Below, piece after piece: positions 1 through 64,000 of a DNA stretch of 64,000 bases. Made by a program: the position numbers and the translations under genes. Positions within the stretch are counted from its first letter, which is position 1, and each line of letters opens with the position of its first letter. Under the pieces are notes generated by a model. It searched no databases, was not told the origin of the DNA, and saw only the letters and a list, made by a program, of their open reading frames with translations. This stretch comes from Ereboglobus sp. PH5-10 (lineage in GTDB: Bacteria; Verrucomicrobiota; Verrucomicrobiia; Opitutales; Opitutaceae): assembly GCF_029504735.1 (NCBI RefSeq), contig NZ_JAQFIP010000006.1, forward strand, positions 1 through 64,000, in the 5' to 3' direction.

Positions 1-2619
1 AACACCGGCGGCATCCTCCACGCCAACGCCGAAACCCGCCGCATCCACGGCCTGACCCTCAACGGCGGCGCGCTCTGGCTGCCCATGAACGGCGTGGACC
101 CGGTCGAAGTGCTCAACGTCGGCGCGCTCTCCATCGCCGACCTCGGCAGCACGGTGGTCTTTGAAAACTACACCGGCGGCACCACCGCGATTATAGACTC
201 GACCGTCCAGAAAAACTGGCTCGACCAGGACAACCTCACCGACAACGCCACGCTGCTCGTCGCCGCCGACACCCTCGCCGAGGCCGCCCCGCGCCAAATC
301 GCCATCCACAAGGCCGACGGCACCGCGCTGTCCAACGGCCAGACAATCGAGCACGACGAAGTTTACGCCATCTACAACTACACCGCGCAAACCACCGGCA
401 GCGCCAGCGCCCACACCAGCGCCACGCTCGCCGCCGGCCTCTACTACGACTACGTGCTGACCGAGCTCAACGTGAAGCAGGACAAAACCCTGCAACTCAC
501 CGACACCGGCGCGACCGACGACACCCTCTCGGCCGCGATCACCGGCGCCGGCAGCGTCACCTTCGCAACCGGCTCGGCCATGACCCTCACCGGCACGAAC
601 ACCTACACCGGCACCAGCACGCTCGTCACCGGCACCGTGATCGCCGGCGCGGACAACGCCCTTGGCGCCACCAAGCTCATCCTCGTGGAAATCCCCGCCA
701 CCTTTGACCTGAACGGCAAGGCGCAAACAATCGCCGAAGGCGGCCGCATCGACGGCCACATCACCGGCTCGGGCACGCTCACCCTCAACGGCGGCACCCT
801 CGCCATCAACAGCGCCAACACCGGCTACAACGCGCAAACCAACATCGCGCTGCCCGCCGCCGTGCACGCCACCGACGCCGGGGCGCTCGGCACCTCGCAC
901 ATCCAGCTCGACGGCACGCTCAAAGTTGACGCCACCGGCACGATGCAAAACACCCTCGCCGGCTCCGGCCAGTTCCACGCCTCGAGCGGCGACATCACCC
1001 TTGTCAACTCCAGCGCCTCCTTCCACGGCACCGGCACGGTCACCACCGGCCGCCTCACCGCCACCGAAATCGACGCGCTCGGCGACGCACCGATCAGCGT
1101 GGCCGCCGGCGCGACCTTCGGGCAACTCAACATCACCGGCACCCTGCAAAACGCCCTCGCCGGCGAAGGCACGCACCAACTCGCCAACAGCATGCTCCAC
1201 CTAAACAACCCCGCCGCCTACACGATTGCGAACACCGCGCTCGACGCCACCTCCGCGCTCATCCTCGAAACAACCGGCTACGCCTTCGGCAAACTCGACA
1301 TGAACAACGGCACGCTCGCCTTCGCCAAGCTCGCCGACCGCGCCACCATCGCCACCCTCGGCACACCGGGCACGTTTATCATGAACGCCAACCTCGCCGC
1401 GTTGGACGAAGGCATCAACGACGCCGGCGCCATCGCCAACCACCTCGACATCGCCAACGCCGGCGCGGGCACGCACAACGTCTTTATCGAGACAAACGGC
1501 ACGCTGCCCTCCGCGCTCAACGCCTCCATCGAACTGATCAGCGTGGACGCCGCGAGCACCACGACCTTCACCCTCGCGAACAACGCCGCCGGCAAACTCG
1601 AGTATGACCTCACCGTCTTCGAACTGGTCCGCGGCGACCTCAGCGACTACACGCCCGACGCGAACATGTGGTATCTCTCGGACCGCAACCTCAGCCACGC
1701 CGCCGACGCGATCATCAACACCGCCTCGACGCTCGCCATCGACTGGAACTACTCGCTCGACTCCATCCACCAGCGCCTCGGCGACATCCGCCTCGGCCTT
1801 GAGCACGCCTCCACCGGCAGCGTCTGGATCAAGTCGCGCGGCTACCGCCTCAACGCCCGGAACGAACTCTCCGGCATGTCCTTCCGCCAATACGGCTGGG
1901 GCGTGACCGGCGGCGCGGACAAAGTCTTCGCCACCCAAGCCGGCGCCAGCCTGCTCGGCGGCTTCATCGACGCCGGCGGCGTCAACCGCGAGTTTGACAA
2001 CAACGGCAACGGCCGCACCAACAACATCGGCATCGGCGCCTACCTCACGCTCATCCAAACCAACGGCTGGTTTGCCGACATCACGGCCCGCGCCGACCGC
2101 TACTCGAACCGCTTCGAGGCGCGCGCCTACGGCGACACGACGACCAAGGGCCGCTACACCAACAAAGCCCTCGGCCTCTCATTTGAAGCCGGCCGCCGCC
2201 TGCAACGCACCGACGGCTGGTGGATCGAGCCGGCCGTGCAAATGAGCGTCCTGTGGCTCGACGGCGCCAGCTACACGACCGAGGCCAACGCCACGCACCG
2301 CGCGATGAAAGTGAAAATCAACGACTCGATGAACACGCAATACCGCGCGCTGTTGCGCTTTGGCCGCCAGATCAAGGACAGCCGCTGGCACCCCTACGGC
2401 AAGCTCGCCGGGGTGACGGTGGACTCGGATCGCGGCGCGATCAAGGCGCACGGCAAAACCTTCCGCACCGACTACGACGGCAAACGCATCGAAATGGGCT
2501 TTGGCACGAGCTACCGTCTCGACGCCGCCTCGCAGCTCCACATCGACTACGAGTATGCCAAGGCCCGGGCCTACGACCGCCCCTGGTCCATCAACCTCGG
2601 CTACCGCAGACTCTGGTAA
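1..2619 (+). CDS. Autotransporter-type outer-membrane protein, C-terminal part (5' end outside window)
   Basis: The frame is open from base 1, so the true start lies upstream; 872 residues are visible. The first ~550 residues are low-complexity, Gly/Thr/Asn/Ala-rich beta-helix sequence with autotransporter-associated strand repeats such as LTGTNTYTGTSTLVTGT and GSGTLTLNGGTL. The last ~290 residues look like an autotransporter beta-barrel: alternating aromatic/polar strands, a GWGVTGGADK segment, and a terminal strand ending in an aromatic residue (LGYRRLW), as expected for BAM recognition. By family knowledge the barrel inserts in the outer membrane and the passenger is exposed or released; the passenger's role is unknown. 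A bidirectional terminator follows directly. Large opposite-strand reading frames here are codon-bias shadows. Confidence 0.88.
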   Translation, partial: NTGGILHANAETRRIHGLTLNGGALWLPMNGVDPVEVLNVGALSIADLGSTVVFENYTGGTTAIIDSTVQKNWLDQDNLTDNATLLVAADTLAEAAPRQIAIHKADGTALSNGQTIEHDEVYAIYNYTAQTTGSASAHTSATLAAGLYYDYVLTELNVKQDKTLQLTDTGATDDTLSAAITGAGSVTFATGSAMTLTGTNTYTGTSTLVTGTVIAGADNALGATKLILVEIPATFDLNGKAQTIAEGGRIDGHITGSGTLTLNGGTLAINSANTGYNAQTNIALPAAVHATDAGALGTSHIQLDGTLKVDATGTMQNTLAGSGQFHASSGDITLVNSSASFHGTGTVTTGRLTATEIDALGDAPISVAAGATFGQLNITGTLQNALAGEGTHQLANSMLHLNNPAAYTIANTALDATSALILETTGYAFGKLDMNNGTLAFAKLADRATIATLGTPGTFIMNANLAALDEGINDAGAIANHLDIANAGAGTHNVFIETNGTLPSALNASIELISVDAASTTTFTLANNAAGKLEYDLTVFELVRGDLSDYTPDANMWYLSDRNLSHAADAIINTASTLAIDWNYSLDSIHQRLGDIRLGLEHASTGSVWIKSRGYRLNARNELSGMSFRQYGWGVTGGADKVFATQAGASLLGGFIDAGGVNREFDNNGNGRTNNIGIGAYLTLIQTNGWFADITARADRYSNRFEARAYGDTTTKGRYTNKALGLSFEAGRRLQRTDGWWIEPAVQMSVLWLDGASYTTEANATHRAMKVKINDSMNTQYRALLRFGRQIKDSRWHPYGKLAGVTVDSDRGAIKAHGKTFRTDYDGKRIEMGFGTSYRLDAASQLHIDYEYAKARAYDRPWSINLGYRRLW

Positions 2620-2647
2620 CCCCCCCCTTCATAAAACCCGCCCGCCC

Positions 2648-2682
2648 AAAAAAAGGCCGCCCCATAACGAGGCGGCCTTTTT
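2648..2682. terminator. Bidirectional intrinsic terminator
   Basis: A perfect 7-bp stem (GGCCGCC at 2655-2661 with GGCGGCC at 2671-2677) with a 9-base loop, flanked by an A-tract on the left and a T-tract on the right. It lies between the convergent autotransporter gene and the minus-strand oxidoreductase and can terminate transcription from both sides. Confidence 0.9.
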
Positions 2683-2700
2683 ATCTGCCCGCACTTTGGC

Positions 2701-4062
2701 TCAGAAGGAGCGGTAGGTTTTGTTTATGTATTGGTTTAATTCGGGCTGGCCGACGGCGGTGGCGCTGGCGGTGTCCCAACGGACGGGACGATCCGAAAGC
2801 AGGGCGAGGTTGCCGAGGAGGGTGGTTTCGGTGAGATCCACGGAATAGTCGACGAAGTTCGAGCACGGCGCGGGGCCCGCGCTGGTGATGGCGTTGATCC
2901 AGTCCATGTAGATGCTGCCTTTGACGATGCGGGGAATGGTTTTGGGCGGGCGGGCGGAGGCGAATTTTTTCGCAAGCTCGACGGGGAAGACGCGCGGGAC
3001 GCCGCCGTAGGTGTTGGTGTCGTAGAGGGCGCCCTTGTCGCCAAGGTAAATCGTGCCGTTGCCGGCGAGCTGGGTGTCGGCCTCGAAGGAATCGGGTTTC
3101 CCGGGCTTTTTGCCGCCGTCATACCAGACGAGCTTCACGGGAGGACGGCTACCGCGGGCGGGGAATTGGTAGGTGATGACGGACCATTTGGGCCAGATTC
3201 CGTCGGCGATGCCGGAGTGCTTGGCGGAAACAGTGACGTCGCCGCTCAGTCCGAGGGCGAAGACGGGGGCGTTGAAGAGGTGGCAGCCCATGTCGCCGAG
3301 GGCGCCGCAACCGTAGTCGAGGAATCCGCGCCAGTTGAAGGGGGCGATTCCCGGGGCGTAGGCGCGGGCGGGGGCGACGCCTTGCCAAAGATCCCATTCG
3401 AGGGTGGGCGGCAGCGGCGAGGCGGCGTCGGGACGGGGCGCGGGCATGCCCTGGGGCCAGATGGGGCGGTTGGTCCAGCAGTGGACTTCGCGGACAGTGC
3501 CAATGACGCCGGCATCGATCCATTCCTTGGTGACGCGGCAGCCTTCGCGGGCGGCGCCTTGGTTGCCCATTTGTGTGACGACGCCGTGTTTCGCAGCGGC
3601 GGCTTTCAGGATGCGCGCCTCGCCGATGGTGTGCGAAAGGGGTTTTTCGACGTAAACGTGCTTGCCCCGCTCAATGGCGGCGAGGGCGATGGGGAAGTGC
3701 ATGTGGTCGGTTGTGGAGATGGCGACGGCGTCGATGCGGTCGTGCATCTCCTCGAGCATCTGGCGGTAGTCGCGGTAGCGCGGGGCGAGGGGGAAGCGGG
3801 CGAAGTTCTGGCGCGCGCGGGCGAAATCCACGTCGCAGAGCGCGACGACATCGGCGAGCGGTGCGAGGCCGTCGATGTTGCTGTTGCCGCGTCCGCCGAT
3901 GCCCACGAAGGCGAGGCGGACTTTGCGGCCGGAGACGAGGTTCCTAAACCCGGGGGCGGCGGGCGCGGCGCGGAGGCGTCCGAGCGGGAGCGCGGTCGCG
4001 AGCGCGGCGAGCGCGGAGGTTTGCAAAAAATGGCGTCGGGTGAAGAGGGTGTTTTTTTTCAT
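2701..4062 (-). CDS. Tat-exported Gfo/Idh/MocA-family oxidoreductase
   Basis: 453 residues. The N-terminus carries a twin-arginine signal (TRRHFLQTSALAALATALP), so the folded, cofactor-loaded enzyme is exported. Mature residues start with a Rossmann fold (RLAFVGIGGRGN, G-x-G-x-x-G); the family's catalytic lysine lies in VEKPLSHT. The C-terminal alpha/beta part matches exported family members of Verrucomicrobiota and Planctomycetota. Such enzymes oxidise or isomerise sugars and inositols with NAD(P), often producing 3-keto sugars. The gene is 42 bp downstream of the DUF1080 gene on the same strand, a pairing seen in 3-keto-glycoside breakdown; the exact substrate cannot be read from sequence. 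Confidence 0.9.
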   Translation of the reverse strand: MKKNTLFTRRHFLQTSALAALATALPLGRLRAAPAAPGFRNLVSGRKVRLAFVGIGGRGNSNIDGLAPLADVVALCDVDFARARQNFARFPLAPRYRDYRQMLEEMHDRIDAVAISTTDHMHFPIALAAIERGKHVYVEKPLSHTIGEARILKAAAAKHGVVTQMGNQGAAREGCRVTKEWIDAGVIGTVREVHCWTNRPIWPQGMPAPRPDAASPLPPTLEWDLWQGVAPARAYAPGIAPFNWRGFLDYGCGALGDMGCHLFNAPVFALGLSGDVTVSAKHSGIADGIWPKWSVITYQFPARGSRPPVKLVWYDGGKKPGKPDSFEADTQLAGNGTIYLGDKGALYDTNTYGGVPRVFPVELAKKFASARPPKTIPRIVKGSIYMDWINAITSAGPAPCSNFVDYSVDLTETTLLGNLALLSDRPVRWDTASATAVGQPELNQYINKTYRSF

Positions 4063-4104
4063 GGAAATTTCTAATGTAACCGCTGAGGCGCGGAGTTCGG
4101 AGTG

Positions 4105-6186
4105 TTATTTGGAGGAGGCCGGCAGGGAGAGCTCGCGCAGCCAGATGTTGCGGAAGGAGGGACGGTCGGTGGCGTGGTTTTGGAGGACGAGCGGGAGCTT
4201 GGCGGGGTGCGCGGCATAGGGGACGCGGCCCCGGTGGACGGTCGGGCCGGTGAGGATGGCGCCGTGCTGGACGAGGATGCCGTTATGGAAGGCGGTGATG
4301 CGCGCGGGGGAGACGAGCTCGCCGGCGGCGTTGAAGCGCGGGGCAATGAAAACCACGTCGTAGGACTGCCATTCGCCGGGGGCGCGGGAGGCGTTTGCGA
4401 GGGGCGGGTGTTGTTTGTAAACGGAGGCGGCCTGTCCGTTGGCGTAGGTGGGGTTTTCGTGGGAATCGAGCACCTGGAACTCGTAGAGGCCCATGAAGAT
4501 GAGACCGCTGTTGCCGCGTTGCTGGCCGCTTTTCACGGGGTTGGTTTGCGTGCGGAATTCGAGGTGCACTTGCACGTCGCCGTAGGAGGCCTTGGTGCGG
4601 AGGCTGCCGGTTTTTTCAACAGGGGTGAGGATGCCGCCGGCGACTTTCCACCGGGGGGAGGTTTCCTTGGCGCTGGTGGATTCCCATGCGTCAAGGCCGG
4701 AGCCGTCGAAAAGGACGGTGGCATCGGACGGAACGGCGGAGCCGGCGGGAGCCTTCACGACAGGGACTTTGGTCGTCCAGTCCTCGGTCTCGGCGGCGGG
4801 GGTGGTGGAAGGGAGGTAAGTGATGCCGGCGAAGGGCGCGGCGGAGCCGGAGCGAGCGGCGGCGGGAGGGAGCTTGTCGAGCGCGGCGGGATTGGTCGGG
4901 GTGTAGATGGCGGAGCCGCGGCGACGAAGGACGCGGTTTGCTTGGTCGGCGGTGAAAACGAGCGTGTTTTTTTCGGGGGTTGTGAGGGCGATGGTGGCGG
5001 GACCGGTGACGCGCCAGGTGCCTTTCTTGTTCTTGCCCATCCAGTTCTCGGTGTAGGTGTTGTCGGGGTGGAGGGTGAAGGTGGAGGTGTTTTTGCCGAG
5101 CTTGCCGGTCCAGGGAGTGGCGGTGAGGAAGGACAGGAGCGCGCCGTCATCGACACGGACAGGGGTGGACGGGGTTTTCTGGAGCGCGGCGGGATTGGTC
5201 GGGGTGTAGGTGGCGGAGCCGCGGCGACGGAGGACGCCTGCGCCGGGATCGGCGGTGAAGACGAGCGTGCTTTTTTCGGGGGTTGTGAGGGCGATGGTGG
5301 CGGGGCCGGTGACGCGCCAGGTGCCTTTCTTATTCTTGCCCATCCAGTTCTCGGTGTAGGTGTTGTCGGGGTGGAGGGTGAAGGTGGAGGTGTTCTGGCC
5401 CTTGCCTATCTTGGCGGTCCAGGGGGTGGCGGTGAGGAAGGACAGGAGCACGGAGGCGTCGGCGTCGCTGACAGGGGCGGCGACGGGAGGCGGCGGGAGG
5501 GCTTCGATAAAGAGGTTTCGGTATTCGATTTTACCCTCGGCGGCGTGGAGGCCGATGACTCCGGAGCGGGCGAAGTCGCGGAGCGCTTTTTTGAATTTGT
5601 TGCCGGTGCCACCGGGGTTTTTTCCAGCGGCGGTCCATTGCTCAAGATCGGCGCGGACAAGGCGTTCGTCATCGAGCCAGACGGTGATTTTTTCGTTATC
5701 GGCGCGGATGAGGAGTTTGTGCCAGGCGCCCGGCTCAATTTCGACTTGGCGCGAGGGGGCGACGAGGTCGTAGAGGGCGCCGACGAGGGCGCGTTCATTG
5801 TTGCCCGCGGGGTCGCCCTGAAGGATTTGGACCTCGATGGAGTTTTGCACGTAGTCCTTGGTGTCGGAGCAGCGGAGGAAGATGCCGCCGTCGGCCTTGG
5901 CTTGGGCGCGGAATTCGAGGGAGAGGTAGAAGTTGTCGCCGGCAGCCTTGGTCCATGCGACGCCTTTGCCGGTGAAGACGCCGTCCTTGCACGACCACGC
6001 GCCGGGGGCGGTGGAGACGTTGGAGAGGTTGGGTGCGAAAAGCGGGGTTGCGGCAGGCCACTGTTTGGAGCCGGGGGGAGCCTTGCTGGTGGCGAGGTCG
6101 CCGGGGTTGGCGATGGTGGCGGCCTGGAGGACGGCGCCAGCACAGAGGGCGATGGCGAGGACGGGGATGAGGGATTTTGTTTTCAT
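4105..6186 (-). CDS. Secreted DUF1080 (3-keto-disaccharide hydrolase-type) protein with duplicated middle domain
   Basis: 693 residues with a signal peptide (SLIPVLAIALCAGAVLQAA). There are two DUF1080/LamG-like jelly-roll regions: residues ~45-235 (from WSCKDGVFTG) and ~465-690 (ATVLFDGSGLDAWES to FRNIWLREL). Between them lie two near-identical ~88-residue modules, each with LTATPW, TLHPDNTYTENWMGKNKKG and TNPAAL. Family knowledge: DUF1080 proteins hydrolyse glycosidic bonds of 3-keto-disaccharides made by Gfo/Idh/MocA enzymes, and the downstream neighbour is such an enzyme. Two hydrolase regions plus a tandem insert is much longer than the usual single-domain protein (~250 residues). The long plus-strand frame over this gene is a shadow. 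Confidence 0.88.
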   Translation of the reverse strand: MKTKSLIPVLAIALCAGAVLQAATIANPGDLATSKAPPGSKQWPAATPLFAPNLSNVSTAPGAWSCKDGVFTGKGVAWTKAAGDNFYLSLEFRAQAKADGGIFLRCSDTKDYVQNSIEVQILQGDPAGNNERALVGALYDLVAPSRQVEIEPGAWHKLLIRADNEKITVWLDDERLVRADLEQWTAAGKNPGGTGNKFKKALRDFARSGVIGLHAAEGKIEYRNLFIEALPPPPVAAPVSDADASVLLSFLTATPWTAKIGKGQNTSTFTLHPDNTYTENWMGKNKKGTWRVTGPATIALTTPEKSTLVFTADPGAGVLRRRGSATYTPTNPAALQKTPSTPVRVDDGALLSFLTATPWTGKLGKNTSTFTLHPDNTYTENWMGKNKKGTWRVTGPATIALTTPEKNTLVFTADQANRVLRRRGSAIYTPTNPAALDKLPPAAARSGSAAPFAGITYLPSTTPAAETEDWTTKVPVVKAPAGSAVPSDATVLFDGSGLDAWESTSAKETSPRWKVAGGILTPVEKTGSLRTKASYGDVQVHLEFRTQTNPVKSGQQRGNSGLIFMGLYEFQVLDSHENPTYANGQAASVYKQHPPLANASRAPGEWQSYDVVFIAPRFNAAGELVSPARITAFHNGILVQHGAILTGPTVHRGRVPYAAHPAKLPLVLQNHATDRPSFRNIWLRELSLPASSK
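4879..5449 (-). repeat. In-gene tandem duplication (two ~265-bp copies, ~303-309 bp apart)
   Basis: Copies at about 4879-5140 and 5182-5449 are almost identical base for base, including synonymous positions; the copy nearer the N-terminus carries two extra codons (Gly-Gln). The high identity implies recent duplication or ongoing gene conversion. Each copy encodes one small beta-rich module of unknown function. Confidence 0.85.
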
Positions 6187-6531
6187 GGAAATGCGGTGGT
6201 TATCCGGAAGGGTTCGGTGTCGATCGCGAGATCTTTTTCAATCCGCGGATGAACGCGACGCCAGAACAAAGGTTTCCGGACGGGATGGAAAGCATGAATA
6301 AAAATTTACCGCGCCGCGAGGCGGTTTAACCGGAGTCGCGGACGCGGCGGGCATGGCCGAGAACAAATGCTCCTTATGCCAACGACCCAAAGCTTTTATA
6401 TTTTCGTCGTAGGGGCGTCGCTTGCGACGCCCGGTTTGAGAATCATTCGTAGGGCAAGGGCGTCGCAAGCGACGCCCCTACGGGAGTGGTGCAATGGCTT
6501 CGGGGTAATCGGAGGGTTGCGACGGACGCCG
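6187..6531. other. 345-bp intergenic region holding a REP-like palindrome
   Basis: No credible coding sequence. The left part is the upstream region of the DUF1080 gene; the right part contains the palindromic repeat at 6408-6482. The rest shows nothing I recognise. Confidence 0.6.
6408..6482. repeat. REP/BIME-like palindromic element, family A
   Basis: Two perfect 25-bp inverted arms (6408-6432 and 6458-6482) separated by 25 bp. Each arm is itself palindromic (core GGGCGTCGCTTGCGACGCCC), so nested hairpins can form. The same arm with one mismatch occurs inside the metH coding sequence at 40508-40532, and a related arm sits at 53378-53403, so this is a dispersed family. Confidence 0.85.
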
Positions 6532-7602
6532 TCACGCCCGCATAAAAGCGTCCACCTTGCTCATGATTTCGGCCTCGCTGCCGGGGACGCTGAGGACGTC
6601 GCACTCGGTGCCGAGGATGAAGGGGTGGCCCGTGGCGCGCATTTTTTCCAGAAGCTCGCGCGCCATCGCGGCGACGTTTTCGGCGGTGAGTTGCGGCGCG
6701 TAGAAATTTTTGCTGGGCAGGTTGCCGTAGATGACGGTGGTTTTCGGAATCAGCGCGGCGTCCTCCCAGAGTTTGCGCGAGCCGCCAAGGCTGATGATTG
6801 CCGGGTTGAGCGCGCCGAGGCGGCGCACCATTTCGCCCGTGAGTTCGCCGCAGTCGTGGAAGATCAGGTCGACATCGTGCTCCGCGAGCAGCGCGGCGAA
6901 ACGACGCATGGGCTCCATCACGTATTTTTCGAAAACGGCGTAGTTGGTTTCCTCCTGCTGCTTCGGGGAAAAATAAACCAGGTTTGCCGCGGGTTCGCAG
7001 ACGAAGATCGCCTTGGCGCCGGCGGCGATTTGCGCGCGCAAATATTCATGGATGACGTGCTCGCCGAGCGCGAGAAGACGCTCAACCATGGCGATGTCGG
7101 GTTCGTCCCCGGCGGTGATTCCGGTGCCGGCAAGAAAGACGGGCATGATCGGGTCGGTGACGAGCTTGGTCATCAGCGAAAAGGGGCCGATGCACATGCC
7201 GATGGGGAGGAGGTCCGTGTGCGTTTGCGCGATGCGTGTGATCGCGTCGCATGTGGCGCGCATGCGCGGCGTGAGCGGGATGCCGGGGAGTTCCGTTGCG
7301 AGCGGGGGGAGCTTGGGCGGGTTTTCCATCGAGGTCGACGGCGGCGCAAAATGATAACTTTCGATTTCGTCCTCGGGAACGCCGCAGGCGCGCAACAGCG
7401 CGTCTTTTTCGAGCGTGAGGTCCATGAGCGGAATCGCGAGCGGGCAGTTGAAACGGCGCGCGGTTTCGGCAATCACGTCGCCAAGGCGTTTGCCGTCGAG
7501 GAGAATGGCGTCGTGGTCGGCATGCGCATGCAGAATGAGGTGCGCGCCGACGGGCGCGCGAAGTCCCTTGATGGCAAGGTCGGTGTAATAGTTGTTGTTC
7601 AT
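6532..7602 (-). CDS. Uroporphyrinogen decarboxylase-family corrinoid methyltransferase (MtaA/CmuA type)
   Basis: 356 residues from the ATG at 7602, chosen because MNNNYYTDLAIKGLRAPVGAHLILH begins the conserved fold; an upstream in-frame ATG at 7692 would add 30 low-quality residues. The URO-D-type TIM barrel carries a zinc site of the MtaA pattern, H-x-C in FHDCGEL and a late Cys in GTECDVLS, which in methyltransferases activates a thiol or substrate. Sequence resembles methyltransferases rather than HemE. It lies 117 bp downstream of a cognate corrinoid-protein gene on the same strand, so the two probably form a methyl-transfer pair. The methyl donor (methoxylated aromatic, methanol, methylamine or other) is not determinable here. 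Confidence 0.85.
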   Translation of the reverse strand: MNNNYYTDLAIKGLRAPVGAHLILHAHADHDAILLDGKRLGDVIAETARRFNCPLAIPLMDLTLEKDALLRACGVPEDEIESYHFAPPSTSMENPPKLPPLATELPGIPLTPRMRATCDAITRIAQTHTDLLPIGMCIGPFSLMTKLVTDPIMPVFLAGTGITAGDEPDIAMVERLLALGEHVIHEYLRAQIAAGAKAIFVCEPAANLVYFSPKQQEETNYAVFEKYVMEPMRRFAALLAEHDVDLIFHDCGELTGEMVRRLGALNPAIISLGGSRKLWEDAALIPKTTVIYGNLPSKNFYAPQLTAENVAAMARELLEKMRATGHPFILGTECDVLSVPGSEAEIMSKVDAFMRA

Positions 7603-7719
7603 GAAAGCGGATGAGGGACAGTGGTTTGTTGTGTGTTGAAAAATTAGGGCACGCAGTGGCGATGGGCGCGGACAGGAATGTCCGCGCAACATGTCAGAAT
7701 AAGACGCGCGGTTTGGGCG

Positions 7720-8364
7720 TCAGGCGGTTGCGCCTATGAGCTCGCAGGCTTTGTCAACGGCGGAGCCGGCGTCGGAGCTGTAACCGTCCGCGCCGATTTC
7801 GTCGGCGAATTGCTGCGTGATCGGCGCGCCGCCGATCATGACCTTGGTCTTCGGGAGATTGGCCTCCTTGATGAGGGCGACGGTCGATTTCATCGCGGGC
7901 ATCGTGGTGGTGAGAAGCGCGGAAAGGCCGACGACGTCGGCGTTGTGCTCCTTGGCGGCGGCGAGGAATTTTTCAGGCGTCACGTTCACGCCGAGATCGA
8001 CGACGCGGAAATTCGCGCCCTTCCACATCATGGCGACGAGATTTTTGCCGATGTCGTGAAGGTCGCCCTGCACGGTCCCGATGACGGCGGTGTATTTCGG
8101 AACGATGCCGGCCTTGGCGAGAAGCGGCTCGAGCATGCCCATCGACTCCTTCATGGCGCGAGCGGCAATGAGCATCTCGGGGACAAAGATTTCGTTGCGC
8201 TTGAATTTTTCGCCAACGATGCCCATCGCGCTAACGAGGGCGTTGTCCACGATTTCCTGGAGGGGAATGTTTGCGTCGAGCGCATGCTGCGTGGCGGCCT
8301 TTGCGTCTTTGCTTTTGCCGCCAATGACCGCGGCGGAAAGTTGTTCGAGGATTGGGTTGCTCAT
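7720..8364 (-). CDS. Methyltransferase cognate corrinoid protein (MtaC/MtbC-like)
   Basis: 214 residues, the usual length of the family. Residues ~1-90 form the helical cap (B12-binding 2, NEIFVPEMLIAARAM) and ~90-212 the Rossmann B12 domain. The cobalt-ligating histidine is His103 in GDLHDIGKNL (D-x-H-x-x-G); the downstream GLSALLTTTMPAM and MIGGAPIT segments contact the nucleotide tail of cobalamin. The protein shuttles a methyl group between a substrate-specific methyltransferase and a second acceptor enzyme. It is first of a two-gene minus-strand unit with the URO-D methyltransferase. Cob(II)alamin formed by oxidation would need a reductive activator; one is encoded at 33994-35643. Confidence 0.95.
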   Translation of the reverse strand: MSNPILEQLSAAVIGGKSKDAKAATQHALDANIPLQEIVDNALVSAMGIVGEKFKRNEIFVPEMLIAARAMKESMGMLEPLLAKAGIVPKYTAVIGTVQGDLHDIGKNLVAMMWKGANFRVVDLGVNVTPEKFLAAAKEHNADVVGLSALLTTTMPAMKSTVALIKEANLPKTKVMIGGAPITQQFADEIGADGYSSDAGSAVDKACELIGATA

Positions 8365-8420
8365 AATATCAGGGTTTTATTTGCGGTTGAGGGCGCAAAC
8401 AATACCAGAACCGCCTCCGG

Positions 8421-8444
8421 TTTGCTTGCACTTAAGTGCGCAAA
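8421..8444. promoter_or_regulatory. Palindromic operator candidate upstream of the corrinoid gene
   Basis: A perfect 12-bp palindrome GCACTTAAGTGC (8428-8439) is flanked by matching TTTGC (8421-8425) and GCAAA (8440-8444). It lies 57-80 bp upstream of the minus-strand start at 8364, a usual place for a transcription-factor site. No regulator is assigned. Confidence 0.5.
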
Positions 8445-8663
8445 CTTTGGATTTTCGTGCGAAGAGACACGCAAACACACGCAGTCAAGAACGCCAGCAG
8501 ACGCGAAGTCGGCAAGAACGACGTTCCCCACACACGTGCCAACGGGAAGGACGTTCGTTCGCCCTGCGGCGACCAGAAAAACAAAATCAACCAATATCAA
8601 TTAACCCTTTCGACTGGGCTACTCCTTCGGGCTGAACTTCGGAGGAAGTCCTGATCACAAATT
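8445..8663. other. Non-coding stretch between the corrinoid gene and the AT-rich cassette
   Basis: No supported gene. Base composition shifts from GC-rich to AT-rich near 8660, marking the edge of the foreign-looking segment. Confidence 0.5.
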
Positions 8664-9119
8664 TCACAAATTGCCACTCAAAAACCCGCTTTTCATTAAG
8701 TATAAAAATAGAAACAATCCTATAAAAACAAATGGAGCAAATGACAAAAAAGAATATATCAACCATAAAAGCCTTTTCTTCTTCGGTCGCATTTCATCGA
8801 TCTGATCATAATAATGATCCGTCTTCTTAAATATAAGAAATATTATATTAATTATACCCGTCAGAATAAAGAGTAATATATATATTGAAAAATAAACACG
8901 CAGCACAGTCCCACTGCATTTCAAGACATCACCCAAAAAAACCAAACCCAAAGCTCCCCACGCGCCCAAAGAAACGGTAAGAGCGGCGACGGACCTCAAT
9001 TCGACACGAAACTTATTTTCAACATTTCCGCCTATTATTTTTGAAATAAAACAATACCAATAAAAATAGTATTTCATGATACTCATAAAATGAAGCGTTT
9101 GCCCTCGATAGTCATTCAT
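8664..9119 (-). CDS. Hypothetical multi-pass membrane protein in AT-rich island
   Basis: Up to 151 residues; the ATG at 9086 (MSIMKYYFYWYC) is an alternative start. There are three to four predicted hydrophobic segments: YYFYWYCFISKIIGG, AALTVSLGAWGALGLVFLGDV, VYFSIYILLFILTGIINIIF and LIYSFLSFAPFVFIGLFLF. The last two are separated by a charged loop (KKTDHYYDQIDEMRPKKKR). No family is recognised. Codon use is strongly AT-biased, unlike almost every other gene in the window, which suggests horizontal acquisition. It lies downstream of, and on the same strand as, the small secreted protein gene at 9175-9603, with a 55-bp gap. Confidence 0.6.
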   Translation of the reverse strand: MNDYRGQTLHFMSIMKYYFYWYCFISKIIGGNVENKFRVELRSVAALTVSLGAWGALGLVFLGDVLKCSGTVLRVYFSIYILLFILTGIINIIFLIFKKTDHYYDQIDEMRPKKKRLLWLIYSFLSFAPFVFIGLFLFLYLMKSGFLSGNL

Positions 9120-9174
9120 TGCATATCAAAATATTCCTTAATACTTGATATCGTCAGATTTAGCCTTTCAAATT

Positions 9175-9603
9175 TTATATTTCTTTCTCCATATAAAGAA
9201 ATTCAATAACGCCGGTAGGCATTGAACTGGTTTTATATATAATTTCCCTTTTGAACCTTCCAACAATCGTCACGTAACTTCCAGTTGTTTTTGATAATGA
9301 CGACCCTTTGCCTACCTTCTCCACATATTTCTTAGGAATTTGCACATCGTCAGGAAGTCCATAAATCCACACACTATTTTTCATTACTCCTCCCTTGTGA
9401 TCTTCTATGCTATTGTATAAAAATTGTTGAGATGGAGAAAACATAAAATAATATCCGCGAACTTTTATGAATTTCCCATCATAGCGCTCAGGAGATGAAA
9501 TAAGGGAAAACATGGATACGTATTCGAGCCGTTCCTCTTGGGAGGATGCTGCGCATAATGGCCCAATGCTAATCAGGAGAATTCTCAATAGAGTTTTCAT
9601 CAT
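9175..9603 (-). CDS. Small exported protein with SSPERYDGKFIKVRG motif
   Basis: 142 residues from ATG 9603 (the next codon, 9600, is also ATG). It has a signal peptide (MMKTLLRILLISIGPLCAASS). The mature part holds SLISSPERYDGKFIKVRGYY and GSYVTIVGRFKREI, a pattern of small beta-barrel (OB-like) conserved hypothetical proteins in which a YDGKxVxVxGY strand opens the fold. Function unknown. AT-rich codon use and the neighbouring broken IS110 transposase suggest it arrived by transfer. It may be co-transcribed with the membrane protein gene that follows. Confidence 0.65.
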   Translation of the reverse strand: MMKTLLRILLISIGPLCAASSQEERLEYVSMFSLISSPERYDGKFIKVRGYYFMFSPSQQFLYNSIEDHKGGVMKNSVWIYGLPDDVQIPKKYVEKVGKGSSLSKTTGSYVTIVGRFKREIIYKTSSMPTGVIEFLYMEKEI

Positions 9604-9725
9604 TTTGTAATAATTTTGAAGAAACCAGATCGATGCTTGTTGATTTTCATTAGCAGAGAAAGGGGCCAAGTAGCATGAGAATCAGAGCCGAGTAGCGCGG
9701 GTAAGCACAGCGGCGCCTGGTTGCC

Positions 9726-9870
9726 ATGAACGATGCCGGAATTGATTATCACAAGCGACATCGTGTGACGTGCGCGCTGGATGCGCAAGGCCGCAAACCT
9801 TTGTGCGGCGCGAAGCGAGGCCAACTCGCCCGAGGCCTTTGGGCGTTACTTCAAGGAGCTTGGCGGGCAA
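9726..9870 (+). pseudogene. IS110-type transposase N-terminal remnant (frameshifted, truncated)
   Basis: The start reads MNDAGIDYHKRHRVTCALDAQGR, matching the first RuvC-like strand of IS110-family DEDD transposases (GIDYHK...V...DxxG), including the first catalytic Asp. Homology then continues in another frame as EANSPEAFGRYFKELGG, so there is a frameshift between about 9796 and 9825. After ~9870 no transposase sequence remains; an intact protein would be several hundred residues. It is a dead insertion relic at the border of the AT-rich cassette. Confidence 0.7.
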
Positions 9871-10111
9871 ACACCGTTTTGGATAGGGCGCGACGGTTTC
9901 CTGGCCGCCGCTCCATCGCACGCGCCTTTTGCATTCACCAACTTCACCTTACCCCAGACGCCGGTCTTCCATTTGCTTGCCAAGGGATGTTTGTTTTGCA
10001 TGTGTTCCCCACAGCCATGCGAGATGCCGATGGCGGGTTTTTGAGCGCAAATCGCGCCCGGCCCGTAGGTGTCATAACTCATCAGTTGAAATTGTTTGGA
10101 AAGGAAAAGTT
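9871..10111. other. Unassigned region between IS110 remnant and sugE
   Basis: Frames are open on both strands but none resembles a known family or has a convincing start. I looked for guanidine-I, -II and -III aptamer motifs because of the downstream exporter and did not find them. A purine-rich ribosome site (AAGGAAAAG, 10101-10109) belongs to the next gene. Confidence 0.4.
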
Positions 10112-10438
10112 ATGGCTTGGGTTTATCTGGTTATCGCGGGGGTTTTTGAAGTTGTCTGGGCGATTGGCATGAAGCAGTCGGACGGGTTTTCTCGGTTTTG
10201 GCCGGGTGTCGTCACAATTGTGTTCATGCTCGCCAGTTTCGCCCTGCTCGCGATGGCAATGAAACAGCTGCCGGTTGGAACGGCTTACGCGATCTGGACC
10301 GGCATCGGCGCGGCAGGCGCGGCGATTGTCGGGATGATGTTTCTCGGAGAATCGCGCGACGTGCCGCGCATCCTCTGCGTGTGCCTGATCGTCGGCGGAG
10401 TGGTCGGCCTGAAACTGCTGGCAAAACCCGCGGCCTAA
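10112..10438 (+). CDS. sugE: SMR-family guanidinium/quaternary ammonium exporter (SugE/Gdx type)
   Basis: 108 residues, exactly SMR size, with four membrane helices. The start at 10112 gives [26 protein letters not shown]: Glu13 is the essential coupling glutamate, and the W-A-x-G-M-K-x-S-x-G-F stretch is the signature separating SugE/Gdx from multidrug EmrE-type members. Works as a proton-coupled antiporter dimer in the inner membrane; Gdx members export guanidinium. A ribosome-binding site precedes it. Upstream in-frame codons overlap unrelated sequence and were not used. Confidence 0.9.
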
Positions 10439-10458
10439 AAAACCCGGGCTCGCCCGGG
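10437..10458 (-). terminator. Intrinsic terminator for the minus-strand flavoprotein gene
   Basis: Stem CCCGGGC/GCCCGGG (10443-10449 with 10452-10458) followed, on the minus strand, by six T (plus-strand A-run 10437-10442). It overlaps the sugE stop region; the two genes converge. Confidence 0.75.
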
Positions 10459-10467
10459 CGCCCTTCC

Positions 10468-11055
10468 CTATTCCGGTTTGCCACCCGACGCGCCAAGCAT
10501 CGTTTCGACCCGCCCGACAATGTCCCCGACCGGCCAGAGGCGGCCGATGCCTTCGTAGCCGCAGGCGAGCGCGCCCTCCTCGGGGCCGATGAATTCGACG
10601 CCGCGCGTCTTGAGCGTGGCAACATTGGCGGCGGTCGCCGGGTGCGTCCACATTTTGCAGTTCATGGCGGGCGCGATCAGCACCGGCGCGCGACAAACCA
10701 GATACATTGAACTCAAATAATCAGGCGCGAGTCCGTGGGCAAATTGCGCGATCACGTCGGCGGTGGCGGGCGCGACAAGCATGAGGTCGGCCTTGTCGGC
10801 GAGCTCGATGTGGCCGGGCTGCCAGCTGTTGCCCTCGTCCCAAAGATCGGCGGCGACGGGATTGCGCGCGAGCGTTTGCAATGTCAGCGGAGTGATGAAC
10901 TTTTGCGCGGCGGCGGTCATGACGGGAAAAATCTCCGCGCCGCGCTTGCGCAACTGGCTGGTGATCTCGGCCGCCTTGTAAGCGGCGATCGAGCCTGTGA
11001 CTCCGAGAATGATTTTTTTGCCTTCGAGCGAGGGAATGGGCGCGGGCGTCGTCAT
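10468..11055 (-). CDS. Phosphopantothenoylcysteine decarboxylase-type flavoprotein (CoaC half only)
   Basis: 195 residues from ATG 11055. An HFCD flavoprotein fold: GVTGSIAAYKAAE (FMN site), active-site His in PGHIELADKADL, APATADVIAQFAHGLA, the PAMNxxMW clamp (APAMNCKMWTHPA) and the proton-donor Cys loop GALACGYEGIGRL. Together these match the CoaC domain, which decarboxylates phosphopantothenoylcysteine in CoA synthesis. There is no CoaB synthetase domain, unlike the ~400-residue CoaBC fusion, so CoaB must be encoded elsewhere. It ends next to sugE in convergent orientation. Confidence 0.88.
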   Translation of the reverse strand: MTTPAPIPSLEGKKIILGVTGSIAAYKAAEITSQLRKRGAEIFPVMTAAAQKFITPLTLQTLARNPVAADLWDEGNSWQPGHIELADKADLMLVAPATADVIAQFAHGLAPDYLSSMYLVCRAPVLIAPAMNCKMWTHPATAANVATLKTRGVEFIGPEEGALACGYEGIGRLWPVGDIVGRVETMLGASGGKPE

Positions 11056-11140
11056 GCGAAAAAACGAAACACCACTTTGCACGAGTCGCAAGTGTTGAAG
11101 CAGGCTTGGCAGCGCGCCCGGTAAATGACATTATGCAGCC

Positions 11141-15491
<4,351 letters not shown>

Positions 15492-15540
15492 GATTGCCCG
15501 CGCGCAAGCCGCCCAAACTTCATGAACAAAAGATAATTCC

Positions 15541-16119
15541 ATGAGGCATGCGCTGGCAGTTTTGGTGTCATTCATTGGAATACTCCTTGTTTGCGCCGGT
15601 TGCAGAAAGAACCCCTACGATCAAAAAATCTCGGCGGCAAACCAGGAGGAGTTGAACCGCTGGCTTTCGTTCAACACACACCGCCTCAGTGTCCGGGAAA
15701 TCGAGGAGATAAACAACAGCATGAGGGAGATAAGAATCTCATTCATGCTGCAGGATGCCAAAAAATCGAAAAGCAACGAAACCCTGAACCGGCTGCTTTG
15801 CGAAAAAATCAACGGCCTGCCCCTGAAAGAAATGGTGGTGATGGGCTACGAATTGCAAATCGGGCGCTATGAAGTCGAGCGATTGCGGCTGGTGGGGGAT
15901 CTCCATCATAAAAACAAATTGAAAACACGCCCCGGCGACCTGGACTCGGAACGCTTTTTGCGGGAGCAAAAGGAAATGGTGGGCGAGCAAATAGGCGAAT
16001 TCGACTCGCGCATTGAGCGGTGCAAGACGCGCATCAAAGAACTTTGCGAAAAATTCGCCATGCCCGATCCGGCAACCGACTCCACCCCGCCGGAGCGAAT
16101 CAGCACCGGGGACTCTTGA
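15541..16119 (+). CDS. Putative lipoprotein, helical
   Basis: 192 residues. The N-terminus (MRHALAVLVSFIGILLVCAGCRK) is a signal peptide with a Cys in a near-lipobox context (VCAGC), suggesting lipid anchoring, though position -3 is Cys rather than Leu. The remainder is charged and helical, with a coiled-coil look around VERLRLVGDLHHKNKLK and IGEFDSRIERCKTRIKELCEKF. No family recognised. It is 49 bp downstream of rny on the same strand and could be cotranscribed. Confidence 0.65.
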   Translation: MRHALAVLVSFIGILLVCAGCRKNPYDQKISAANQEELNRWLSFNTHRLSVREIEEINNSMREIRISFMLQDAKKSKSNETLNRLLCEKINGLPLKEMVVMGYELQIGRYEVERLRLVGDLHHKNKLKTRPGDLDSERFLREQKEMVGEQIGEFDSRIERCKTRIKELCEKFAMPDPATDSTPPERISTGDS

Positions 16120-16476
16120 TTTTTTGGGGCGGGGATTGCCGCGCCGCGAGGGCGCGAGCCCCATAGGCGCCAACCTGTTTGTTATTTACGCGCGCCAAAG
16201 GCGTGCCATTCGGCAGCCCAGGGTCGAGCTTGCGAGACCCTGGGGAAACGATGGAAGACAACGCGCCCTGTAAGGGCGCTACAAATAACGTTTCAAAATG
16301 AACGCCGTGCGTTTCTCGCAAACCATGTCATCGTTTACGATGAATGTTACGCGTGGGATTGAGGCGCATGTGGCACCGCTTGAGCACGGCATTGTGCGCA
16401 AGCGGCTGGTTGCAAACGTATTCACGTCATCCGCGTTTGGGCTTGATAAGCAACATGTGGAAAAGAAGATGCCCGA
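16120..16476. other. 357-bp intergenic region with composite palindromic repeat
   Basis: No gene supported. Contains the composite repeat at 16181-16289 and the upstream region of the thioredoxin gene; the rest is unrecognised. Confidence 0.55.
16181..16289. repeat. MITE/REP-like composite element, family B
   Basis: Bounded by 7-bp inverted ends GTTATTT (16181-16187) and AAATAAC (16283-16289). Inside are two further hairpins: CCCAGGGTC/GACCCTGGG (16217-16225 with 16236-16244) and GCGCCCT/AGGGCGC (16263-16279). Nested stems and lack of coding suggest a non-autonomous repeat. Confidence 0.7.
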
Positions 16477-17052
16477 ATGTCCCAAATAACCCTGACACCG
16501 CGCCAACTCGCCGTCGGCGGAGGCTGTTTCGCCGTGGCGCTGTTTGCCGGTATTTTCCTAGTTGTCTCCGGCAATCAAGACCGGGACATCCAGCAGGAGC
16601 CTGTTCAGACTTTCACGCCTCCGGCGGCCAGCGTTGCGAGTCCCGGCGCGGCGGCGCAAAAACAAGAGACGCCCGCGCCGGCAAAACGTCCGGCAGGCAA
16701 GGTTTACCCCAAGGAAATCGCCTATGGCGAGGAGGTGGATATCAAGGATTATGCGGTTCCGGATAAGATGATGATATTCGATTTCACCAGCCAGTATTGT
16801 CCGCCGTGCCGCCGGGTCGCGCCGCGCCTCGAAAAGTTGCATTTCGATCGCGAGGATGTCGTGGTGGTCAAGGTGAACATAAACCGACCGGGCGTGCGGG
16901 GCATTGATTTTCGCTCGCCGGTGGCACTCAAATACCGGCTGCCCTACGTGCCCTACTTTGTGGTTCTGCCCGCTGATCGCAGCCGTGTCATCGAGGGAAA
17001 GGACGCCGCGAACATGGTGTATGAAATGTTGCAAAAGAACGAACGCGGATGA
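16477..17052 (+). CDS. Membrane-anchored thioredoxin-fold protein
   Basis: 191 residues. One N-terminal TM (GGGCFAVALFAGIFLVVSG, ~14-32) followed by a Pro/Ala/Gln linker and a thioredoxin domain (~residues 92-190). The redox motif is Cys108-Pro-Pro-Cys111 in QYCPPCRRVAP, and a cis-proline is seen in LPYVPYFVV. The CPPC pair and periplasmic topology suggest a disulfide reductase or thiol-transfer role rather than a general cytoplasmic thioredoxin. It stands alone between repeats and the OPT gene. Confidence 0.85.
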   Translation: MSQITLTPRQLAVGGGCFAVALFAGIFLVVSGNQDRDIQQEPVQTFTPPAASVASPGAAAQKQETPAPAKRPAGKVYPKEIAYGEEVDIKDYAVPDKMMIFDFTSQYCPPCRRVAPRLEKLHFDREDVVVVKVNINRPGVRGIDFRSPVALKYRLPYVPYFVVLPADRSRVIEGKDAANMVYEMLQKNERG

Positions 17053-17218
17053 CCCGGCGGGGCGGTGTTGATTCGCGCCCGCGCTGAACGCGGCCGGACA
17101 CCGGGTTTTTGGCCCGGAAGCGAATTTGAAAAGCGTGCTCGCCCTCGGGCGGCAATTCCGGCAAACGCAAACCTTTTCATATTTAGACCAAACGCACTCC
17201 GCTATCCCTCACCAAGCC

Positions 17219-19201
17219 ATGGCAATCCATCAACTGAACGAAGAACAAATCCGCACCTGGACTCGCGAGCAAAAGGACCACTGGTGGTTCACAAACATCT
17301 TTCGCGGCAACATGCCGCAGCTCACGCTCCGCTCCGGCATCACGGGTTTTGTTCTCGGCGGCATCCTCGCCTCGACCAACCTCTACGTCGGCGCCAAGAC
17401 CGGCTCGACGCTCGGCGTGGGGCTCACGTCGGTGATTTTGGCGTTTGCGCTGTTCCGCGTCATGTCGCGCATGGGACTGGCGAAGGATTTCACGATTCTG
17501 GAAAACAACGCCATGCAGTCCATCGCCACGGCGGCGGGTTACATGACCTCGCCGTTCATCTCGTCGCTCGCGGCCTACATGCTCGTCACGGGAAACATCG
17601 TTCCCTGGTGGCAAATGCTGTTGTGGAACGTGGTTATTTCGATCACCGGCGTGCTGGTGGCGTTTCCGATGAAGCGGCGCTTTATCAACGAGGACCAGCT
17701 TCCGTTTCCCGAGGGGCGCGCGTGCGGCGTCGTGCTCGACACACTTTACACGGGCGAGGGCGCGAGCGGCTTGTTCAAGGCAAAGGTGCTCGCCGTCGCC
17801 GCGGTGCTGGCCGCGGGCATGCAAATGGTCATGGGCGAGGGCTGGATGAAGTTAATCCAGTTCAAGTTGCTCCGCCTTTCCGGCAATCCGAAGGAAGGCG
17901 CGCTCTGGCACTTCAACGAAATGGTCGACCAGTATTATTACAACATCGCCACCTGGGTCCCGAAAATCATGGGAACCGACATCCGCGAGCTCGGCCTGCG
18001 CGTGAGTTTCGACTTGAGCATGATCGGCGTCGGCGGGCTCATGGGCATCCGCATCGCGACGAGCATGCTGATCGGCATGATAATCAATTATGTGTGGCTC
18101 GCGCCGTGGATGATCCAGCTCGGCGACATCACGCGCAAGGTCGGCCCCGACGGCACGCTGCTCCCGCTCAACCGCGGCGAGATTGTGAACCAGTGGTCGC
18201 TCTGGTGGGCGATTGCGATGATGGTGGTCGGCTCAATGGTGGGCCTGTTCGGCAAACCAAAGATGATCATCAGCGCGTTCACCGGCCTGTTTAAGAAAAA
18301 GGAAAAGGTGAAGAAGGGTCACGACGTGCTCAAGCACATCGAGGTGCCGCTGTGGATATCGTTCGTCGGCGTGCCGCTGTTCGCGTTGCTCGGCGCGAGC
18401 ATGGCGCATTGGTTTTTCGGAGCGAGCTGGGTGCTTTCGCTCGTGGCGGTGCCGCTCATCTGCGTGCTCTCGATCATCGCGACCAACTCGATGGCGCTCA
18501 CCTCGTGGACGCCCGTCGGCGCGCTTTCCAAGATCACGCAATTCACCATGGGCGCGCTCCAGCCGCACAACGCGGCGACAAACCTCACAACCGCCGGCAT
18601 GACCGCCGAGGTCGCGGGCAACGCGGCCAACCTGCTCTCCGACATCAAGCCCGGCTACATGCTCGGCGCAAAACCGCGCCAGCAGGCGATCGGCCACGTG
18701 ATCGGCATCACCGCCGGCGCGCTCGCCTCGACGCCGCTGTTCTTCGCGCTTTTCCTGCCAAAAAATTCAGAGGGCGTGCGCAGCATCTCAACGCTGGTGT
18801 CGGACACCTTCGGAATGCCCGCCGCGCTTCAATGGAAAGGCGTGGCCGACCTGATTGCGAAGGGGCTTTCCAGTCTGCCGACGACGGCGGTCATCGCCAT
18901 GGTGATCGCCGCGGTGGCGGCGCTGCTCTTCGAGGTTATCCGCATAGTGACCAAAAACAAATTCCCCCTCTCGGCCGTTTCGATCGGCCTCGGCGTGGTG
19001 CTGCCGCCAAACGCGACCATCTGCATGTGGTGCGGCGCGCTGTTTTTCGAGATCATGCGCCGCAAATACAAAACGCCAAACACCAAGGGAAACACAATCT
19101 GGGTCGAGTGCCTGGAGCCGATTTGCGCGGGCCTGATCACCGGCGCGGCGCTGATCGGCATCGGCGACGCATTGATACAAAACGTGCTTCCGATTTGGTG
19201 A
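17219..19201 (+). CDS. OPT-family oligopeptide/metal-chelate transporter
   Basis: 660 residues from ATG 17219; an upstream in-frame ATG at 17126 would add 31 residues lacking family similarity. About 15-16 hydrophobic segments. Family features include LRSGITGFVLGGILASTNLYVGAKTG at the N-terminus, FPEGRACG, and SWTPVGALSKITQFTMGALQPHNAATNLTTAGMTAE in the middle. OPT proteins import oligopeptides or metal-chelates with protons. The 3' end (FPLSAVSIGLGVVLPPNATICMWCGALFFE) is intact. Confidence 0.92.
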   Translation: MAIHQLNEEQIRTWTREQKDHWWFTNIFRGNMPQLTLRSGITGFVLGGILASTNLYVGAKTGSTLGVGLTSVILAFALFRVMSRMGLAKDFTILENNAMQSIATAAGYMTSPFISSLAAYMLVTGNIVPWWQMLLWNVVISITGVLVAFPMKRRFINEDQLPFPEGRACGVVLDTLYTGEGASGLFKAKVLAVAAVLAAGMQMVMGEGWMKLIQFKLLRLSGNPKEGALWHFNEMVDQYYYNIATWVPKIMGTDIRELGLRVSFDLSMIGVGGLMGIRIATSMLIGMIINYVWLAPWMIQLGDITRKVGPDGTLLPLNRGEIVNQWSLWWAIAMMVVGSMVGLFGKPKMIISAFTGLFKKKEKVKKGHDVLKHIEVPLWISFVGVPLFALLGASMAHWFFGASWVLSLVAVPLICVLSIIATNSMALTSWTPVGALSKITQFTMGALQPHNAATNLTTAGMTAEVAGNAANLLSDIKPGYMLGAKPRQQAIGHVIGITAGALASTPLFFALFLPKNSEGVRSISTLVSDTFGMPAALQWKGVADLIAKGLSSLPTTAVIAMVIAAVAALLFEVIRIVTKNKFPLSAVSIGLGVVLPPNATICMWCGALFFEIMRRKYKTPNTKGNTIWVECLEPICAGLITGAALIGIGDALIQNVLPIW

Positions 19202-19204
19202 TCG

Positions 19205-19229
19205 GCGACGGCTCATCCAAAGCCGTCGC
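19205..19229 (+). terminator. Hairpin after the OPT gene (possible terminator)
   Basis: Perfect 9-bp stem GCGACGGCT/AGCCGTCGC with a 7-base loop begins 4 bp after the stop codon. No T-tract follows, so termination is only probable. Confidence 0.5.
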
Positions 19230-19296
19230 GCCCGCAAAGGGTGCCGCATTATATTATATAAAGTGATGCGCCGGCATCATGGCGCCTGTTTACACT

Positions 19297-19332
19297 CTAT
19301 TCACATTATTCATGGAAAAATAATGTGAATAG
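19297..19332. promoter_or_regulatory. 14-bp perfect inverted repeat upstream of DUF4412 gene
   Basis: Arms CTATTCACATTATT (19297-19310) and AATAATGTGAATAG (19319-19332) with an 8-base spacer, in an AT-rich patch 74 bp before the next start codon. It could be a dimeric-regulator operator or an RNA hairpin in the 5' leader. No T-run follows. Confidence 0.6.
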
Positions 19333-19405
19333 GGGGCGCGCCGGATGACTGGGTTTGAACACGCGCGCATCCGGGCGCAGTTTGAACATGAAATTATCCA
19401 ATACC

Positions 19406-20110
19406 ATGAAAACAAAAGGGCGTTTTTTCACACTCACACTTGCCGGCCTCTCATTTCTCGCATGCGGTCTTTTCGCATTTGAGGGCAAAATAACCATGCG
19501 CGCCATTGATTTGGCCGGCGACGCGGAGCCGCGCAATGTCACGCTCCACGCCAAGGGCGAGCTTTTGCGCCTTGAGCCGGCGGCGCAAAACCCGAAGGAC
19601 AAGCGCGCGGTCACGATCATTGACCACAGCCAGCGCAAAAAGACCGTGCTCATGCCCGGCAGGAAGGCTTACACAATAAAATGGTTTCACGGCCAGGTTG
19701 CGGAGCAGATGGCGGTTGATTTCAGCCAGACACAGTTCAAGGCAGCGGGCGTAACGGAAGAAATCGCCGGAATTGACGCTGAAAAATACACGGGCACGGC
19801 GCAGGATGAAAAATACACGGAGCTTTGGGTGACAAAATCGCTGGGAAAATTCCTGCTCGATTATCCCGGCATGGGCGAGGTTGACGCCGTTGGCAGCAAT
19901 ATCGAACAGGCCGCGTGGTCGAAATTCGCCTACTCGCAGGATTTTTTTGTGCTTCGCGCGGTCGAATACGATCGGAAGGGAGGCGCGGAAAAATCCCGTT
20001 TTGAGGTGACTGAAATCACCCGGGCCAAACAACAGGATTCGCTTTTCAAAATCCCGGAGGGTTATAAGGAAATCGACGCGCCCGAGGGGAGGAACAAACA
20101 ACCCCGGTAA
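19406..20110 (+). CDS. Exported DUF4412-type protein
   Basis: 234 residues from ATG 19406, which gives a clean signal peptide (MKTKGRFFTLTLAGLSFLACGLFA); ATG 19388 is an alternative. The mature part reads FEGKITMRAIDLAGD, then beta strands ending in IPEGYKEIDAP. This is the layout of DUF4412 proteins: a small antiparallel sheet resembling LolA/LppX lipid carriers, with a final IPxGYK motif. Likely a periplasmic or outer-membrane-associated binding protein. It is preceded by a large palindrome and is convergent with argJ. Confidence 0.75.
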   Translation: MKTKGRFFTLTLAGLSFLACGLFAFEGKITMRAIDLAGDAEPRNVTLHAKGELLRLEPAAQNPKDKRAVTIIDHSQRKKTVLMPGRKAYTIKWFHGQVAEQMAVDFSQTQFKAAGVTEEIAGIDAEKYTGTAQDEKYTELWVTKSLGKFLLDYPGMGEVDAVGSNIEQAAWSKFAYSQDFFVLRAVEYDRKGGAEKSRFEVTEITRAKQQDSLFKIPEGYKEIDAPEGRNKQPR

Positions 20111-20183
20111 TGCCGCGCGCGCCAAAAACACACAAGGCGAAAGGGCTGCCTCCGGCGCAACCGTCCCGCTTGCGCACGCCAAT

Positions 20184-20206
20184 GTTGATACAATTATTAT
20201 ATCAAC
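20184..20206. terminator. Hairpin at the 3' end of argJ
   Basis: GTTGATA (20184-20190) pairs with TATCAAC (20200-20206) across a 9-base A/T loop, overlapping the argJ stop. The stem is weak, so its role as a transcript end is uncertain. Confidence 0.35.
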
Positions 20207-21524
20207 TCCGGTAATCCGCGTTTTCGCTCACGTATTCATGCGTGAGGTCGCCGCCCAGAACCGCGCAGTCGCCGTCGCCGCTCGCGAGGTCGATTTCGAT
20301 TTCAACGCCGCGCTCGTGCGGCGGATAATGAACCGGCGGCGCAAACACGCCGTCCGCTGTCGGCGCGCTTGCGTAAAGCTCGGCCTCGCGCAAATGCGCC
20401 ACAAGCGCGTTTTCCTTTTCCGGGTCGAGCCTGAACACGCCGTTCGCAAAGATCTCGACCCCGCCCATGCGCGCGCTCATGCGCGACACATCGAGTTCCG
20501 GCATGTGCGCGCCGACGTGTTTGCCGATTGCCTGCACAAGGCGCCCGACATTCGGATCGTTGCCCGCGACGGCGCATTTGAAAAGCGGCGCGTTGACAAT
20601 CGCCTTTCCAAGCGCGCGCGCCGTGTCGCGATCGGGCGCGCCTTTCACCGCGACACGGATCACATGGCGCACGCCCTCGCCGTTGCGCACGACATCCTCC
20701 GCAAGGTCGCGGCACACTTGCGCGAGCGCCGTCTCGAACGCGGCATATTCGCTCGCGGCGCAGGGCACTTTTCCGGACGACACAAGCGCGACGGTGTCCG
20801 ATGTGCTCGTGTCGCTGTCGATGCTGATGGTGTTGAAACTCAAATCGACGGCGCGCGCGAGCATGGCGCGCAGCGCGTCGCGCGGCACGGCCAGGTCGGT
20901 CAAAATATAAACGAGCATCGTGGCCATGTTCGGCTCGATCATGCCCGCGCCTTTTGCGATTCCGACGATGCTGCCCGCCCCGACGGAGGCGCGGCGGATT
21001 TTCGGATAAAGATCGGTCGTCACAATGCCCTCGGCGGCGGGCAATATCGAATCGCCCGAGAGGGCTGCGACCGCATCGGGCAGCGCGGCCATCATCGCAT
21101 CGGCGGGAAGCGCCCAGCCGATGACGCCGGTCGAACTGGGTAGCACTTGCTCCGGCGAAATGCCGAGATGCCGGGCGGTTTCCGCGCAAATGCGCTCCGC
21201 CGTTTCCACGCCGCCGGGCGCGCAGACGTTGGAGATTTTGTTGTTGATGATAATCACGCCGAGCGCGGGTTCGGCGAGCCGTTTGCGTCCGATGATAACG
21301 GGCGCGCCGGGAAAGGCGTTGCGTGTGAACATCGCGGCAAAATCCGGCGTCGGTTTGTCGAGCGCGATGAGCGTGAGCGTCATGCGCGCGGGTTTCGGCG
21401 CCTCGACGGGGGTGAAGTCAAAGCGGGCGGTGCCGGCGCGAAATCCGGCGGGCAGCGCGGCTTGCGAAACGAGCCATGCGCGATGGGCGTCCTGGTTGGC
21501 AAAGGTGAGATTGGTCGAGGGCAC
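20202..21524 (-). CDS. argJ: Bifunctional ornithine/glutamate N-acetyltransferase (ArgJ)
   Basis: 440 residues. Landmarks: TRNAFPGAPV, SSTGVIGWALP, the KGAGMIEPNMATMLVYILTD segment with the self-cleavage site at Ala-Thr (Thr becomes the N-terminal nucleophile of the beta chain), and the C-terminal DYRS ending. ArgJ transfers acetyl from N-acetylornithine to glutamate, recycling acetyl in arginine synthesis; some members also use acetyl-CoA. No other arg gene is in the window. The gene sits alone, convergent with the DUF4412 gene. Confidence 0.95.
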   Translation of the reverse strand: MPSTNLTFANQDAHRAWLVSQAALPAGFRAGTARFDFTPVEAPKPARMTLTLIALDKPTPDFAAMFTRNAFPGAPVIIGRKRLAEPALGVIIINNKISNVCAPGGVETAERICAETARHLGISPEQVLPSSTGVIGWALPADAMMAALPDAVAALSGDSILPAAEGIVTTDLYPKIRRASVGAGSIVGIAKGAGMIEPNMATMLVYILTDLAVPRDALRAMLARAVDLSFNTISIDSDTSTSDTVALVSSGKVPCAASEYAAFETALAQVCRDLAEDVVRNGEGVRHVIRVAVKGAPDRDTARALGKAIVNAPLFKCAVAGNDPNVGRLVQAIGKHVGAHMPELDVSRMSARMGGVEIFANGVFRLDPEKENALVAHLREAELYASAPTADGVFAPPVHYPPHERGVEIEIDLASGDGDCAVLGGDLTHEYVSENADYRS

Positions 21525-21623
21525 GGCAGGGAAAGAGAAAATGGTAAGGAGTAAAAGGTAGCGCGGCGCGGCGACGCTGTCTAGGCCGCAAGTGAGAAGT
21601 TGCGATTGTCCGGAAGGATGGCG

Positions 21624-22766
21624 TCAGGGGGCCAGTTTCCATTTCGCCTGTCGCAGCACGGCGCGAGGGGATTCCTTTAATTGCTCATACCAGACGGTGA
21701 GGAGCGTGCCGTCGTCGAGTTCGACAGTGCTGGGATAGCCGAGGTCCCAAGAGTCGCCGTCGCTCGAAATGTCGATGGGCGGGCCCCAGGTTTTTCCGTT
21801 GTCCGTGCTGACGCGGGCCTGGTTGCCAAAGGGCGCGCGCCGATAGCCGTAAGTCATCACGAGGCGGTTGTCGCGCAAGCGCAGCAGGTGCGAGGGCAAA
21901 CCCCACACGCCAATGGGACGGGGCTCGGTCCATGTCCTGCCGCCATCCGCTGACTCGGCCTGGAGGGTTTCGCGATTGTTGTTTTTGTTGTGGGTGCGAA
22001 TCTGCGCGATAAGCGTGCCGTCGCCGGCTTCGACGGCGTGCAGCTCATGATAATTGGCCGCGCTGTCCCCGGGGCGCGCGGGGATTTCCGCCAGCCATTG
22101 CCAGGTGAGGCCGTCGTCGCGGGACTCGGCGACGCCGATTTTCCTCCCGTTGGACTCGAGCTGTTTTCCGGCGTAGAGCAGGCGTCCGTCCTTGAGCTGG
22201 ATGGGGCCGTGCGGGCTGTTGACGATGGTGGGGATGGGTGGCGACCAGGTTTTCCCGCCATCGGTGCTGCGGATGAGCCACTCGCCCAGTTGCGATTTCC
22301 TTTCCGCGTCGTCCATCCAGGCGTGGGCGGCCCGCCACGCCGGCAGGCGGCCTTCGCGCACATGCGAACTTTTTTTGCCCGAGAGGACGACGTCGAGCTG
22401 CCGTTCATAATAGGAGGAGGTGAAGGTGGTGACGAGCAGGGTGCCTTTCGCCGTTTCCAGCACGCCGGCGTCGCGATCGTCCAGCGCGGTGTCAAGCAGC
22501 ACGCGGGGCCATGACCATGTGCGCCCCTCATCCCGCGAGGTCATGGCGACCACTTGGCCAAAGGGATCAACATGCCCGTCCCGCCCGCCGGACCAGACGA
22601 CCCAAAGTTCATTGTTGCCGCGGCGAGCCACGGTGGGCCAGCCATGATAATACTCCGGCTGCAGGCTAATGACCTTGGTTTCAAGAATGACGGCAGTCTC
22701 GCCCGATGCGATCAAGGCGGGGAGAAACAGCAGGGGAAGAAATATTCGGGGGTTTATGCGTTTCAC
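21624..22766 (-). CDS. Secreted sialidase-type (BNR/Asp-box) exo-glycosidase
   Basis: 380 residues from a GTG at 22766, preferred because it gives a compact signal peptide (KRINPRIFLPLLFLPALIAS); ATG 22835 would add 23 residues that run into the prfB terminator. Five Asp-boxes are visible: SRDEGRTW, STDGGKTW, SRDDGLTW, SADGGRTW and STDNGKTW. These fit a six-bladed sialidase-like propeller. Likely removes sialic acid or a related sugar from host or plant glycans outside the cytoplasm; the exact specificity is open. No adjacent sialic-acid catabolic genes. Confidence 0.85.
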   Translation of the reverse strand: MKRINPRIFLPLLFLPALIASGETAVILETKVISLQPEYYHGWPTVARRGNNELWVVWSGGRDGHVDPFGQVVAMTSRDEGRTWSWPRVLLDTALDDRDAGVLETAKGTLLVTTFTSSYYERQLDVVLSGKKSSHVREGRLPAWRAAHAWMDDAERKSQLGEWLIRSTDGGKTWSPPIPTIVNSPHGPIQLKDGRLLYAGKQLESNGRKIGVAESRDDGLTWQWLAEIPARPGDSAANYHELHAVEAGDGTLIAQIRTHNKNNNRETLQAESADGGRTWTEPRPIGVWGLPSHLLRLRDNRLVMTYGYRRAPFGNQARVSTDNGKTWGPPIDISSDGDSWDLGYPSTVELDDGTLLTVWYEQLKESPRAVLRQAKWKLAP

Positions 22767-22833
22767 GTTGATAACCAAGAGGCGGGAAATCGAGAGGTCA
22801 ATTTGGAACGGCTCGACAGGGAAAACCGCCGCC

Positions 22834-22861
22834 AAAAAAGAAAGCGACCCCGTGGGATCGC
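22834..22861 (-). terminator. Intrinsic terminator of prfB
   Basis: On the minus strand GCGATCCC and GGGGTCGC form a stem with one irregular pair, followed by TTTCTTTTTT. It starts 16 bp after the prfB stop. Confidence 0.8.
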
Positions 22862-22876
22862 CTCCGTTTTTATAAA

Positions 22877-24023
22877 TCAGTCATCGTCCACCTTGATGTC
22901 CTTGTTGCGGTGGCGCGGACTGCCGGCGCGAAGCCAGCCGTTGACGAAGCGGTCGATGTCGCCGTCGAGCACGCCTTGCGTGTCACTGGTTTCGACGCCG
23001 GTGCGCAAGTCCTTCACCATCTGATACGGTTGCAAAACGTAACTGCGGATCTGGCTGCCCCAGCCGATCTCGCCTTTCTCGCCGTAGAATCTCTCCATCT
23101 CGCTGCGCTGCTCGTCGAGCCGGCGCTCGTAGAGGCGCGCCTTCAGGACGCTCATCGCGCTGGCGCGGTTCTTGATTTGCGAGCGTTCGTTTTGGCAGAC
23201 CACAACCATGCCGGTCGGGATGTGCGTGATGCGCACCGCCGAGTCGGTCGTGTTGACGCCCTGGCCGCCCTTGCCGGAGGAGCGGTAAACGTCCACGCGG
23301 ATTTCGGTTTCGGGAATGTCGACCTTGATGTCGTCGTCGATTTCGGCGACAACGTCCACCGCGCAAAAGGAGGTGTGGCGTCGTTTGTTCGAATCGAACG
23401 GGCTGATGCGCACGAGCCGGTGCACGCCGCGCTCAGCGTTCACGTAACCGTAGGCGTTTTCGCCCTTGATGAGGAGCGTGGCGCGGCTGATGCCGGCCTG
23501 GTCGCCGGGCTGCACATCCTGCACCTCGACCGCGAAGCCGCGGCGCTCGGCCCAGCGCGAATACATGCGGAAAAGCATGTCGGCCCAATCGTTCGACTCG
23601 GTGCCGCCCGCGCCGGCCTGGATGGAGAGGATGGCGTTGTTTTTGTCGAACTGGCCGGTGAGGTAGGAGGCGATTTCGAGCTTGTCGAGCTCCACGACCA
23701 TCGCGGCGGCGGTGGTTTCGAGCTCTTTTTCAAACTCGGCCTGCTCGGCGCCCTCGGAGGCTTCGGCGAGCTCGACCATCACGTCGAGATCGTCCGCCCT
23801 TTTCTTAAAGGCGACGACGGGCACGACCGCGCTTTTAAGCCGGTTGAGATTGGCGATGTGTTTTTGCGCGCGCTCGTTGTTGTCCCAAAAATCGGGCGCG
23901 CCCATTTGCGCTTCGAGCGCCTCTATTTCGCGGGTCTTTTGGTCGACGTCAAAGAAACCTCCATAAATGACCGGCTCGCTTTTTTATGTATTCGATGTGG
24001 GAAAATGTTTCTGGTGTGATCAT
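22877..24023 (-). CDS. prfB: Peptide chain release factor 2, with +1 programmed frameshift
   Basis: 381 residues if the shift is made. Codons 1-24 run from ATG 24023 to CTT (23954-23952), followed by an in-frame TGA. Skipping the T at 23951 continues the second frame from GAC 23950 to the stop at 22877. The upstream peptide ([14 protein letters not shown] then [10 protein letters not shown]) and its continuation [22 protein letters not shown] align with the RF2 N-terminus. Downstream landmarks are SPF in [15 protein letters not shown] (UGA/UAA recognition) and GGQ in [17 protein letters not shown] naive call starting at 23905 would lose 39 residues. The shift autoregulates RF2 level. Confidence 0.95.
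23948..23960 (-). promoter_or_regulatory. RF2 +1 recoding site
   Basis: The minus strand reads GGAGGTTTCTTTGAC from about 23962: an internal Shine-Dalgarno-like GGAGGT two bases before the slippery CTT, followed by TGA and then C, a weak stop context. This is the canonical arrangement of prfB frameshift signals; low RF2 slows termination at TGA and favours the shift. Confidence 0.93.
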
Positions 24024-24301
24024 GATGTTGTTTGTGAGCCGCACATGGCGGCACGCGGGCGCGCAAGGCGCAAGGGGAAATTTGATTCGGAAAAAATCTT
24101 CGCAAAAACGAAATGCGGGCTTGGCAACCGGTTCTCGCGCGCCGCAAAATGTGTGTTACTCGAAGGCAAAGCCGCTTTTCGCCCACGGCGAAAGACAGTC
24201 GTTTGAAATTACACGCAGCGACGTTTGTTTTGCCACTAGAGTCCTTACGCGGGACGCAGCGCGTGTCGCCCAACAGCAATTATCAAAAGAAAGGACATTG
24301 T

Positions 24302-25732
<1,431 letters not shown>

Positions 25733-25787
25733 TTTGGAGACACGCGGGGCGTTGCGCGGCAACGCCCCCGCGGGCGGGAGCGGCAGC

Positions 25788-26861
25788 TTACCGCGGATAG
25801 CTGCCAAGCCATTTGACCATTGTGCAATACTGGCGCATCTCGGCGATGGCCTCGCGCATCTCGGGGTCGTCAATATGGCCGCCCGTGTCGATGTAGAAGT
25901 AATAATCCCACGCCTTGCGGCGGCTCGGGCGTGATTCGATTTTTGAAAGGTTGATTCCGCGCTTCGACAGGGGCTCGACCATTTTCAAGAGCGTCCCCGA
26001 GTGCAGGGCGGCGTTTTCGTCGAGCAAAACCAGCAGGCTTGTCATGTCGCGACCTCCGCCAACCGCGCCCGACGGCTCGCGGCCGATCACGAAGAAACGC
26101 GTCATGTTGTTCGCCTTGTCCTCAATGTTGCGCGCCAGGATCGGAACGCCATAGCGCACGGACGCGAGCTCGTTGGCGACGGCCGCCGCGCCGGGTTGTT
26201 CGGACGCGATTTGAACAGCGCGCGCGGTGCTCGACGCATCGCACAACTCGACATTCGGCAGGTGGCGTTGCAACCAGAGCCGGCATTGCGCAAGCGCCTG
26301 ATCCTTCGAGTAAACTTTTTTGATTTGGTCGAGCGGCTCGTTCGTGATCAGGCAGTAGGAAATTTCCATGTAGAGCTGCGCGACGATTTTCAGCTCCGAG
26401 GAGACAAATTGGTCGATCGCGTCGCGCACGGAACCGTCGGTTGAGTTTTCAATCGGGATGATGCCGTAATCGACCTCCTTTTTTTCCACCGCGGTGAAAA
26501 TGTCCGCAAACGAAGTCATGGCGTGGTAGTCCACGCTCGATCCGAATTTCCTGATGGCGGCTTGGTGGCTGTTTGTCGATTCGGGGCCGAGGTAGGCAAT
26601 CTGCAACGGCTTTTCGAGCGCGATGGCCGCCGACATAATTTCGCAGTAAATCGCCTTCAGCGCGTCGTTTTTAATCGGACCCTTGCTGAGCGATGTGACT
26701 TTGCGCAGCACTTCCGCCTCGCGCTCGGCCACGTAGATTTTACCGCCGACGCTGCGCTTGGCCTTGCCGATTTCGGCGGCCAGGGCGAGGCGTTCGTTGA
26801 TCAATTCGACAAGCTGGCGATCAATGACGTCGATTTTTTCGCGAAACGGGGTGAGGTCCAT
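25788..26861 (-). CDS. pheA: Chorismate mutase/prephenate dehydratase (P-protein)
   Basis: 357 residues. Residues ~1-85 are an AroQ chorismate mutase (EKIDVIDRQLVELINERLALAAEIGKAK); ~87-265 are prephenate dehydratase (AYLGPESTNSHQAA, IPIENSTDGSV, and the active-site TRFFVIG); ~270-350 are an ACT domain with the ESRP phenylalanine-binding motif. Makes phenylpyruvate from chorismate and is expected to be feedback-inhibited by phenylalanine. It lies 23 bp downstream of scpB on the same strand, in the order hisA, scpB, pheA. Confidence 0.96.
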   Translation of the reverse strand: MDLTPFREKIDVIDRQLVELINERLALAAEIGKAKRSVGGKIYVAEREAEVLRKVTSLSKGPIKNDALKAIYCEIMSAAIALEKPLQIAYLGPESTNSHQAAIRKFGSSVDYHAMTSFADIFTAVEKKEVDYGIIPIENSTDGSVRDAIDQFVSSELKIVAQLYMEISYCLITNEPLDQIKKVYSKDQALAQCRLWLQRHLPNVELCDASSTARAVQIASEQPGAAAVANELASVRYGVPILARNIEDKANNMTRFFVIGREPSGAVGGGRDMTSLLVLLDENAALHSGTLLKMVEPLSKRGINLSKIESRPSRRKAWDYYFYIDTGGHIDDPEMREAIAEMRQYCTMVKWLGSYPR

Positions 26862-26884
26862 GGATGCGGGTTGTTGCGGAAAAA

Positions 26885-27973
26885 CTATTCGGATTTTTCA
26901 GGCTCTTCGGAATCGGGATTATCCGGCTGATCGGTCGGATCGGGCAGGGGCGCGACTTCCTCGGCGGAAGCCGCCACCGCCGCGAACGGCGGGGTCGAGT
27001 GGTCCCCGACACTCACTTCCGCGAGATTCGGCGACTCGCCCTCGCCCTCTTCGAGCGGCAGGCCCATGTCGGCGTCGGAGGGCGGCGTGACTTTCGCCGA
27101 ATTTTGCAGCCACGCGTCGATCTGGCGCGGCGAGAGCACGTCGGACGCGGGCAGCTCGACGAGCGACTTCACGCCGACGAATTCGAGAAACTTGTCCGTC
27201 GTGCCGTATTGCAACGGACGTCCGGGCAAATCAGCGCGACCCGTGATATAAACGAGTTCGCGCTCAATCAGCTTGTTCAGGCCGGCGTCGGCGGACACAC
27301 CGCGAATGGATTCGATCTCACTGCGCGTCACGGGCTGGCGGTAGGCGACGATCGCGAGTGTTTCAAGGGCCGACTGGGAGAGCCTCACTGGCGGCGGTTC
27401 GTCGCGCATAATGCGAATCCAGCGCGCAAAGCGCGGATGTGTCATGAGCCGGTAGCCGGCGGGGCCCTCAACAAGAATATAAATGTCGTTTGCCTCCTGC
27501 AGCTCGACGGCGATGGCGTCCATCGCCTCTCGAATTTGCGCCGCGGTGATGAGCGAGGGCACGCCCTTGTAAAGCTCCTCGTCCGAGTCCTCGGGGAATT
27601 GCACAACAACCTCCGCGGCATCATCGGCGGGCGGTTGCGGTTCACCGTCCTGCGGCTTCTCTTCGGTTGATGGTTCAGACCGCAGCTCGGCGGGTTTCAA
27701 CGAAGGCGCCTCGGGATCGGGAGCCGGCTCCGGCTCGCGTCCGGCGGGCGTGGCGGCGGATGTGTCAGCGGTTTCCCCAACATCATCGGCGGGCGCGTCC
27801 GTTGCGGCGTCATCCGGCGGCACGGCAATCGGCGGCGCCTCCCCGTCATTTTCGACTGCGACGGGCGCTTGTTCGTGAAAACGCGCAAAAATATCCTGCA
27901 CGTCCTTGATGGAAAGTGCCTGGCTGGAGGAAAACAGGAGTGCGCGAAGCACCTTTTGCAGATTGAAAGCCAT
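26885..27973 (-). CDS. scpB: Segregation and condensation protein B with long acidic insert
   Basis: 362 residues, against ~180-220 for typical ScpB. The winged-helix core is present (RALLFSSSQALSIKDVQDIF; QSALETLAIVAYRQPVTRSEIESIRGVSAD; GRPLQYGTTDKFLEFVGVKSL). Within the first winged helix an Asp/Pro/Ala/Glu-rich stretch (~residues 36-130, such as PPDDAATDAPADDVGETAD) is inserted, and a second acidic tail follows the core (PLPDPTDQPDNPDSEEPEKSE). ScpB works with ScpA and SMC in chromosome segregation. scpA is not in the window. Confidence 0.92.
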   Translation of the reverse strand: MAFNLQKVLRALLFSSSQALSIKDVQDIFARFHEQAPVAVENDGEAPPIAVPPDDAATDAPADDVGETADTSAATPAGREPEPAPDPEAPSLKPAELRSEPSTEEKPQDGEPQPPADDAAEVVVQFPEDSDEELYKGVPSLITAAQIREAMDAIAVELQEANDIYILVEGPAGYRLMTHPRFARWIRIMRDEPPPVRLSQSALETLAIVAYRQPVTRSEIESIRGVSADAGLNKLIERELVYITGRADLPGRPLQYGTTDKFLEFVGVKSLVELPASDVLSPRQIDAWLQNSAKVTPPSDADMGLPLEEGEGESPNLAEVSVGDHSTPPFAAVAASAEEVAPLPDPTDQPDNPDSEEPEKSE

Positions 27974-28079
27974 TGATAAAAACGAGCCAAAAATGAATGA
28001 GCCGCCCCGCCCCGAAGCAATAACGAAAAAAACGGGCCGCCCGACGCCGGCCTCGTTTCAAAACTGAATGAACTTCGGA

Positions 28080-28808
28080 CTACGCTCGCGCGTCCGCAAT
28101 TGCCTGCGCGAGATCAACGCGTTTTTCGTAAATCGCCTTGCCTATGATCACGCCGTCAAGGTTGGCGTGGCGTTTTGCGAGCGCGCCAAGCGCGCCGACA
28201 TCGCCTTGTTGCGACACGCCGCCGGAGGCGATCACGCCGCATTTGACGGTTTTCAGCATCGCTTCCTGCGCGGCGAGATTCGGGCCGGTCAGCATGCCGT
28301 CGGTGCCGATGTCCGTGTAGATGAGCGTGGACACGCCGAGCGCGTCCATGCGTTGCGCAAGCGCCAGCGCGCTCGTGCCGGTCGTGGAAACCCAGCCCTT
28401 GACCGCGACCATGCCGTCCTTCGCGTCGATGCCGACGGCGATTTTCGAGCCAAACACGCCAACCAGCTCGCGCACAAACTCCTCGCTTTCCGCCGCGCGC
28501 GTGCCGACCACGACACGCGACACGCCAAGCGCCAGCGCGCGTTCCACGGCCTCGCGCGAGCGCATGCCCCCGCCCAGCTGCACCTTCATTCCGGCGGCGA
28601 CGATTTCGCGCACCGCGGCCAGGTTTTGCGACTCTCCGGAAAACGCGCCGTCGAGATCGACCACATGCACCCAGTCCGAGCCGGCGGCCTCGAATTGCGT
28701 CGCGATCGCGGCGGGGTTTTCCGAGTAGATTGTCTGCTGGTCCGCGCGACCCTGTGTGAGGCGCACGCAACGCCCGCCCTTGATGTCTATGGCTGGATAA
28801 ATTGTCAT
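28080..28808 (-). CDS. hisA: Phosphoribosylformimino-5-aminoimidazole carboxamide ribotide isomerase
   Basis: 242 residues from ATG 28808, which begins MTIYPAIDIKGGRCVRL; an upstream ATG at 28946 is not supported. HisA TIM barrel: catalytic Asp in PAIDIKGG, VHVVDLDGA, VQLGGGMRS, the second catalytic Asp in TDIGTDGMLTGPN, and VIASGGVS. Fourth-committed-step isomerase of histidine synthesis. No other his genes are adjacent. It is 106 bp upstream of scpB on the same strand. Confidence 0.95.
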   Translation of the reverse strand: MTIYPAIDIKGGRCVRLTQGRADQQTIYSENPAAIATQFEAAGSDWVHVVDLDGAFSGESQNLAAVREIVAAGMKVQLGGGMRSREAVERALALGVSRVVVGTRAAESEEFVRELVGVFGSKIAVGIDAKDGMVAVKGWVSTTGTSALALAQRMDALGVSTLIYTDIGTDGMLTGPNLAAQEAMLKTVKCGVIASGGVSQQGDVGALGALAKRHANLDGVIIGKAIYEKRVDLAQAIADARA

Positions 28809-28969
28809 GGTCGAAAGCGCGTAAAACGCCCCCAAACCCTCCCTGTTGCAAAGATAAACTGCGGGGAAGGTTAAAAAAAATCGTTGCGCGCTCCAGACTC
28901 TTGCGAATACGCGCATTATGTTGCACTTCGCACTTCCCTTGGACACCGCTTTTCCTTAACTCTCCCAAC

Positions 28970-29803
28970 ATGCAAACAATCGGCGAACGACTTGAAGAGG
29001 CCCGCAAGCGCAAGGGCGTTTCCATCCGCGAGGCCGCGGAAGCCACGAAGATTCGCGGCGAGTATCTGCACAAATTTGAATCCAACCAATACGACATCCG
29101 CCTGCCGGAGATTTATGTGCGCGGATTTCTCCGTTCGTATGCCAATTTCCTGAAGCTGCCCGCCGATCAAATCATCGCCGATTACAACGCCCTGCACCAC
29201 GGAGAGGCCAAGTCCAGCCGCTCGATGAGCCGGGAAGTTTACGGGCGCATGGACATCTCGACCAGCAAGGACAAGGAAACCAAGGACCCGCTCACCGGGG
29301 GAACCACCCCGCCCATGCCCGGCGTCTCCGGCGAACCCGCCGCGACCACGCGCAACCCCGCCACGTTTGTGCCGCCGCACTCGCCGGGCTCCTCGCTCGA
29401 CAAAAAACTCCTTATCAAGCTCGGCGCGATCATTGGCGTGATCGCGGCCATAATCATCCTGATCGTTGTTCTTCTCAGCAACGGCGGCTCGTCGGCATCC
29501 GCGCCCAAGGAAACATGGGTGCAGGCGCAGGCGGGCGAGGCCACGATCACAATCACCGCGAAGGATCTCCCGGTTGAGGTGAAAGTCACCTCAAAGGACA
29601 CCCAGCCGGACGGAAGCGCCATCACCTATTACCAGGGCACGATTCCCGTCGGAGAGGCGCGCGCCATTCCGCGCCGCACGGACATCATTATCGAGTGCAC
29701 GCATCCGGAAAACCTGCTTCTGACCGTTGGCAACTGGACAGGACAGCTCACCGACCCCGCAACAGGCCGGCTAATGACGCGCGGACAAATCAACAAACAA
29801 TAG
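28970..29803 (+). CDS. RodZ-like HTH/DUF4115 membrane protein
   Basis: 277 residues from ATG 28970. Cytoplasmic helix-turn-helix (~1-75: TIGERLEEARKRKGVSIREAAE, with the RodZ-typical RLPEIYVRGFLRSYANFL), a Pro/Thr/Ser-rich linker, one TM (~LIKLGAIIGVIAAIIILIVV) and a beta-rich DUF4115 domain. Members link the MreB cytoskeleton to cell shape, or act as membrane-bound regulators. Start is supported by family alignment; a clean terminator follows. Confidence 0.87.
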   Translation: MQTIGERLEEARKRKGVSIREAAEATKIRGEYLHKFESNQYDIRLPEIYVRGFLRSYANFLKLPADQIIADYNALHHGEAKSSRSMSREVYGRMDISTSKDKETKDPLTGGTTPPMPGVSGEPAATTRNPATFVPPHSPGSSLDKKLLIKLGAIIGVIAAIIILIVVLLSNGGSSASAPKETWVQAQAGEATITITAKDLPVEVKVTSKDTQPDGSAITYYQGTIPVGEARAIPRRTDIIIECTHPENLLLTVGNWTGQLTDPATGRLMTRGQINKQ

Positions 29804-29839
29804 TCCGCCTCCACCCATTCCCGGAAAAGAATCCCCGTT

Positions 29840-29872
29840 AAAAAACGCACCGGTCAACCCGGTGCGTTTTTT
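29840..29872 (+). terminator. Intrinsic terminator after the RodZ-like gene
   Basis: Perfect stem ACGCACCGG/CCGGTGCGT (29845-29853 with 29859-29867), five-base loop TCAAC, then a T-run; the upstream A-run makes it potentially bidirectional. Confidence 0.92.
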
Positions 29873-29959
29873 GATGACAAGGCATGCCGCGGGCAACTGG
29901 GCATTATTAGTCATGACAAACACGTTCGCATATATTTCATTTGCGTGAGATTTAAAAAA

Positions 29960-30664
29960 ATGACGCGGACACTTTCTGTTATTATTCCTTGTTACAACGA
30001 GCGCGCGACCATTCGCACGCTTGTCGACGCCGTGCTCAACTGCGGTGTGAACCCAATCGAAATCGTCGTTGTTGACGACGGCTCGACCGACGGCACCCGC
30101 GACGTGCTCGAAAGCGAAATTGCCCCGCTCGTTTCCAAGATTGTTTACCATGAGAAAAACCAGGGCAAAGGCGCCGCGCTGCGCACGGGCTTTCAACACG
30201 CCACAGGCGATTACGTGATCGTGCAGGACGCCGATCTTGAATACGACCCGCGCGAGCTTCCGCTCCTCATGCAGCCGCTCATCGACGGCAAGGCTGACGT
30301 TGTTTTCGGCTCGCGCTTCATGGGCGGCGCGCCCCACCGCGTGCTTTATTACTGGCACAGCCTCGGCAACAAGTTTCTCACGACGCTCTCAAACATGTTC
30401 ACCAACCTCAACCTCACGGACATGGAATGCTGCTACAAAATGTTCCGCCGCGAGGTTATTCAGGAAATCGCGCTCAAGGAAAACCGTTTCGGCTTCGAGC
30501 CCGAAGTCACCGCCAAGATCGCGCGCCGCCAGTTGCGCATTTACGAGGTCGGCGTCTCGTATTCGGGCCGCACTTACGCGGAGGGAAAAAAGATCGGCTG
30601 GCGCGACGGATTTCGCGCCATCTACGCCATCTTGAAATACAACATCTGGCACCGTCGCGGCTAA
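29960..30664 (+). CDS. Family 2 glycosyltransferase (dolichol-phosphate-mannose-synthase-like)
   Basis: 234 residues from ATG 29960; GTG 29945 is an alternative. GT-A fold: [35 protein letters not shown], the metal-site [13 protein letters not shown] and [10 protein letters not shown]. There is no C-terminal TM domain, so this is the short soluble DPM1-like type that transfers a sugar to a polyprenyl phosphate. Donor sugar not determinable. The gene is monocistronic, between the RodZ terminator and the convergent GNAT gene. Confidence 0.9.
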
Positions 30665-30704
30665 GCGGCGTATCCAGTTTCTAGATACAAGCTCCGCCGT
30701 TTGA

Positions 30705-31172
30705 TCAAAGCATGAGGGTGAGGATGTCGCGCTTGTCGTCCTTGAAGCCGGCCTTCAAGTAAATCCCCATGGCTCTCTTGTTGTGATGATTCACCTCGAG
30801 CCGGACGGCAACCGCGCCCTCCCGACGCGCCCAATCGCCCACCATGTCCAGCGTTTGCGGAGCCAAACCCCTGCCGCGCGCGGCGGGCGCCAGGTAAAGC
30901 TCGTCGAGAAGCGCCACGCGCCCGCCAAATTCAAGGCTGTGCCAGAACACAACCACCGCATAACCGCCGGGCGCGCTCCCGGGCGCGGATGTGTTTTTCA
31001 GCAAAAACACACGTCCAAGCTGCGGCTCGCGCAACAACGCGCGCAACGCCGTCCGCACCGGCCCGGGGCGAAACTCGATTTGATCCTCCTTGTAAAACTC
31101 CCCTATCATCGCAAACAACGCGCCTTCGTCGGCGGAGCCGGCCCCGGTCCATTTCCAGTCAATCGTGTTCAT
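30705..31172 (-). CDS. GNAT-family N-acetyltransferase
   Basis: 155 residues from ATG 31172, which lies one base after the stop of the upstream gene (TAAAATG). Acetyl-CoA-binding motif A is LAPAARGRGLAPQTL, followed by AVAVRLEVNHHNKRAMGIYLKAGF (motif B). Substrate unknown. The tight spacing implies cotranscription and probably coupled translation with the DnaQ-like exonuclease gene. Confidence 0.88.
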   Translation of the reverse strand: MNTIDWKWTGAGSADEGALFAMIGEFYKEDQIEFRPGPVRTALRALLREPQLGRVFLLKNTSAPGSAPGGYAVVVFWHSLEFGGRVALLDELYLAPAARGRGLAPQTLDMVGDWARREGAVAVRLEVNHHNKRAMGIYLKAGFKDDKRDILTLML

Positions 31173-31173
31173 T

Positions 31174-31863
31174 TTAAAACAATTCCTCCTGCCGCATGGC
31201 ATCGCGTTTTTCGGGATTCGCCGTGCTTGTTTGCAAAAGCCACGGCACCGTCATGTTGGAAAACTCTGCTCGTCGCCCGAGCGAAACCAGCAACAACGCC
31301 GCCGCGAGCGCGTCGTAGAGCGCGGCATGGTAGCGCCGCCGTCCCTCGGGACAATGCTCCGCCGCCATCAGGTCGAGCTCCGCCTGCAAGCCAAACGCCG
31401 CCACGAGTGTTTCCAACCGGCAGGATTTGAGCTGCGGGAAAACCTCCGCATACAAACGCCCCGTGTCAATCCACGGCCCCCACTCGGCGGTTGCATGCGA
31501 GCCGCCGCGCGCAAAATCGGGCGACTGACGCGAATAGGGCCACGCGGATTTGATGAGCGAGTTTTCCGCGTGCGCAAAATGCGCCCCGAGCGGCCCCGTC
31601 TCGCGCAATCCCGCAAAATAGGCGAACTCCCCGTCCGTCGCAAACGGCTCGGAATGCGCGACCAATCCCGCCGTGAGGCCGTGGATCGCCGCGTCCTCAT
31701 TGCGCACGCGACCGGTCGCCCGGCAAAACCGCGTGCGCGTTCTTTCAACACGACCACCCCGCAGGGTAACCACGCCGTATTCAAGAATTCCGGACGCAAT
31801 ACTCCCCTCGAAATCAATGAAGTGAATGGGAATCTCGGTCCAGCGCATGGTGATCACAGACAA
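31174..31863 (-). CDS. DnaQ/DEDD-type 3'-5' exonuclease
   Basis: 229 residues; an in-frame ATG at 31848 (MRWTEIPIHFIDFEGS) is an alternative start. The exonuclease core is IHFIDFEGSIASGI (first metal-binding Asp and Glu), GAHFAHAENSLIKS (motif II, with Glu-Asn where Asn-Ala is usual) and RRYHAALYDALAAALLL (motif III, His and Asp). Resembles epsilon-subunit/exonuclease domains acting alone. The altered motif II is worth noting. Its stop nearly abuts the GNAT start. Confidence 0.82.
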   Translation of the reverse strand: MSVITMRWTEIPIHFIDFEGSIASGILEYGVVTLRGGRVERTRTRFCRATGRVRNEDAAIHGLTAGLVAHSEPFATDGEFAYFAGLRETGPLGAHFAHAENSLIKSAWPYSRQSPDFARGGSHATAEWGPWIDTGRLYAEVFPQLKSCRLETLVAAFGLQAELDLMAAEHCPEGRRRYHAALYDALAAALLLVSLGRRAEFSNMTVPWLLQTSTANPEKRDAMRQEELF

Positions 31864-31994
31864 AAATGAAAATCCCGGGATAATTCAACAACAGCAATCG
31901 AAGCCGCAAACGCGCGCCCTGCTTTTAAAAATCATTCATTTGCTTGACCCTTCCCGTCCGTGCGCGAGACGCTTTGCGTTTTTCCTAAAACATC

Positions 31995-33101
31995 ATGCTC
32001 AAAGCAGGCATCGTCGGCCTTCCCAACGTAGGCAAATCCACACTCTTCAACGCCCTCACACGCTCCCGCAAGGCGGAGGCCGCGAACTACCCGTTTTGCA
32101 CCATCGACCCGAATGTCGGCGTCGTCACCGTGCCCGACGAGCGCGCCTACGTGCTGCAAAGAATCGCCAAGACGCAAGTCGTGATTCCCGCGGCGGTTGA
32201 GTTTGTCGACATCGCCGGACTCGTTGCGGGCGCAAGCAAGGGCGAGGGCCTCGGCAACCAGTTTCTTGCCAACATCCGCGAGGTGGACGCCATCGTGGAA
32301 GTCGTGCGTTGCTTCGAGGATTCCGACGTCGTGCACACAATGGGCGCGGTCGACCCCGTGCGCGACATCGAGGTGATCAACACCGAGCTCGTGCTCGCCG
32401 ATCTTGAATCCGTGACGAAGCGCATCGAGAAAACGCAGAAAAAAGCGAAGTCCGGCGACAAGGAGGCCATCACAGAAATGGCGCTTCTCGAAAGACTCGT
32501 GCCACATCTCAACGAGGGCAAAACCGCCAACGTGCTTCCCGGCGCAACCGAGGACGACCGGGCGATGATGAAACTCTTCCAACTGCTCACCGCCAAGCCC
32601 GTGCTCTTCGCATGCAACGTCGCCGAGGGCGATCTTGCCACGGCAAATGAAAACCCGTTCGTGCAAAAAGTCGCCGAGTATGTGCGCACACACCACGACG
32701 CGGCCTACGTGCCGATCTCCGCGAAAATTGAGGCCGAGCTCATCGAGTTGCCGCCCGAGGAGGCGAAGGCGTTTTTGAAGGACCTCGGCGTGGACGACTC
32801 CGGTGTTTCAATGCTGATCCGCGAGTCCTATTCGCTTCTCGGCCTGCAAACCTACTTCACCGCCGGTGAAAAGGAAGTGCGCGCGTGGACGATCAAAAAA
32901 GGCTGGAAGGCGCCGCAAGCCGCCGGCGTCATTCACACCGATTTCGAAAAAGGTTTCATCAAGGCCGAGGTTGTCAGCTTCGAGGACCTCTCGCGACTGG
33001 GCAGCGTGCTCGCCGCGCGCGAGGCCGGCAAATACCGCCTCGAAGGCAAGGATTACGTCTTTCAGGACGGCGATGTCGCGCTGTTCCGGTTTAATAATTG
33101 A
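31995..33101 (+). CDS. ychF: Redox-regulated ATPase YchF/OLA1
   Basis: 368 residues (family ~363). Obg-related P-loop GLPNVGKSTLFNALTRS, switch II DIAGLVAGASKGEGLGNQFL, the NVAEGD box replacing the G-type NKxD (typical of the ATP-preferring family), and the C-terminal TGS-like domain (GLQTYFTAGEKEVRAWTIKKGWKAPQAAG). Ribosome-associated ATPase. Full length with clear boundaries. Confidence 0.97.
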   Translation: MLKAGIVGLPNVGKSTLFNALTRSRKAEAANYPFCTIDPNVGVVTVPDERAYVLQRIAKTQVVIPAAVEFVDIAGLVAGASKGEGLGNQFLANIREVDAIVEVVRCFEDSDVVHTMGAVDPVRDIEVINTELVLADLESVTKRIEKTQKKAKSGDKEAITEMALLERLVPHLNEGKTANVLPGATEDDRAMMKLFQLLTAKPVLFACNVAEGDLATANENPFVQKVAEYVRTHHDAAYVPISAKIEAELIELPPEEAKAFLKDLGVDDSGVSMLIRESYSLLGLQTYFTAGEKEVRAWTIKKGWKAPQAAGVIHTDFEKGFIKAEVVSFEDLSRLGSVLAAREAGKYRLEGKDYVFQDGDVALFRFNN

Positions 33102-33247
33102 GCAGCGCGCTTTTTCGAGAAAAGCGGAAATCCCCGCGCATTGCCAACGGCCATGACCGCGCCGCGATCATTTGCGGCGGCGGGGTTTTGTTTGCATGAA
33201 ACCCTTGCGATGAGGCCGCCGGTCATGGCATGGTCGGGCTTCTTACC

Positions 33248-33997
33248 ATGCCGCAAAACTCTCCTCGCATTGCCGTGATCGCCTGCTCCGTCCTTGAGGA
33301 CGAAGTGGGTCATTTTGCGCGAGGGCTGCCGCATGTGAAGGAGATCGAGTATTTGCCGCAGTTGTTGCACAACGAGCCGGTGCGTTTGCGCGCTGAATTG
33401 CAAGCCGCGGTGGAGCGTTGCGAGGCGAACCCGGAGGTGGACGCAATCGTGCTGGCCTACGGTTTGTGCAGTCGCGGCGTGGAAGGGTTGCGGCATGCGC
33501 GGTGTCCGCTCGTGATCGCGCGCGCGCACGATTGCGTGACGCTTTATCTGGGCTCGAAGGAACGCTACTCGGAATATCTTAAAAAACACCCGGGCACCTA
33601 TTGGTATAGCCCCGGCTGGATCAAGGCGCACGCTCCGCCCGGACCGGATCGCAACGCGTATTTGCGGGAGGAATACGCGAAACAGTTCGAGCCGGAAGAC
33701 GTGGAATATTTGGTCGAGCAGGAACGGCTCTGGACCGCGCATTATGATCGCGCCGCCTACATCGGGCTCGGCGCGGGCGAAAAACCGGAGCAGGTGGAAT
33801 ACACGAAGCAATGCGCCGCGTGCCTTGGCTGGGTGTTCGACCATGTGCGGGGCGACGAGTCGTTGATGCGCGATTTGTTTGCCGGACCGGACAAGTGGGA
33901 CGCGAAGCGTTTTCTGATCGTGCCGCCGAATCACGGCATTCAGTTGACCGCCGATGACTCCGTGATCAAAGCCGTGCCGCTGGAGGAGCCGAAATGA
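33248..33997 (+). CDS. DUF1638 protein
   Basis: 249 residues from ATG 33248. Family features include IAVIACSVLEDEV at the start, VLAYGLCSRGVEGL, ARAHDCVTLYLGSKERY and a Cys-containing YTKQCAACLGWVF. DUF1638 genes usually sit beside corrinoid methyltransferase genes in methylotrophic archaea and bacteria; a biochemical role is not established. Its stop overlaps the start of the RACo-type gene (ATGA), so translation is coupled. The Cys/His-rich motifs may bind metal. Confidence 0.88.
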   Translation: MPQNSPRIAVIACSVLEDEVGHFARGLPHVKEIEYLPQLLHNEPVRLRAELQAAVERCEANPEVDAIVLAYGLCSRGVEGLRHARCPLVIARAHDCVTLYLGSKERYSEYLKKHPGTYWYSPGWIKAHAPPGPDRNAYLREEYAKQFEPEDVEYLVEQERLWTAHYDRAAYIGLGAGEKPEQVEYTKQCAACLGWVFDHVRGDESLMRDLFAGPDKWDAKRFLIVPPNHGIQLTADDSVIKAVPLEEPK

Positions 33998-35643
33998 GCG
34001 CGGCCGATTCATTGCGTGTGCGCGCGGTCGATGAGACGCGCGAACTGCCGCTTGCTCCGGCTGATCTTGCCGCTGCGAACACAAGCATGTTGACGGATTT
34101 TCTGGCAAAACGCGGACTGGCGTTGAACACGCGTTGCGGCGGGCGCGGATTGTGCAGCGGATGCCTGGTTGAAATCGAGCGCGCCGGAGGGAAACACGAA
34201 CAGGCGCGCGCGTGCCGGATGCCGCTTGCGGAAGCGGTGGGCGCGGCGGCGAAAAACGCCGTCATCTCGATTCCGTCGAGATCGTTGTTAAAACAGCAGC
34301 CGTCGGTCGTGGATGATTTTCGCGTCAACATTCCGATGGCGCGAGATCCGCTGGTCGCGGGTGCGCGTTACGGCGCGGCGGTGGATGTGGGAACGACGAC
34401 GGTGGCGGTGATCGTGTGCGATTTTGAAAACGGAAAAATGCTTGCGCGCGCATCGGCATTTAATGCGCAAATCAGGTTCGGCGAGGACGTGCTGACACGG
34501 ATTCAATATTGTTGCACGAACGGCGCGCCGGCGGTGCGCAAATTGCAGCATGCGTTGATGGCGGAAACCATTCAGCCGTTGATCGAAAAAGCCTGCGCCA
34601 AGGCGGGCATCGCAAAAGGGGATGTGGGCGCGATCGTGATCGCGGGCAACACGACGATGCAACATCTCGCGGCGGGCGTCGATCCGGCGCCGCTGGGCGC
34701 GCATCCGTTCACACCGGCGTTTCTGGAGCATCGCGTGTATTCGGCGGAGGCGCTGGGGTTGGCGTGGCGCGGGCTGCCCGTGCATTTATTGCCCGGTCTT
34801 TCCTCCTACGTTGGCGCGGATTTGACGGCGGGGCTAATCGCGACGGGATTGGTTTACGAGGACGGTCCGTCGCTGCTCGTCGACGTGGGAACAAATGGTG
34901 AAATCATCGCAAAAACGGGTGACCGCATCGTGGGCTGCGCGACGGCGGCGGGGCCGGCGTTCGAGGGTGCGGGATTGTCGTGCGGCATGCGCGCGGCGCG
35001 CGGCGCGATCGAACGCGTGCGCATGAACGTGAATGCCGGTGGCGCTTTTGAGATGCGACTCGACGTGATTGGCTCTGGTGAAAACAGCGCGCCACTGAAG
35101 CCAATCGGCATGTGCGGCTCGGCTTACATCGATTTTTTATGGGAAGCGCGACGCGCGGGATTGCTCATGCCAAACGGACGTTTTGCGCCACGGGAAAAGC
35201 TGCCCGAGGGCGTGTGCGTGGAGGTCGATGAACACGGGAAAAAGTTCCGCATCCACGAACACGGCGCGTCGGAACCGCTGTGGATTTCCGAAATGGATGT
35301 CGTGAAATTGCTGCAGGCGAAAGCGGCAATTGGCGCGGGCATTTGCACGTTGCTTGACGTGCTCGGCATCAAGGCGCGCGACATAAAACGGCTTTATCTT
35401 GCGGGCGGTTTCGGCATGCACCTGTCACTCGAGCACGCGATCGGCTGCGGCTTGCTGCCCGGCTTCGCGCCGGAGCAGATCGAGGTGGTCGGCAACACAT
35501 CACTCGGCGGCGCGTATCTGGCGATGAACGACAGCTCGCTGCTTGATGAAATGGAAACCGCGCGAAAACGCTTCGAGGCCGTCGAGCTAAACCTGCACCC
35601 GAATTTCGAGGATGCGTATATTGACAACCTGATGCTGGAGTAA
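33994..35643 (+). CDS. Reductive activator of corrinoid proteins (RACo-type, DUF4445)
   Basis: 549 residues. A 2Fe-2S ferredoxin domain at residues ~1-90 with Cys48, Cys54, Cys57 (TRCGGRGLCSGC) and Cys74 (RACRMP). After a linker comes an ASKHA-type ATPase domain (GAAVDVGTTTVAVIV; DVGTNGEIIAKTGD; LAGGFGMHLSLEHAIGCGLLPG). RACo uses ATP to reduce inactive Co(II) corrinoid to Co(I). Overlaps the DUF1638 stop by four bases. Likely client: the corrinoid protein at 7720-8364, about 26 kb away. Confidence 0.93.
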   Translation: MSAADSLRVRAVDETRELPLAPADLAAANTSMLTDFLAKRGLALNTRCGGRGLCSGCLVEIERAGGKHEQARACRMPLAEAVGAAAKNAVISIPSRSLLKQQPSVVDDFRVNIPMARDPLVAGARYGAAVDVGTTTVAVIVCDFENGKMLARASAFNAQIRFGEDVLTRIQYCCTNGAPAVRKLQHALMAETIQPLIEKACAKAGIAKGDVGAIVIAGNTTMQHLAAGVDPAPLGAHPFTPAFLEHRVYSAEALGLAWRGLPVHLLPGLSSYVGADLTAGLIATGLVYEDGPSLLVDVGTNGEIIAKTGDRIVGCATAAGPAFEGAGLSCGMRAARGAIERVRMNVNAGGAFEMRLDVIGSGENSAPLKPIGMCGSAYIDFLWEARRAGLLMPNGRFAPREKLPEGVCVEVDEHGKKFRIHEHGASEPLWISEMDVVKLLQAKAAIGAGICTLLDVLGIKARDIKRLYLAGGFGMHLSLEHAIGCGLLPGFAPEQIEVVGNTSLGGAYLAMNDSSLLDEMETARKRFEAVELNLHPNFEDAYIDNLMLE

Positions 35644-35666
35644 CCTTGCTCCCGCAAAAAGCCCGT

Positions 35667-36797
35667 TCAGTCCTCGTCGTCCGCGCCGCCGCGGGTGGCG
35701 CTGGGGCCGGTGTATTCCTTGCCGGTGAGGCGGGCGAACTTCTCCTCGAAATCAACCCGCTGGAGCGCGGTAATGATTTCGTCGATGTCTCCTTCCATGA
35801 CTTGCGGGAGGCTGTAAAGCGTGAGGCCGATGCGGTGGTCGGTGAGGCGGTTTTGCGGAAAATTGTAGGTGCGGATGCGTTCGCTGCGCCCGCCGGTGCC
35901 AATCTGGCTGCGACGGTGCTCGGCATATTTTTCACGCTCCTCGTCCTCCTTGAGCTTGAGGAGGCGCGAACGAAGGACGGTCATGGCGCGCGCCTTGTTT
36001 TTGAGCTGCGAGCGTTCGTCGGCGCATTGCACAATGAGTCCGGTGGGCTTGTGCAGGATTTGCACGGCGGAGTCGGTCGTGTTGACGCCCTGCCCGCCGG
36101 GACCGCTGGCGCGGCTGACGGTGATCTCGAGTTCCTGCGGGTCGATGTGGATGTCGACCTCCTCGGCCTCGGGAAGGACTGCGACGGTGACGGTGGAGGT
36201 GTGGATGCGGCCGTTGGCCTCGGTGACGGGGATGCGTTGCACGCGATGCACACCGCTTTCAAACTTGAGCTGCCGGTAAACATCCTGGCCGGTGATGAGG
36301 AAAATGACTTCCTTGTAGCCGCCGCGCTCGGTGCCGCTGCTGCTCATGGGCTGGACTTTCCAACCGCGGTTTTCGGCATAGCGGGTATACATCCGGAAGA
36401 GATCGCCGGCGAAAAGGCTGGCCTCGTCTCCGCCGGTGCCGGCGCGGATTTCCATGACGGTGTTGCGCGAGTCGCTGGGGTCGGGCGGAATCATGGACTC
36501 AAGGACGGTTTCGCGAAGCTGTGTGCGTTTGCGCTCAAGCTCGGGGAGTTCGGCGGCGGCGAGTTCCTTGAGGTCGGGATCGGCGGCGGGGTCCTTGACG
36601 AGGGTTTGGGCCTCGGCGATTTCAAGCCCTGTTTTTTCGAAGGCGATGTGGTCGTCGATGAGGGCCTTCAGCTTTTGCTGTTCGCGGGAAACATCGGCGG
36701 CCTTGCGCGGGTTTTGATAAAAATCGGGCGCGGACATCTGCGCATCGAGTTCATCGAGGCGAAGTTTGAAGGGAGCGATGTCGGGAAGCTGTTCCAT
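35667..36797 (-). CDS. prfA: Peptide chain release factor 1
   Basis: 376 residues from ATG 36797 ([17 protein letters not shown]). RF1 stop recognition motif PVT in [17 protein letters not shown] (UAA/UAG) and GGQ in [14 protein letters not shown]. Like RF2 here, the residue after GGQ is Gly rather than the more usual His. Convergent with the RACo gene (23-bp gap) and divergent from the sulfatase-maturase gene. Confidence 0.96.
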
Positions 36798-36996
36798 GCC
36801 GAAAATACCGCACGAAACAGAAACTCCCGCGCAGTGCCAAGTCTGCAATGATCGCGGCCGGCGGGATTTGGCCGGCATCAGTTGTCGCGTCTTAATTTCG
36901 CGATTAGTTCTTCACTCCATCTCAATTTGCAGGCATGTTTTTGGGTCGTCACCATAATTGCAAAACAGCCCGGCGTCTCACACAACCCGCTTGCCG

Positions 36997-38283
36997 ATGT
37001 CCGCACCGCTCACAAATCCTCTCAAGTCCGCGCGTTTCCCGTTTCACCTCATGACCAAGCCCGTCGGCTCGGTCTGCAATCTCGATTGCACGTATTGTTT
37101 CTATCTCGAAAAGGCGCGCCTCTATGAAGGCCAGGGCGGGCATCGCATGAAACGCGAGGTTCTCGCCACCTACATCCGCAGCTACATCGCCGCGCAACCG
37201 GGTCGCGAGGTCAGCTTCGCCTGGCAGGGCGGCGAGCCCACGCTTTGCGGTGTCGATTTTTTTCGCGAGGCGATGGAGCTGCAGCAACGCTACGGCGCCG
37301 GCCGCAACATCACCAACGCCTTCCAGACCAACGGCACGCTGCTTGACGACGAATGGGGCGAGTTTCTCGCCAAGCACAATTTCCTCGTCGGCATCAGCAT
37401 CGACGGTCCGCGCCGTGTGCACGACGGCTACCGCGTGGACAAGGGCCAGAATCCCACGTTCGACCGCGTGATGAACGGCATCGACGTCCTCAAGCGTCAC
37501 AAGGTCGAGTTTAACACCCTCACCACCGTCCATCGCAAAAACTCGCATCTTCCTCTCGACGTTTACCGCTTCCTGCGCGAAATCGGCTCCGGCTACATCC
37601 AGTTCATCCCCATCGTTGAGCGCGCCGCCGAGGCCACCGCCGCCGCCGCGTCCGGCCTTTGGCTCGCCCCGCCGCCAAACCACCCCGAGGCCGACGAGCT
37701 CGACTCGGTCGTCACCCAATGGAGCGTGCGCCCCTCCGACTACGGCAATTTCCTCTGCGCTGTTTTTGATGAGTGGATCAAAACCGATGTCGGCCGCATC
37801 TTCGTGCAACAATTCGACTGCGCCCTTGCCAACTGGGCCGGCGAACCCGCCGGTGTCTGCGTGTTTTCGGAAAAATGCGGACGCGCCCTCGCCATCGAGC
37901 ACAACGGCGACGTTTACACCTGCGACCATTACGTTTATCCGCACTACAAGCTCGGCAATGTGATGACCGACGCGCTCGCCGACATGGTCGACTCGCCCAT
38001 GCAAACCGCCTTCGGAGATTCAAAGGCCGACTCGCTCCCGCGCTACTGCCGGAAGTGCCCCGTGCATTTCGCCTGCCACGGCGAATGCCCCAAGCACCGC
38101 TTTCTCACCACGCCCGACGGCGAGGACGGCCTCGCGTATTTGTGCGGTGGATACAAAAAATTCTACGCGCATATCGACTCGCCCATGCGAACCATGACCG
38201 CGCTTTTGCGACAAGGGCGCGCGCCCGCCGAAATCATGCAAATCCCCCGCGCCCATTGGATGCGCGGGCCAAAACTGCGGTAA
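36997..38283 (+). CDS. Anaerobic sulfatase-maturating enzyme (radical SAM)
   Basis: 428 residues from ATG 36997; the TTG at 36958 is rejected. The radical SAM cluster is Cys27-x3-Cys31-x2-Cys34 (CNLDCTYC). The SPASM region carries two auxiliary cluster Cys sets (CALANWAGEPAGVC, CGRALAIEHNGDVYTCDH, YCRKCPVHFACHGECPKH). anSMEs oxidise Cys or Ser in the sulfatase active site to formylglycine without oxygen. No sulfatase gene is in the window. Confidence 0.93.
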   Translation: MSAPLTNPLKSARFPFHLMTKPVGSVCNLDCTYCFYLEKARLYEGQGGHRMKREVLATYIRSYIAAQPGREVSFAWQGGEPTLCGVDFFREAMELQQRYGAGRNITNAFQTNGTLLDDEWGEFLAKHNFLVGISIDGPRRVHDGYRVDKGQNPTFDRVMNGIDVLKRHKVEFNTLTTVHRKNSHLPLDVYRFLREIGSGYIQFIPIVERAAEATAAAASGLWLAPPPNHPEADELDSVVTQWSVRPSDYGNFLCAVFDEWIKTDVGRIFVQQFDCALANWAGEPAGVCVFSEKCGRALAIEHNGDVYTCDHYVYPHYKLGNVMTDALADMVDSPMQTAFGDSKADSLPRYCRKCPVHFACHGECPKHRFLTTPDGEDGLAYLCGGYKKFYAHIDSPMRTMTALLRQGRAPAEIMQIPRAHWMRGPKLR

Positions 38284-38493
38284 AAGTCCCTGCGGACGAA
38301 AATTCAGAATTCGACATAAATCATTACGTCAGACTGAGTTAATTTACACAGCATCAGTGTGAATCGAATTAAGCTGAAGTGTGTTGATGCAATAAAATCA
38401 ACATATTTTGATTCAATGATATGTTCATTGCAATTATCCCAACTTTGTCTTTTTGTAAGCGATTTCACATTCCTCGCAACAGACAACATTCTC
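38284..38493. promoter_or_regulatory. AT-rich leader region of metH with two palindromes
   Basis: A 210-bp AT-rich stretch precedes metH. It holds an inverted repeat TTAATT/AATTAA at 38339-38344 and 38367-38372 with inner ACAC/GTGT, and a hairpin GTTGAT/ATCAAC (38383-38388, 38397-38402). No SAM, SAH or cobalamin riboswitch consensus was found. These may be regulator sites; identity unknown. Confidence 0.5.
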
Positions 38494-39624
38494 ATGCCAG
38501 CCACCGTAGCCAATCCCATCAAAGAATCGCGCTCGTTCGCCGGGCTGCGCGAGCTGTTTGCCGCGCGCATCGCAGTGCTCGACGGCGCGATGGGCTCGAT
38601 GCTGCAAACACACTCACTCACCGAAACTGACTTCCGCGGCGGCGAGGGAGGCCGCCTCGCGAGCCACCCGCACGACTTGCGCGGAAACAACGACCTGCTC
38701 AGCCTCACGCGCCCCGACCTCATCGAAAAAATCCACGCCGACTACTTCGCGGCGGGCGCGGACTTGGTCGAGACAAACACCTTCAACGCCACCTCGATCT
38801 CGCAGGCCGATTACCACACGGAAAACCTCGTCGTCGAAATCAACACTGCCGCCGCCGAAATCGCCCGCCGCGCCGCGCGCGCCGCCGAGGCCGGGTCGCG
38901 CGAAAAAGGCGGGCCGCGCCGCCGCTTCGTCGTCGGCGCCATCGGCCCGCTCAACCGCACGCTCTCGATGTCGCCCGACGTGAACCGCCCCGAATACCGC
39001 GCCGTCACCTGGGCGCAAGTCGTCGCCGCCTACGCCGAACAAATCCGCGCGCTCACCGCCCCCGCGCCCGACACCGACGGCGAGCCCGGCGTGGACGCGC
39101 TTCTCATCGAAACCATCTTCGACACGCTCAACGCCAAGGCCGCGCTCTTCGCCGCCGAAAACGTTTTCGCGGAAACCGGCGTGCGCGTGCCCGTCATGGT
39201 CAGCGTCACGATCACCGACGCCTCCGGCCGCACGCTTTCCGGCCAGACGGTCGAAGCCTTCTACAACAGCATCCGCCACACGCGGCCCTTCAGCGTCGGC
39301 ATCAACTGCGCGCTCGGCGGTGCCGCGATGCGCCCCCATGTCGAGGAACTCGCCCGCATCGCCGAGTGCCCCGTGACGTGCCACCCAAACGCCGGCCTGC
39401 CAAACGCCTTCGGCGGCTACGACGAAACCCCCGCCGACATGGCGCGCATACTCGGCGAGTTCGCCCGCAACGGACTCGTCAACATGGTGGGCGGCTGCTG
39501 CGGCTCCACGCCCGCGCACATCCGCGCCATCGCCGGCGCCGTGAGCGAACTCAAGCCGCGCGCCACCCCAACCCGCCACCACGACCTTCGCCTCAGCGGA
39601 CTGGAGCCGCTCAACATCCAATGA
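38494..39624 (+). CDS. metH: Methionine synthase, homocysteine-binding half of a split MetH
   Basis: 376 residues from ATG 38494; upstream in-frame ATGs (38359, 38416) lie in the AT-rich leader and are not supported. HCY TIM barrel: [27 protein letters not shown], and the zinc-site cysteines in GINCALGG and [11 protein letters not shown]. The reading frame ends after this domain, while canonical MetH is one ~1,200-residue chain. Its TGA overlaps the ATG of the next gene (ATGA at 39621), so the two halves are translationally coupled and must associate. Confidence 0.93.
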
Positions 39625-42395
39625 CAAACGCCGCATCCACCCTCCTCGTCGTCGGCGAACGCACCAACATCACCGGCTCGCCGAAATTCGCCAAGGCGAT
39701 CCGCAACGCCGACTGGCGCGCCGCTATCGAAATCGCCCGCCAGCAAGTCGAGAACGGCGCCAACATCATCGACATCAACGTGGACGAAGCCCTCATCGAC
39801 GGCGAGGCCACCATGGTGCATTTCCTCAACCTCATCGCCGCCGAACCCGACATCGCGCGCGTGCCCGTCATGCTCGACTCCTCCAAATGGAGCGTGCTCG
39901 AAGCCGGCCTCCAATGTCTCCAGGGCAAAGGCATCGTCAACTCCATCTCGCTCAAGGACGGCGAGGCCGAGTTCCTGCGCCGCGCCGCGCTCCTGCGCCG
40001 CTACGGAGCCGCCGCCGTCGTCATGGCCTTCGACGAACAAGGCCAGGCCGCCTCGCGCGACGACAAAGTGCGCATCTGCACCCGCGCCTACCGCCTCCTC
40101 ACCGAGCGCGCCGAGTTTCCGCCGGAGGACATTATCTTCGACCCCAACGTCCTCACCGTCGCCACCGGCATCGACGAGCACAACAACTACGCCGTCGATT
40201 TCTTCGAGGCCGCTCGCATCATCAAGCAAACGCTCCCCGGCGCGAAAGTCTCCGGCGGCATCTCGAACGTCTCCTTCGCCTTCCGCGGCAACAACCCCGT
40301 GCGCGAAGCGATCCACACCGTCTTCCTCTACCACGCCATCCGCGCCGGCCTCGACATGGCAATCGTCAACGCCGGCATGCTCGGCAACTACGACGAAATC
40401 GACCCCGCTCTCCGCGCCCGCGTCGAGGACGTGATCCTAAACCGCCACCCCGAAGCGACGGACAACCTCATCGCCCTCGCCGAAAAAATCAAAAGCCAAA
40501 ACACCGCCGTAGGGGCGTCGCTTGCGGCGCCCGTTCCCGTCCCCGAGTCCAACCTGACCGTCGAGGAGCGCCTCTCCCGCGCCATCGTCGCCGGGCTCGA
40601 CGCCAACATTGAAACCGACACCGAACTCGCGCGCCAAAAATTCGCGCGCCCGCTCGACATCATCGAAGGCCCGCTCATGGACGGCATGCGCATCGTCGGC
40701 GAACGCTTCGGCGCCGGAAAAATGTTTCTCCCCCAAGTTGTGAAAAGCGCGCGCGTCATGAAACGCGCCGTCGCCTACCTCACGCCCTTCATGGAAGAGG
40801 AGAAGCGGCGCCTTGCGGCGCAGGAGTCAGGAGTCAGAAGTCAGAAGTCAGGAGAAAAACAATCAAGCCGCGCCCCCCGCGTCGTCCTTGCCACCGTCAA
40901 AGGCGACGTCCACGACATTGGCAAAAACATCGTCGGCGTCGTCCTCGCGTGCAACAACTACGAAGTCCACGACCTCGGCGTGATGGTGCCCTGCGAAAAA
41001 ATCATCGCCGAGGCCAGGCGCCTCAACGCCGACCTCGTCGGCCTCTCCGGACTCATCACACCCTCGCTCGACGAAATGACCCACGTCGCCGCCGAGATGT
41101 CCCGCGCCGGCCTCGATATCCCGCTGCTCATCGGCGGCGCAACCACCAGCGCCGCGCACACCGCCGTCAAAATCGCCCCCGCCTACCCGCCCGGCGTCGT
41201 GCACGTCCTCGACGCCTCGCGTGTCGTCAACGTCGCCAGCGCCCTGCTCTCCCCTACGCAAAAACCCGCCTTCCTCGCCGACATCTTTGCGCGCCAGCAA
41301 AAACTCCGCGACGACTTCGCCGCCCGCCGCACGCAAAAACAACTCCTTCCCATCGCCACCGCCCGCGCCAACCGCCCGCCCGTCGATTGGAGCGCCGCCG
41401 ACATTCCGCGCCCCGAATTTCTCGGCACGCGCACCCACGCCGACATCCCCGTCGAGGACATCATCCCCTATATCGACTGGTCGCCCTTCTTCAGCGCGTG
41501 GGAACTCACCGGACGTTATCCGCAAATTTTCGACGACCCGAAAATCGGCGCCGAAGCCAAAAAACTCCACGCCGACGCGCAACAACTCCTCGCCAAAATC
41601 GCGCGTGAAAAACTTTTCGCCCCCCGCGCCGTCATCGGCTTCTGGCCCTGCAACTCCACCGACGACGACATCGAACTCTACGGTAGGGCGAACCCTCCGG
41701 GTGAGCCGGAATCGTTTTCGAAATCCACATCAAACACGGCTCAGCCGAAGGCTTCGCCCTACCCCGACAAAACTCCTCTCGCCCGCCTCCACCATCTGCG
41801 CCAGCAAATGGAAAAACCCGCCGGTCAGCACAACCACTGCCTTGCCGACTACATCGCGCCACGCGAAAGCAACCACACCGACTACATCGGCGGCTTCGTC
41901 GTGACGGCCGGTGACGGCGTCGAAAAACTCGCCGCCGAATACAAGCGCGCCGGCGACGATTACCGCGCCATCATGACGCAGGCGCTCGGCGACCGCATCG
42001 CCGAGGCGCTCGCGGAAAAAATGCACAAGCACGCCCGCGACCTCTGCGGTTTCGGTAAAACCGAAAACCTCACACCCGAGGATTTGATTCGCGAAAAATA
42101 CCGCGGCATCCGTCCCGCACCCGGTTATCCCGCGTGCCCCGACCACACCGAAAAACAAACCCTCTTCCGCCTCCTCAACGCAACCGAGGCCACCGGTGTT
42201 TCCCTCACGGAATCCTGCGCCATGGCACCCGGCTCGTCCGTCAGCGGTTGGTATTTCAACCACCCCGACTCAAAATATTTCGGCGTTGGAAAACTGGGCC
42301 GCGACCAAGTCGAGGACTACGCCCGCCGCAAAACCATGCCCCAGGCCGAGGCCGAAAAATGGCTCGGCCCCTGGCTGGATTACGAGGCGGCATAA
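39621..42395 (+). CDS. metH: Methionine synthase, pterin/cobalamin/activation half of a split MetH
   Basis: 924 residues from ATG 39621. Pterin domain ~1-290 ([41 protein letters not shown]); B12 cap and Rossmann ~310-560 with the cobalt His in [13 protein letters not shown] (~430); SAM activation domain ~600-924 ([16 protein letters not shown]). Transfers methyl from methyltetrahydrofolate to homocysteine via cobalamin, with the HCY half. Three segments between or within domains come from repeat DNA: ~296-304, ~401-411 and ~691-714 (see repeats). The intact frame and motifs indicate a functional gene. Confidence 0.93.
40508..40532 (+). repeat. Family A REP arm inside metH
   Basis: 24 of 25 bases match the intergenic palindrome arm at 6408-6432. 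In metH it encodes part of [10 protein letters not shown] in the linker between the pterin and cobalamin-cap domains. Confidence 0.85.
40823..40854 (+). repeat. Heptanucleotide (STRR-like) repeat inside metH
   Basis: Two copies of GGAGTCA followed by two of GAAGTCA and a partial GGAG. Translated as [11 protein letters not shown] in the linker just before the cobalamin Rossmann domain. Confidence 0.85.
41692..41763 (+). repeat. 72-bp inverted-repeat element inside metH
   Basis: Arms at 41692-41718 and 41737-41763 pair at 24 of 27 positions (outer core GGTAGGGCGAA with TTCGCCCTACC). It is exactly 72 bp, so the frame is kept, and it encodes a Pro/Ser/Gly-rich insertion ([20 protein letters not shown]) in the activation domain. 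Confidence 0.85.
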
Positions 42396-42399
42396 TGCC

Positions 42400-42450
42400 A
42401 TTGGCGCCCGGTTGATTTACATCGGTTTCAAACCGGTCCGCGGCGCCAAT
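42400..42450. repeat. Nested inverted repeat downstream of metH
   Basis: Outer arms ATTGGCGCC (42400-42408) and GGCGCCAAT (42442-42450) enclose an inner stem CGGTTT/AAACCG (42423-42428, 42430-42435). May end the metH transcript, but no T-tract follows. Confidence 0.55.
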
Positions 42451-42501
42451 ATCAAAAAGCTGGTTGCACACTTCGCGTAATCGGGCGATAGTGCGGGCAC
42501 T

Positions 42502-42834
42502 ATGATCGACGTAATCAAACGCACCATGCTCGCCGGTGTCGGCGCAGCCGTCATCACCAAGGAAAAAGCCGAGGCCGCCTTCGGCGAGTGGGTGAAAAAA
42601 GGCAAGATCTCCGCCGACGAAGCCAAGGCCATGGCCTCCAAGCTCGCCGACGACGGCAAAGCCGAATACGAACGCAGCTCCGCCGAGGTCAAACAAACCG
42701 TGCGCGAACTGCTGGACAAGGCCGGCGTCGGCCAAAAAGACCGCATCGACGCACTCGAGAAGCGCCTTCTCGCGCTCGAAATCGAAGTCGCCAACCTCGC
42801 CACGCACAAGGACGCGCCGCCTCCACAAGACTAA
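42502..42834 (+). CDS. Phasin-like / polyhydroxyalkanoate granule-associated-type protein
   Basis: 110 residues, mostly amphipathic helix: MIDVIKRTMLAGVGAAVITKEKAEAAFGEWVKKG, then a coiled-coil tail with a Leu heptad (DALEKRLLALEIEVANLA). The layout resembles the phasin/PhaF-like family that is commonly encoded next to UbiB-type kinases. No PHA synthase is present here, so a granule role is not shown. It is 71 bp upstream of the ABC1 kinase gene in the same direction. Confidence 0.7.
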   Translation: MIDVIKRTMLAGVGAAVITKEKAEAAFGEWVKKGKISADEAKAMASKLADDGKAEYERSSAEVKQTVRELLDKAGVGQKDRIDALEKRLLALEIEVANLATHKDAPPPQD

Positions 42835-42905
42835 CTTGCCCAAACATCGCGAATCATCAGGCCGATCGGTCCGCTCCGGCTGATCAGTCTGATCTTTTCA
42901 CCTCC

Positions 42906-44570
42906 ATGAAACCCTTCGGCTGGCTTACCAACGCCGCTCGGATGCGCGAAATCATTGCCGTTCTCTGGCGCAATGGTTTCGACGGCTTTCTGCAAAAAAT
43001 CCGGCCGCCTTCGGGGCTGCTCCGCCGCCTCACGCCGAAACCCCGCTCGCGTCACAGCCTTTGGGAGCGCATCCGCATCACGCTTGAGGAGCTCGGCCCG
43101 ACTTTTGTTAAATTCGGCCAAATCCTCAGCATGCGACCCGATGCGTTTCCCGAGCCGCTGATTGTCGAGCTGCAAAAACTCCAGGCCAGCGTAACGCCGC
43201 AGCCCTTTTCGGAAATGGAGCCCGTGCTCCGCGCCGGACTCAACGGCGAGGAGCTTGAGGCTGTTTTTTCCGACTTTGACCGCACTCCCGTCGCCGCAGC
43301 CTCCGTGGCGCAAGTTTACCACGCCACGCTCCGCCAAAACGGCCAGCGCGTCGCCGTCAAAATCCAGCGTCCCGGAGTTCAGAAAAAAATCGGCGCCGAC
43401 TTTGAAATCCTGCGCTGGTTCGCGCACCAGGCCCACCAGCGCATTGAGGCGCTGCAAGCTTACAACCTGCCCGAGATTGTTGACGAACTCGGACGCGGCC
43501 TTGAGGAGGAACTCGATTTCCGTGTCGAGGCGCACAACGTCTCCTATTTTCTAGAGCGCAACAAGGATCGCGAGCACGTCACCGCTCCGCGTGCTTATAT
43601 TGCGTATTCAAGCGCCACGGTCCTCGTCATGGATTTTGCCGAAGGCACCAAAATCCGCGACATCGAGCCCGGCTCGCCCCTCGCGAAGGCCGCCGCCGGC
43701 AACGGCGCGTCATCCCTTTTCCACCAGATTCTCGTTGACGGTTTTTTCCACGCCGACCCGCACGCGGGCAATGTCCTTGTGCAGCCGGGCGGTCGCATCT
43801 GCTTTCTCGACTGGGGGCTCGTCGGGCAGCTCACGCGCCAGATGCGCTACACGCTTGTTGATCTCTTCGAGGCGTTCCTGAGCGGCGACTCCGCGCAGGT
43901 CGTGCGCGTGGCGATGGATCTTGAGCGAAGCAGCTCCATTTATCCCAACACCCGCCGCATGGAGCGCGAAATCCTCTACGCCCTCCGCGAGACGTTTGAC
44001 CCCGCGACCGGCAAGGGCGAGATCGGGCGCGCCATGCTGCGCCTCCTCCACATTTTCGGCGAAAACGGAATCGAAATCGCGCAGGATTACGCGCTCGTGG
44101 CGAAGGCCGTTTACACAATCGAGGAAACCGGCACGCGGCTCGACCCGGAGTTTTCGCTCAGCGCGAGCTTCATGCCCGCGGTGAAAAAACTCATCGCCCA
44201 GCGGCGCAATCCCAAGGCATTGCTGCAAAACTTCCGGCGCACATTTGCCAGCGGATTCAGCCGCATTCAGGAACTGCCCGCCGAAATGCACCGCGTGTTG
44301 CGCCTCCTCGAATCGGGCCGCACCACGATTAATTTTCAGCATCGCGGCCTCGAGGACATGGACGACGTGCTCAATTCCGCGAGCAACAAACTCACCATCG
44401 GCTTGATCATCGCCGCAATGATCATCGGTTCCTCAATCATCATCGCGACAAAAATACCGCCGCTGGTCGGTGAAAACATGTCGTTGCTCGGCCTCGTCGG
44501 CTACCTGCTCTCAGCCATGCTCGGGCTCTGGATCGTTTATAATATTTTGCGGCACGGGCCGCATAAATAG
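42906..44570 (+). CDS. ABC1/AarF (UbiB-type) atypical kinase
   Basis: 554 residues from ATG 42906. Signature KxGQ in TFVKFGQILSMRPD, the nucleotide-binding region AAASVAQVYHA and VAVKIQRPGV, the ExD motif in LEEELDFRVEA, the catalytic loop FHADPHAGNVLV and the DFG-equivalent CFLDWGLVG. Two C-terminal TMs (LIIAAMIIGSSIIIATKI, LVGYLLSAMLGLWIVYNIL). Family members support ubiquinone synthesis or lipid homeostasis. Paired with a phasin-like gene as in other genomes. Confidence 0.92.
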   Translation: MKPFGWLTNAARMREIIAVLWRNGFDGFLQKIRPPSGLLRRLTPKPRSRHSLWERIRITLEELGPTFVKFGQILSMRPDAFPEPLIVELQKLQASVTPQPFSEMEPVLRAGLNGEELEAVFSDFDRTPVAAASVAQVYHATLRQNGQRVAVKIQRPGVQKKIGADFEILRWFAHQAHQRIEALQAYNLPEIVDELGRGLEEELDFRVEAHNVSYFLERNKDREHVTAPRAYIAYSSATVLVMDFAEGTKIRDIEPGSPLAKAAAGNGASSLFHQILVDGFFHADPHAGNVLVQPGGRICFLDWGLVGQLTRQMRYTLVDLFEAFLSGDSAQVVRVAMDLERSSSIYPNTRRMEREILYALRETFDPATGKGEIGRAMLRLLHIFGENGIEIAQDYALVAKAVYTIEETGTRLDPEFSLSASFMPAVKKLIAQRRNPKALLQNFRRTFASGFSRIQELPAEMHRVLRLLESGRTTINFQHRGLEDMDDVLNSASNKLTIGLIIAAMIIGSSIIIATKIPPLVGENMSLLGLVGYLLSAMLGLWIVYNILRHGPHK

Positions 44571-44662
44571 CGGGGTGATCGGCGTCGCGCGCGGATCAAA
44601 CGCGCGCAACAAAACCGCGACGGTGTTGACATGCCGTTTTGCCGCGGAAAACTGCTCGAATC

Positions 44663-45244
44663 ATGTCTTCCACGATTGAATCCGTTCCGCTTCCCGAATC
44701 AATTCGCCTCATCAATCACGGCCCGACTGTGATGGTCACCGCCGCCCACGGCGGGCGCGGCAATGTGATGACCGCCGCGTGGACGCTGCCGCTCGATTTT
44801 GACCCGCCGAAAGTCCTGGCGATCATCGGCGCGAACAGTTTCACGCGGGAATTGATTAACGCCTCGGGTGAGTTTGCGCTCAACGTCCCGCCGCAAGCGC
44901 TCGTGAAAGCGGCGCTTGGTGTCGGCTCCGAAAGCGGACGCGACGTGCCTGACAAATTTGCGCGCCACGGGCTCAAGACATTTGCCGCGCAAAAAATAGC
45001 CGCGCCACTGGTCGAGGGCTGCGTGGCCTGGCTCGAATGCCGCGTGATCCGCGACGCAAACACCGCGCAAAACGAGAAGGACTACGATCTTCTCTTCGCG
45101 GAAGTGGTGGGCGCGCAAGCCGACACGCGTGTTTTCTCGCAAGGCCACTGGCACTTCGAAACCGCGCCCGACGAATTGCGCACGATTCACCATGCCGGCA
45201 GCAGTCAGTTCTACGCGATCGGCGAGGCGGTGAAAACAGCGTAA
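44663..45244 (+). CDS. Flavin reductase-like (FMN-binding split-barrel) protein
   Basis: 193 residues from ATG 44663. Split-barrel features: GPTVMVTAAHGGRGNVMTAAWTLPLDFDPPKVL, FALNVPPQALV, HGLKTF, and LECRVI followed by FAEVVGA. Usually binds FMN and reduces flavin or a small acceptor, such as in flavoredoxin-type proteins. The partner is unknown. Convergent with rhaT across a shared terminator. Confidence 0.88.
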   Translation: MSSTIESVPLPESIRLINHGPTVMVTAAHGGRGNVMTAAWTLPLDFDPPKVLAIIGANSFTRELINASGEFALNVPPQALVKAALGVGSESGRDVPDKFARHGLKTFAAQKIAAPLVEGCVAWLECRVIRDANTAQNEKDYDLLFAEVVGAQADTRVFSQGHWHFETAPDELRTIHHAGSSQFYAIGEAVKTA

Positions 45245-45264
45245 CGCTTTTGCGGGCGAACTTT

Positions 45265-45299
45265 AAATCTCGGCGCTCTCGTCGAGCGCGCCGAGATTT
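45265..45299. terminator. Bidirectional terminator hairpin
   Basis: A 12-bp perfect stem: AAATCTCGGCGC (45265-45276) with GCGCCGAGATTT (45288-45299), loop 11 bases, between the convergent flavin reductase and rhaT genes. T and A runs are short. Confidence 0.75.
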
Positions 45300-45320
45300 G
45301 TCGAACGGCGTTGCCGTTCA

Positions 45321-46496
45321 TCACGTGTCAAGCCAGGTGCCGAGACCGATGACGACCGTGGAAATAATCAGCGTCGCGATGCCGGCCGTGATCAAGCGGC
45401 GAGCCTTGGCGCTCACGCCGCTCCACTCCTTGAAATACACGCCCCAGAGCGTGCTGAAAATGATGATGCTCGCCATGTGGAGCGTCCAGCTTGCGAAACC
45501 ATATTCGCCCATCTGCGACTCGCCCATGTTGTAGAAGAAGAACTGGAAATACCAAGTGGCGCCGGCGAGGGCGGAGAAAAAGAAGTTGCTTGCGCGCGGG
45601 ATGCGAAGCGCGTCAGCGGAGGGCGCGCGGGCGGCGGCGGGTTGCGCGAGGTTTTGCGGGGCGAGGTTGGCGTGCCCGCTGCGCAGGTGGCTGGCGAGAT
45701 ATTGGTAGCCGGTCTTGTTTTTGATGTTGAGATACACGCACCAGATAAAGTTGGTCGTGAACCCGCCGAGGAGAATAACGACGAGGCGCGGAATGCCGGC
45801 CCAGAGCTTGTCCGTCCCGCCGGCCTCGATTGCTTGCGCGATGGGATTTCCCGCCGTGATGGCAAAGGCCATGCCCGCGCTCATGACGCCGGAGAAGGTC
45901 GCGACGAGAATGCCCTTCTTGAAATCAAATTCCGCGATCGCCTTTTTCTTTTCCGCCTCGGGCATCTCGCGCTCCTTGGTGAGCCCGGCTTTCGCGGCAA
46001 TAAAAATGCCAAGCACGGTCACCGCAATTCCGACCATGGTGACGATGCCGCCTCGGGTCTGGACGATGTCAACAAGGCTCTTGGGAACCGCGGGGCCGAG
46101 ATCGACAAAAATCTTGAGCAACGGCGGCAGCAGCGTGCCGAAAACCGTGCAATATCCAAGCGCCACACCCATGCCGAGCGACATGCCCAGGTAACGCATC
46201 GTCAGCCCGAACGTGAGCCCGCCGCAGCCCCACATCATGCCAAAAACATAAGGCCACACGAACGGCGCGATGCCCTCGTTTTGCCAGATCTCTCGGAGAA
46301 TGCCGAAGGCGTTGTGGTCTTTCGTGATCAGCCACGCAAAAAACGCGGGGCAGACAATCCACGAGAAAACGCCGCCGACCAGCCAGTAAACCTCCCACGC
46401 CCATTTTTTAACCCCCTTGTAAGGGACATAAAAGCTGCCTGATGCCAGGCCGCCTAGCCAATGGAAAACAACGCCAAGAATAGGATTGGAGTGCAT
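45321..46496 (-). CDS. rhaT: L-rhamnose/proton symporter RhaT
   Basis: 391 residues, about ten TM helices. RhaT-specific: MHSNPILGVVFHWLGGLASGSFYVPYKGVKKWAWEVYWL at the N-terminus (Pfam RhaT layout), MWGCGGLTFGLTMRYLGMSLGMGVALGY and YFQFFFYNMGESQMG near the C-terminus. An insert of ~20 Ala/Pro-rich residues (NLAQPAAARAPSADAL) sits in a cytoplasmic loop. Imports L-rhamnose with a proton. No rhaABD genes are in the window. Confidence 0.93.
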   Translation of the reverse strand: MHSNPILGVVFHWLGGLASGSFYVPYKGVKKWAWEVYWLVGGVFSWIVCPAFFAWLITKDHNAFGILREIWQNEGIAPFVWPYVFGMMWGCGGLTFGLTMRYLGMSLGMGVALGYCTVFGTLLPPLLKIFVDLGPAVPKSLVDIVQTRGGIVTMVGIAVTVLGIFIAAKAGLTKEREMPEAEKKKAIAEFDFKKGILVATFSGVMSAGMAFAITAGNPIAQAIEAGGTDKLWAGIPRLVVILLGGFTTNFIWCVYLNIKNKTGYQYLASHLRSGHANLAPQNLAQPAAARAPSADALRIPRASNFFFSALAGATWYFQFFFYNMGESQMGEYGFASWTLHMASIIIFSTLWGVYFKEWSGVSAKARRLITAGIATLIISTVVIGLGTWLDT

Positions 46497-46820
46497 GGGT
46501 TTTTATGAGTTGAAAATGACCGGATGAAACACCCTGAACGCGACGATCCCCAGTGTCGCGCGGCAACCTTCGCAAGCCGGTGGGATTTGTCGGGATGGCA
46601 TAAACGGGGAAATGAATGGTTAAAAAAGCGAAGCACACATTGCGAGTCTTCACGCCGTGTGCAGGCCGCATCTGAAGCAAAATAAACCCGCCTGTAAACA
46701 GCTTTGTGCGGCGATCGTTAATCTGGAAGTGCGCCGGGCCACAGTCCGGTGTTTTCGTTTTTTTTGAATAAAAATACGCCTTCGCTTGCCAGCGGGTGCC
46801 CGTGCTTTTTTAATGCGAGC
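46497..46820. other. 324-bp divergent promoter region between rhaT and the antiporter gene
   Basis: Non-coding. Must hold the promoters of both divergent genes. A short CGCGAC/GTCGCG hairpin (46539-46544, 46555-46560) is present; no regulator site is identified. Confidence 0.5.
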
Positions 46821-48338
46821 ATGCAGCTTCCCGCAGTATTGGTCTCGCTGGCGTCCAGCGCCCCGGTCGTGGATTTTCCACGGTCGCTTTCCTCGTATGC
46901 GGATTCCGGCGCCGCGGAAAATGTCGGACTGATTGAAGCGCTCGCGGCACGGATACAGGCCGAGCCGTTCAACCTCGTCGCCACAGTCATCTTTTTGCTC
47001 GCGATCATCCACACGTTCCTGACGCCGCGATTCCGGCATTGGGCGCACGAGGTCGAGGAAGCGCACCGCAAAAAACTCGAGGCGTGCAAACAACGCCGGG
47101 AACACCCCGACACCTTCGACGGATCGCCCCACAAGGAAACCGATTGCAACCCCGACGAGGTTAGTTTCAAGGGGCAGGTGCTGCACTTCTTCGGCGAGGT
47201 CGAGGCCGTGTTTGGCATCTGGGCCGCCGTGCTTGTTGCCGCGATGACCATTTCGAAGGGATGGGGCACGGTGGTGCATTACCTCGGGCATCACGTTAAT
47301 TTCACCGAGCCTGTTTTTGTCGTCGCCATCATGGCGCTGGCATCCACCCGGCCAATCCTGCAACTCGCGGAGCGCTTCCTGCGCATGATCGCCGCGCTTG
47401 GGAAAAACACCGTGGCGGCGTGGTGGATCACCATCCTCGTCATGGCGCCGTTGCTCGGGTCGCTCATCACAGAACCCGCCGCCATGACAATCGCCGCGCT
47501 TTTGCTCGCGAGGCAGTTCTACGCGTTAAAACCGCGGACCGTCTTTGCCTATGCGACGATCGGCCTGCTCTTCGTCAATGTCTCCGTCGGCGGCACGCTC
47601 ACAAACTTTGCGGCGCCGCCAATCCTTATGGTCGCCGGGCCGTGGGATTGGAGCATCGCGCACATGTTCACGAATTTTGGCTGGCGCGCGGTCATCGGCA
47701 TCGTTGTCGCCACCGGCTTCTATTATATTGTCTTCCGAAAACAGTTCGCCGCGCTCCAGCGCGCGCGCGACAACACGAGCCGGGCCGCGTCCGCGCCCAG
47801 GGAGGAGCGCGTGCCACTCTGGATCACGCTCGTGCAAATCGGCTTCATGGCGTGGATGGTCGCCGTCTCGCATTATCCGCCGATGATTATTGGCGGCTTC
47901 CTGTTCTTCCTGGCATTCGCCCAAGCGACCGCGCATCACCAGGGAAAGTTCGACCTGAAATCGCCCATGCTCGTCGGCTTTTTTATCGCCGGCCTCGTTA
48001 TTCACGGCGGCTTGCAAGGCTGGTGGATCGAACCGGTGCTCGCGCGCCTCGACGCCGTGCCGCTTTTCTTCAGCGCGATCACACTCGGCGCGGTCAACGA
48101 CAACGCCGCCATCACCTACCTCGCCACGCTCGTGCCCGACCTTCAGGACAATTTAAAATACGCCATCGTCGCGGGCGCGGTGACGGGAGGCGGCCTCACC
48201 GTGATCGCCAACGCGCCCAATCCCGCGGGCCAGTCCATCCTCGCGCGCTTTTTCCCCGACGGCGTTTCGCCGCTCGGCCTGTGCCTCGGGGCGCTCATCC
48301 CCACGGCCGTGCTCTCGGCCGCGTTTTTGCTGCTGTGA
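46821..48338 (+). CDS. Putative Na+/H+ antiporter
   Basis: 505 residues from ATG 46821; ATG 46749 would add 24 residues. The N-terminus is a hydrophobic leader, then a charged loop (RHWAHEVEEAHRKKLEACKQRREHPDTFDG), then ~11 TM segments including ITEPAAMTIAALLLARQF and ITLGAVNDNAAITYLATLVP. This matches the Pfam putative Na+/H+ antiporter family (PF07399 by layout). The conserved GAVNDNAAITY likely lies at the ion site. Orphan gene. Confidence 0.86.
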   Translation: MQLPAVLVSLASSAPVVDFPRSLSSYADSGAAENVGLIEALAARIQAEPFNLVATVIFLLAIIHTFLTPRFRHWAHEVEEAHRKKLEACKQRREHPDTFDGSPHKETDCNPDEVSFKGQVLHFFGEVEAVFGIWAAVLVAAMTISKGWGTVVHYLGHHVNFTEPVFVVAIMALASTRPILQLAERFLRMIAALGKNTVAAWWITILVMAPLLGSLITEPAAMTIAALLLARQFYALKPRTVFAYATIGLLFVNVSVGGTLTNFAAPPILMVAGPWDWSIAHMFTNFGWRAVIGIVVATGFYYIVFRKQFAALQRARDNTSRAASAPREERVPLWITLVQIGFMAWMVAVSHYPPMIIGGFLFFLAFAQATAHHQGKFDLKSPMLVGFFIAGLVIHGGLQGWWIEPVLARLDAVPLFFSAITLGAVNDNAAITYLATLVPDLQDNLKYAIVAGAVTGGGLTVIANAPNPAGQSILARFFPDGVSPLGLCLGALIPTAVLSAAFLLL

Positions 48339-48457
48339 GCCCGCGCCGCCGTTTGGCGCGCGGGAAAATCCGCCGGAAATTCCACCGCCCTCGCGGTTGA
48401 CCGCGTTCCACGCGGCGGCATGCTGGCCGGCTTAAATAAATTCAAAAACTCCGCACC

Positions 48458-49150
48458 ATGATTACAAAAAAACTCGCCATCGTTTTGCTCGCCATCCTCA
48501 CACTGGGAACAGGCCACCTGTTCGCACAAAAGAAAAACGGCCCCGTCGTTGAAAAGATGACCGGCAACAACGGCAATTTTATCCGCACCGCCAATTACAC
48601 AAACAACGTGTTGAACGGACCCTACTCGGAAGTTTTTGAGAAGGGCGGAAAAACCAAAAGCTCCGGCCAATACACGCTCGGCAAAAAGACGGGGCGCTGG
48701 GATTACGGCAAAAGCGACGGCGCCAAAACGCTGACCGAGGTTTACAACGCAACCGGCGGCCTCACCCAAAAGATCACCTATTACAGCAACGGTAAACCGA
48801 ACGCCGAAACCGAATACAAAAACGGCAAACTCCACGGCGTGACCAAAAAATACGACCAGGACGGCTCGTTAAAAAGCGAGACAACCTACGCCAACGGCAA
48901 GGAGCACGGAAAACAAACGCAACACATCACAAGCACCTCGGGAAACTACGTTTGTGTTTCCCACTACCAAAACGGCCAGAAGCACGGCGATTATTCGGAG
49001 CAATACCAAAAAACCGGCAACCTCAAGGCCAAGGGCCAATACAAGCAGGGCCAAAAGGACGGCGTCTGGGTTTACGGCGAAGCCGGCGGAAAAAAGACCC
49101 GGGAAGAAACCTACGCCGACGGCAAGCTGGCCGGCTCCAAAAAACTCTAG
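48458..49150 (+). CDS. YwqK-type MORN-variant repeat protein, exported
   Basis: 230 residues. Signal peptide (MITKKLAIVLLAILTLGTGHLFAQ), then repeating ~22-residue MORN_2-like units with G(K/R)xxGxW and YxNGxxHG patterns (KTGRWDYGKSDGAKT, YSNGKPNAETEYKNGKLHG, YANGKEHGKQTQ, YQNGQKHGDYSEQYQKTGN, QKDGVWVYGEAGG). The family is annotated as YwqK-like 'antitoxin' by homology; in an exported protein with no toxin neighbour that role is doubtful. Probably a surface or periplasmic beta-sheet protein. Confidence 0.8.
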   Translation: MITKKLAIVLLAILTLGTGHLFAQKKNGPVVEKMTGNNGNFIRTANYTNNVLNGPYSEVFEKGGKTKSSGQYTLGKKTGRWDYGKSDGAKTLTEVYNATGGLTQKITYYSNGKPNAETEYKNGKLHGVTKKYDQDGSLKSETTYANGKEHGKQTQHITSTSGNYVCVSHYQNGQKHGDYSEQYQKTGNLKAKGQYKQGQKDGVWVYGEAGGKKTREETYADGKLAGSKKL

Positions 49151-49279
49151 TCACTCGCGTGGCGCGCAAAGGCGGCGCCGACGGGTTCGCGTCGGGCCGC
49201 ATTTGTGTGAATAAGTCTTTCCGCAAACAGCTTTACACAAAAACGCGGCGGGTGTTTCCTTCACATTCATTCATCGATT

Positions 49280-49654
49280 GTGAAGATTCCACGCATCAAC
49301 GCCTTTTTTCTCGCGATCATAGCGACCGTAATGCTTGTCGCGGCGGGCTACTTTGGCTGGCGGTATGTCGAGCTGCGCCGCCAGAACGCGGAGCTCCAAC
49401 GCAACAAGGACCGGCTTTCCACGCTCTTTGACGAGCAAAAAGAAAAGCTGCGCGAAAGCCAGCGCATCCTCGATCGCCTGAGCAAGGACCCCGAGTTCGT
49501 CGAGATGATCATCCGCCGCCGCCTCGGCTACGCCAAGCCCGGCGAGGTGATTTATAACTTCGAGGAACCCGCGCCCGGAGATCCCCTGCCCGCGCCCGCG
49601 CCGGTCGAAAACATTCCCGCCCCGCCGCCACCGCAACAGCAACCGCAGCGTTGA
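49280..49654 (+). CDS. Septum formation initiator-type (FtsB/DivIC-like) protein
   Basis: 124 residues from GTG 49280. Short cytoplasmic tail, one TM (AFFLAIIATVMLVAAGYFGW), then a coiled coil (VELRRQNAELQRNKDRLSTLFDEQKEKLRESQRILDRL) and a conserved FtsB-like FVEMIIRRRLGYAKPGEVIYNF; the C-terminus is Pro/Gln-rich. FtsB-type proteins bridge FtsL and FtsQ at the divisome. Size and order match. The gene lies alone, upstream of the pyrophosphorylase gene. Confidence 0.85.
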   Translation: MKIPRINAFFLAIIATVMLVAAGYFGWRYVELRRQNAELQRNKDRLSTLFDEQKEKLRESQRILDRLSKDPEFVEMIIRRRLGYAKPGEVIYNFEEPAPGDPLPAPAPVENIPAPPPPQQQPQR

Positions 49655-49830
49655 GGACTGGCGCGATTTTTAATGCGCGCGTGTTTGCCGGCTGATTTGC
49701 GCGCGTGAATTTTTGAGGGGAACCATTGGTGGCCGGTTCGGGCTTCGCGTGCGTCATATAAGCATTGCACCCGCGCATGTGTTTTTTTGAATACACCCTC
49801 ACGCTAAACATCGGACAACAACGACCGCCA

Positions 49831-51267
49831 ATGGCCACACCAGAAATCATCGAAGCCTTTCAACGCGCCGGGCAAGGACACGTCTTTGCCTTCTACAACG
49901 AACTCGCCCCCGCCGAACGCGAACGCCTCCTCGCTGACGCCGCCGAGATCGACCTCGCCGAAATCGCGCGCCTCCACAAGACGCTCGTCGCCGACGGAGC
50001 CTCCGCCGCGCTGAACCTCGAAGGCCTCGCCCCCGCGCCCTACGAACCGCTTCCCGAAAACGGCGGCGACACCGCCGCCTGGGCCGCCGCCAAAACCGCC
50101 GGCGAGGAGGCGCTCCGCGCCGGACGCGTCGCCGCCTTCGTCGTTGCCGGCGGCCAGGGCACGCGCCTCGGCTACAACGGCCCGAAGGGCTCCTTCCCCG
50201 TCACCCCGCTCAAAAACAAAACCCTCTTCCAAGTCTTCGCCGAAAAAATCCGCGCCGCGGGCCTTCGCTACGGAAAACCCATCCACTGGTTCATCATGAC
50301 CAGCCACGCGAACCACGCCGCCACCGAGGCCTTCTTCAAGCAGCACGACTACTTCGGCCTCGCGCCCGCCCGCGTGCATCTTTTCCGCCAGGGCCGCATG
50401 CCCGCGATTTCGCCCGACGGCAAAATCCTCCTCGAAACCAAGTCCGCCATCGCCATGTCCCCCGACGGACACGGCGGCTCGCTCCGAGCCCTTCAGCGCA
50501 GCGGCGCGCTCGACATCATGCAGCGCGAAGGCATCGACATCCTCAGCTATTTCCAAGTCGACAATCCGCTCATCCGCATCATCGACCCCGCCTTCATCGG
50601 CTGGCACCTCGCCCGCCGCTCCGAAATGTCCTCGAAAATGATTCCCAAGGCCTACGCCGAGGAAAAAGTCGGACACTTCTGCACGCAAAACGACCGCACC
50701 GTCGTCATCGAATACTCCGACCTCCCGATGGAAATGCAGCGCGAAACCGATCCCGCCACCGGCAAACTCCGCTACATCGCCGGCAGCATCGCGATCCACA
50801 TTTTGGACACGCAATTCATCCGTCGCATGGCGGGGGGAGCCGCCGGCGGCCACGAAGTCGCGCTCCCCTTCCACCGCGCCGATAAAAAAATCCCCACGAT
50901 CGACGCCGACGGCAACCCCGTGAAACCCGACAAGCCCAACGGCATAAAATTCGAAATGTTCGTCTTCGACGCCGTCCCTCACGCCAAGAACGCCGTCATC
51001 ATCGAAACCCGCCGCGCCGACGATTTCAGCCCGGTGAAAAACGCCGAGGGCCTGGACTCGCCCAAAACCTGCCGCGACGACCAGCTCCGCCAGTTCGCCC
51101 GCTGGTTAAGGCAAGTCGGCGCGCCCGTCGAAACCGACGCCACCGGCCTGCCCAACATCACCGTGGAAGTGTCGCCGCTTTTTGGATACGACGAGGAAAC
51201 CTTCGCCCAATCCTGGAACCGCCTCCCCACCAAACCCGCCATCGCCGACGGACTGTATCTCGAATAA
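49831..51267 (+). CDS. UDP-sugar/UDP-N-acetylhexosamine pyrophosphorylase (UDPGP family, eukaryote-like)
   Basis: 478 residues from ATG 49831. Nucleotide-binding loop VVAGGQGTRLGYNGPKGSFPVTP, substrate segments FIMTSHANHAATEAFF and SPDGHGGSLRAL, then YFQVDNPLIRIIDPAFIGWH and a conserved late KFEMFVFDAVPHAKN. Matches the UAP1/AGX branch rather than GalU or GlmU; forms UDP-GlcNAc, UDP-Glc or a related sugar from UTP and sugar-1-phosphate. The next gene encodes the phosphosugar mutase that would supply its substrate. Confidence 0.92.
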   Translation: MATPEIIEAFQRAGQGHVFAFYNELAPAERERLLADAAEIDLAEIARLHKTLVADGASAALNLEGLAPAPYEPLPENGGDTAAWAAAKTAGEEALRAGRVAAFVVAGGQGTRLGYNGPKGSFPVTPLKNKTLFQVFAEKIRAAGLRYGKPIHWFIMTSHANHAATEAFFKQHDYFGLAPARVHLFRQGRMPAISPDGKILLETKSAIAMSPDGHGGSLRALQRSGALDIMQREGIDILSYFQVDNPLIRIIDPAFIGWHLARRSEMSSKMIPKAYAEEKVGHFCTQNDRTVVIEYSDLPMEMQRETDPATGKLRYIAGSIAIHILDTQFIRRMAGGAAGGHEVALPFHRADKKIPTIDADGNPVKPDKPNGIKFEMFVFDAVPHAKNAVIIETRRADDFSPVKNAEGLDSPKTCRDDQLRQFARWLRQVGAPVETDATGLPNITVEVSPLFGYDEETFAQSWNRLPTKPAIADGLYLE

Positions 51268-51275
51268 TTTTTTAA

Positions 51276-51350
51276 TTAACCACGGAGAGCACGGAGAAAC
51301 ACAGAGAAAAAAACTCTAACTCCGTGCCCCTCCGTGCTCTCCGTGGTTAA
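51276..51350. repeat. Palindromic repeat, family C (21-bp arms)
   Basis: Perfect 21-bp inverted arms at 51276-51296 and 51330-51350 (core CCACGGAGAGCACGGAG) separated by 33 bp that contain partial copies of the same motif. Dispersed repeats with this look occur in many Planctomycetota/Verrucomicrobiota genomes. Confidence 0.85.
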
Positions 51351-51354
51351 AACA

Positions 51355-51382
51355 ATTCCGCATTCCGAAATCCGCATTCCCA
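51355..51382 (+). repeat. Heptanucleotide repeat running into a start codon
   Basis: Consecutive heptamers ATTCCGC, ATTCCGA, AATCCGC and ATTCCCA; the last A is the first base of the phosphosugar mutase ATG. The repeat occupies the place of the ribosome-binding site. Confidence 0.8.
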
Positions 51383-53361
51383 TGAGCACTCTCAAAAAAA
51401 TCCAAGCCGCCGCCAAGTCCGGCGCGCTCCTCCCCTCCACCGCCGCCAACCTCGCCGACTGGCTCGCCGCGTCACTCCCCGAATGGGCCGTCGCCAGCAT
51501 CGGTGAGCTCGTTGAAAAACAAGCCTGGCCTGAACTCAACGACCGCTTTTACCGCTACCTCGAATTCGGCACCGGCGGCATGCGCGGACGCACCATCGGC
51601 GCCGTTCCCGCCGCCGCCGAAACCGGCAAGCTCTCGCCGCTCGGCACACCCGAGCACGCCGCCATCGGCAGCAACGTCCTCAACGACTTCACGCTCATCC
51701 GCGCCGTCATCGGCCTCTACCGCTACACGGCGAAATTCCTTGCCGCGCAAAACCGCGCCGACTCGCCCAAACTCGTCATCGCGCACGACGTGCGCCACTT
51801 CTCGCGCCACTTCTGCGAACTCGCCGCCTCCACCTGGACGCGCCTCGGCGGCACCGCCTGCATCTTCGACGGCCCGCGCTCCACGCCGCAACTCAGCTTC
51901 AGCGTCCGCCACCTCAAGGCCCACGCCGGCGTCGTCATCACCGCCAGCCACAACCCCCCGCACGACAACGGCTTCAAGGCCTACTTCGAGGACGGCGCGC
52001 AAGTCATCGCCCCGCACGACAAAGGCATCGTCGCCGAAGTCAACGCCGTCCCCCTCTCCGAACTCGGCGCCTACCTCGACAAAGACCTCGCGCGCGTCAT
52101 CACGCTCACGCCCGCCGCCGATGCCGCCTACCACGCCGTCGCCGCCGAGTCCGTCATCGACAAAACCGTTTTCAAAAAAGCGAAACTCAAAGTCGCCTTC
52201 ACCAACATCCACGGCACCGGCGCCATCGCATCCGTTCCCCTCCTCAAAGCCGCCGGCGCGCTCGTCACCCACGTCCCGCAACAAGCCGCGCAAGACCCGC
52301 GCTTCCCCACCGTCAAATCGCCCAACCCCGAAAACGCCGAGGCGCTCTCCATCGCCGTCGCCCTCGCCGAGAAAAATAAACTCGACGTCGTCCTTGCCAC
52401 CGACCCCGACTGCGACCGCATGGGCGTCGCCGTGCGCAACAAAGCCGGCAAAATGGAACTCCTCACCGGCAACCAAGTCGGCGCGCTCTTTGCCGACTAC
52501 CGCATCACGAAACTCAAACAGCTCGGCCGCATCCCGAAAAAAGGCGGGAAAAACATTGCCCTCATCAAAACCTTCGTGACGACCCCGCTCCAGGACGCCA
52601 TTGGCGCGGCCCACGGCGTGAAAGTCATCAACACCCTCACCGGCTTCAAATGGATCGCCGCAAAAATCCGACGCTACGAGGAACAACTCAAGGCGAGCCT
52701 CCTCGCCAAGGAAGGCATCGCGCTCGACTACGACCGCACCCCGCACGCCACCCGCGCCAAACTCCTCCAAAAACACAGCACCTACTTCATCTTTGGAAAC
52801 GAGGAAAGCTACGGCTACCTCGACGGCGACGACGTGCGTGACAAGGACGGCAACACCGCCTGCCTCATGTTCGCCGAACTCTGCGCCTACGTGAAATCGC
52901 GCAAACTCACCGTGCCCGAATACCTTGATGAAATCTACCGCAAGCACGGTTACTTCATGGAAGGCGTGATCAACATCTACTATGAAGGCGCGACCGGCGC
53001 GGCGAAAATCAAGCGCATCCTGGAAACCTACCGCGCGCGCCCCCCGAAAAAATTCGGCGACATCGCGGTGAAGAAATTCCAGGACTTCGGACGCGCGAAA
53101 ATCCTCGACGCCGACGGCGAGCGCATCCCCGCGCAAGACCTCTATTTCGTGACCCTCGCCAACGGCTACACCTTCGCCGCCCGCGGCAGCGGCACCGAGC
53201 CAAAAATCAAGTTCTACATCTTCGCCAACGCAAAGAATCAGAAACCGGTAAAAGGCAAAAAGAAACCCACCCTCGCCGAAACGAAAGCCGCCGTAAAAGC
53301 CGAGCTGGAACGCGTAAAAACCCTAATCGAAACCGACGCAAGAAACCGCGCGGAATCATAA
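51382..53361 (+). CDS. Phosphosugar mutase (phosphoglucomutase/phosphomannomutase, PgcA-like)
   Basis: 659 residues from ATG 51382. Alpha-D-phosphohexomutase domains: LEFGTGGMRGRTIG (domain entry), the phosphoserine loop TASHNPPHDNGFK, metal loop DPDCDRMG, sugar loop GNEESYGYLDGDDV and phosphate-binding RGSGTEPKIKF. Converts glucose-6-P and glucose-1-P. Together with the pyrophosphorylase just upstream it forms a route to nucleotide sugars. The tail (KGKKKPTLAETKAAVKAELE) is Lys/Ala-rich. No clear ribosome site; see the heptamer repeat. Confidence 0.95.
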   Translation: MSTLKKIQAAAKSGALLPSTAANLADWLAASLPEWAVASIGELVEKQAWPELNDRFYRYLEFGTGGMRGRTIGAVPAAAETGKLSPLGTPEHAAIGSNVLNDFTLIRAVIGLYRYTAKFLAAQNRADSPKLVIAHDVRHFSRHFCELAASTWTRLGGTACIFDGPRSTPQLSFSVRHLKAHAGVVITASHNPPHDNGFKAYFEDGAQVIAPHDKGIVAEVNAVPLSELGAYLDKDLARVITLTPAADAAYHAVAAESVIDKTVFKKAKLKVAFTNIHGTGAIASVPLLKAAGALVTHVPQQAAQDPRFPTVKSPNPENAEALSIAVALAEKNKLDVVLATDPDCDRMGVAVRNKAGKMELLTGNQVGALFADYRITKLKQLGRIPKKGGKNIALIKTFVTTPLQDAIGAAHGVKVINTLTGFKWIAAKIRRYEEQLKASLLAKEGIALDYDRTPHATRAKLLQKHSTYFIFGNEESYGYLDGDDVRDKDGNTACLMFAELCAYVKSRKLTVPEYLDEIYRKHGYFMEGVINIYYEGATGAAKIKRILETYRARPPKKFGDIAVKKFQDFGRAKILDADGERIPAQDLYFVTLANGYTFAARGSGTEPKIKFYIFANAKNQKPVKGKKKPTLAETKAAVKAELERVKTLIETDARNRAES

Positions 53362-53377
53362 TGTTCATTGCGCATCC

Positions 53378-53485
53378 CGTAGGGGCGCACCTCGCGTGCG
53401 CCCTCGTTTACGCAGACGTTGCGACCACGCACGCAAAGAGTTTTCGCATACAAGGGAGCGCTGCAAGGCGCGCCCCTTCATGCGC
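53378..53485. repeat. REP-like element related to family A
   Basis: Starts with the family A-type GTAGGGGCGC lead, hairpin GGGCGCAC/GTGCGCCC (53384-53404 region), and ends near 53485 with a partly inverted AGGGAGCGCTGCAAGGCGCG/CCCCT stretch. Lies between the convergent mutase and RCC1 genes. Confidence 0.65.
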
Positions 53486-53487
53486 CT

Positions 53488-55017
53488 TCAAAATAACGCC
53501 TGAAATTTCCTGACGCGACGCAGCGCGAACATCACGCCAACAACGCCGAGCCAGAGCAAGCTGGGCGCGCCACCGCCACCGCCGCCGGAGCTATTATTAT
53601 TATTTCCATTATTGCCGCCAACAGAGACGGTGAGCACCGCAGCGTTACTGGTAACGAACCCCAGCATGTTGCTTACGACAACCGTATAACTCCCTCCATC
53701 TGATGCCTTCACGCTTGGAATCGTGTAAGTGGCACTTGTGGCACCGAGGATAGCCTCATTGTTTTTCTTCCACTGGTAGGTGGGGGTTGGCCCCGTGGCG
53801 ACAACAGTAAAAGTCGCCGAGCGGCCTTCAAAAATGGTTTGACTGACAGGTTGGGTGGCAATTACAGGCAGACTATCCCCAGCAATATACACTGGGATGG
53901 CACTTTGACTCGGGAGCGCGGCCGCGCCCAACTGGCCGGAGACGTTACTTCCCATGCTCCAAAGTGAACCGTCAGCCTTTACAAAAAGGCTGTGATGCCA
54001 CCCGGCAGCGATAACACAACCATCGGTGGTTACTTGCACAGGGCTGTTCCGCTTCGTGGTTGTGCTGTCGCCCAATTGACCATGGATATTATTGCCCATT
54101 GCCCAGAGTGTGCCGTCGGTTTTCACAAAAAGGCTATGGCTCCACCCAGCGGCCACAAAGTCGACACCGGTGGCTATTTGCACAGCTTCGCCTTGTCCCA
54201 TGTAGGTGCCGTCACCCAACTGTCCATCGATATTCCAGCCCATGGCCCAAAGCTCGCCGTTGGTTTTTACAAAAAGGGTGTGATTCCATCCGGCGGCTAT
54301 TTCAAGAACATCGGTGGCTATTTGTTCGGGGGTGAGGAATTTGTCATCAAGGACGTCTGGATAATAGTCCGCGGAGTCGACGCCCAACTGTCCCGTGCCG
54401 TTATATCCCATTGCCCAAAGGGTGCCATCGGTTTTCAGAAACAGGCTATGATTGCCTCCGGCGGCCACGGCAACAACATTGGTTGCTACTTGCACAGGTG
54501 TGTTGTGAACATTCAGGGTGCCATCGCCCAACTGTCCGAATTCGTTGTATCCCATGGCCCAGAGAGTGCCGTCACTCTTCACATACAGACTGTGCCATCT
54601 TCCGGCGGCCACGGCAAAAACATCGGTGTCTATTTGCACGGGAGTATTGATATCCTTGGTGTCGTCGTTGCCCAATTGTCCTGTGGCGTTGAGTCCCGTT
54701 GCCCAGAGAGTGCCATCGTTTTTAACAAACAGACTGTGTTTAGATCCGGCAGCCACAGTAATAACATTGGAGGCCACTTGCACGGGAGTATTTCGCCTTG
54801 TGTAGGTGCCGTCACCTAATTCGCCTTTGTCATTATTCCCCATCGCCCAAAGGGTGCCATCATTAGTCACAAACAGGCTGTGCCCTTCGCCACCTGCTAT
54901 TTTGATAACATTGGCGGCGTTTGCCTGCGATGTGGCAACGGCGAGAATGCAAACTGTGAAAAACAAAGGTCGGAGGATGTATAACACTGGTGCTTTGGTG
55001 AATATTGGGCGTTTCAT
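53488..55017 (-). CDS. Secreted RCC1-repeat (seven-bladed) protein with Ig-like domain and sorting tail
   Basis: 509 residues from ATG 55017. Signal peptide (FFTVCILAVATSQANA), then seven RCC1 blades with the pattern LFVKxDGTLWAMGxNxxGQLGDG; seven is one complete propeller. Next is an Ig-like domain (PVIATQPVSQTIFEGRSATFTV to NAAVLTVS), a Gly/Asn linker, then SGGGGGGAPS, a TM (LLWLGVVGVMFAL) and Arg-rich RRVRK. The tail is tripartite like exosortase substrates. RCC1 in bacteria is a protein- or ligand-binding scaffold; target unknown. Paralogue of the next gene. Confidence 0.85.
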   Translation of the reverse strand: MKRPIFTKAPVLYILRPLFFTVCILAVATSQANAANVIKIAGGEGHSLFVTNDGTLWAMGNNDKGELGDGTYTRRNTPVQVASNVITVAAGSKHSLFVKNDGTLWATGLNATGQLGNDDTKDINTPVQIDTDVFAVAAGRWHSLYVKSDGTLWAMGYNEFGQLGDGTLNVHNTPVQVATNVVAVAAGGNHSLFLKTDGTLWAMGYNGTGQLGVDSADYYPDVLDDKFLTPEQIATDVLEIAAGWNHTLFVKTNGELWAMGWNIDGQLGDGTYMGQGEAVQIATGVDFVAAGWSHSLFVKTDGTLWAMGNNIHGQLGDSTTTKRNSPVQVTTDGCVIAAGWHHSLFVKADGSLWSMGSNVSGQLGAAALPSQSAIPVYIAGDSLPVIATQPVSQTIFEGRSATFTVVATGPTPTYQWKKNNEAILGATSATYTIPSVKASDGGSYTVVVSNMLGFVTSNAAVLTVSVGGNNGNNNNSSGGGGGGAPSLLWLGVVGVMFALRRVRKFQALF

Positions 55018-55142
55018 GTGTAAGTGGCGATATGGGGTGTTTTCGACTGGTGGATTGATGATTTGTTGCCGAATTTGTCCGAAAGGATTCACACGCAGGG
55101 CGTATTTTCAAGCAGGTAATAGCCCGGTCAGCCTTAGCGGGA

Positions 55143-57770
55143 CTATGCTCTCTTTGATGCGCGGCGAAGCGCGAACAGCGCGGCAACCGCAGCGAGCCAG
55201 AGCAGGCTGGGAGCGCCGCCGCCTCCGCCACCGCTGGAACTCCCGTCGTTGTTGTTATTTCCACCATTGCCACCGGAGCCGTCGCCGACGGTGAGCGTGG
55301 CAGCGAAGCTGGTAACGGAGCCTTTTGAGTTGGTGGCAACGCAACGATATTGCATGCCGCTTAGTTTGGTGGTGGCCGCGGTGATGACGAGCGTGTCGGT
55401 GGTGGCGCCACTGTAGAGAGCGGAGTCTGAAATATCCGCCCAAGACCTGCCGTTGGCCGAGGATTGCCAGCGCAATGACGGCGCAGGATCGCCCGAAGCG
55501 GCAACGGTGAATGTGACATTCCAGCCAGGCGAAACGGTCTGCGTGGCGGGTTGCGTCTTGATTGCAGGGCCGTCCCCAATGATATGAAAGGGGATGTTTG
55601 AATCCGCGCTCACGCCATCCCCCAGCTGCCCGTAGAAATTGTATCCCGTTACCCAAAGCGTGCCGTCTTTTTTAATAAACAGGCTGTGATTATATCCAGC
55701 GGCGATGTCTTTGATATCGGTGGCGACTTGCACAGGGCAGGAGCGGGCACGAACTACACGAGTTCCGTCACCCAACTGTCCGTAAAAATTGTTTCCCATA
55801 GCCCAAAGCGTGCCGTCGGTTTTTATAAATAAACTGTGATATTTTCCGGCAACCACGGCACTGACGTTGGCGACTACTGGCTCATAATAGTCGTTGTCTC
55901 TAGTGGAGACACGGCCATTGCCCAACTGGCCGTATCCGTTGTGTCCCTTAGTCCAAAGCGTGCCACTGTTTTCCAAAAACATGCTATGCAGTGATCCGGC
56001 AGCCACGGTGGAAAAGGAGAAAATAGATAATACATCTCTGGGCATATATGGAGAAATCCCCGAATTAGCCCCCAACTGGTCATAGGAATTGTCTCCCATG
56101 CTCCAGAGCGAGCCGTCATTTTTCACAAACAGACTGTGAAACTCTCCAGCGGCGATGGTGGAAACATTACTGTCCACTTGCACGGGTGTGATTTTATCCT
56201 CTTGTGTGCCATCCCCCAACTCGCCGTGGAAATTGTTACCCATGGCCCAAAGCGAACCGTCGTTTTTCACAAACAGGCTGTGATATCCGCCCCCCGCGAT
56301 GGCGATGACGCCGGTGGCCACTCGCACCGGTGTTTTTCGATCTGTGGTCGTGCCATCTCCCAATTGTCCGTAAACGTTGAGCCCCGTGGCCCAAAGTGAA
56401 CCGTCATTTTTCACATACAGGCTATGATATTTCCCCGCGGCCGCGGCGATGACGCCGGTGGCTATTCGCACAGGCGTGCTTCGATCCGTGGTCGTGCCAT
56501 CTCCCAACTGTCCGTAAAAGTTGAGCCCCATGGCCCAAAGCGTGCCGTTATCCTTCAAAAACAGGCTGTGAAGCTCACCGGCACTTGCCGCAATGACGTT
56601 GGTGGCCACTTGCGCGGGAGTGCTCCGGCCCGTGTTGGCGCCGTCCCCCAATTGGCCCGCGTCGTTATATCCCATGCCCCAAAGCGAACCGTCGCTCCTC
56701 ACAAACAGACTGTGACGACTGCCGGCAGCCACGGCAGTGACGCCGGTTGTCACTTGCACAGGCGTGCCGCGAATTTCGCCGAGGCCATCTATATTCCCCA
56801 GACGACCCGAGGTGTTGTCTCCCATGGCCCAGAGAGAGCCGTCGTTTTTTACAAACAGGCTGTGGTTGTATCCGGCGGCCACGGCAACGACACCAGTGGC
56901 TATCTGCATATTGGCAATGGAAACATCATCCATTGGTCTGCTGTATAACGAGTTGTCTTTGTAATATCCCATGCCCCAAAGCGAACCGTCGTTTTTTATA
57001 TACAGGCCGTGATATTTTCCCGCAGCCACGGCAGCGACATCGGAGGCCACTTGTTTGGGGGTAAAAGCAGTGGGCGCCTCGGAATCATCTGATATCGAAG
57101 TGCCGTCAAGCAGGTAAAACCAGTGCCCGTAGACAACGCTGTATCCCATGGTCCAAAGCGTGCCATCGGTTTTCACAAACAAGGTGTGATATTCCCCGGT
57201 GGCCACGGCCACAACGTCCGTGGCCACTTGCACCGGCAGCCTATAATCCGAAGTTGGAGCATCCCCTAATGGCCCCAAGTTGTTATATCCCATGCCCCAA
57301 AGCGAGCCGTCGTTTTTCAGAAACAGACTGTGGTTGTTTCCGGCTGTCACAGAAGAGACATTCGTAGCCACCTGCACGGGTGTTCTTTGTATCGTTGTCG
57401 TGCCATTGCCCAATTGGGCGTCATAGTTGCCGCCCATGGCCCAAAGCGTGCCGTCACTCTTCACAAACAGACTATGGTAATAGCCGGCAGCCACATCAAT
57501 AACACCGGTGGCTATTTGCACTGGCGTGCTTCGATTTACAAGATATCCGGAAGAGCCATCGCCCAGCTGCCCCTCGCTATTATCGCCCATTGCCCAAAGC
57601 ACGCCGTCATCGGTTATATACAGCGTGTGATTGTAGCCAGTGGCGACCTTGATAATTTTGGCGGCGTTCACCTGTGGCGCGGTGGCGGCCAAGGCCAGAA
57701 GGCAGATGCAGGAAGCCAGAACGTGAAGAATGGAACGCGGAGGCATTTTTGTGAAGGCGAGGAGTTTCAT
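55143..57770 (-). CDS. Secreted RCC1-repeat (14-repeat, two-propeller) protein with sorting tail
   Basis: 875 residues from ATG 57770; an upstream ATG at 58007 is rejected because it precedes the signal peptide (SILHVLASCICLLALAATAPQVNA). Fourteen RCC1 units of the LFVKNDGSLWAMGxN type: twice seven, so two tandem propellers are predicted. Some units are degenerate (LWTMGYSVVYGHW, LWGMGYYKDNSLY). Then an Ig-like domain (TQPATQTVSPGWNVTFTVAASG), Gly/Asn linker, SGGGGGGAPS, TM (LLWLAAVAALFAL) and RRASKRA. The same sorting tail as its neighbour supports a shared surface-anchoring or export route. Confidence 0.85.
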   Translation of the reverse strand: MKLLAFTKMPPRSILHVLASCICLLALAATAPQVNAAKIIKVATGYNHTLYITDDGVLWAMGDNSEGQLGDGSSGYLVNRSTPVQIATGVIDVAAGYYHSLFVKSDGTLWAMGGNYDAQLGNGTTTIQRTPVQVATNVSSVTAGNNHSLFLKNDGSLWGMGYNNLGPLGDAPTSDYRLPVQVATDVVAVATGEYHTLFVKTDGTLWTMGYSVVYGHWFYLLDGTSISDDSEAPTAFTPKQVASDVAAVAAGKYHGLYIKNDGSLWGMGYYKDNSLYSRPMDDVSIANMQIATGVVAVAAGYNHSLFVKNDGSLWAMGDNTSGRLGNIDGLGEIRGTPVQVTTGVTAVAAGSRHSLFVRSDGSLWGMGYNDAGQLGDGANTGRSTPAQVATNVIAASAGELHSLFLKDNGTLWAMGLNFYGQLGDGTTTDRSTPVRIATGVIAAAAGKYHSLYVKNDGSLWATGLNVYGQLGDGTTTDRKTPVRVATGVIAIAGGGYHSLFVKNDGSLWAMGNNFHGELGDGTQEDKITPVQVDSNVSTIAAGEFHSLFVKNDGSLWSMGDNSYDQLGANSGISPYMPRDVLSIFSFSTVAAGSLHSMFLENSGTLWTKGHNGYGQLGNGRVSTRDNDYYEPVVANVSAVVAGKYHSLFIKTDGTLWAMGNNFYGQLGDGTRVVRARSCPVQVATDIKDIAAGYNHSLFIKKDGTLWVTGYNFYGQLGDGVSADSNIPFHIIGDGPAIKTQPATQTVSPGWNVTFTVAASGDPAPSLRWQSSANGRSWADISDSALYSGATTDTLVITAATTKLSGMQYRCVATNSKGSVTSFAATLTVGDGSGGNGGNNNNDGSSSGGGGGGAPSLLWLAAVAALFALRRASKRA
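55600..57660 (-). repeat. Tandem coding repeat array (RCC1 units)
   Basis: About 14 units of roughly 150 bp, recognisable at DNA level by the recurring plus-strand string AACAGGCTGTGATA or variants and GCCCAAAGCGAACCGTC or variants. These are coding repeats, not CRISPR. Confidence 0.85.
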
Positions 57771-58007
57771 GTGCGGGCGAGGTATGGGTTTTGCTTTCAA
57801 CAGCTGGTTCGGCGCCGAACCAGCACGAAATGATTCATGCGCGGAGAATGTTTTTGCAATCAGGAAATCCTGACGGTTGCCGGCCACCCGTCCGCGATTG
57901 CGCGCGGCCGGCCTCACGAAATTCCCGCCGCCATGCGATTTCCAAGCTTTGCAAGTGGCACGGAAAGCGTGCATTGATGTCTGTCTATCGCATTTGCCAT
58001 ATAACAC
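57771..58007. other. Divergent upstream region between RCC1 gene and ABC cassette
   Basis: 237 bp, non-coding; must contain promoters for both divergent genes. No motif identified with confidence. Confidence 0.45.
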
Positions 58008-59024
58008 ATGTCCGCCGACGCCACGCAGCCAGATTCCCTTTCACCTGCCATTGAGGTGCAAAACCTCGTCAAATCTTACGCGGGGTTTCTTGCCGTCAAC
58101 AATGTCAGCTTCACGGTGCGGCGCGGCGAAATCCTCGGGTTTCTCGGGCCTAATGGCGCGGGCAAATCCACCACCATGCGCATCCTCACCGGCTACCTGC
58201 CGGCGACTTCCGGCGTGGCGCGGGTTTGCGGCGTTCCGGTCGCCACGCGTCCGGAGGAGGTCAAGCGGCTCATCGGTTACATGCCCGAAAACAATCCGCT
58301 GCCCGAGGACATGCGTGTTTCCGAGTATCTTTATTACCGCGGTCGACTCAAGGAGCTCGGCCGGCGCAAACTCTCGTCCCGCATCAACGAGGTCATGGAA
58401 CTTTGCGACCTCGGGCGCGAACGGCACCGCATTATCGGCAAGCTTTCCAAGGGGTTTCGCCAGCGCGTGGGCATTGCCGAGGCGATTCTTGCGGAGCCGC
58501 CCGTGATCATCATGGACGAGCCGACCATCGGACTCGATCCGCATCAGATCCAGCTCGTCCGCGATCTCATCGACAGTTTGCGCGGAAACATGTCGGTCAT
58601 CATTTCGTCGCACATTCTTCCCGAGATCGAAGTCACCTGTGACCGCGTGCTCATCATCAACCAGGGACGCATCGTCACGATGGGCACGCCCGCCGAGTTG
58701 CGACGCGACATCATCGGCCATTCCGTCTACAAACTCGAAATCGCCTGCGACGTCGAACAACTCGGCCCCGCGCTCGCGGTTTTCGAACCCAGCATAAAAA
58801 TCAGCGAGACCTCCGCGCCCGACGCGGACGGCTTTCGCATAATCTACATCACCACCGATCGCGACGAACCCATTGGCGAATCGCTTCTGCAACTGCTCAG
58901 GTCCGACGACCGTTTTCGGTTGCGCGGCCTCTCCCGCGAGAACCCGACGCTTGAGGACGTTTTCCTTGTCGCCACCCGGCGCAGCCGCGACATCATTGAC
59001 GCGCCGAAAAAACCAAGAAGGTAA
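58008..59024 (+). CDS. ABC transporter ATP-binding protein (GldA-like)
   Basis: 338 residues. Walker A GPNGAGKST, Q-loop PENNPLPEDMRV, signature LSKGFRQRVGIAEAIL, Walker B VIIMDEPTIGLD and the switch His in SSHILPE. A C-terminal ~100-residue extension (from YKLEIACDVEQLGPA) is typical of GldA/NosF-type ATPases. First gene of a four-gene cassette with a permease, a GldG-type protein and a DUF4340 protein. In Bacteroidota GldAFG is needed for gliding; elsewhere the role is unclear. Confidence 0.93.
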   Translation: MSADATQPDSLSPAIEVQNLVKSYAGFLAVNNVSFTVRRGEILGFLGPNGAGKSTTMRILTGYLPATSGVARVCGVPVATRPEEVKRLIGYMPENNPLPEDMRVSEYLYYRGRLKELGRRKLSSRINEVMELCDLGRERHRIIGKLSKGFRQRVGIAEAILAEPPVIIMDEPTIGLDPHQIQLVRDLIDSLRGNMSVIISSHILPEIEVTCDRVLIINQGRIVTMGTPAELRRDIIGHSVYKLEIACDVEQLGPALAVFEPSIKISETSAPDADGFRIIYITTDRDEPIGESLLQLLRSDDRFRLRGLSRENPTLEDVFLVATRRSRDIIDAPKKPRR

Positions 59025-59048
59025 GTCCGTTTCCTTTTCACATTTTTC

Positions 59049-59083
59049 CATTCCGCATTCCGAACTCCACATTCCGCATTTCA
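59049..59083 (+). repeat. Heptanucleotide repeat three bases before a start codon
   Basis: Heptamers CATTCCG, CATTCCG, AACTCCA, CATTCCG and CATTTCA in succession, ending three bases before the permease ATG at 59087. Same unit family as at 51355-51382. Confidence 0.8.
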
Positions 59084-59086
59084 CAC

Positions 59087-59845
59087 ATGCGCCACTTCTT
59101 CACCATTCTCAGCCACGAAATTCGCATGCTGCTGGTCAATCCCGGCACCTACATTGCGGCGGTGTTTTTTCTGGGAGTCATGGGTTCCATCTTCATCGAC
59201 CTGCTCAACCTTTACAGCGCCGTGCCGCAGGAGACATCGCCGGCGACGGTGTTTTTCCGGCTTTTCTGGGTGCCCGTTCTTTTCATGGTGCCGCTCCTCA
59301 CGATGAAAAGCATCTCCGAGGAACGGCGGCACGGAACGCTTGAGACGCTGCTCACCTCGCCCGTCTCCACCACCGAGGTCGTGCTCGGCAAATATGGCGC
59401 GGCGTATTTTCTCTACATTCTCCTTTGGGGATCGACGGCGGTCTTTTTCTACATCCTGCAAAAATTTGCCGGCGACTCGCGCTTTCTGGACGCGGGCCCG
59501 CTCATCGGCGGATACCTTTTCATCGCGGTTTCCGGACTTTTCTTTGTCGCCATCGGCATCCTTGCCAGCTCGCTTTCGCGCAACCAGGCCGTTTCCGGAT
59601 TTCTCTGCTTCACGCTCCTCGCGCTCATCCTCGGACTGAACTTTGTTTCCAACGCCGATATTTTCAGCAATGAAACACTTTCGCCCTTCAAGTCGATCGT
59701 GCAGCGCGCGCAGATATTCCAGCACCTCGATGATTTCAGTCGCGGCATCATCGACACACGCCAGCTTCTTTTCTACGTCAGCGGCGCCACGCTCACCCTC
59801 ATCCTCAGCATCCTCGGCCTTGAGGCTAAAATATTGCATAGCTAA
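59087..59845 (+). CDS. ABC-2 transporter permease (GldF-like)
   Basis: 252 residues, six TM helices (LLVNPGTYIAAVFFLGVMGSI; VLFMVPLLTMKSI; YFLYILLWGSTAVFFYIL; GYLFIAVSGLFFVAIGILAS; AVSGFLCFTLLALILGLNFV; LLFYVSGATLTLILSILGL). Contains the ABC-2 cytoplasmic-loop pattern EERRHGTLETLLTSPVSTTEVVLGKY. Partner of the upstream ATPase; 3-bp gap to the GldG-like gene indicates one operon. Confidence 0.92.
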   Translation: MRHFFTILSHEIRMLLVNPGTYIAAVFFLGVMGSIFIDLLNLYSAVPQETSPATVFFRLFWVPVLFMVPLLTMKSISEERRHGTLETLLTSPVSTTEVVLGKYGAAYFLYILLWGSTAVFFYILQKFAGDSRFLDAGPLIGGYLFIAVSGLFFVAIGILASSLSRNQAVSGFLCFTLLALILGLNFVSNADIFSNETLSPFKSIVQRAQIFQHLDDFSRGIIDTRQLLFYVSGATLTLILSILGLEAKILHS

Positions 59846-59848
59846 CCG

Positions 59849-61348
59849 ATGAAATTCTTTGAAAGCTTTCGCGCCACGCGCTGGTTGCGCAGCACAAACC
59901 TGGTTCTTCAGGCGTTGCTGTTCGTGGCGTTTTTCGGCGGGCTGAACTACCTTGCGCTCCAATACTCGTGGCGCTTCGACATCACGCAGCTTCGCAAGCA
60001 CACGCTTTCCGCCGAGACGCGCGCCTACCTTACGCAACTCGACCAGCCGATTCGCGTTGTTGTCACCCTGCCGAAAAGCGCCTCGCCCGACGACCACGAG
60101 GCGCCCGCCGACCTCGACCAGATCAACAACGACGTCGCCGGCCTTCTGCGCGAATACACTTACGCCCTCGAAACCAACGCCAAGGTGGATTTCCGCGTCG
60201 ATTACATCGACGTTTACCAGCGCCCGCGCGAGGCCGAGCAACTCGGGCTCGAACCAAACGCCATTTACTTTTTCTCCGGCCAGCGGCCCAGAAAGGTCGG
60301 CGTCGACGCGCTCTATCGTTACAAAAACAACCAGCGCGTCGCCTTTCTCGGCGAGCAGGCGTTCACCGCCGCCATCCTCGGCGTTTCCAATCCCGAGCAG
60401 AAAAAAATCTATTTCCTTACCGGCCATGGCGAAATGGACCCCCACAGCGTGGATAACCAGCGCGGACTTTCAGAGATCCGCAACGCGCTCACCGCGCGCA
60501 ACTACGCGCTCGACGCGCTCGACCTTTCACGCGCGCGCGCCATCCCCGACGATGCCGCGCTCATTATTTCCGTCGGCGCGCAATATTCATACGAAGCCCG
60601 CGAGCAGGAAATGCTCCGCCAATACATGGGCACCCGCGCCGGCCGCCTTATGCTTTTTACCGCGCCCGGCACCGATCCGACCGGCCTTGAGGACTTGCTC
60701 CGCGAGTGGGGCATCGTCGCCGACAACAACTGGATCTACGACCGTTCCACCTCCAGCCAGTCCGACATGAGCGGCGACCTCATCCTCACCACCGACACCC
60801 AGCATCCGATCACCCAGGCGCTCGCGGACAACAATCTCGCGCTCAAGTTCGGCGCAACCCGCTCGGTGCGGCCCGCGCCCTCGCGCGCGACTGATCCGAG
60901 CCTCTCCATCACGCCGCTCGTCCTCACCGCGCCCACGGCCTGGGGCGAGGTTTCCTACCGCACCATGCGCCGCGGTCGTGCGCCGCGTTATGATGTCGGC
61001 GCGGACCTGCCCGGCCCGCTCGCGGTCGTGACCGTTGCCGAGCGCGTCACCGCCAAGAGCGATTTGCCCTTCAGCATTCCCGTCGGACGGCTCGCCGTTT
61101 TCGGATGCTCCGATTTTATCGCCAACGGCCGCCTTGGCACCCGCGCCAATAGCACCGTCTTTTTCTCAACGCTCAATTGGATCACCGACAGCGACACGCA
61201 ATTCAACATCCCCGCCCGGCCCATAGAAAGATTCCAGCTCGCCCTCAGCCGGGACCGGCTCTCACGCCTCCGCTACATCCTTCTTTTCGGCGCGCCCGGA
61301 GCGTTCGCCATCCTCGGCTTCATCGTCTATTGGACGCGACGGCGCTGA
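59849..61348 (+). CDS. GldG-family ABC-associated membrane protein
   Basis: 499 residues. N-terminal TM (LVLQALLFVAFFGGLNYLAL), periplasmic region with the GldG-type start RFDITQLRKHTLSAETRAYLTQLDQPIRVVVTLPKS, the IYFLTGHGEMDPHS loop and GRLAVFGCSDFIANG, ending in a TM (YILLFGAPGAFAILGFIVYW). This family pairs with GldA/GldF-type transporters as the exported-domain subunit. Starts 3 bp after the permease stop. Confidence 0.9.
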   Translation: MKFFESFRATRWLRSTNLVLQALLFVAFFGGLNYLALQYSWRFDITQLRKHTLSAETRAYLTQLDQPIRVVVTLPKSASPDDHEAPADLDQINNDVAGLLREYTYALETNAKVDFRVDYIDVYQRPREAEQLGLEPNAIYFFSGQRPRKVGVDALYRYKNNQRVAFLGEQAFTAAILGVSNPEQKKIYFLTGHGEMDPHSVDNQRGLSEIRNALTARNYALDALDLSRARAIPDDAALIISVGAQYSYEAREQEMLRQYMGTRAGRLMLFTAPGTDPTGLEDLLREWGIVADNNWIYDRSTSSQSDMSGDLILTTDTQHPITQALADNNLALKFGATRSVRPAPSRATDPSLSITPLVLTAPTAWGEVSYRTMRRGRAPRYDVGADLPGPLAVVTVAERVTAKSDLPFSIPVGRLAVFGCSDFIANGRLGTRANSTVFFSTLNWITDSDTQFNIPARPIERFQLALSRDRLSRLRYILLFGAPGAFAILGFIVYWTRRR

Positions 61349-61381
61349 TGCTGAATGCATAATGAACAATAAATTTTCTCC

Positions 61382-63319
61382 ATGAGAACAAAGATCACCA
61401 TAGTGCTGCTTTTGCTCAACGCCGCGCTTTTTTATTACATTTTCTACGTGCGCCAGCACGATATCGGCGACCGCGAAACCACCACCATTCTCGGCTCCGA
61501 GGCCTCGAATATCCAGGCCATCACGATAGAAGACCCCGACCAGCCTGGTTCGGCCATTCATCTCGTCCGGCAGGGTGACAACTGGACCATTTCCTCCCCC
61601 GTCGAATGGCCCGCCAACCCCTTCGCCGTTCGCCCCATCATCGCCGATCTGCAACGTCTTTATTCCATAACCAGCTTCACAGTTCAGGATCTCGTCAAAA
61701 GCGGGCAAACACTCGACGAATACGGCCTCGAAAAACCCAAACGCATCCTCACCTTCACCCCGGCCTCGCTTCCCGGGCTTCCCGTAAATCCCGTCACGCT
61801 CAAAATCGGCGCCCCCACCCAGGCCGGCAACCGCCTCTACATCCTCTCGCCCGACGGCCAGCGCGTTCACATCGTCATGCGCTCCCTTGCCGAAAGCCTC
61901 AACGTCAGGCTCGACACCCTGCGCGCCGACACGCTCTTCACAATCGATGTCTTTGAGGCGCGCTCGCTCAACATCGAGCCCGCCGCCGGCTCGCGCGTCC
62001 GCTTCCGTCGTGACAATGAGCGCTGGGCCCTCGAGGCGCCCATTCAGGCCCGCGCCAGCAAGACCGGCACCGAGATCACCATCAACGACCTGCGCGGGCT
62101 CCGCGTTGACCGCTTTCTCGACACGGCCGACACCGCCGCGCCCGCCCGCGACAGCCTCGCGCTTCCCGCCCTCCGCGTCACCGTCGAGGGCAACAACCGC
62201 TCCGAAACCCTGCTCATTGGCGACCGCCTTGAAAAGGCCCCGTCCGCCGCCTCAGGCGGAGAAGACACGGAGCCCGCCGCCGAATACTACGCCCAGCTCG
62301 ACGGACGCAAAGCCTACTTCATCGTTCGCATTCCCGACATCCTCGTCAAAACCCTGCGCGACGCGCAGCAAGACCTTCGCGACCGCCACATCCTCGACTT
62401 CAACCGCGCCAACGTCACCTCCATCACGATCGCCGCCGCGCAACAAACCGAGGTTGTCCTCCAGCGACTCGAGGCCACCGGCAACCCCGAAAGCGCGCCC
62501 TGGCAAATCATCCGCCGCACCGACCACGGACCGCAAATCACGCCGGCGGATCACGACGCCGTTGTCAGGCTCCTCGACTCGCTCGCCGGCCTGAGGGTTC
62601 TCCAGGATGGCACCGAGGGAAAAGGTTTTGTCAACGACGCCCCCTCCGACGCCGAAAAGGAAAACTATGGCTTCACCATGCGACCCGCCCGCGAGATCAC
62701 GCTCAACTTTGCCGCCGCGCCCGCCCTCACCCTCCAGGTCGGCTCGGGCGCGAGCACGGTCGCCGAGACGGCCGGCAACACCTACGCCCGCGTCACCAAC
62801 CAAAACTACATCTACCGAGTTTCCCCCGACATCCTCGACGAGCTGCCCGCCAACCCGCTCGCCTATCGCGACCGCGTCATCCGCGAACTGCCCGCCGGCG
62901 CGCAAATCACCGCCCTCAAACTCACCGATCTCGCCAGGCGTGTTGTTGTCATGGACGCCGCGTTTCCCCTCGAACCCGGCACCGTTGGTCGCGAGGCCAT
63001 CGAATCGCTCTCCGCGCAACTCCGCACCCTTCGCGCCAAACGGTTCACGTCCGACGATTTTGCGAACACCATTTACGTTGCGGGAGAGGAGCGCTCGTGG
63101 GCCTACCAGCTCGAAATGACCATCACCCTGAGCGGCGGCGCGGCGGCGCGCACCGACACGGACAGCCTGTTTGTCGCGGCCCGCTCCGGCGGCACGACCC
63201 AATACATCGGCTCGCCGCAATACCGTGTGATTTTTGAGGCCGAGCAATCCCTGATCGACGCCCTGCATACCATTACCTACGGCCCCCGCGACCCCGGTCC
63301 GCCTGAGCCGTCGAAATAA
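61382..63319 (+). CDS. DUF4340-domain protein
   Basis: 645 residues. N-terminal TM (MRTKITIVLLLLNAALFYYIFYVRQ), then two or three repeats of a beta-rich periplasmic domain (IQAITIEDPDQPGSAIHLVRQGDNWTISSP; YGLEKPKRILTFTPA; NIEPAAGSRVRFRRDNERWALEAP; ENYGFTMRPAREITLNF). DUF4340 genes regularly end GldG-type ABC operons, and this one is 33 bp downstream of the GldG-like gene. Likely stays in the periplasm as an accessory; biochemical role unknown. Confidence 0.88.
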   Translation: MRTKITIVLLLLNAALFYYIFYVRQHDIGDRETTTILGSEASNIQAITIEDPDQPGSAIHLVRQGDNWTISSPVEWPANPFAVRPIIADLQRLYSITSFTVQDLVKSGQTLDEYGLEKPKRILTFTPASLPGLPVNPVTLKIGAPTQAGNRLYILSPDGQRVHIVMRSLAESLNVRLDTLRADTLFTIDVFEARSLNIEPAAGSRVRFRRDNERWALEAPIQARASKTGTEITINDLRGLRVDRFLDTADTAAPARDSLALPALRVTVEGNNRSETLLIGDRLEKAPSAASGGEDTEPAAEYYAQLDGRKAYFIVRIPDILVKTLRDAQQDLRDRHILDFNRANVTSITIAAAQQTEVVLQRLEATGNPESAPWQIIRRTDHGPQITPADHDAVVRLLDSLAGLRVLQDGTEGKGFVNDAPSDAEKENYGFTMRPAREITLNFAAAPALTLQVGSGASTVAETAGNTYARVTNQNYIYRVSPDILDELPANPLAYRDRVIRELPAGAQITALKLTDLARRVVVMDAAFPLEPGTVGREAIESLSAQLRTLRAKRFTSDDFANTIYVAGEERSWAYQLEMTITLSGGAAARTDTDSLFVAARSGGTTQYIGSPQYRVIFEAEQSLIDALHTITYGPRDPGPPEPSK

Positions 63320-63362
63320 CTCCCGACAACTCCAAAAAAGCCAATCAACACACATCCCAACA

Positions 63363-63770
63363 ATGGAGCCCCACCCCCCTCAACTACCGCCGGCGCAGCC
63401 GCCAAATCAAAACGTTCTTCCACCACCCGCTCCCGCCCCGGCCAGCCGCCAGTCGCATTCCGGCCTGGGTATTGCGTCGTTCGTTCTCTCCATCATCAGC
63501 GGCATGGCGTTGTTTTGCGTGGTGCTCGCCGCCGGGGTCATTGAAAGCAGCACGCCCGGAGGCATGGATGAATCATCACCGCAGGCCATGGTTGTGGGCT
63601 TGTTTCTTTTTGCGTTCATGGGGCTGGCATTGCTGGCGGCGGGGCTTGGCGTTGGCGGATTGTGCCAGAAAAATCGCCGGAAAATCTTCGCGATTCTCGG
63701 TGTGGCCTTTTCCGGCGCCGCGATTGTGCTTGTGATGGGGCTGATGATTTTCGGACTGATGGCTGGATGA
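63363..63770 (+). CDS. Small proline-rich membrane protein (DUF4190-like)
   Basis: 135 residues. A Pro-rich N-terminal tail (PQLPPAQPPNQNVLPPPAPAPAS), then three hydrophobic segments (LGIASFVLSIISGMALFCVVLAAGV; MVVGLFLFAFMGLALLAAGLGVGGLC; IFAILGVAFSGAAIVLVMGLMIFGLM). Resembles the DUF4190 type of unknown function. It is 43 bp downstream of the DUF4340 gene and may belong to the same transcript. Confidence 0.7.
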   Translation: MEPHPPQLPPAQPPNQNVLPPPAPAPASRQSHSGLGIASFVLSIISGMALFCVVLAAGVIESSTPGGMDESSPQAMVVGLFLFAFMGLALLAAGLGVGGLCQKNRRKIFAILGVAFSGAAIVLVMGLMIFGLMAG

Positions 63771-63868
63771 ACCGGGGCGGATTGTTCCGCCCTGTTTTTT
63801 TGATCTTCACAATTTCGCCGGTTTTCCGAATAAACAAAACCGTGCCCAATCCCCGCAATCCCCGCGCC

Positions 63869-64000
63869 ATGAACATAATGAAAAAAACATCGAAAGTCAT
63901 ATTCACCAAATCCCTCGCGTTTGCCGCCGGCATCGCACTCGCCCTGATTTGCGCCGTCGCGCCACTTCACGCGCAAAGACATGCCGACCCGCAAAAACTC
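63869..64000 (+). CDS. Exported protein, start only (3' end outside window)
   Basis: 44 codons are visible from ATG 63869; ATG 63878 (MKKTSKVIF) is an alternative start. The sequence is a clear Sec signal peptide (SLAFAAGIALALICAVAPLHAQ) with a signal peptidase site after HAQ or LHA. The mature protein starts RHADPQKL and leaves the window, so the product cannot be named. Confidence 0.65.
   Translation, partial: MNIMKKTSKVIFTKSLAFAAGIALALICAVAPLHAQRHADPQKL

Follow-up and report, generated by a model that had tools for sequence, protein, structure and literature searches.

A GlyGly-CTERM–like tail with an APS box in Opitutaceae, its probable rhombosortase partner and candidate polyproteins with internal tails

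Two adjacent RCC1-repeat proteins of Ereboglobus sp. PH5-10 end in a tail that we read, with a probability of about 90%, as a GlyGly-CTERM–type signal cut by one clade of rhombosortases (here the FDD clade, whose enzymes share an FDDPxxxVATxAH-type motif); as we infer from sequence and by analogy, the cut protein would then be joined to a lipid and moved to the cell surface. The same tail also occurs inside long open frames, mostly ahead of TonB receptors, where it may punctuate polyproteins.

Results

Two window proteins end in a GlyGly/APS tail

The window, that is, the whole 64,000-nucleotide stretch of DNA analysed here, contains the following features.

12148..13866, plus strand: exosortase with a fused EpsI (DUF3485) domain and Cys/Arg/His motifs (Pfam, motifs)
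53488..55017, minus strand: predicted surface protein A, RCC1 repeats and Ig domain, 509 aa, with a signal-peptide-like N-terminus and a GlyGly/APS tail
53491..53592, minus strand: putative sorting tail A, SSGGGGGGAPS, hydrophobic helix and basic end RRVRK (tail-model E 1.1e-12)
55143..57770, minus strand: predicted surface protein B, RCC1 repeats and Ig domain, 875 aa, with a signal-peptide-like N-terminus and a GlyGly/APS tail
55146..55238, minus strand: putative sorting tail B, SSGGGGGGAPS, hydrophobic helix and basic end RRASKR (tail-model E 2.5e-12)

The genes for A and B are adjacent on the minus strand and likely start at ATG 55017 and ATG 57770, respectively; by eye, a signal-peptide-like stretch comes after each start, and a profile search found RCC1 repeats and one Ig domain in both proteins. 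An earlier note on this DNA had reported that the C-termini of both RCC1 proteins consist of SGGGGGGAPS followed by a hydrophobic helix and a basic end, as both translations indeed show, with GGGGGGAPS at 53560-53586 (tail A) and 55206-55232 (tail B) of the minus strand. It was also right that the motif is not classic PEP-CTERM, neither window tail having a Pro-Glu-Pro motif. Adjoining the pair on the plus strand (49765-53361) are what we take to be two sugar-nucleotide genes, for a UTP-sugar-1-phosphate uridylyltransferase and a phosphoglucomutase/phosphomannomutase.

We searched the 3.58-Mb genome of the window (G000) with a model built on 11 tails and found 18 places (E 2.5e-14 to 0.004), the 11 model-building tails included. 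When all 18 were inspected, 16 proved C-terminal and two internal (contigs C8 and C11). The presence of the tail in this genome is more than chance. As a tail finder, the bare DNA pattern was too loose: it gave 15 matches, 11 of them tails, versus 7 in a reversed control. Elsewhere, a 7.8-Mb genome in two contigs (G441) yielded 46 tail matches at E up to 0.01, weak ones included.

The tail has the anatomy of GlyGly-CTERM, namely a glycine-rich motif, a hydrophobic helix and a basic end, and its genome encodes a rhombosortase above the TIGR03902 cut-off. When 29 aligned tails were scored as isolated peptides, nine passed the GlyGly-CTERM cut-off (TIGR03501, 15.5 bits). Window tail B scored 16.4 bits as a 30-mer and 14.5 as a 50-mer, tail A remained under the cut-off at 10.0 bits, and neither full-length protein passed the GlyGly-CTERM or the MYXO-CTERM cut-off. 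In the 29 tails the glycines are followed by an APS, APG, SPS or AVS box. Such a box had been held to set the tail apart from GlyGly-CTERM; it is there, but with nine of the 29 tails passing TIGR03501, the tail is most probably, to judge from its sequence, a variant of GlyGly-CTERM with a borderline model score, and not a separate system.

The tail co-occurs with FDD-clade rhombosortases

In a class sample of 246 genomes, 26 of them from the family of the window (Opitutaceae), we detected an over-cut-off rhombosortase in 23 genomes and the tail in 12, one of which (G147) was a PEP-CTERM false match (VPEPSALLL...RRRR) and was dropped from the count. The 11 true tail genomes are all Opitutaceae and all carry an over-cut-off rhombosortase; within the family part of the sample (n = 26), the tail is present in 11 of the 17 genomes that have such an enzyme and in none of the nine that lack it.

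A family-wide test used tail model A3 (29 rows) and FDD enzyme model A4 (10 rows) on 252 Opitutaceae genomes. The FDD clade was found in 64 genomes and the tail in 65, with both in 59. Counting the 226 genomes outside the class sample, 48 have both, five the protease only, six the tail only and 167 neither (Fisher p 1.7e-36, which takes no account of relatedness). FDD scores were bimodal, with none between 202 and 113 bits among the matches listed. In shuffles within genera, the observed pair count was reached in 0 of 100000 runs for 13 genera. This shuffle covered 83 of the 252 genomes, the listed members of the 13 tabulated genera; it left out genera in which just one genome has the FDD enzyme or the tail, as well as g129 and g2, in which the tail-only genomes G256 and G300 are not accompanied by any FDD-bearing member of their genus.

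The exceptions fall on both sides. Five of the 252 genomes have the FDD enzyme without a tail detectable by model A3 (G274, G285, G352, G457 and G461), and six have the tail without the enzyme (G256, G269, G300, G375, G442 and G327). Among the latter, the tails of G256, G269 and G300 are weak matches (E above 1e-4), and the genomes of G375 and G442 are 85 and 68% complete. G327 remains an exception, with a tail at E 1.3e-6 in a genome that is 100% complete and 6% contaminated and has no FDD enzyme.

Tail gene and enzyme gene are frequently neighbours in relatives. A tail open frame immediately precedes the FDD gene in the same orientation, at a distance of 108-370 bases from the matched domain, in 30 of 43 loci, which are titled as Opitutaceae genera or as Opitutia/Opitutae or Verrucomicrobia MAGs (one partial locus of 44, L315, was dropped). 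In the family genomes, a set that overlaps the 43 loci (e.g., L282/G231), at least 35 of 65 FDD copies are within 1 kb of a tail, which in 34 of these cases is upstream on the same strand; the figure of 35 is a lower bound, based on 38 eye-picked tails that share a contig with an FDD gene among the matches listed. This adjacency does not apply to the genus of the window: the tail-model search found no tail on contig C1 of its genome, which bears the FDD gene, nor is there one in the stretch examined of L272 and L273, the two loci that are its nearest relatives among those with a name.

Rhombosortase clades and their neighbouring tails

The window's genome encodes two rhombosortases above the TIGR03902 cut-off (104.1 and 98.7 bits). 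The 98.7-bit enzyme (96.4 bits as a protein) is of the FDD type and lies outside the window, at G000:C1:152497-152964. We built a tree of 37 rhombosortases (33 above the cut-off, four below) and one distant rhomboid, the latter a third candidate of the same genome (C1:143339) that was rejected at 51.8 bits, under the cut-off, and served as the distant row only. In this tree, the 11 enzymes with the FDD motif, a group picked by motif and adjacent tails before the tree was built, form one clade (98/98), and the genomes that encode them are precisely the 11 with a true tail in the class sample. Another 11 rhombosortases, which lie beside longer proteins with GGGGGGA-type tails, make up a second clade (97/91); VIT and VWA domains were found in ten of the ten neighbours scanned. 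At L026:5556-9059 (minus strand; contig C19 of the window's genome), the second rhombosortase lies beside a protein that matches TIGR03788 under its cut-off and ends GGGGGGALEFRDVALMALFAG...RRR. Further rhombosortases adjoin GGGALDG-like tails and form no single group in the tree. Since the neighbouring tails differ by enzyme group, there seem to be several pairings of tail type and rhombosortase, in some genomes within one cell. As a side observation, rhombosortases at L123, L128, L131, L132, L135, L136 and L139 lie beside frames of 315-430 aa that end in GGGALDG-like sequences or in GGGALSLG.

The best named relative of the FDD protease belongs to an Ereboglobus MAG (92% identity). We modelled this 92%-identical Ereboglobus homologue (33-row alignment, mean pLDDT 81.5) and found GlpG as its best structural match (TM 0.69, probability 1.00, E 2e-3), no match falling below E 0.001. 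All 33 rows keep the Ser of GLS, and conservation is at least 90% at the His of AH. The features of a TIGR03902 rhombosortase are therefore all found in the FDD enzyme: a score above the cut-off, the rhomboid fold (in the homologue model) and the Ser/His pair.

Other readings of the tail

Could the tail be a plain C-terminal membrane anchor, or be cut only by a general GlpG-type rhomboid? A glycine-rich linker with a helix and a basic end could also anchor a protein, and the genome holds five more rhomboid-like matches under the TIGR03902 cut-off. However, simple anchoring would explain neither why the tail goes so tightly with one rhombosortase clade nor why the two genes adjoin in relatives, and we consider this reading very unlikely.

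The earlier note had proposed that the tail is a candidate sorting signal recognized by the EpsI-fused exosortase with a Cys/Arg/His triad that it placed at 12148-13866. The enzyme is real: the exosortase domain (PF09721, 134.9 bits) and DUF3485/EpsI (44.5 bits) are both above the Pfam cut-offs, the motifs are in place, and scores are slightly under the NCBIfam cut-offs (TIGR02602, 102.7 vs 105.55; TIGR02914, 38.6 vs 42.8). It shares a genome with the tail, about 40 kb away in the window, has the catalytic motifs, and the tail is tripartite. The tail does look like a sorting signal, but the exosortase is not its likely partner, because the distributions of the two do not match. Exosortase at large does not track the tail: exosortases occur in 208 of 246 class genomes and in all 26 family genomes of that sample, of which 11 have the tail. 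The exosortases of tail-less genomes G081, G089 and G137 lie in open frames that, at 541-706 aa, match the fused type in length (length being a proxy). PEP-CTERM is the known exosortase signal and, tallied separately from exosortase, was found in 203 of the 246 class genomes. The window's genome itself, with two exosortases, carries one clear PEP-CTERM protein; at its second exosortase locus (L028, G000 C1:293000-306000) we found a 747-aa frame ending SPEPETVALLIVAAMVAAVMWRKREQK, which is PEP-CTERM-like by text pattern only and is absent from the TIGR02595 matches. The note had also named a rhombosortase partner as the outcome that would count against it, and this is what emerged, with two such enzymes in the genome and one of their clades tracking the tail across 252 genomes. 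We regard the exosortase reading as very improbable.

Myxosortase MrtX belongs to a protease family different from rhombosortase. A reading of the tail as MYXO-CTERM, with MrtX as its protease, is the least credible, since the motif contains an invariant cysteine in the available part of the description of this system (PMC11980579) and none of the 29 tails has a Cys there; 21 of the 29 match TIGR03901 at E up to 10 and a G169 tail passes it (24.1 vs 20 bits, with others near at 19.4 and 19.8), but the remaining 28 fail, while nine pass GlyGly-CTERM.

A proposed mechanism for the tail

What would the FDD rhombosortase do with the tail? The signal peptide would take the protein across the inner membrane, where the tail helix would act as a stop-transfer sequence, leaving the glycine run on the outer and the basic end on the inner side. 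The FDD rhombosortase would cut at or just after the glycine run. The new C-terminus would probably receive an ethanolamine-containing lipid, and the protein would then go to the cell surface, both by analogy with Vibrio VesB, whose C-terminal peptide, according to the accessible part of Gadwal 2018 (PMC6219818), ends at Gly383 of SSGG and carries ethanolamine or glycerophosphoethanolamine. Cutting, cut site, lipid transfer and surface location are predicted from known systems. In the portion available of a 2026 paper (PMC13393428), the domain and its processing suffice for membrane association, and a second signal is needed to cross the outer membrane.

Internal tails mark candidate polyproteins

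The two internal tails of the window's genome belong to these features.

L025:1665-11759, minus strand (contig C8): internal tail followed by a TonB receptor part
near 59692 (contig C11): internal tail followed by a TonB receptor part

Altogether we collected 17 internal-tail junctions, with the frame continuing past the tail, in 16 open frames from eight genomes of three genera (two each in G000, G320, G321, G322 and G231, one each in G254 and G442, and five in G441); both G231 tails are within one 4994-aa frame. The junctions were drawn from selected long frames, so a frequency can be given for the window's genome only. Each internal tail (17/17) is followed by a net-positive loop and a second hydrophobic, signal-peptide-like stretch, which we defined as the most hydrophobic 15 residues within 120, a search that always returns one (mean hydropathy 1.95-2.75); by eye, the sequences past it resemble signal-peptidase sites. 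The downstream part is a TonB receptor in 13 of the 17 and another surface protein in four. The TonB assignments are based on (i) Pfam, with Plug and barrel above the cut-off in G000 C8, Plug above it in G320 2.70M, and a Plug match below it in G231 (22.0 vs 23.9); (ii) similarity to the G000 receptor, for eight more junctions; and (iii) reading alone, for G441 3.40M and 6.59M. In the four of 16 frames that were run against Pfam, He_PIG, Ig, NHL and fn3 domains recur. A pectate lyase precedes the tail in G320, the two tails of G231 flank a glycoside hydrolase 28, and a pectinesterase and a pectate lyase lie downstream of an internal tail in G321.

Are the junctions real? In four of the 17 (G442, G322 C488, G441 6.59M and G441 3.52M) we found no in-frame ATG, GTG or TTG between the tail and the second helix; therefore, CTG aside, the second part could hardly be started alone with its signal peptide. 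The other 13 have at least one possible start there. The spacer from tail to second helix measures 1-26 residues in 15 junctions; it is 49 residues in G322 C6 and 110 in G441 0.10M, and these two spacers read by eye like translated intergenic DNA, so chance may account for their open frames. G320 is assembled into a single contig and G441 into two, which counts for real junctions, and base-level errors may be the source of some open ones. One candidate, G441 C1:1589001 (L213/L266), was rejected as a junction: its tail and TonB part do not share a frame and it lacks the signal-peptide stretch, through either decay or an assembly error. Among the matches listed for receptor relatives in the 252 genomes, nine lie in frames longer than 2500 aa, and none of the other frames exceeds 1326 aa. 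Thus, most listed relatives are in ordinary frames and the fusion looks derived.

The proposed order is a large surface protein, the tail, the basic loop, a second signal peptide and then a TonB receptor or other surface protein. We lean towards reading the internal GlyGly/APS tail as punctuation, in which case rhombosortase would free part one and signal peptidase part two, giving equal amounts of both from one polyprotein. The products would be a surface polysaccharide-handling protein and its receptor.

Discussion

The tail's likely partner is corrected here from an exosortase to a specific rhombosortase clade. As far as our literature search goes, three points are new: a subtype that has an APS box and a dedicated clade of enzymes, the apparent coexistence of several enzyme-tail pairs in a single genome, and the recurrence of internal tails in front of TonB receptors; the search (mostly openly available papers, not full texts) found no earlier description of internal GlyGly-CTERM tails. 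Bacteria with two or three rhombosortases per cell seem to divide targets by tail type, and the question of specificity therefore becomes testable. If the internal tails are cut, they would represent a bacterial polyprotein route in which a surface protein and a TonB receptor are made in one translation product.

The tail shares its tripartite design with PEP-CTERM of the exosortase system and differs in that the window tails have no PEP motif and the exosortase distribution is mismatched. The likeness to GlyGly-CTERM and rhombosortase is closer in kind: a glycine run, helix and basic end, a signal-peptide-like start, co-occurrence with a TIGR03902 rhombosortase and, in some genomes, an enzyme gene adjoining its target. 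In the available part of the 2011 survey of Haft and Varghese (PMC3237569), a GlyGly-CTERM protein adjoining a rhombosortase is already listed for Opitutus terrae, the maximum is 13 GlyGly-CTERM proteins per genome, and one genome has two rhombosortases. The family described here differs in several respects: (i) the glycines are followed by an APS, APG, SPS or AVS box; (ii) several genomes have 10 to 46 tail matches, weak ones included, versus at most 13 in that part of the survey; (iii) up to three over-cut-off rhombosortases occur per genome, apparently split by tail type; (iv) several multi-tail genomes keep a tail beside the enzyme, whereas none does in the same source; and (v) tails also occur inside open frames.

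For the internal tails, the nearest parallel is Myxococcus MXAN_5598, in which, in the accessible portion of its description (PMC11980579), a MYXO-CTERM tag sits mid-ORF between a large adhesin-like part and an outer-membrane beta-barrel, and for which the authors suggest gene fusion and processing at the tag. That tag and its protease family are different, and internal tags are described there as rare, with one case discussed. Here, by contrast, 17 junctions in eight genomes of one family have a second signal-peptide-like helix, 13 lead into TonB receptors, and once two tags share a frame.
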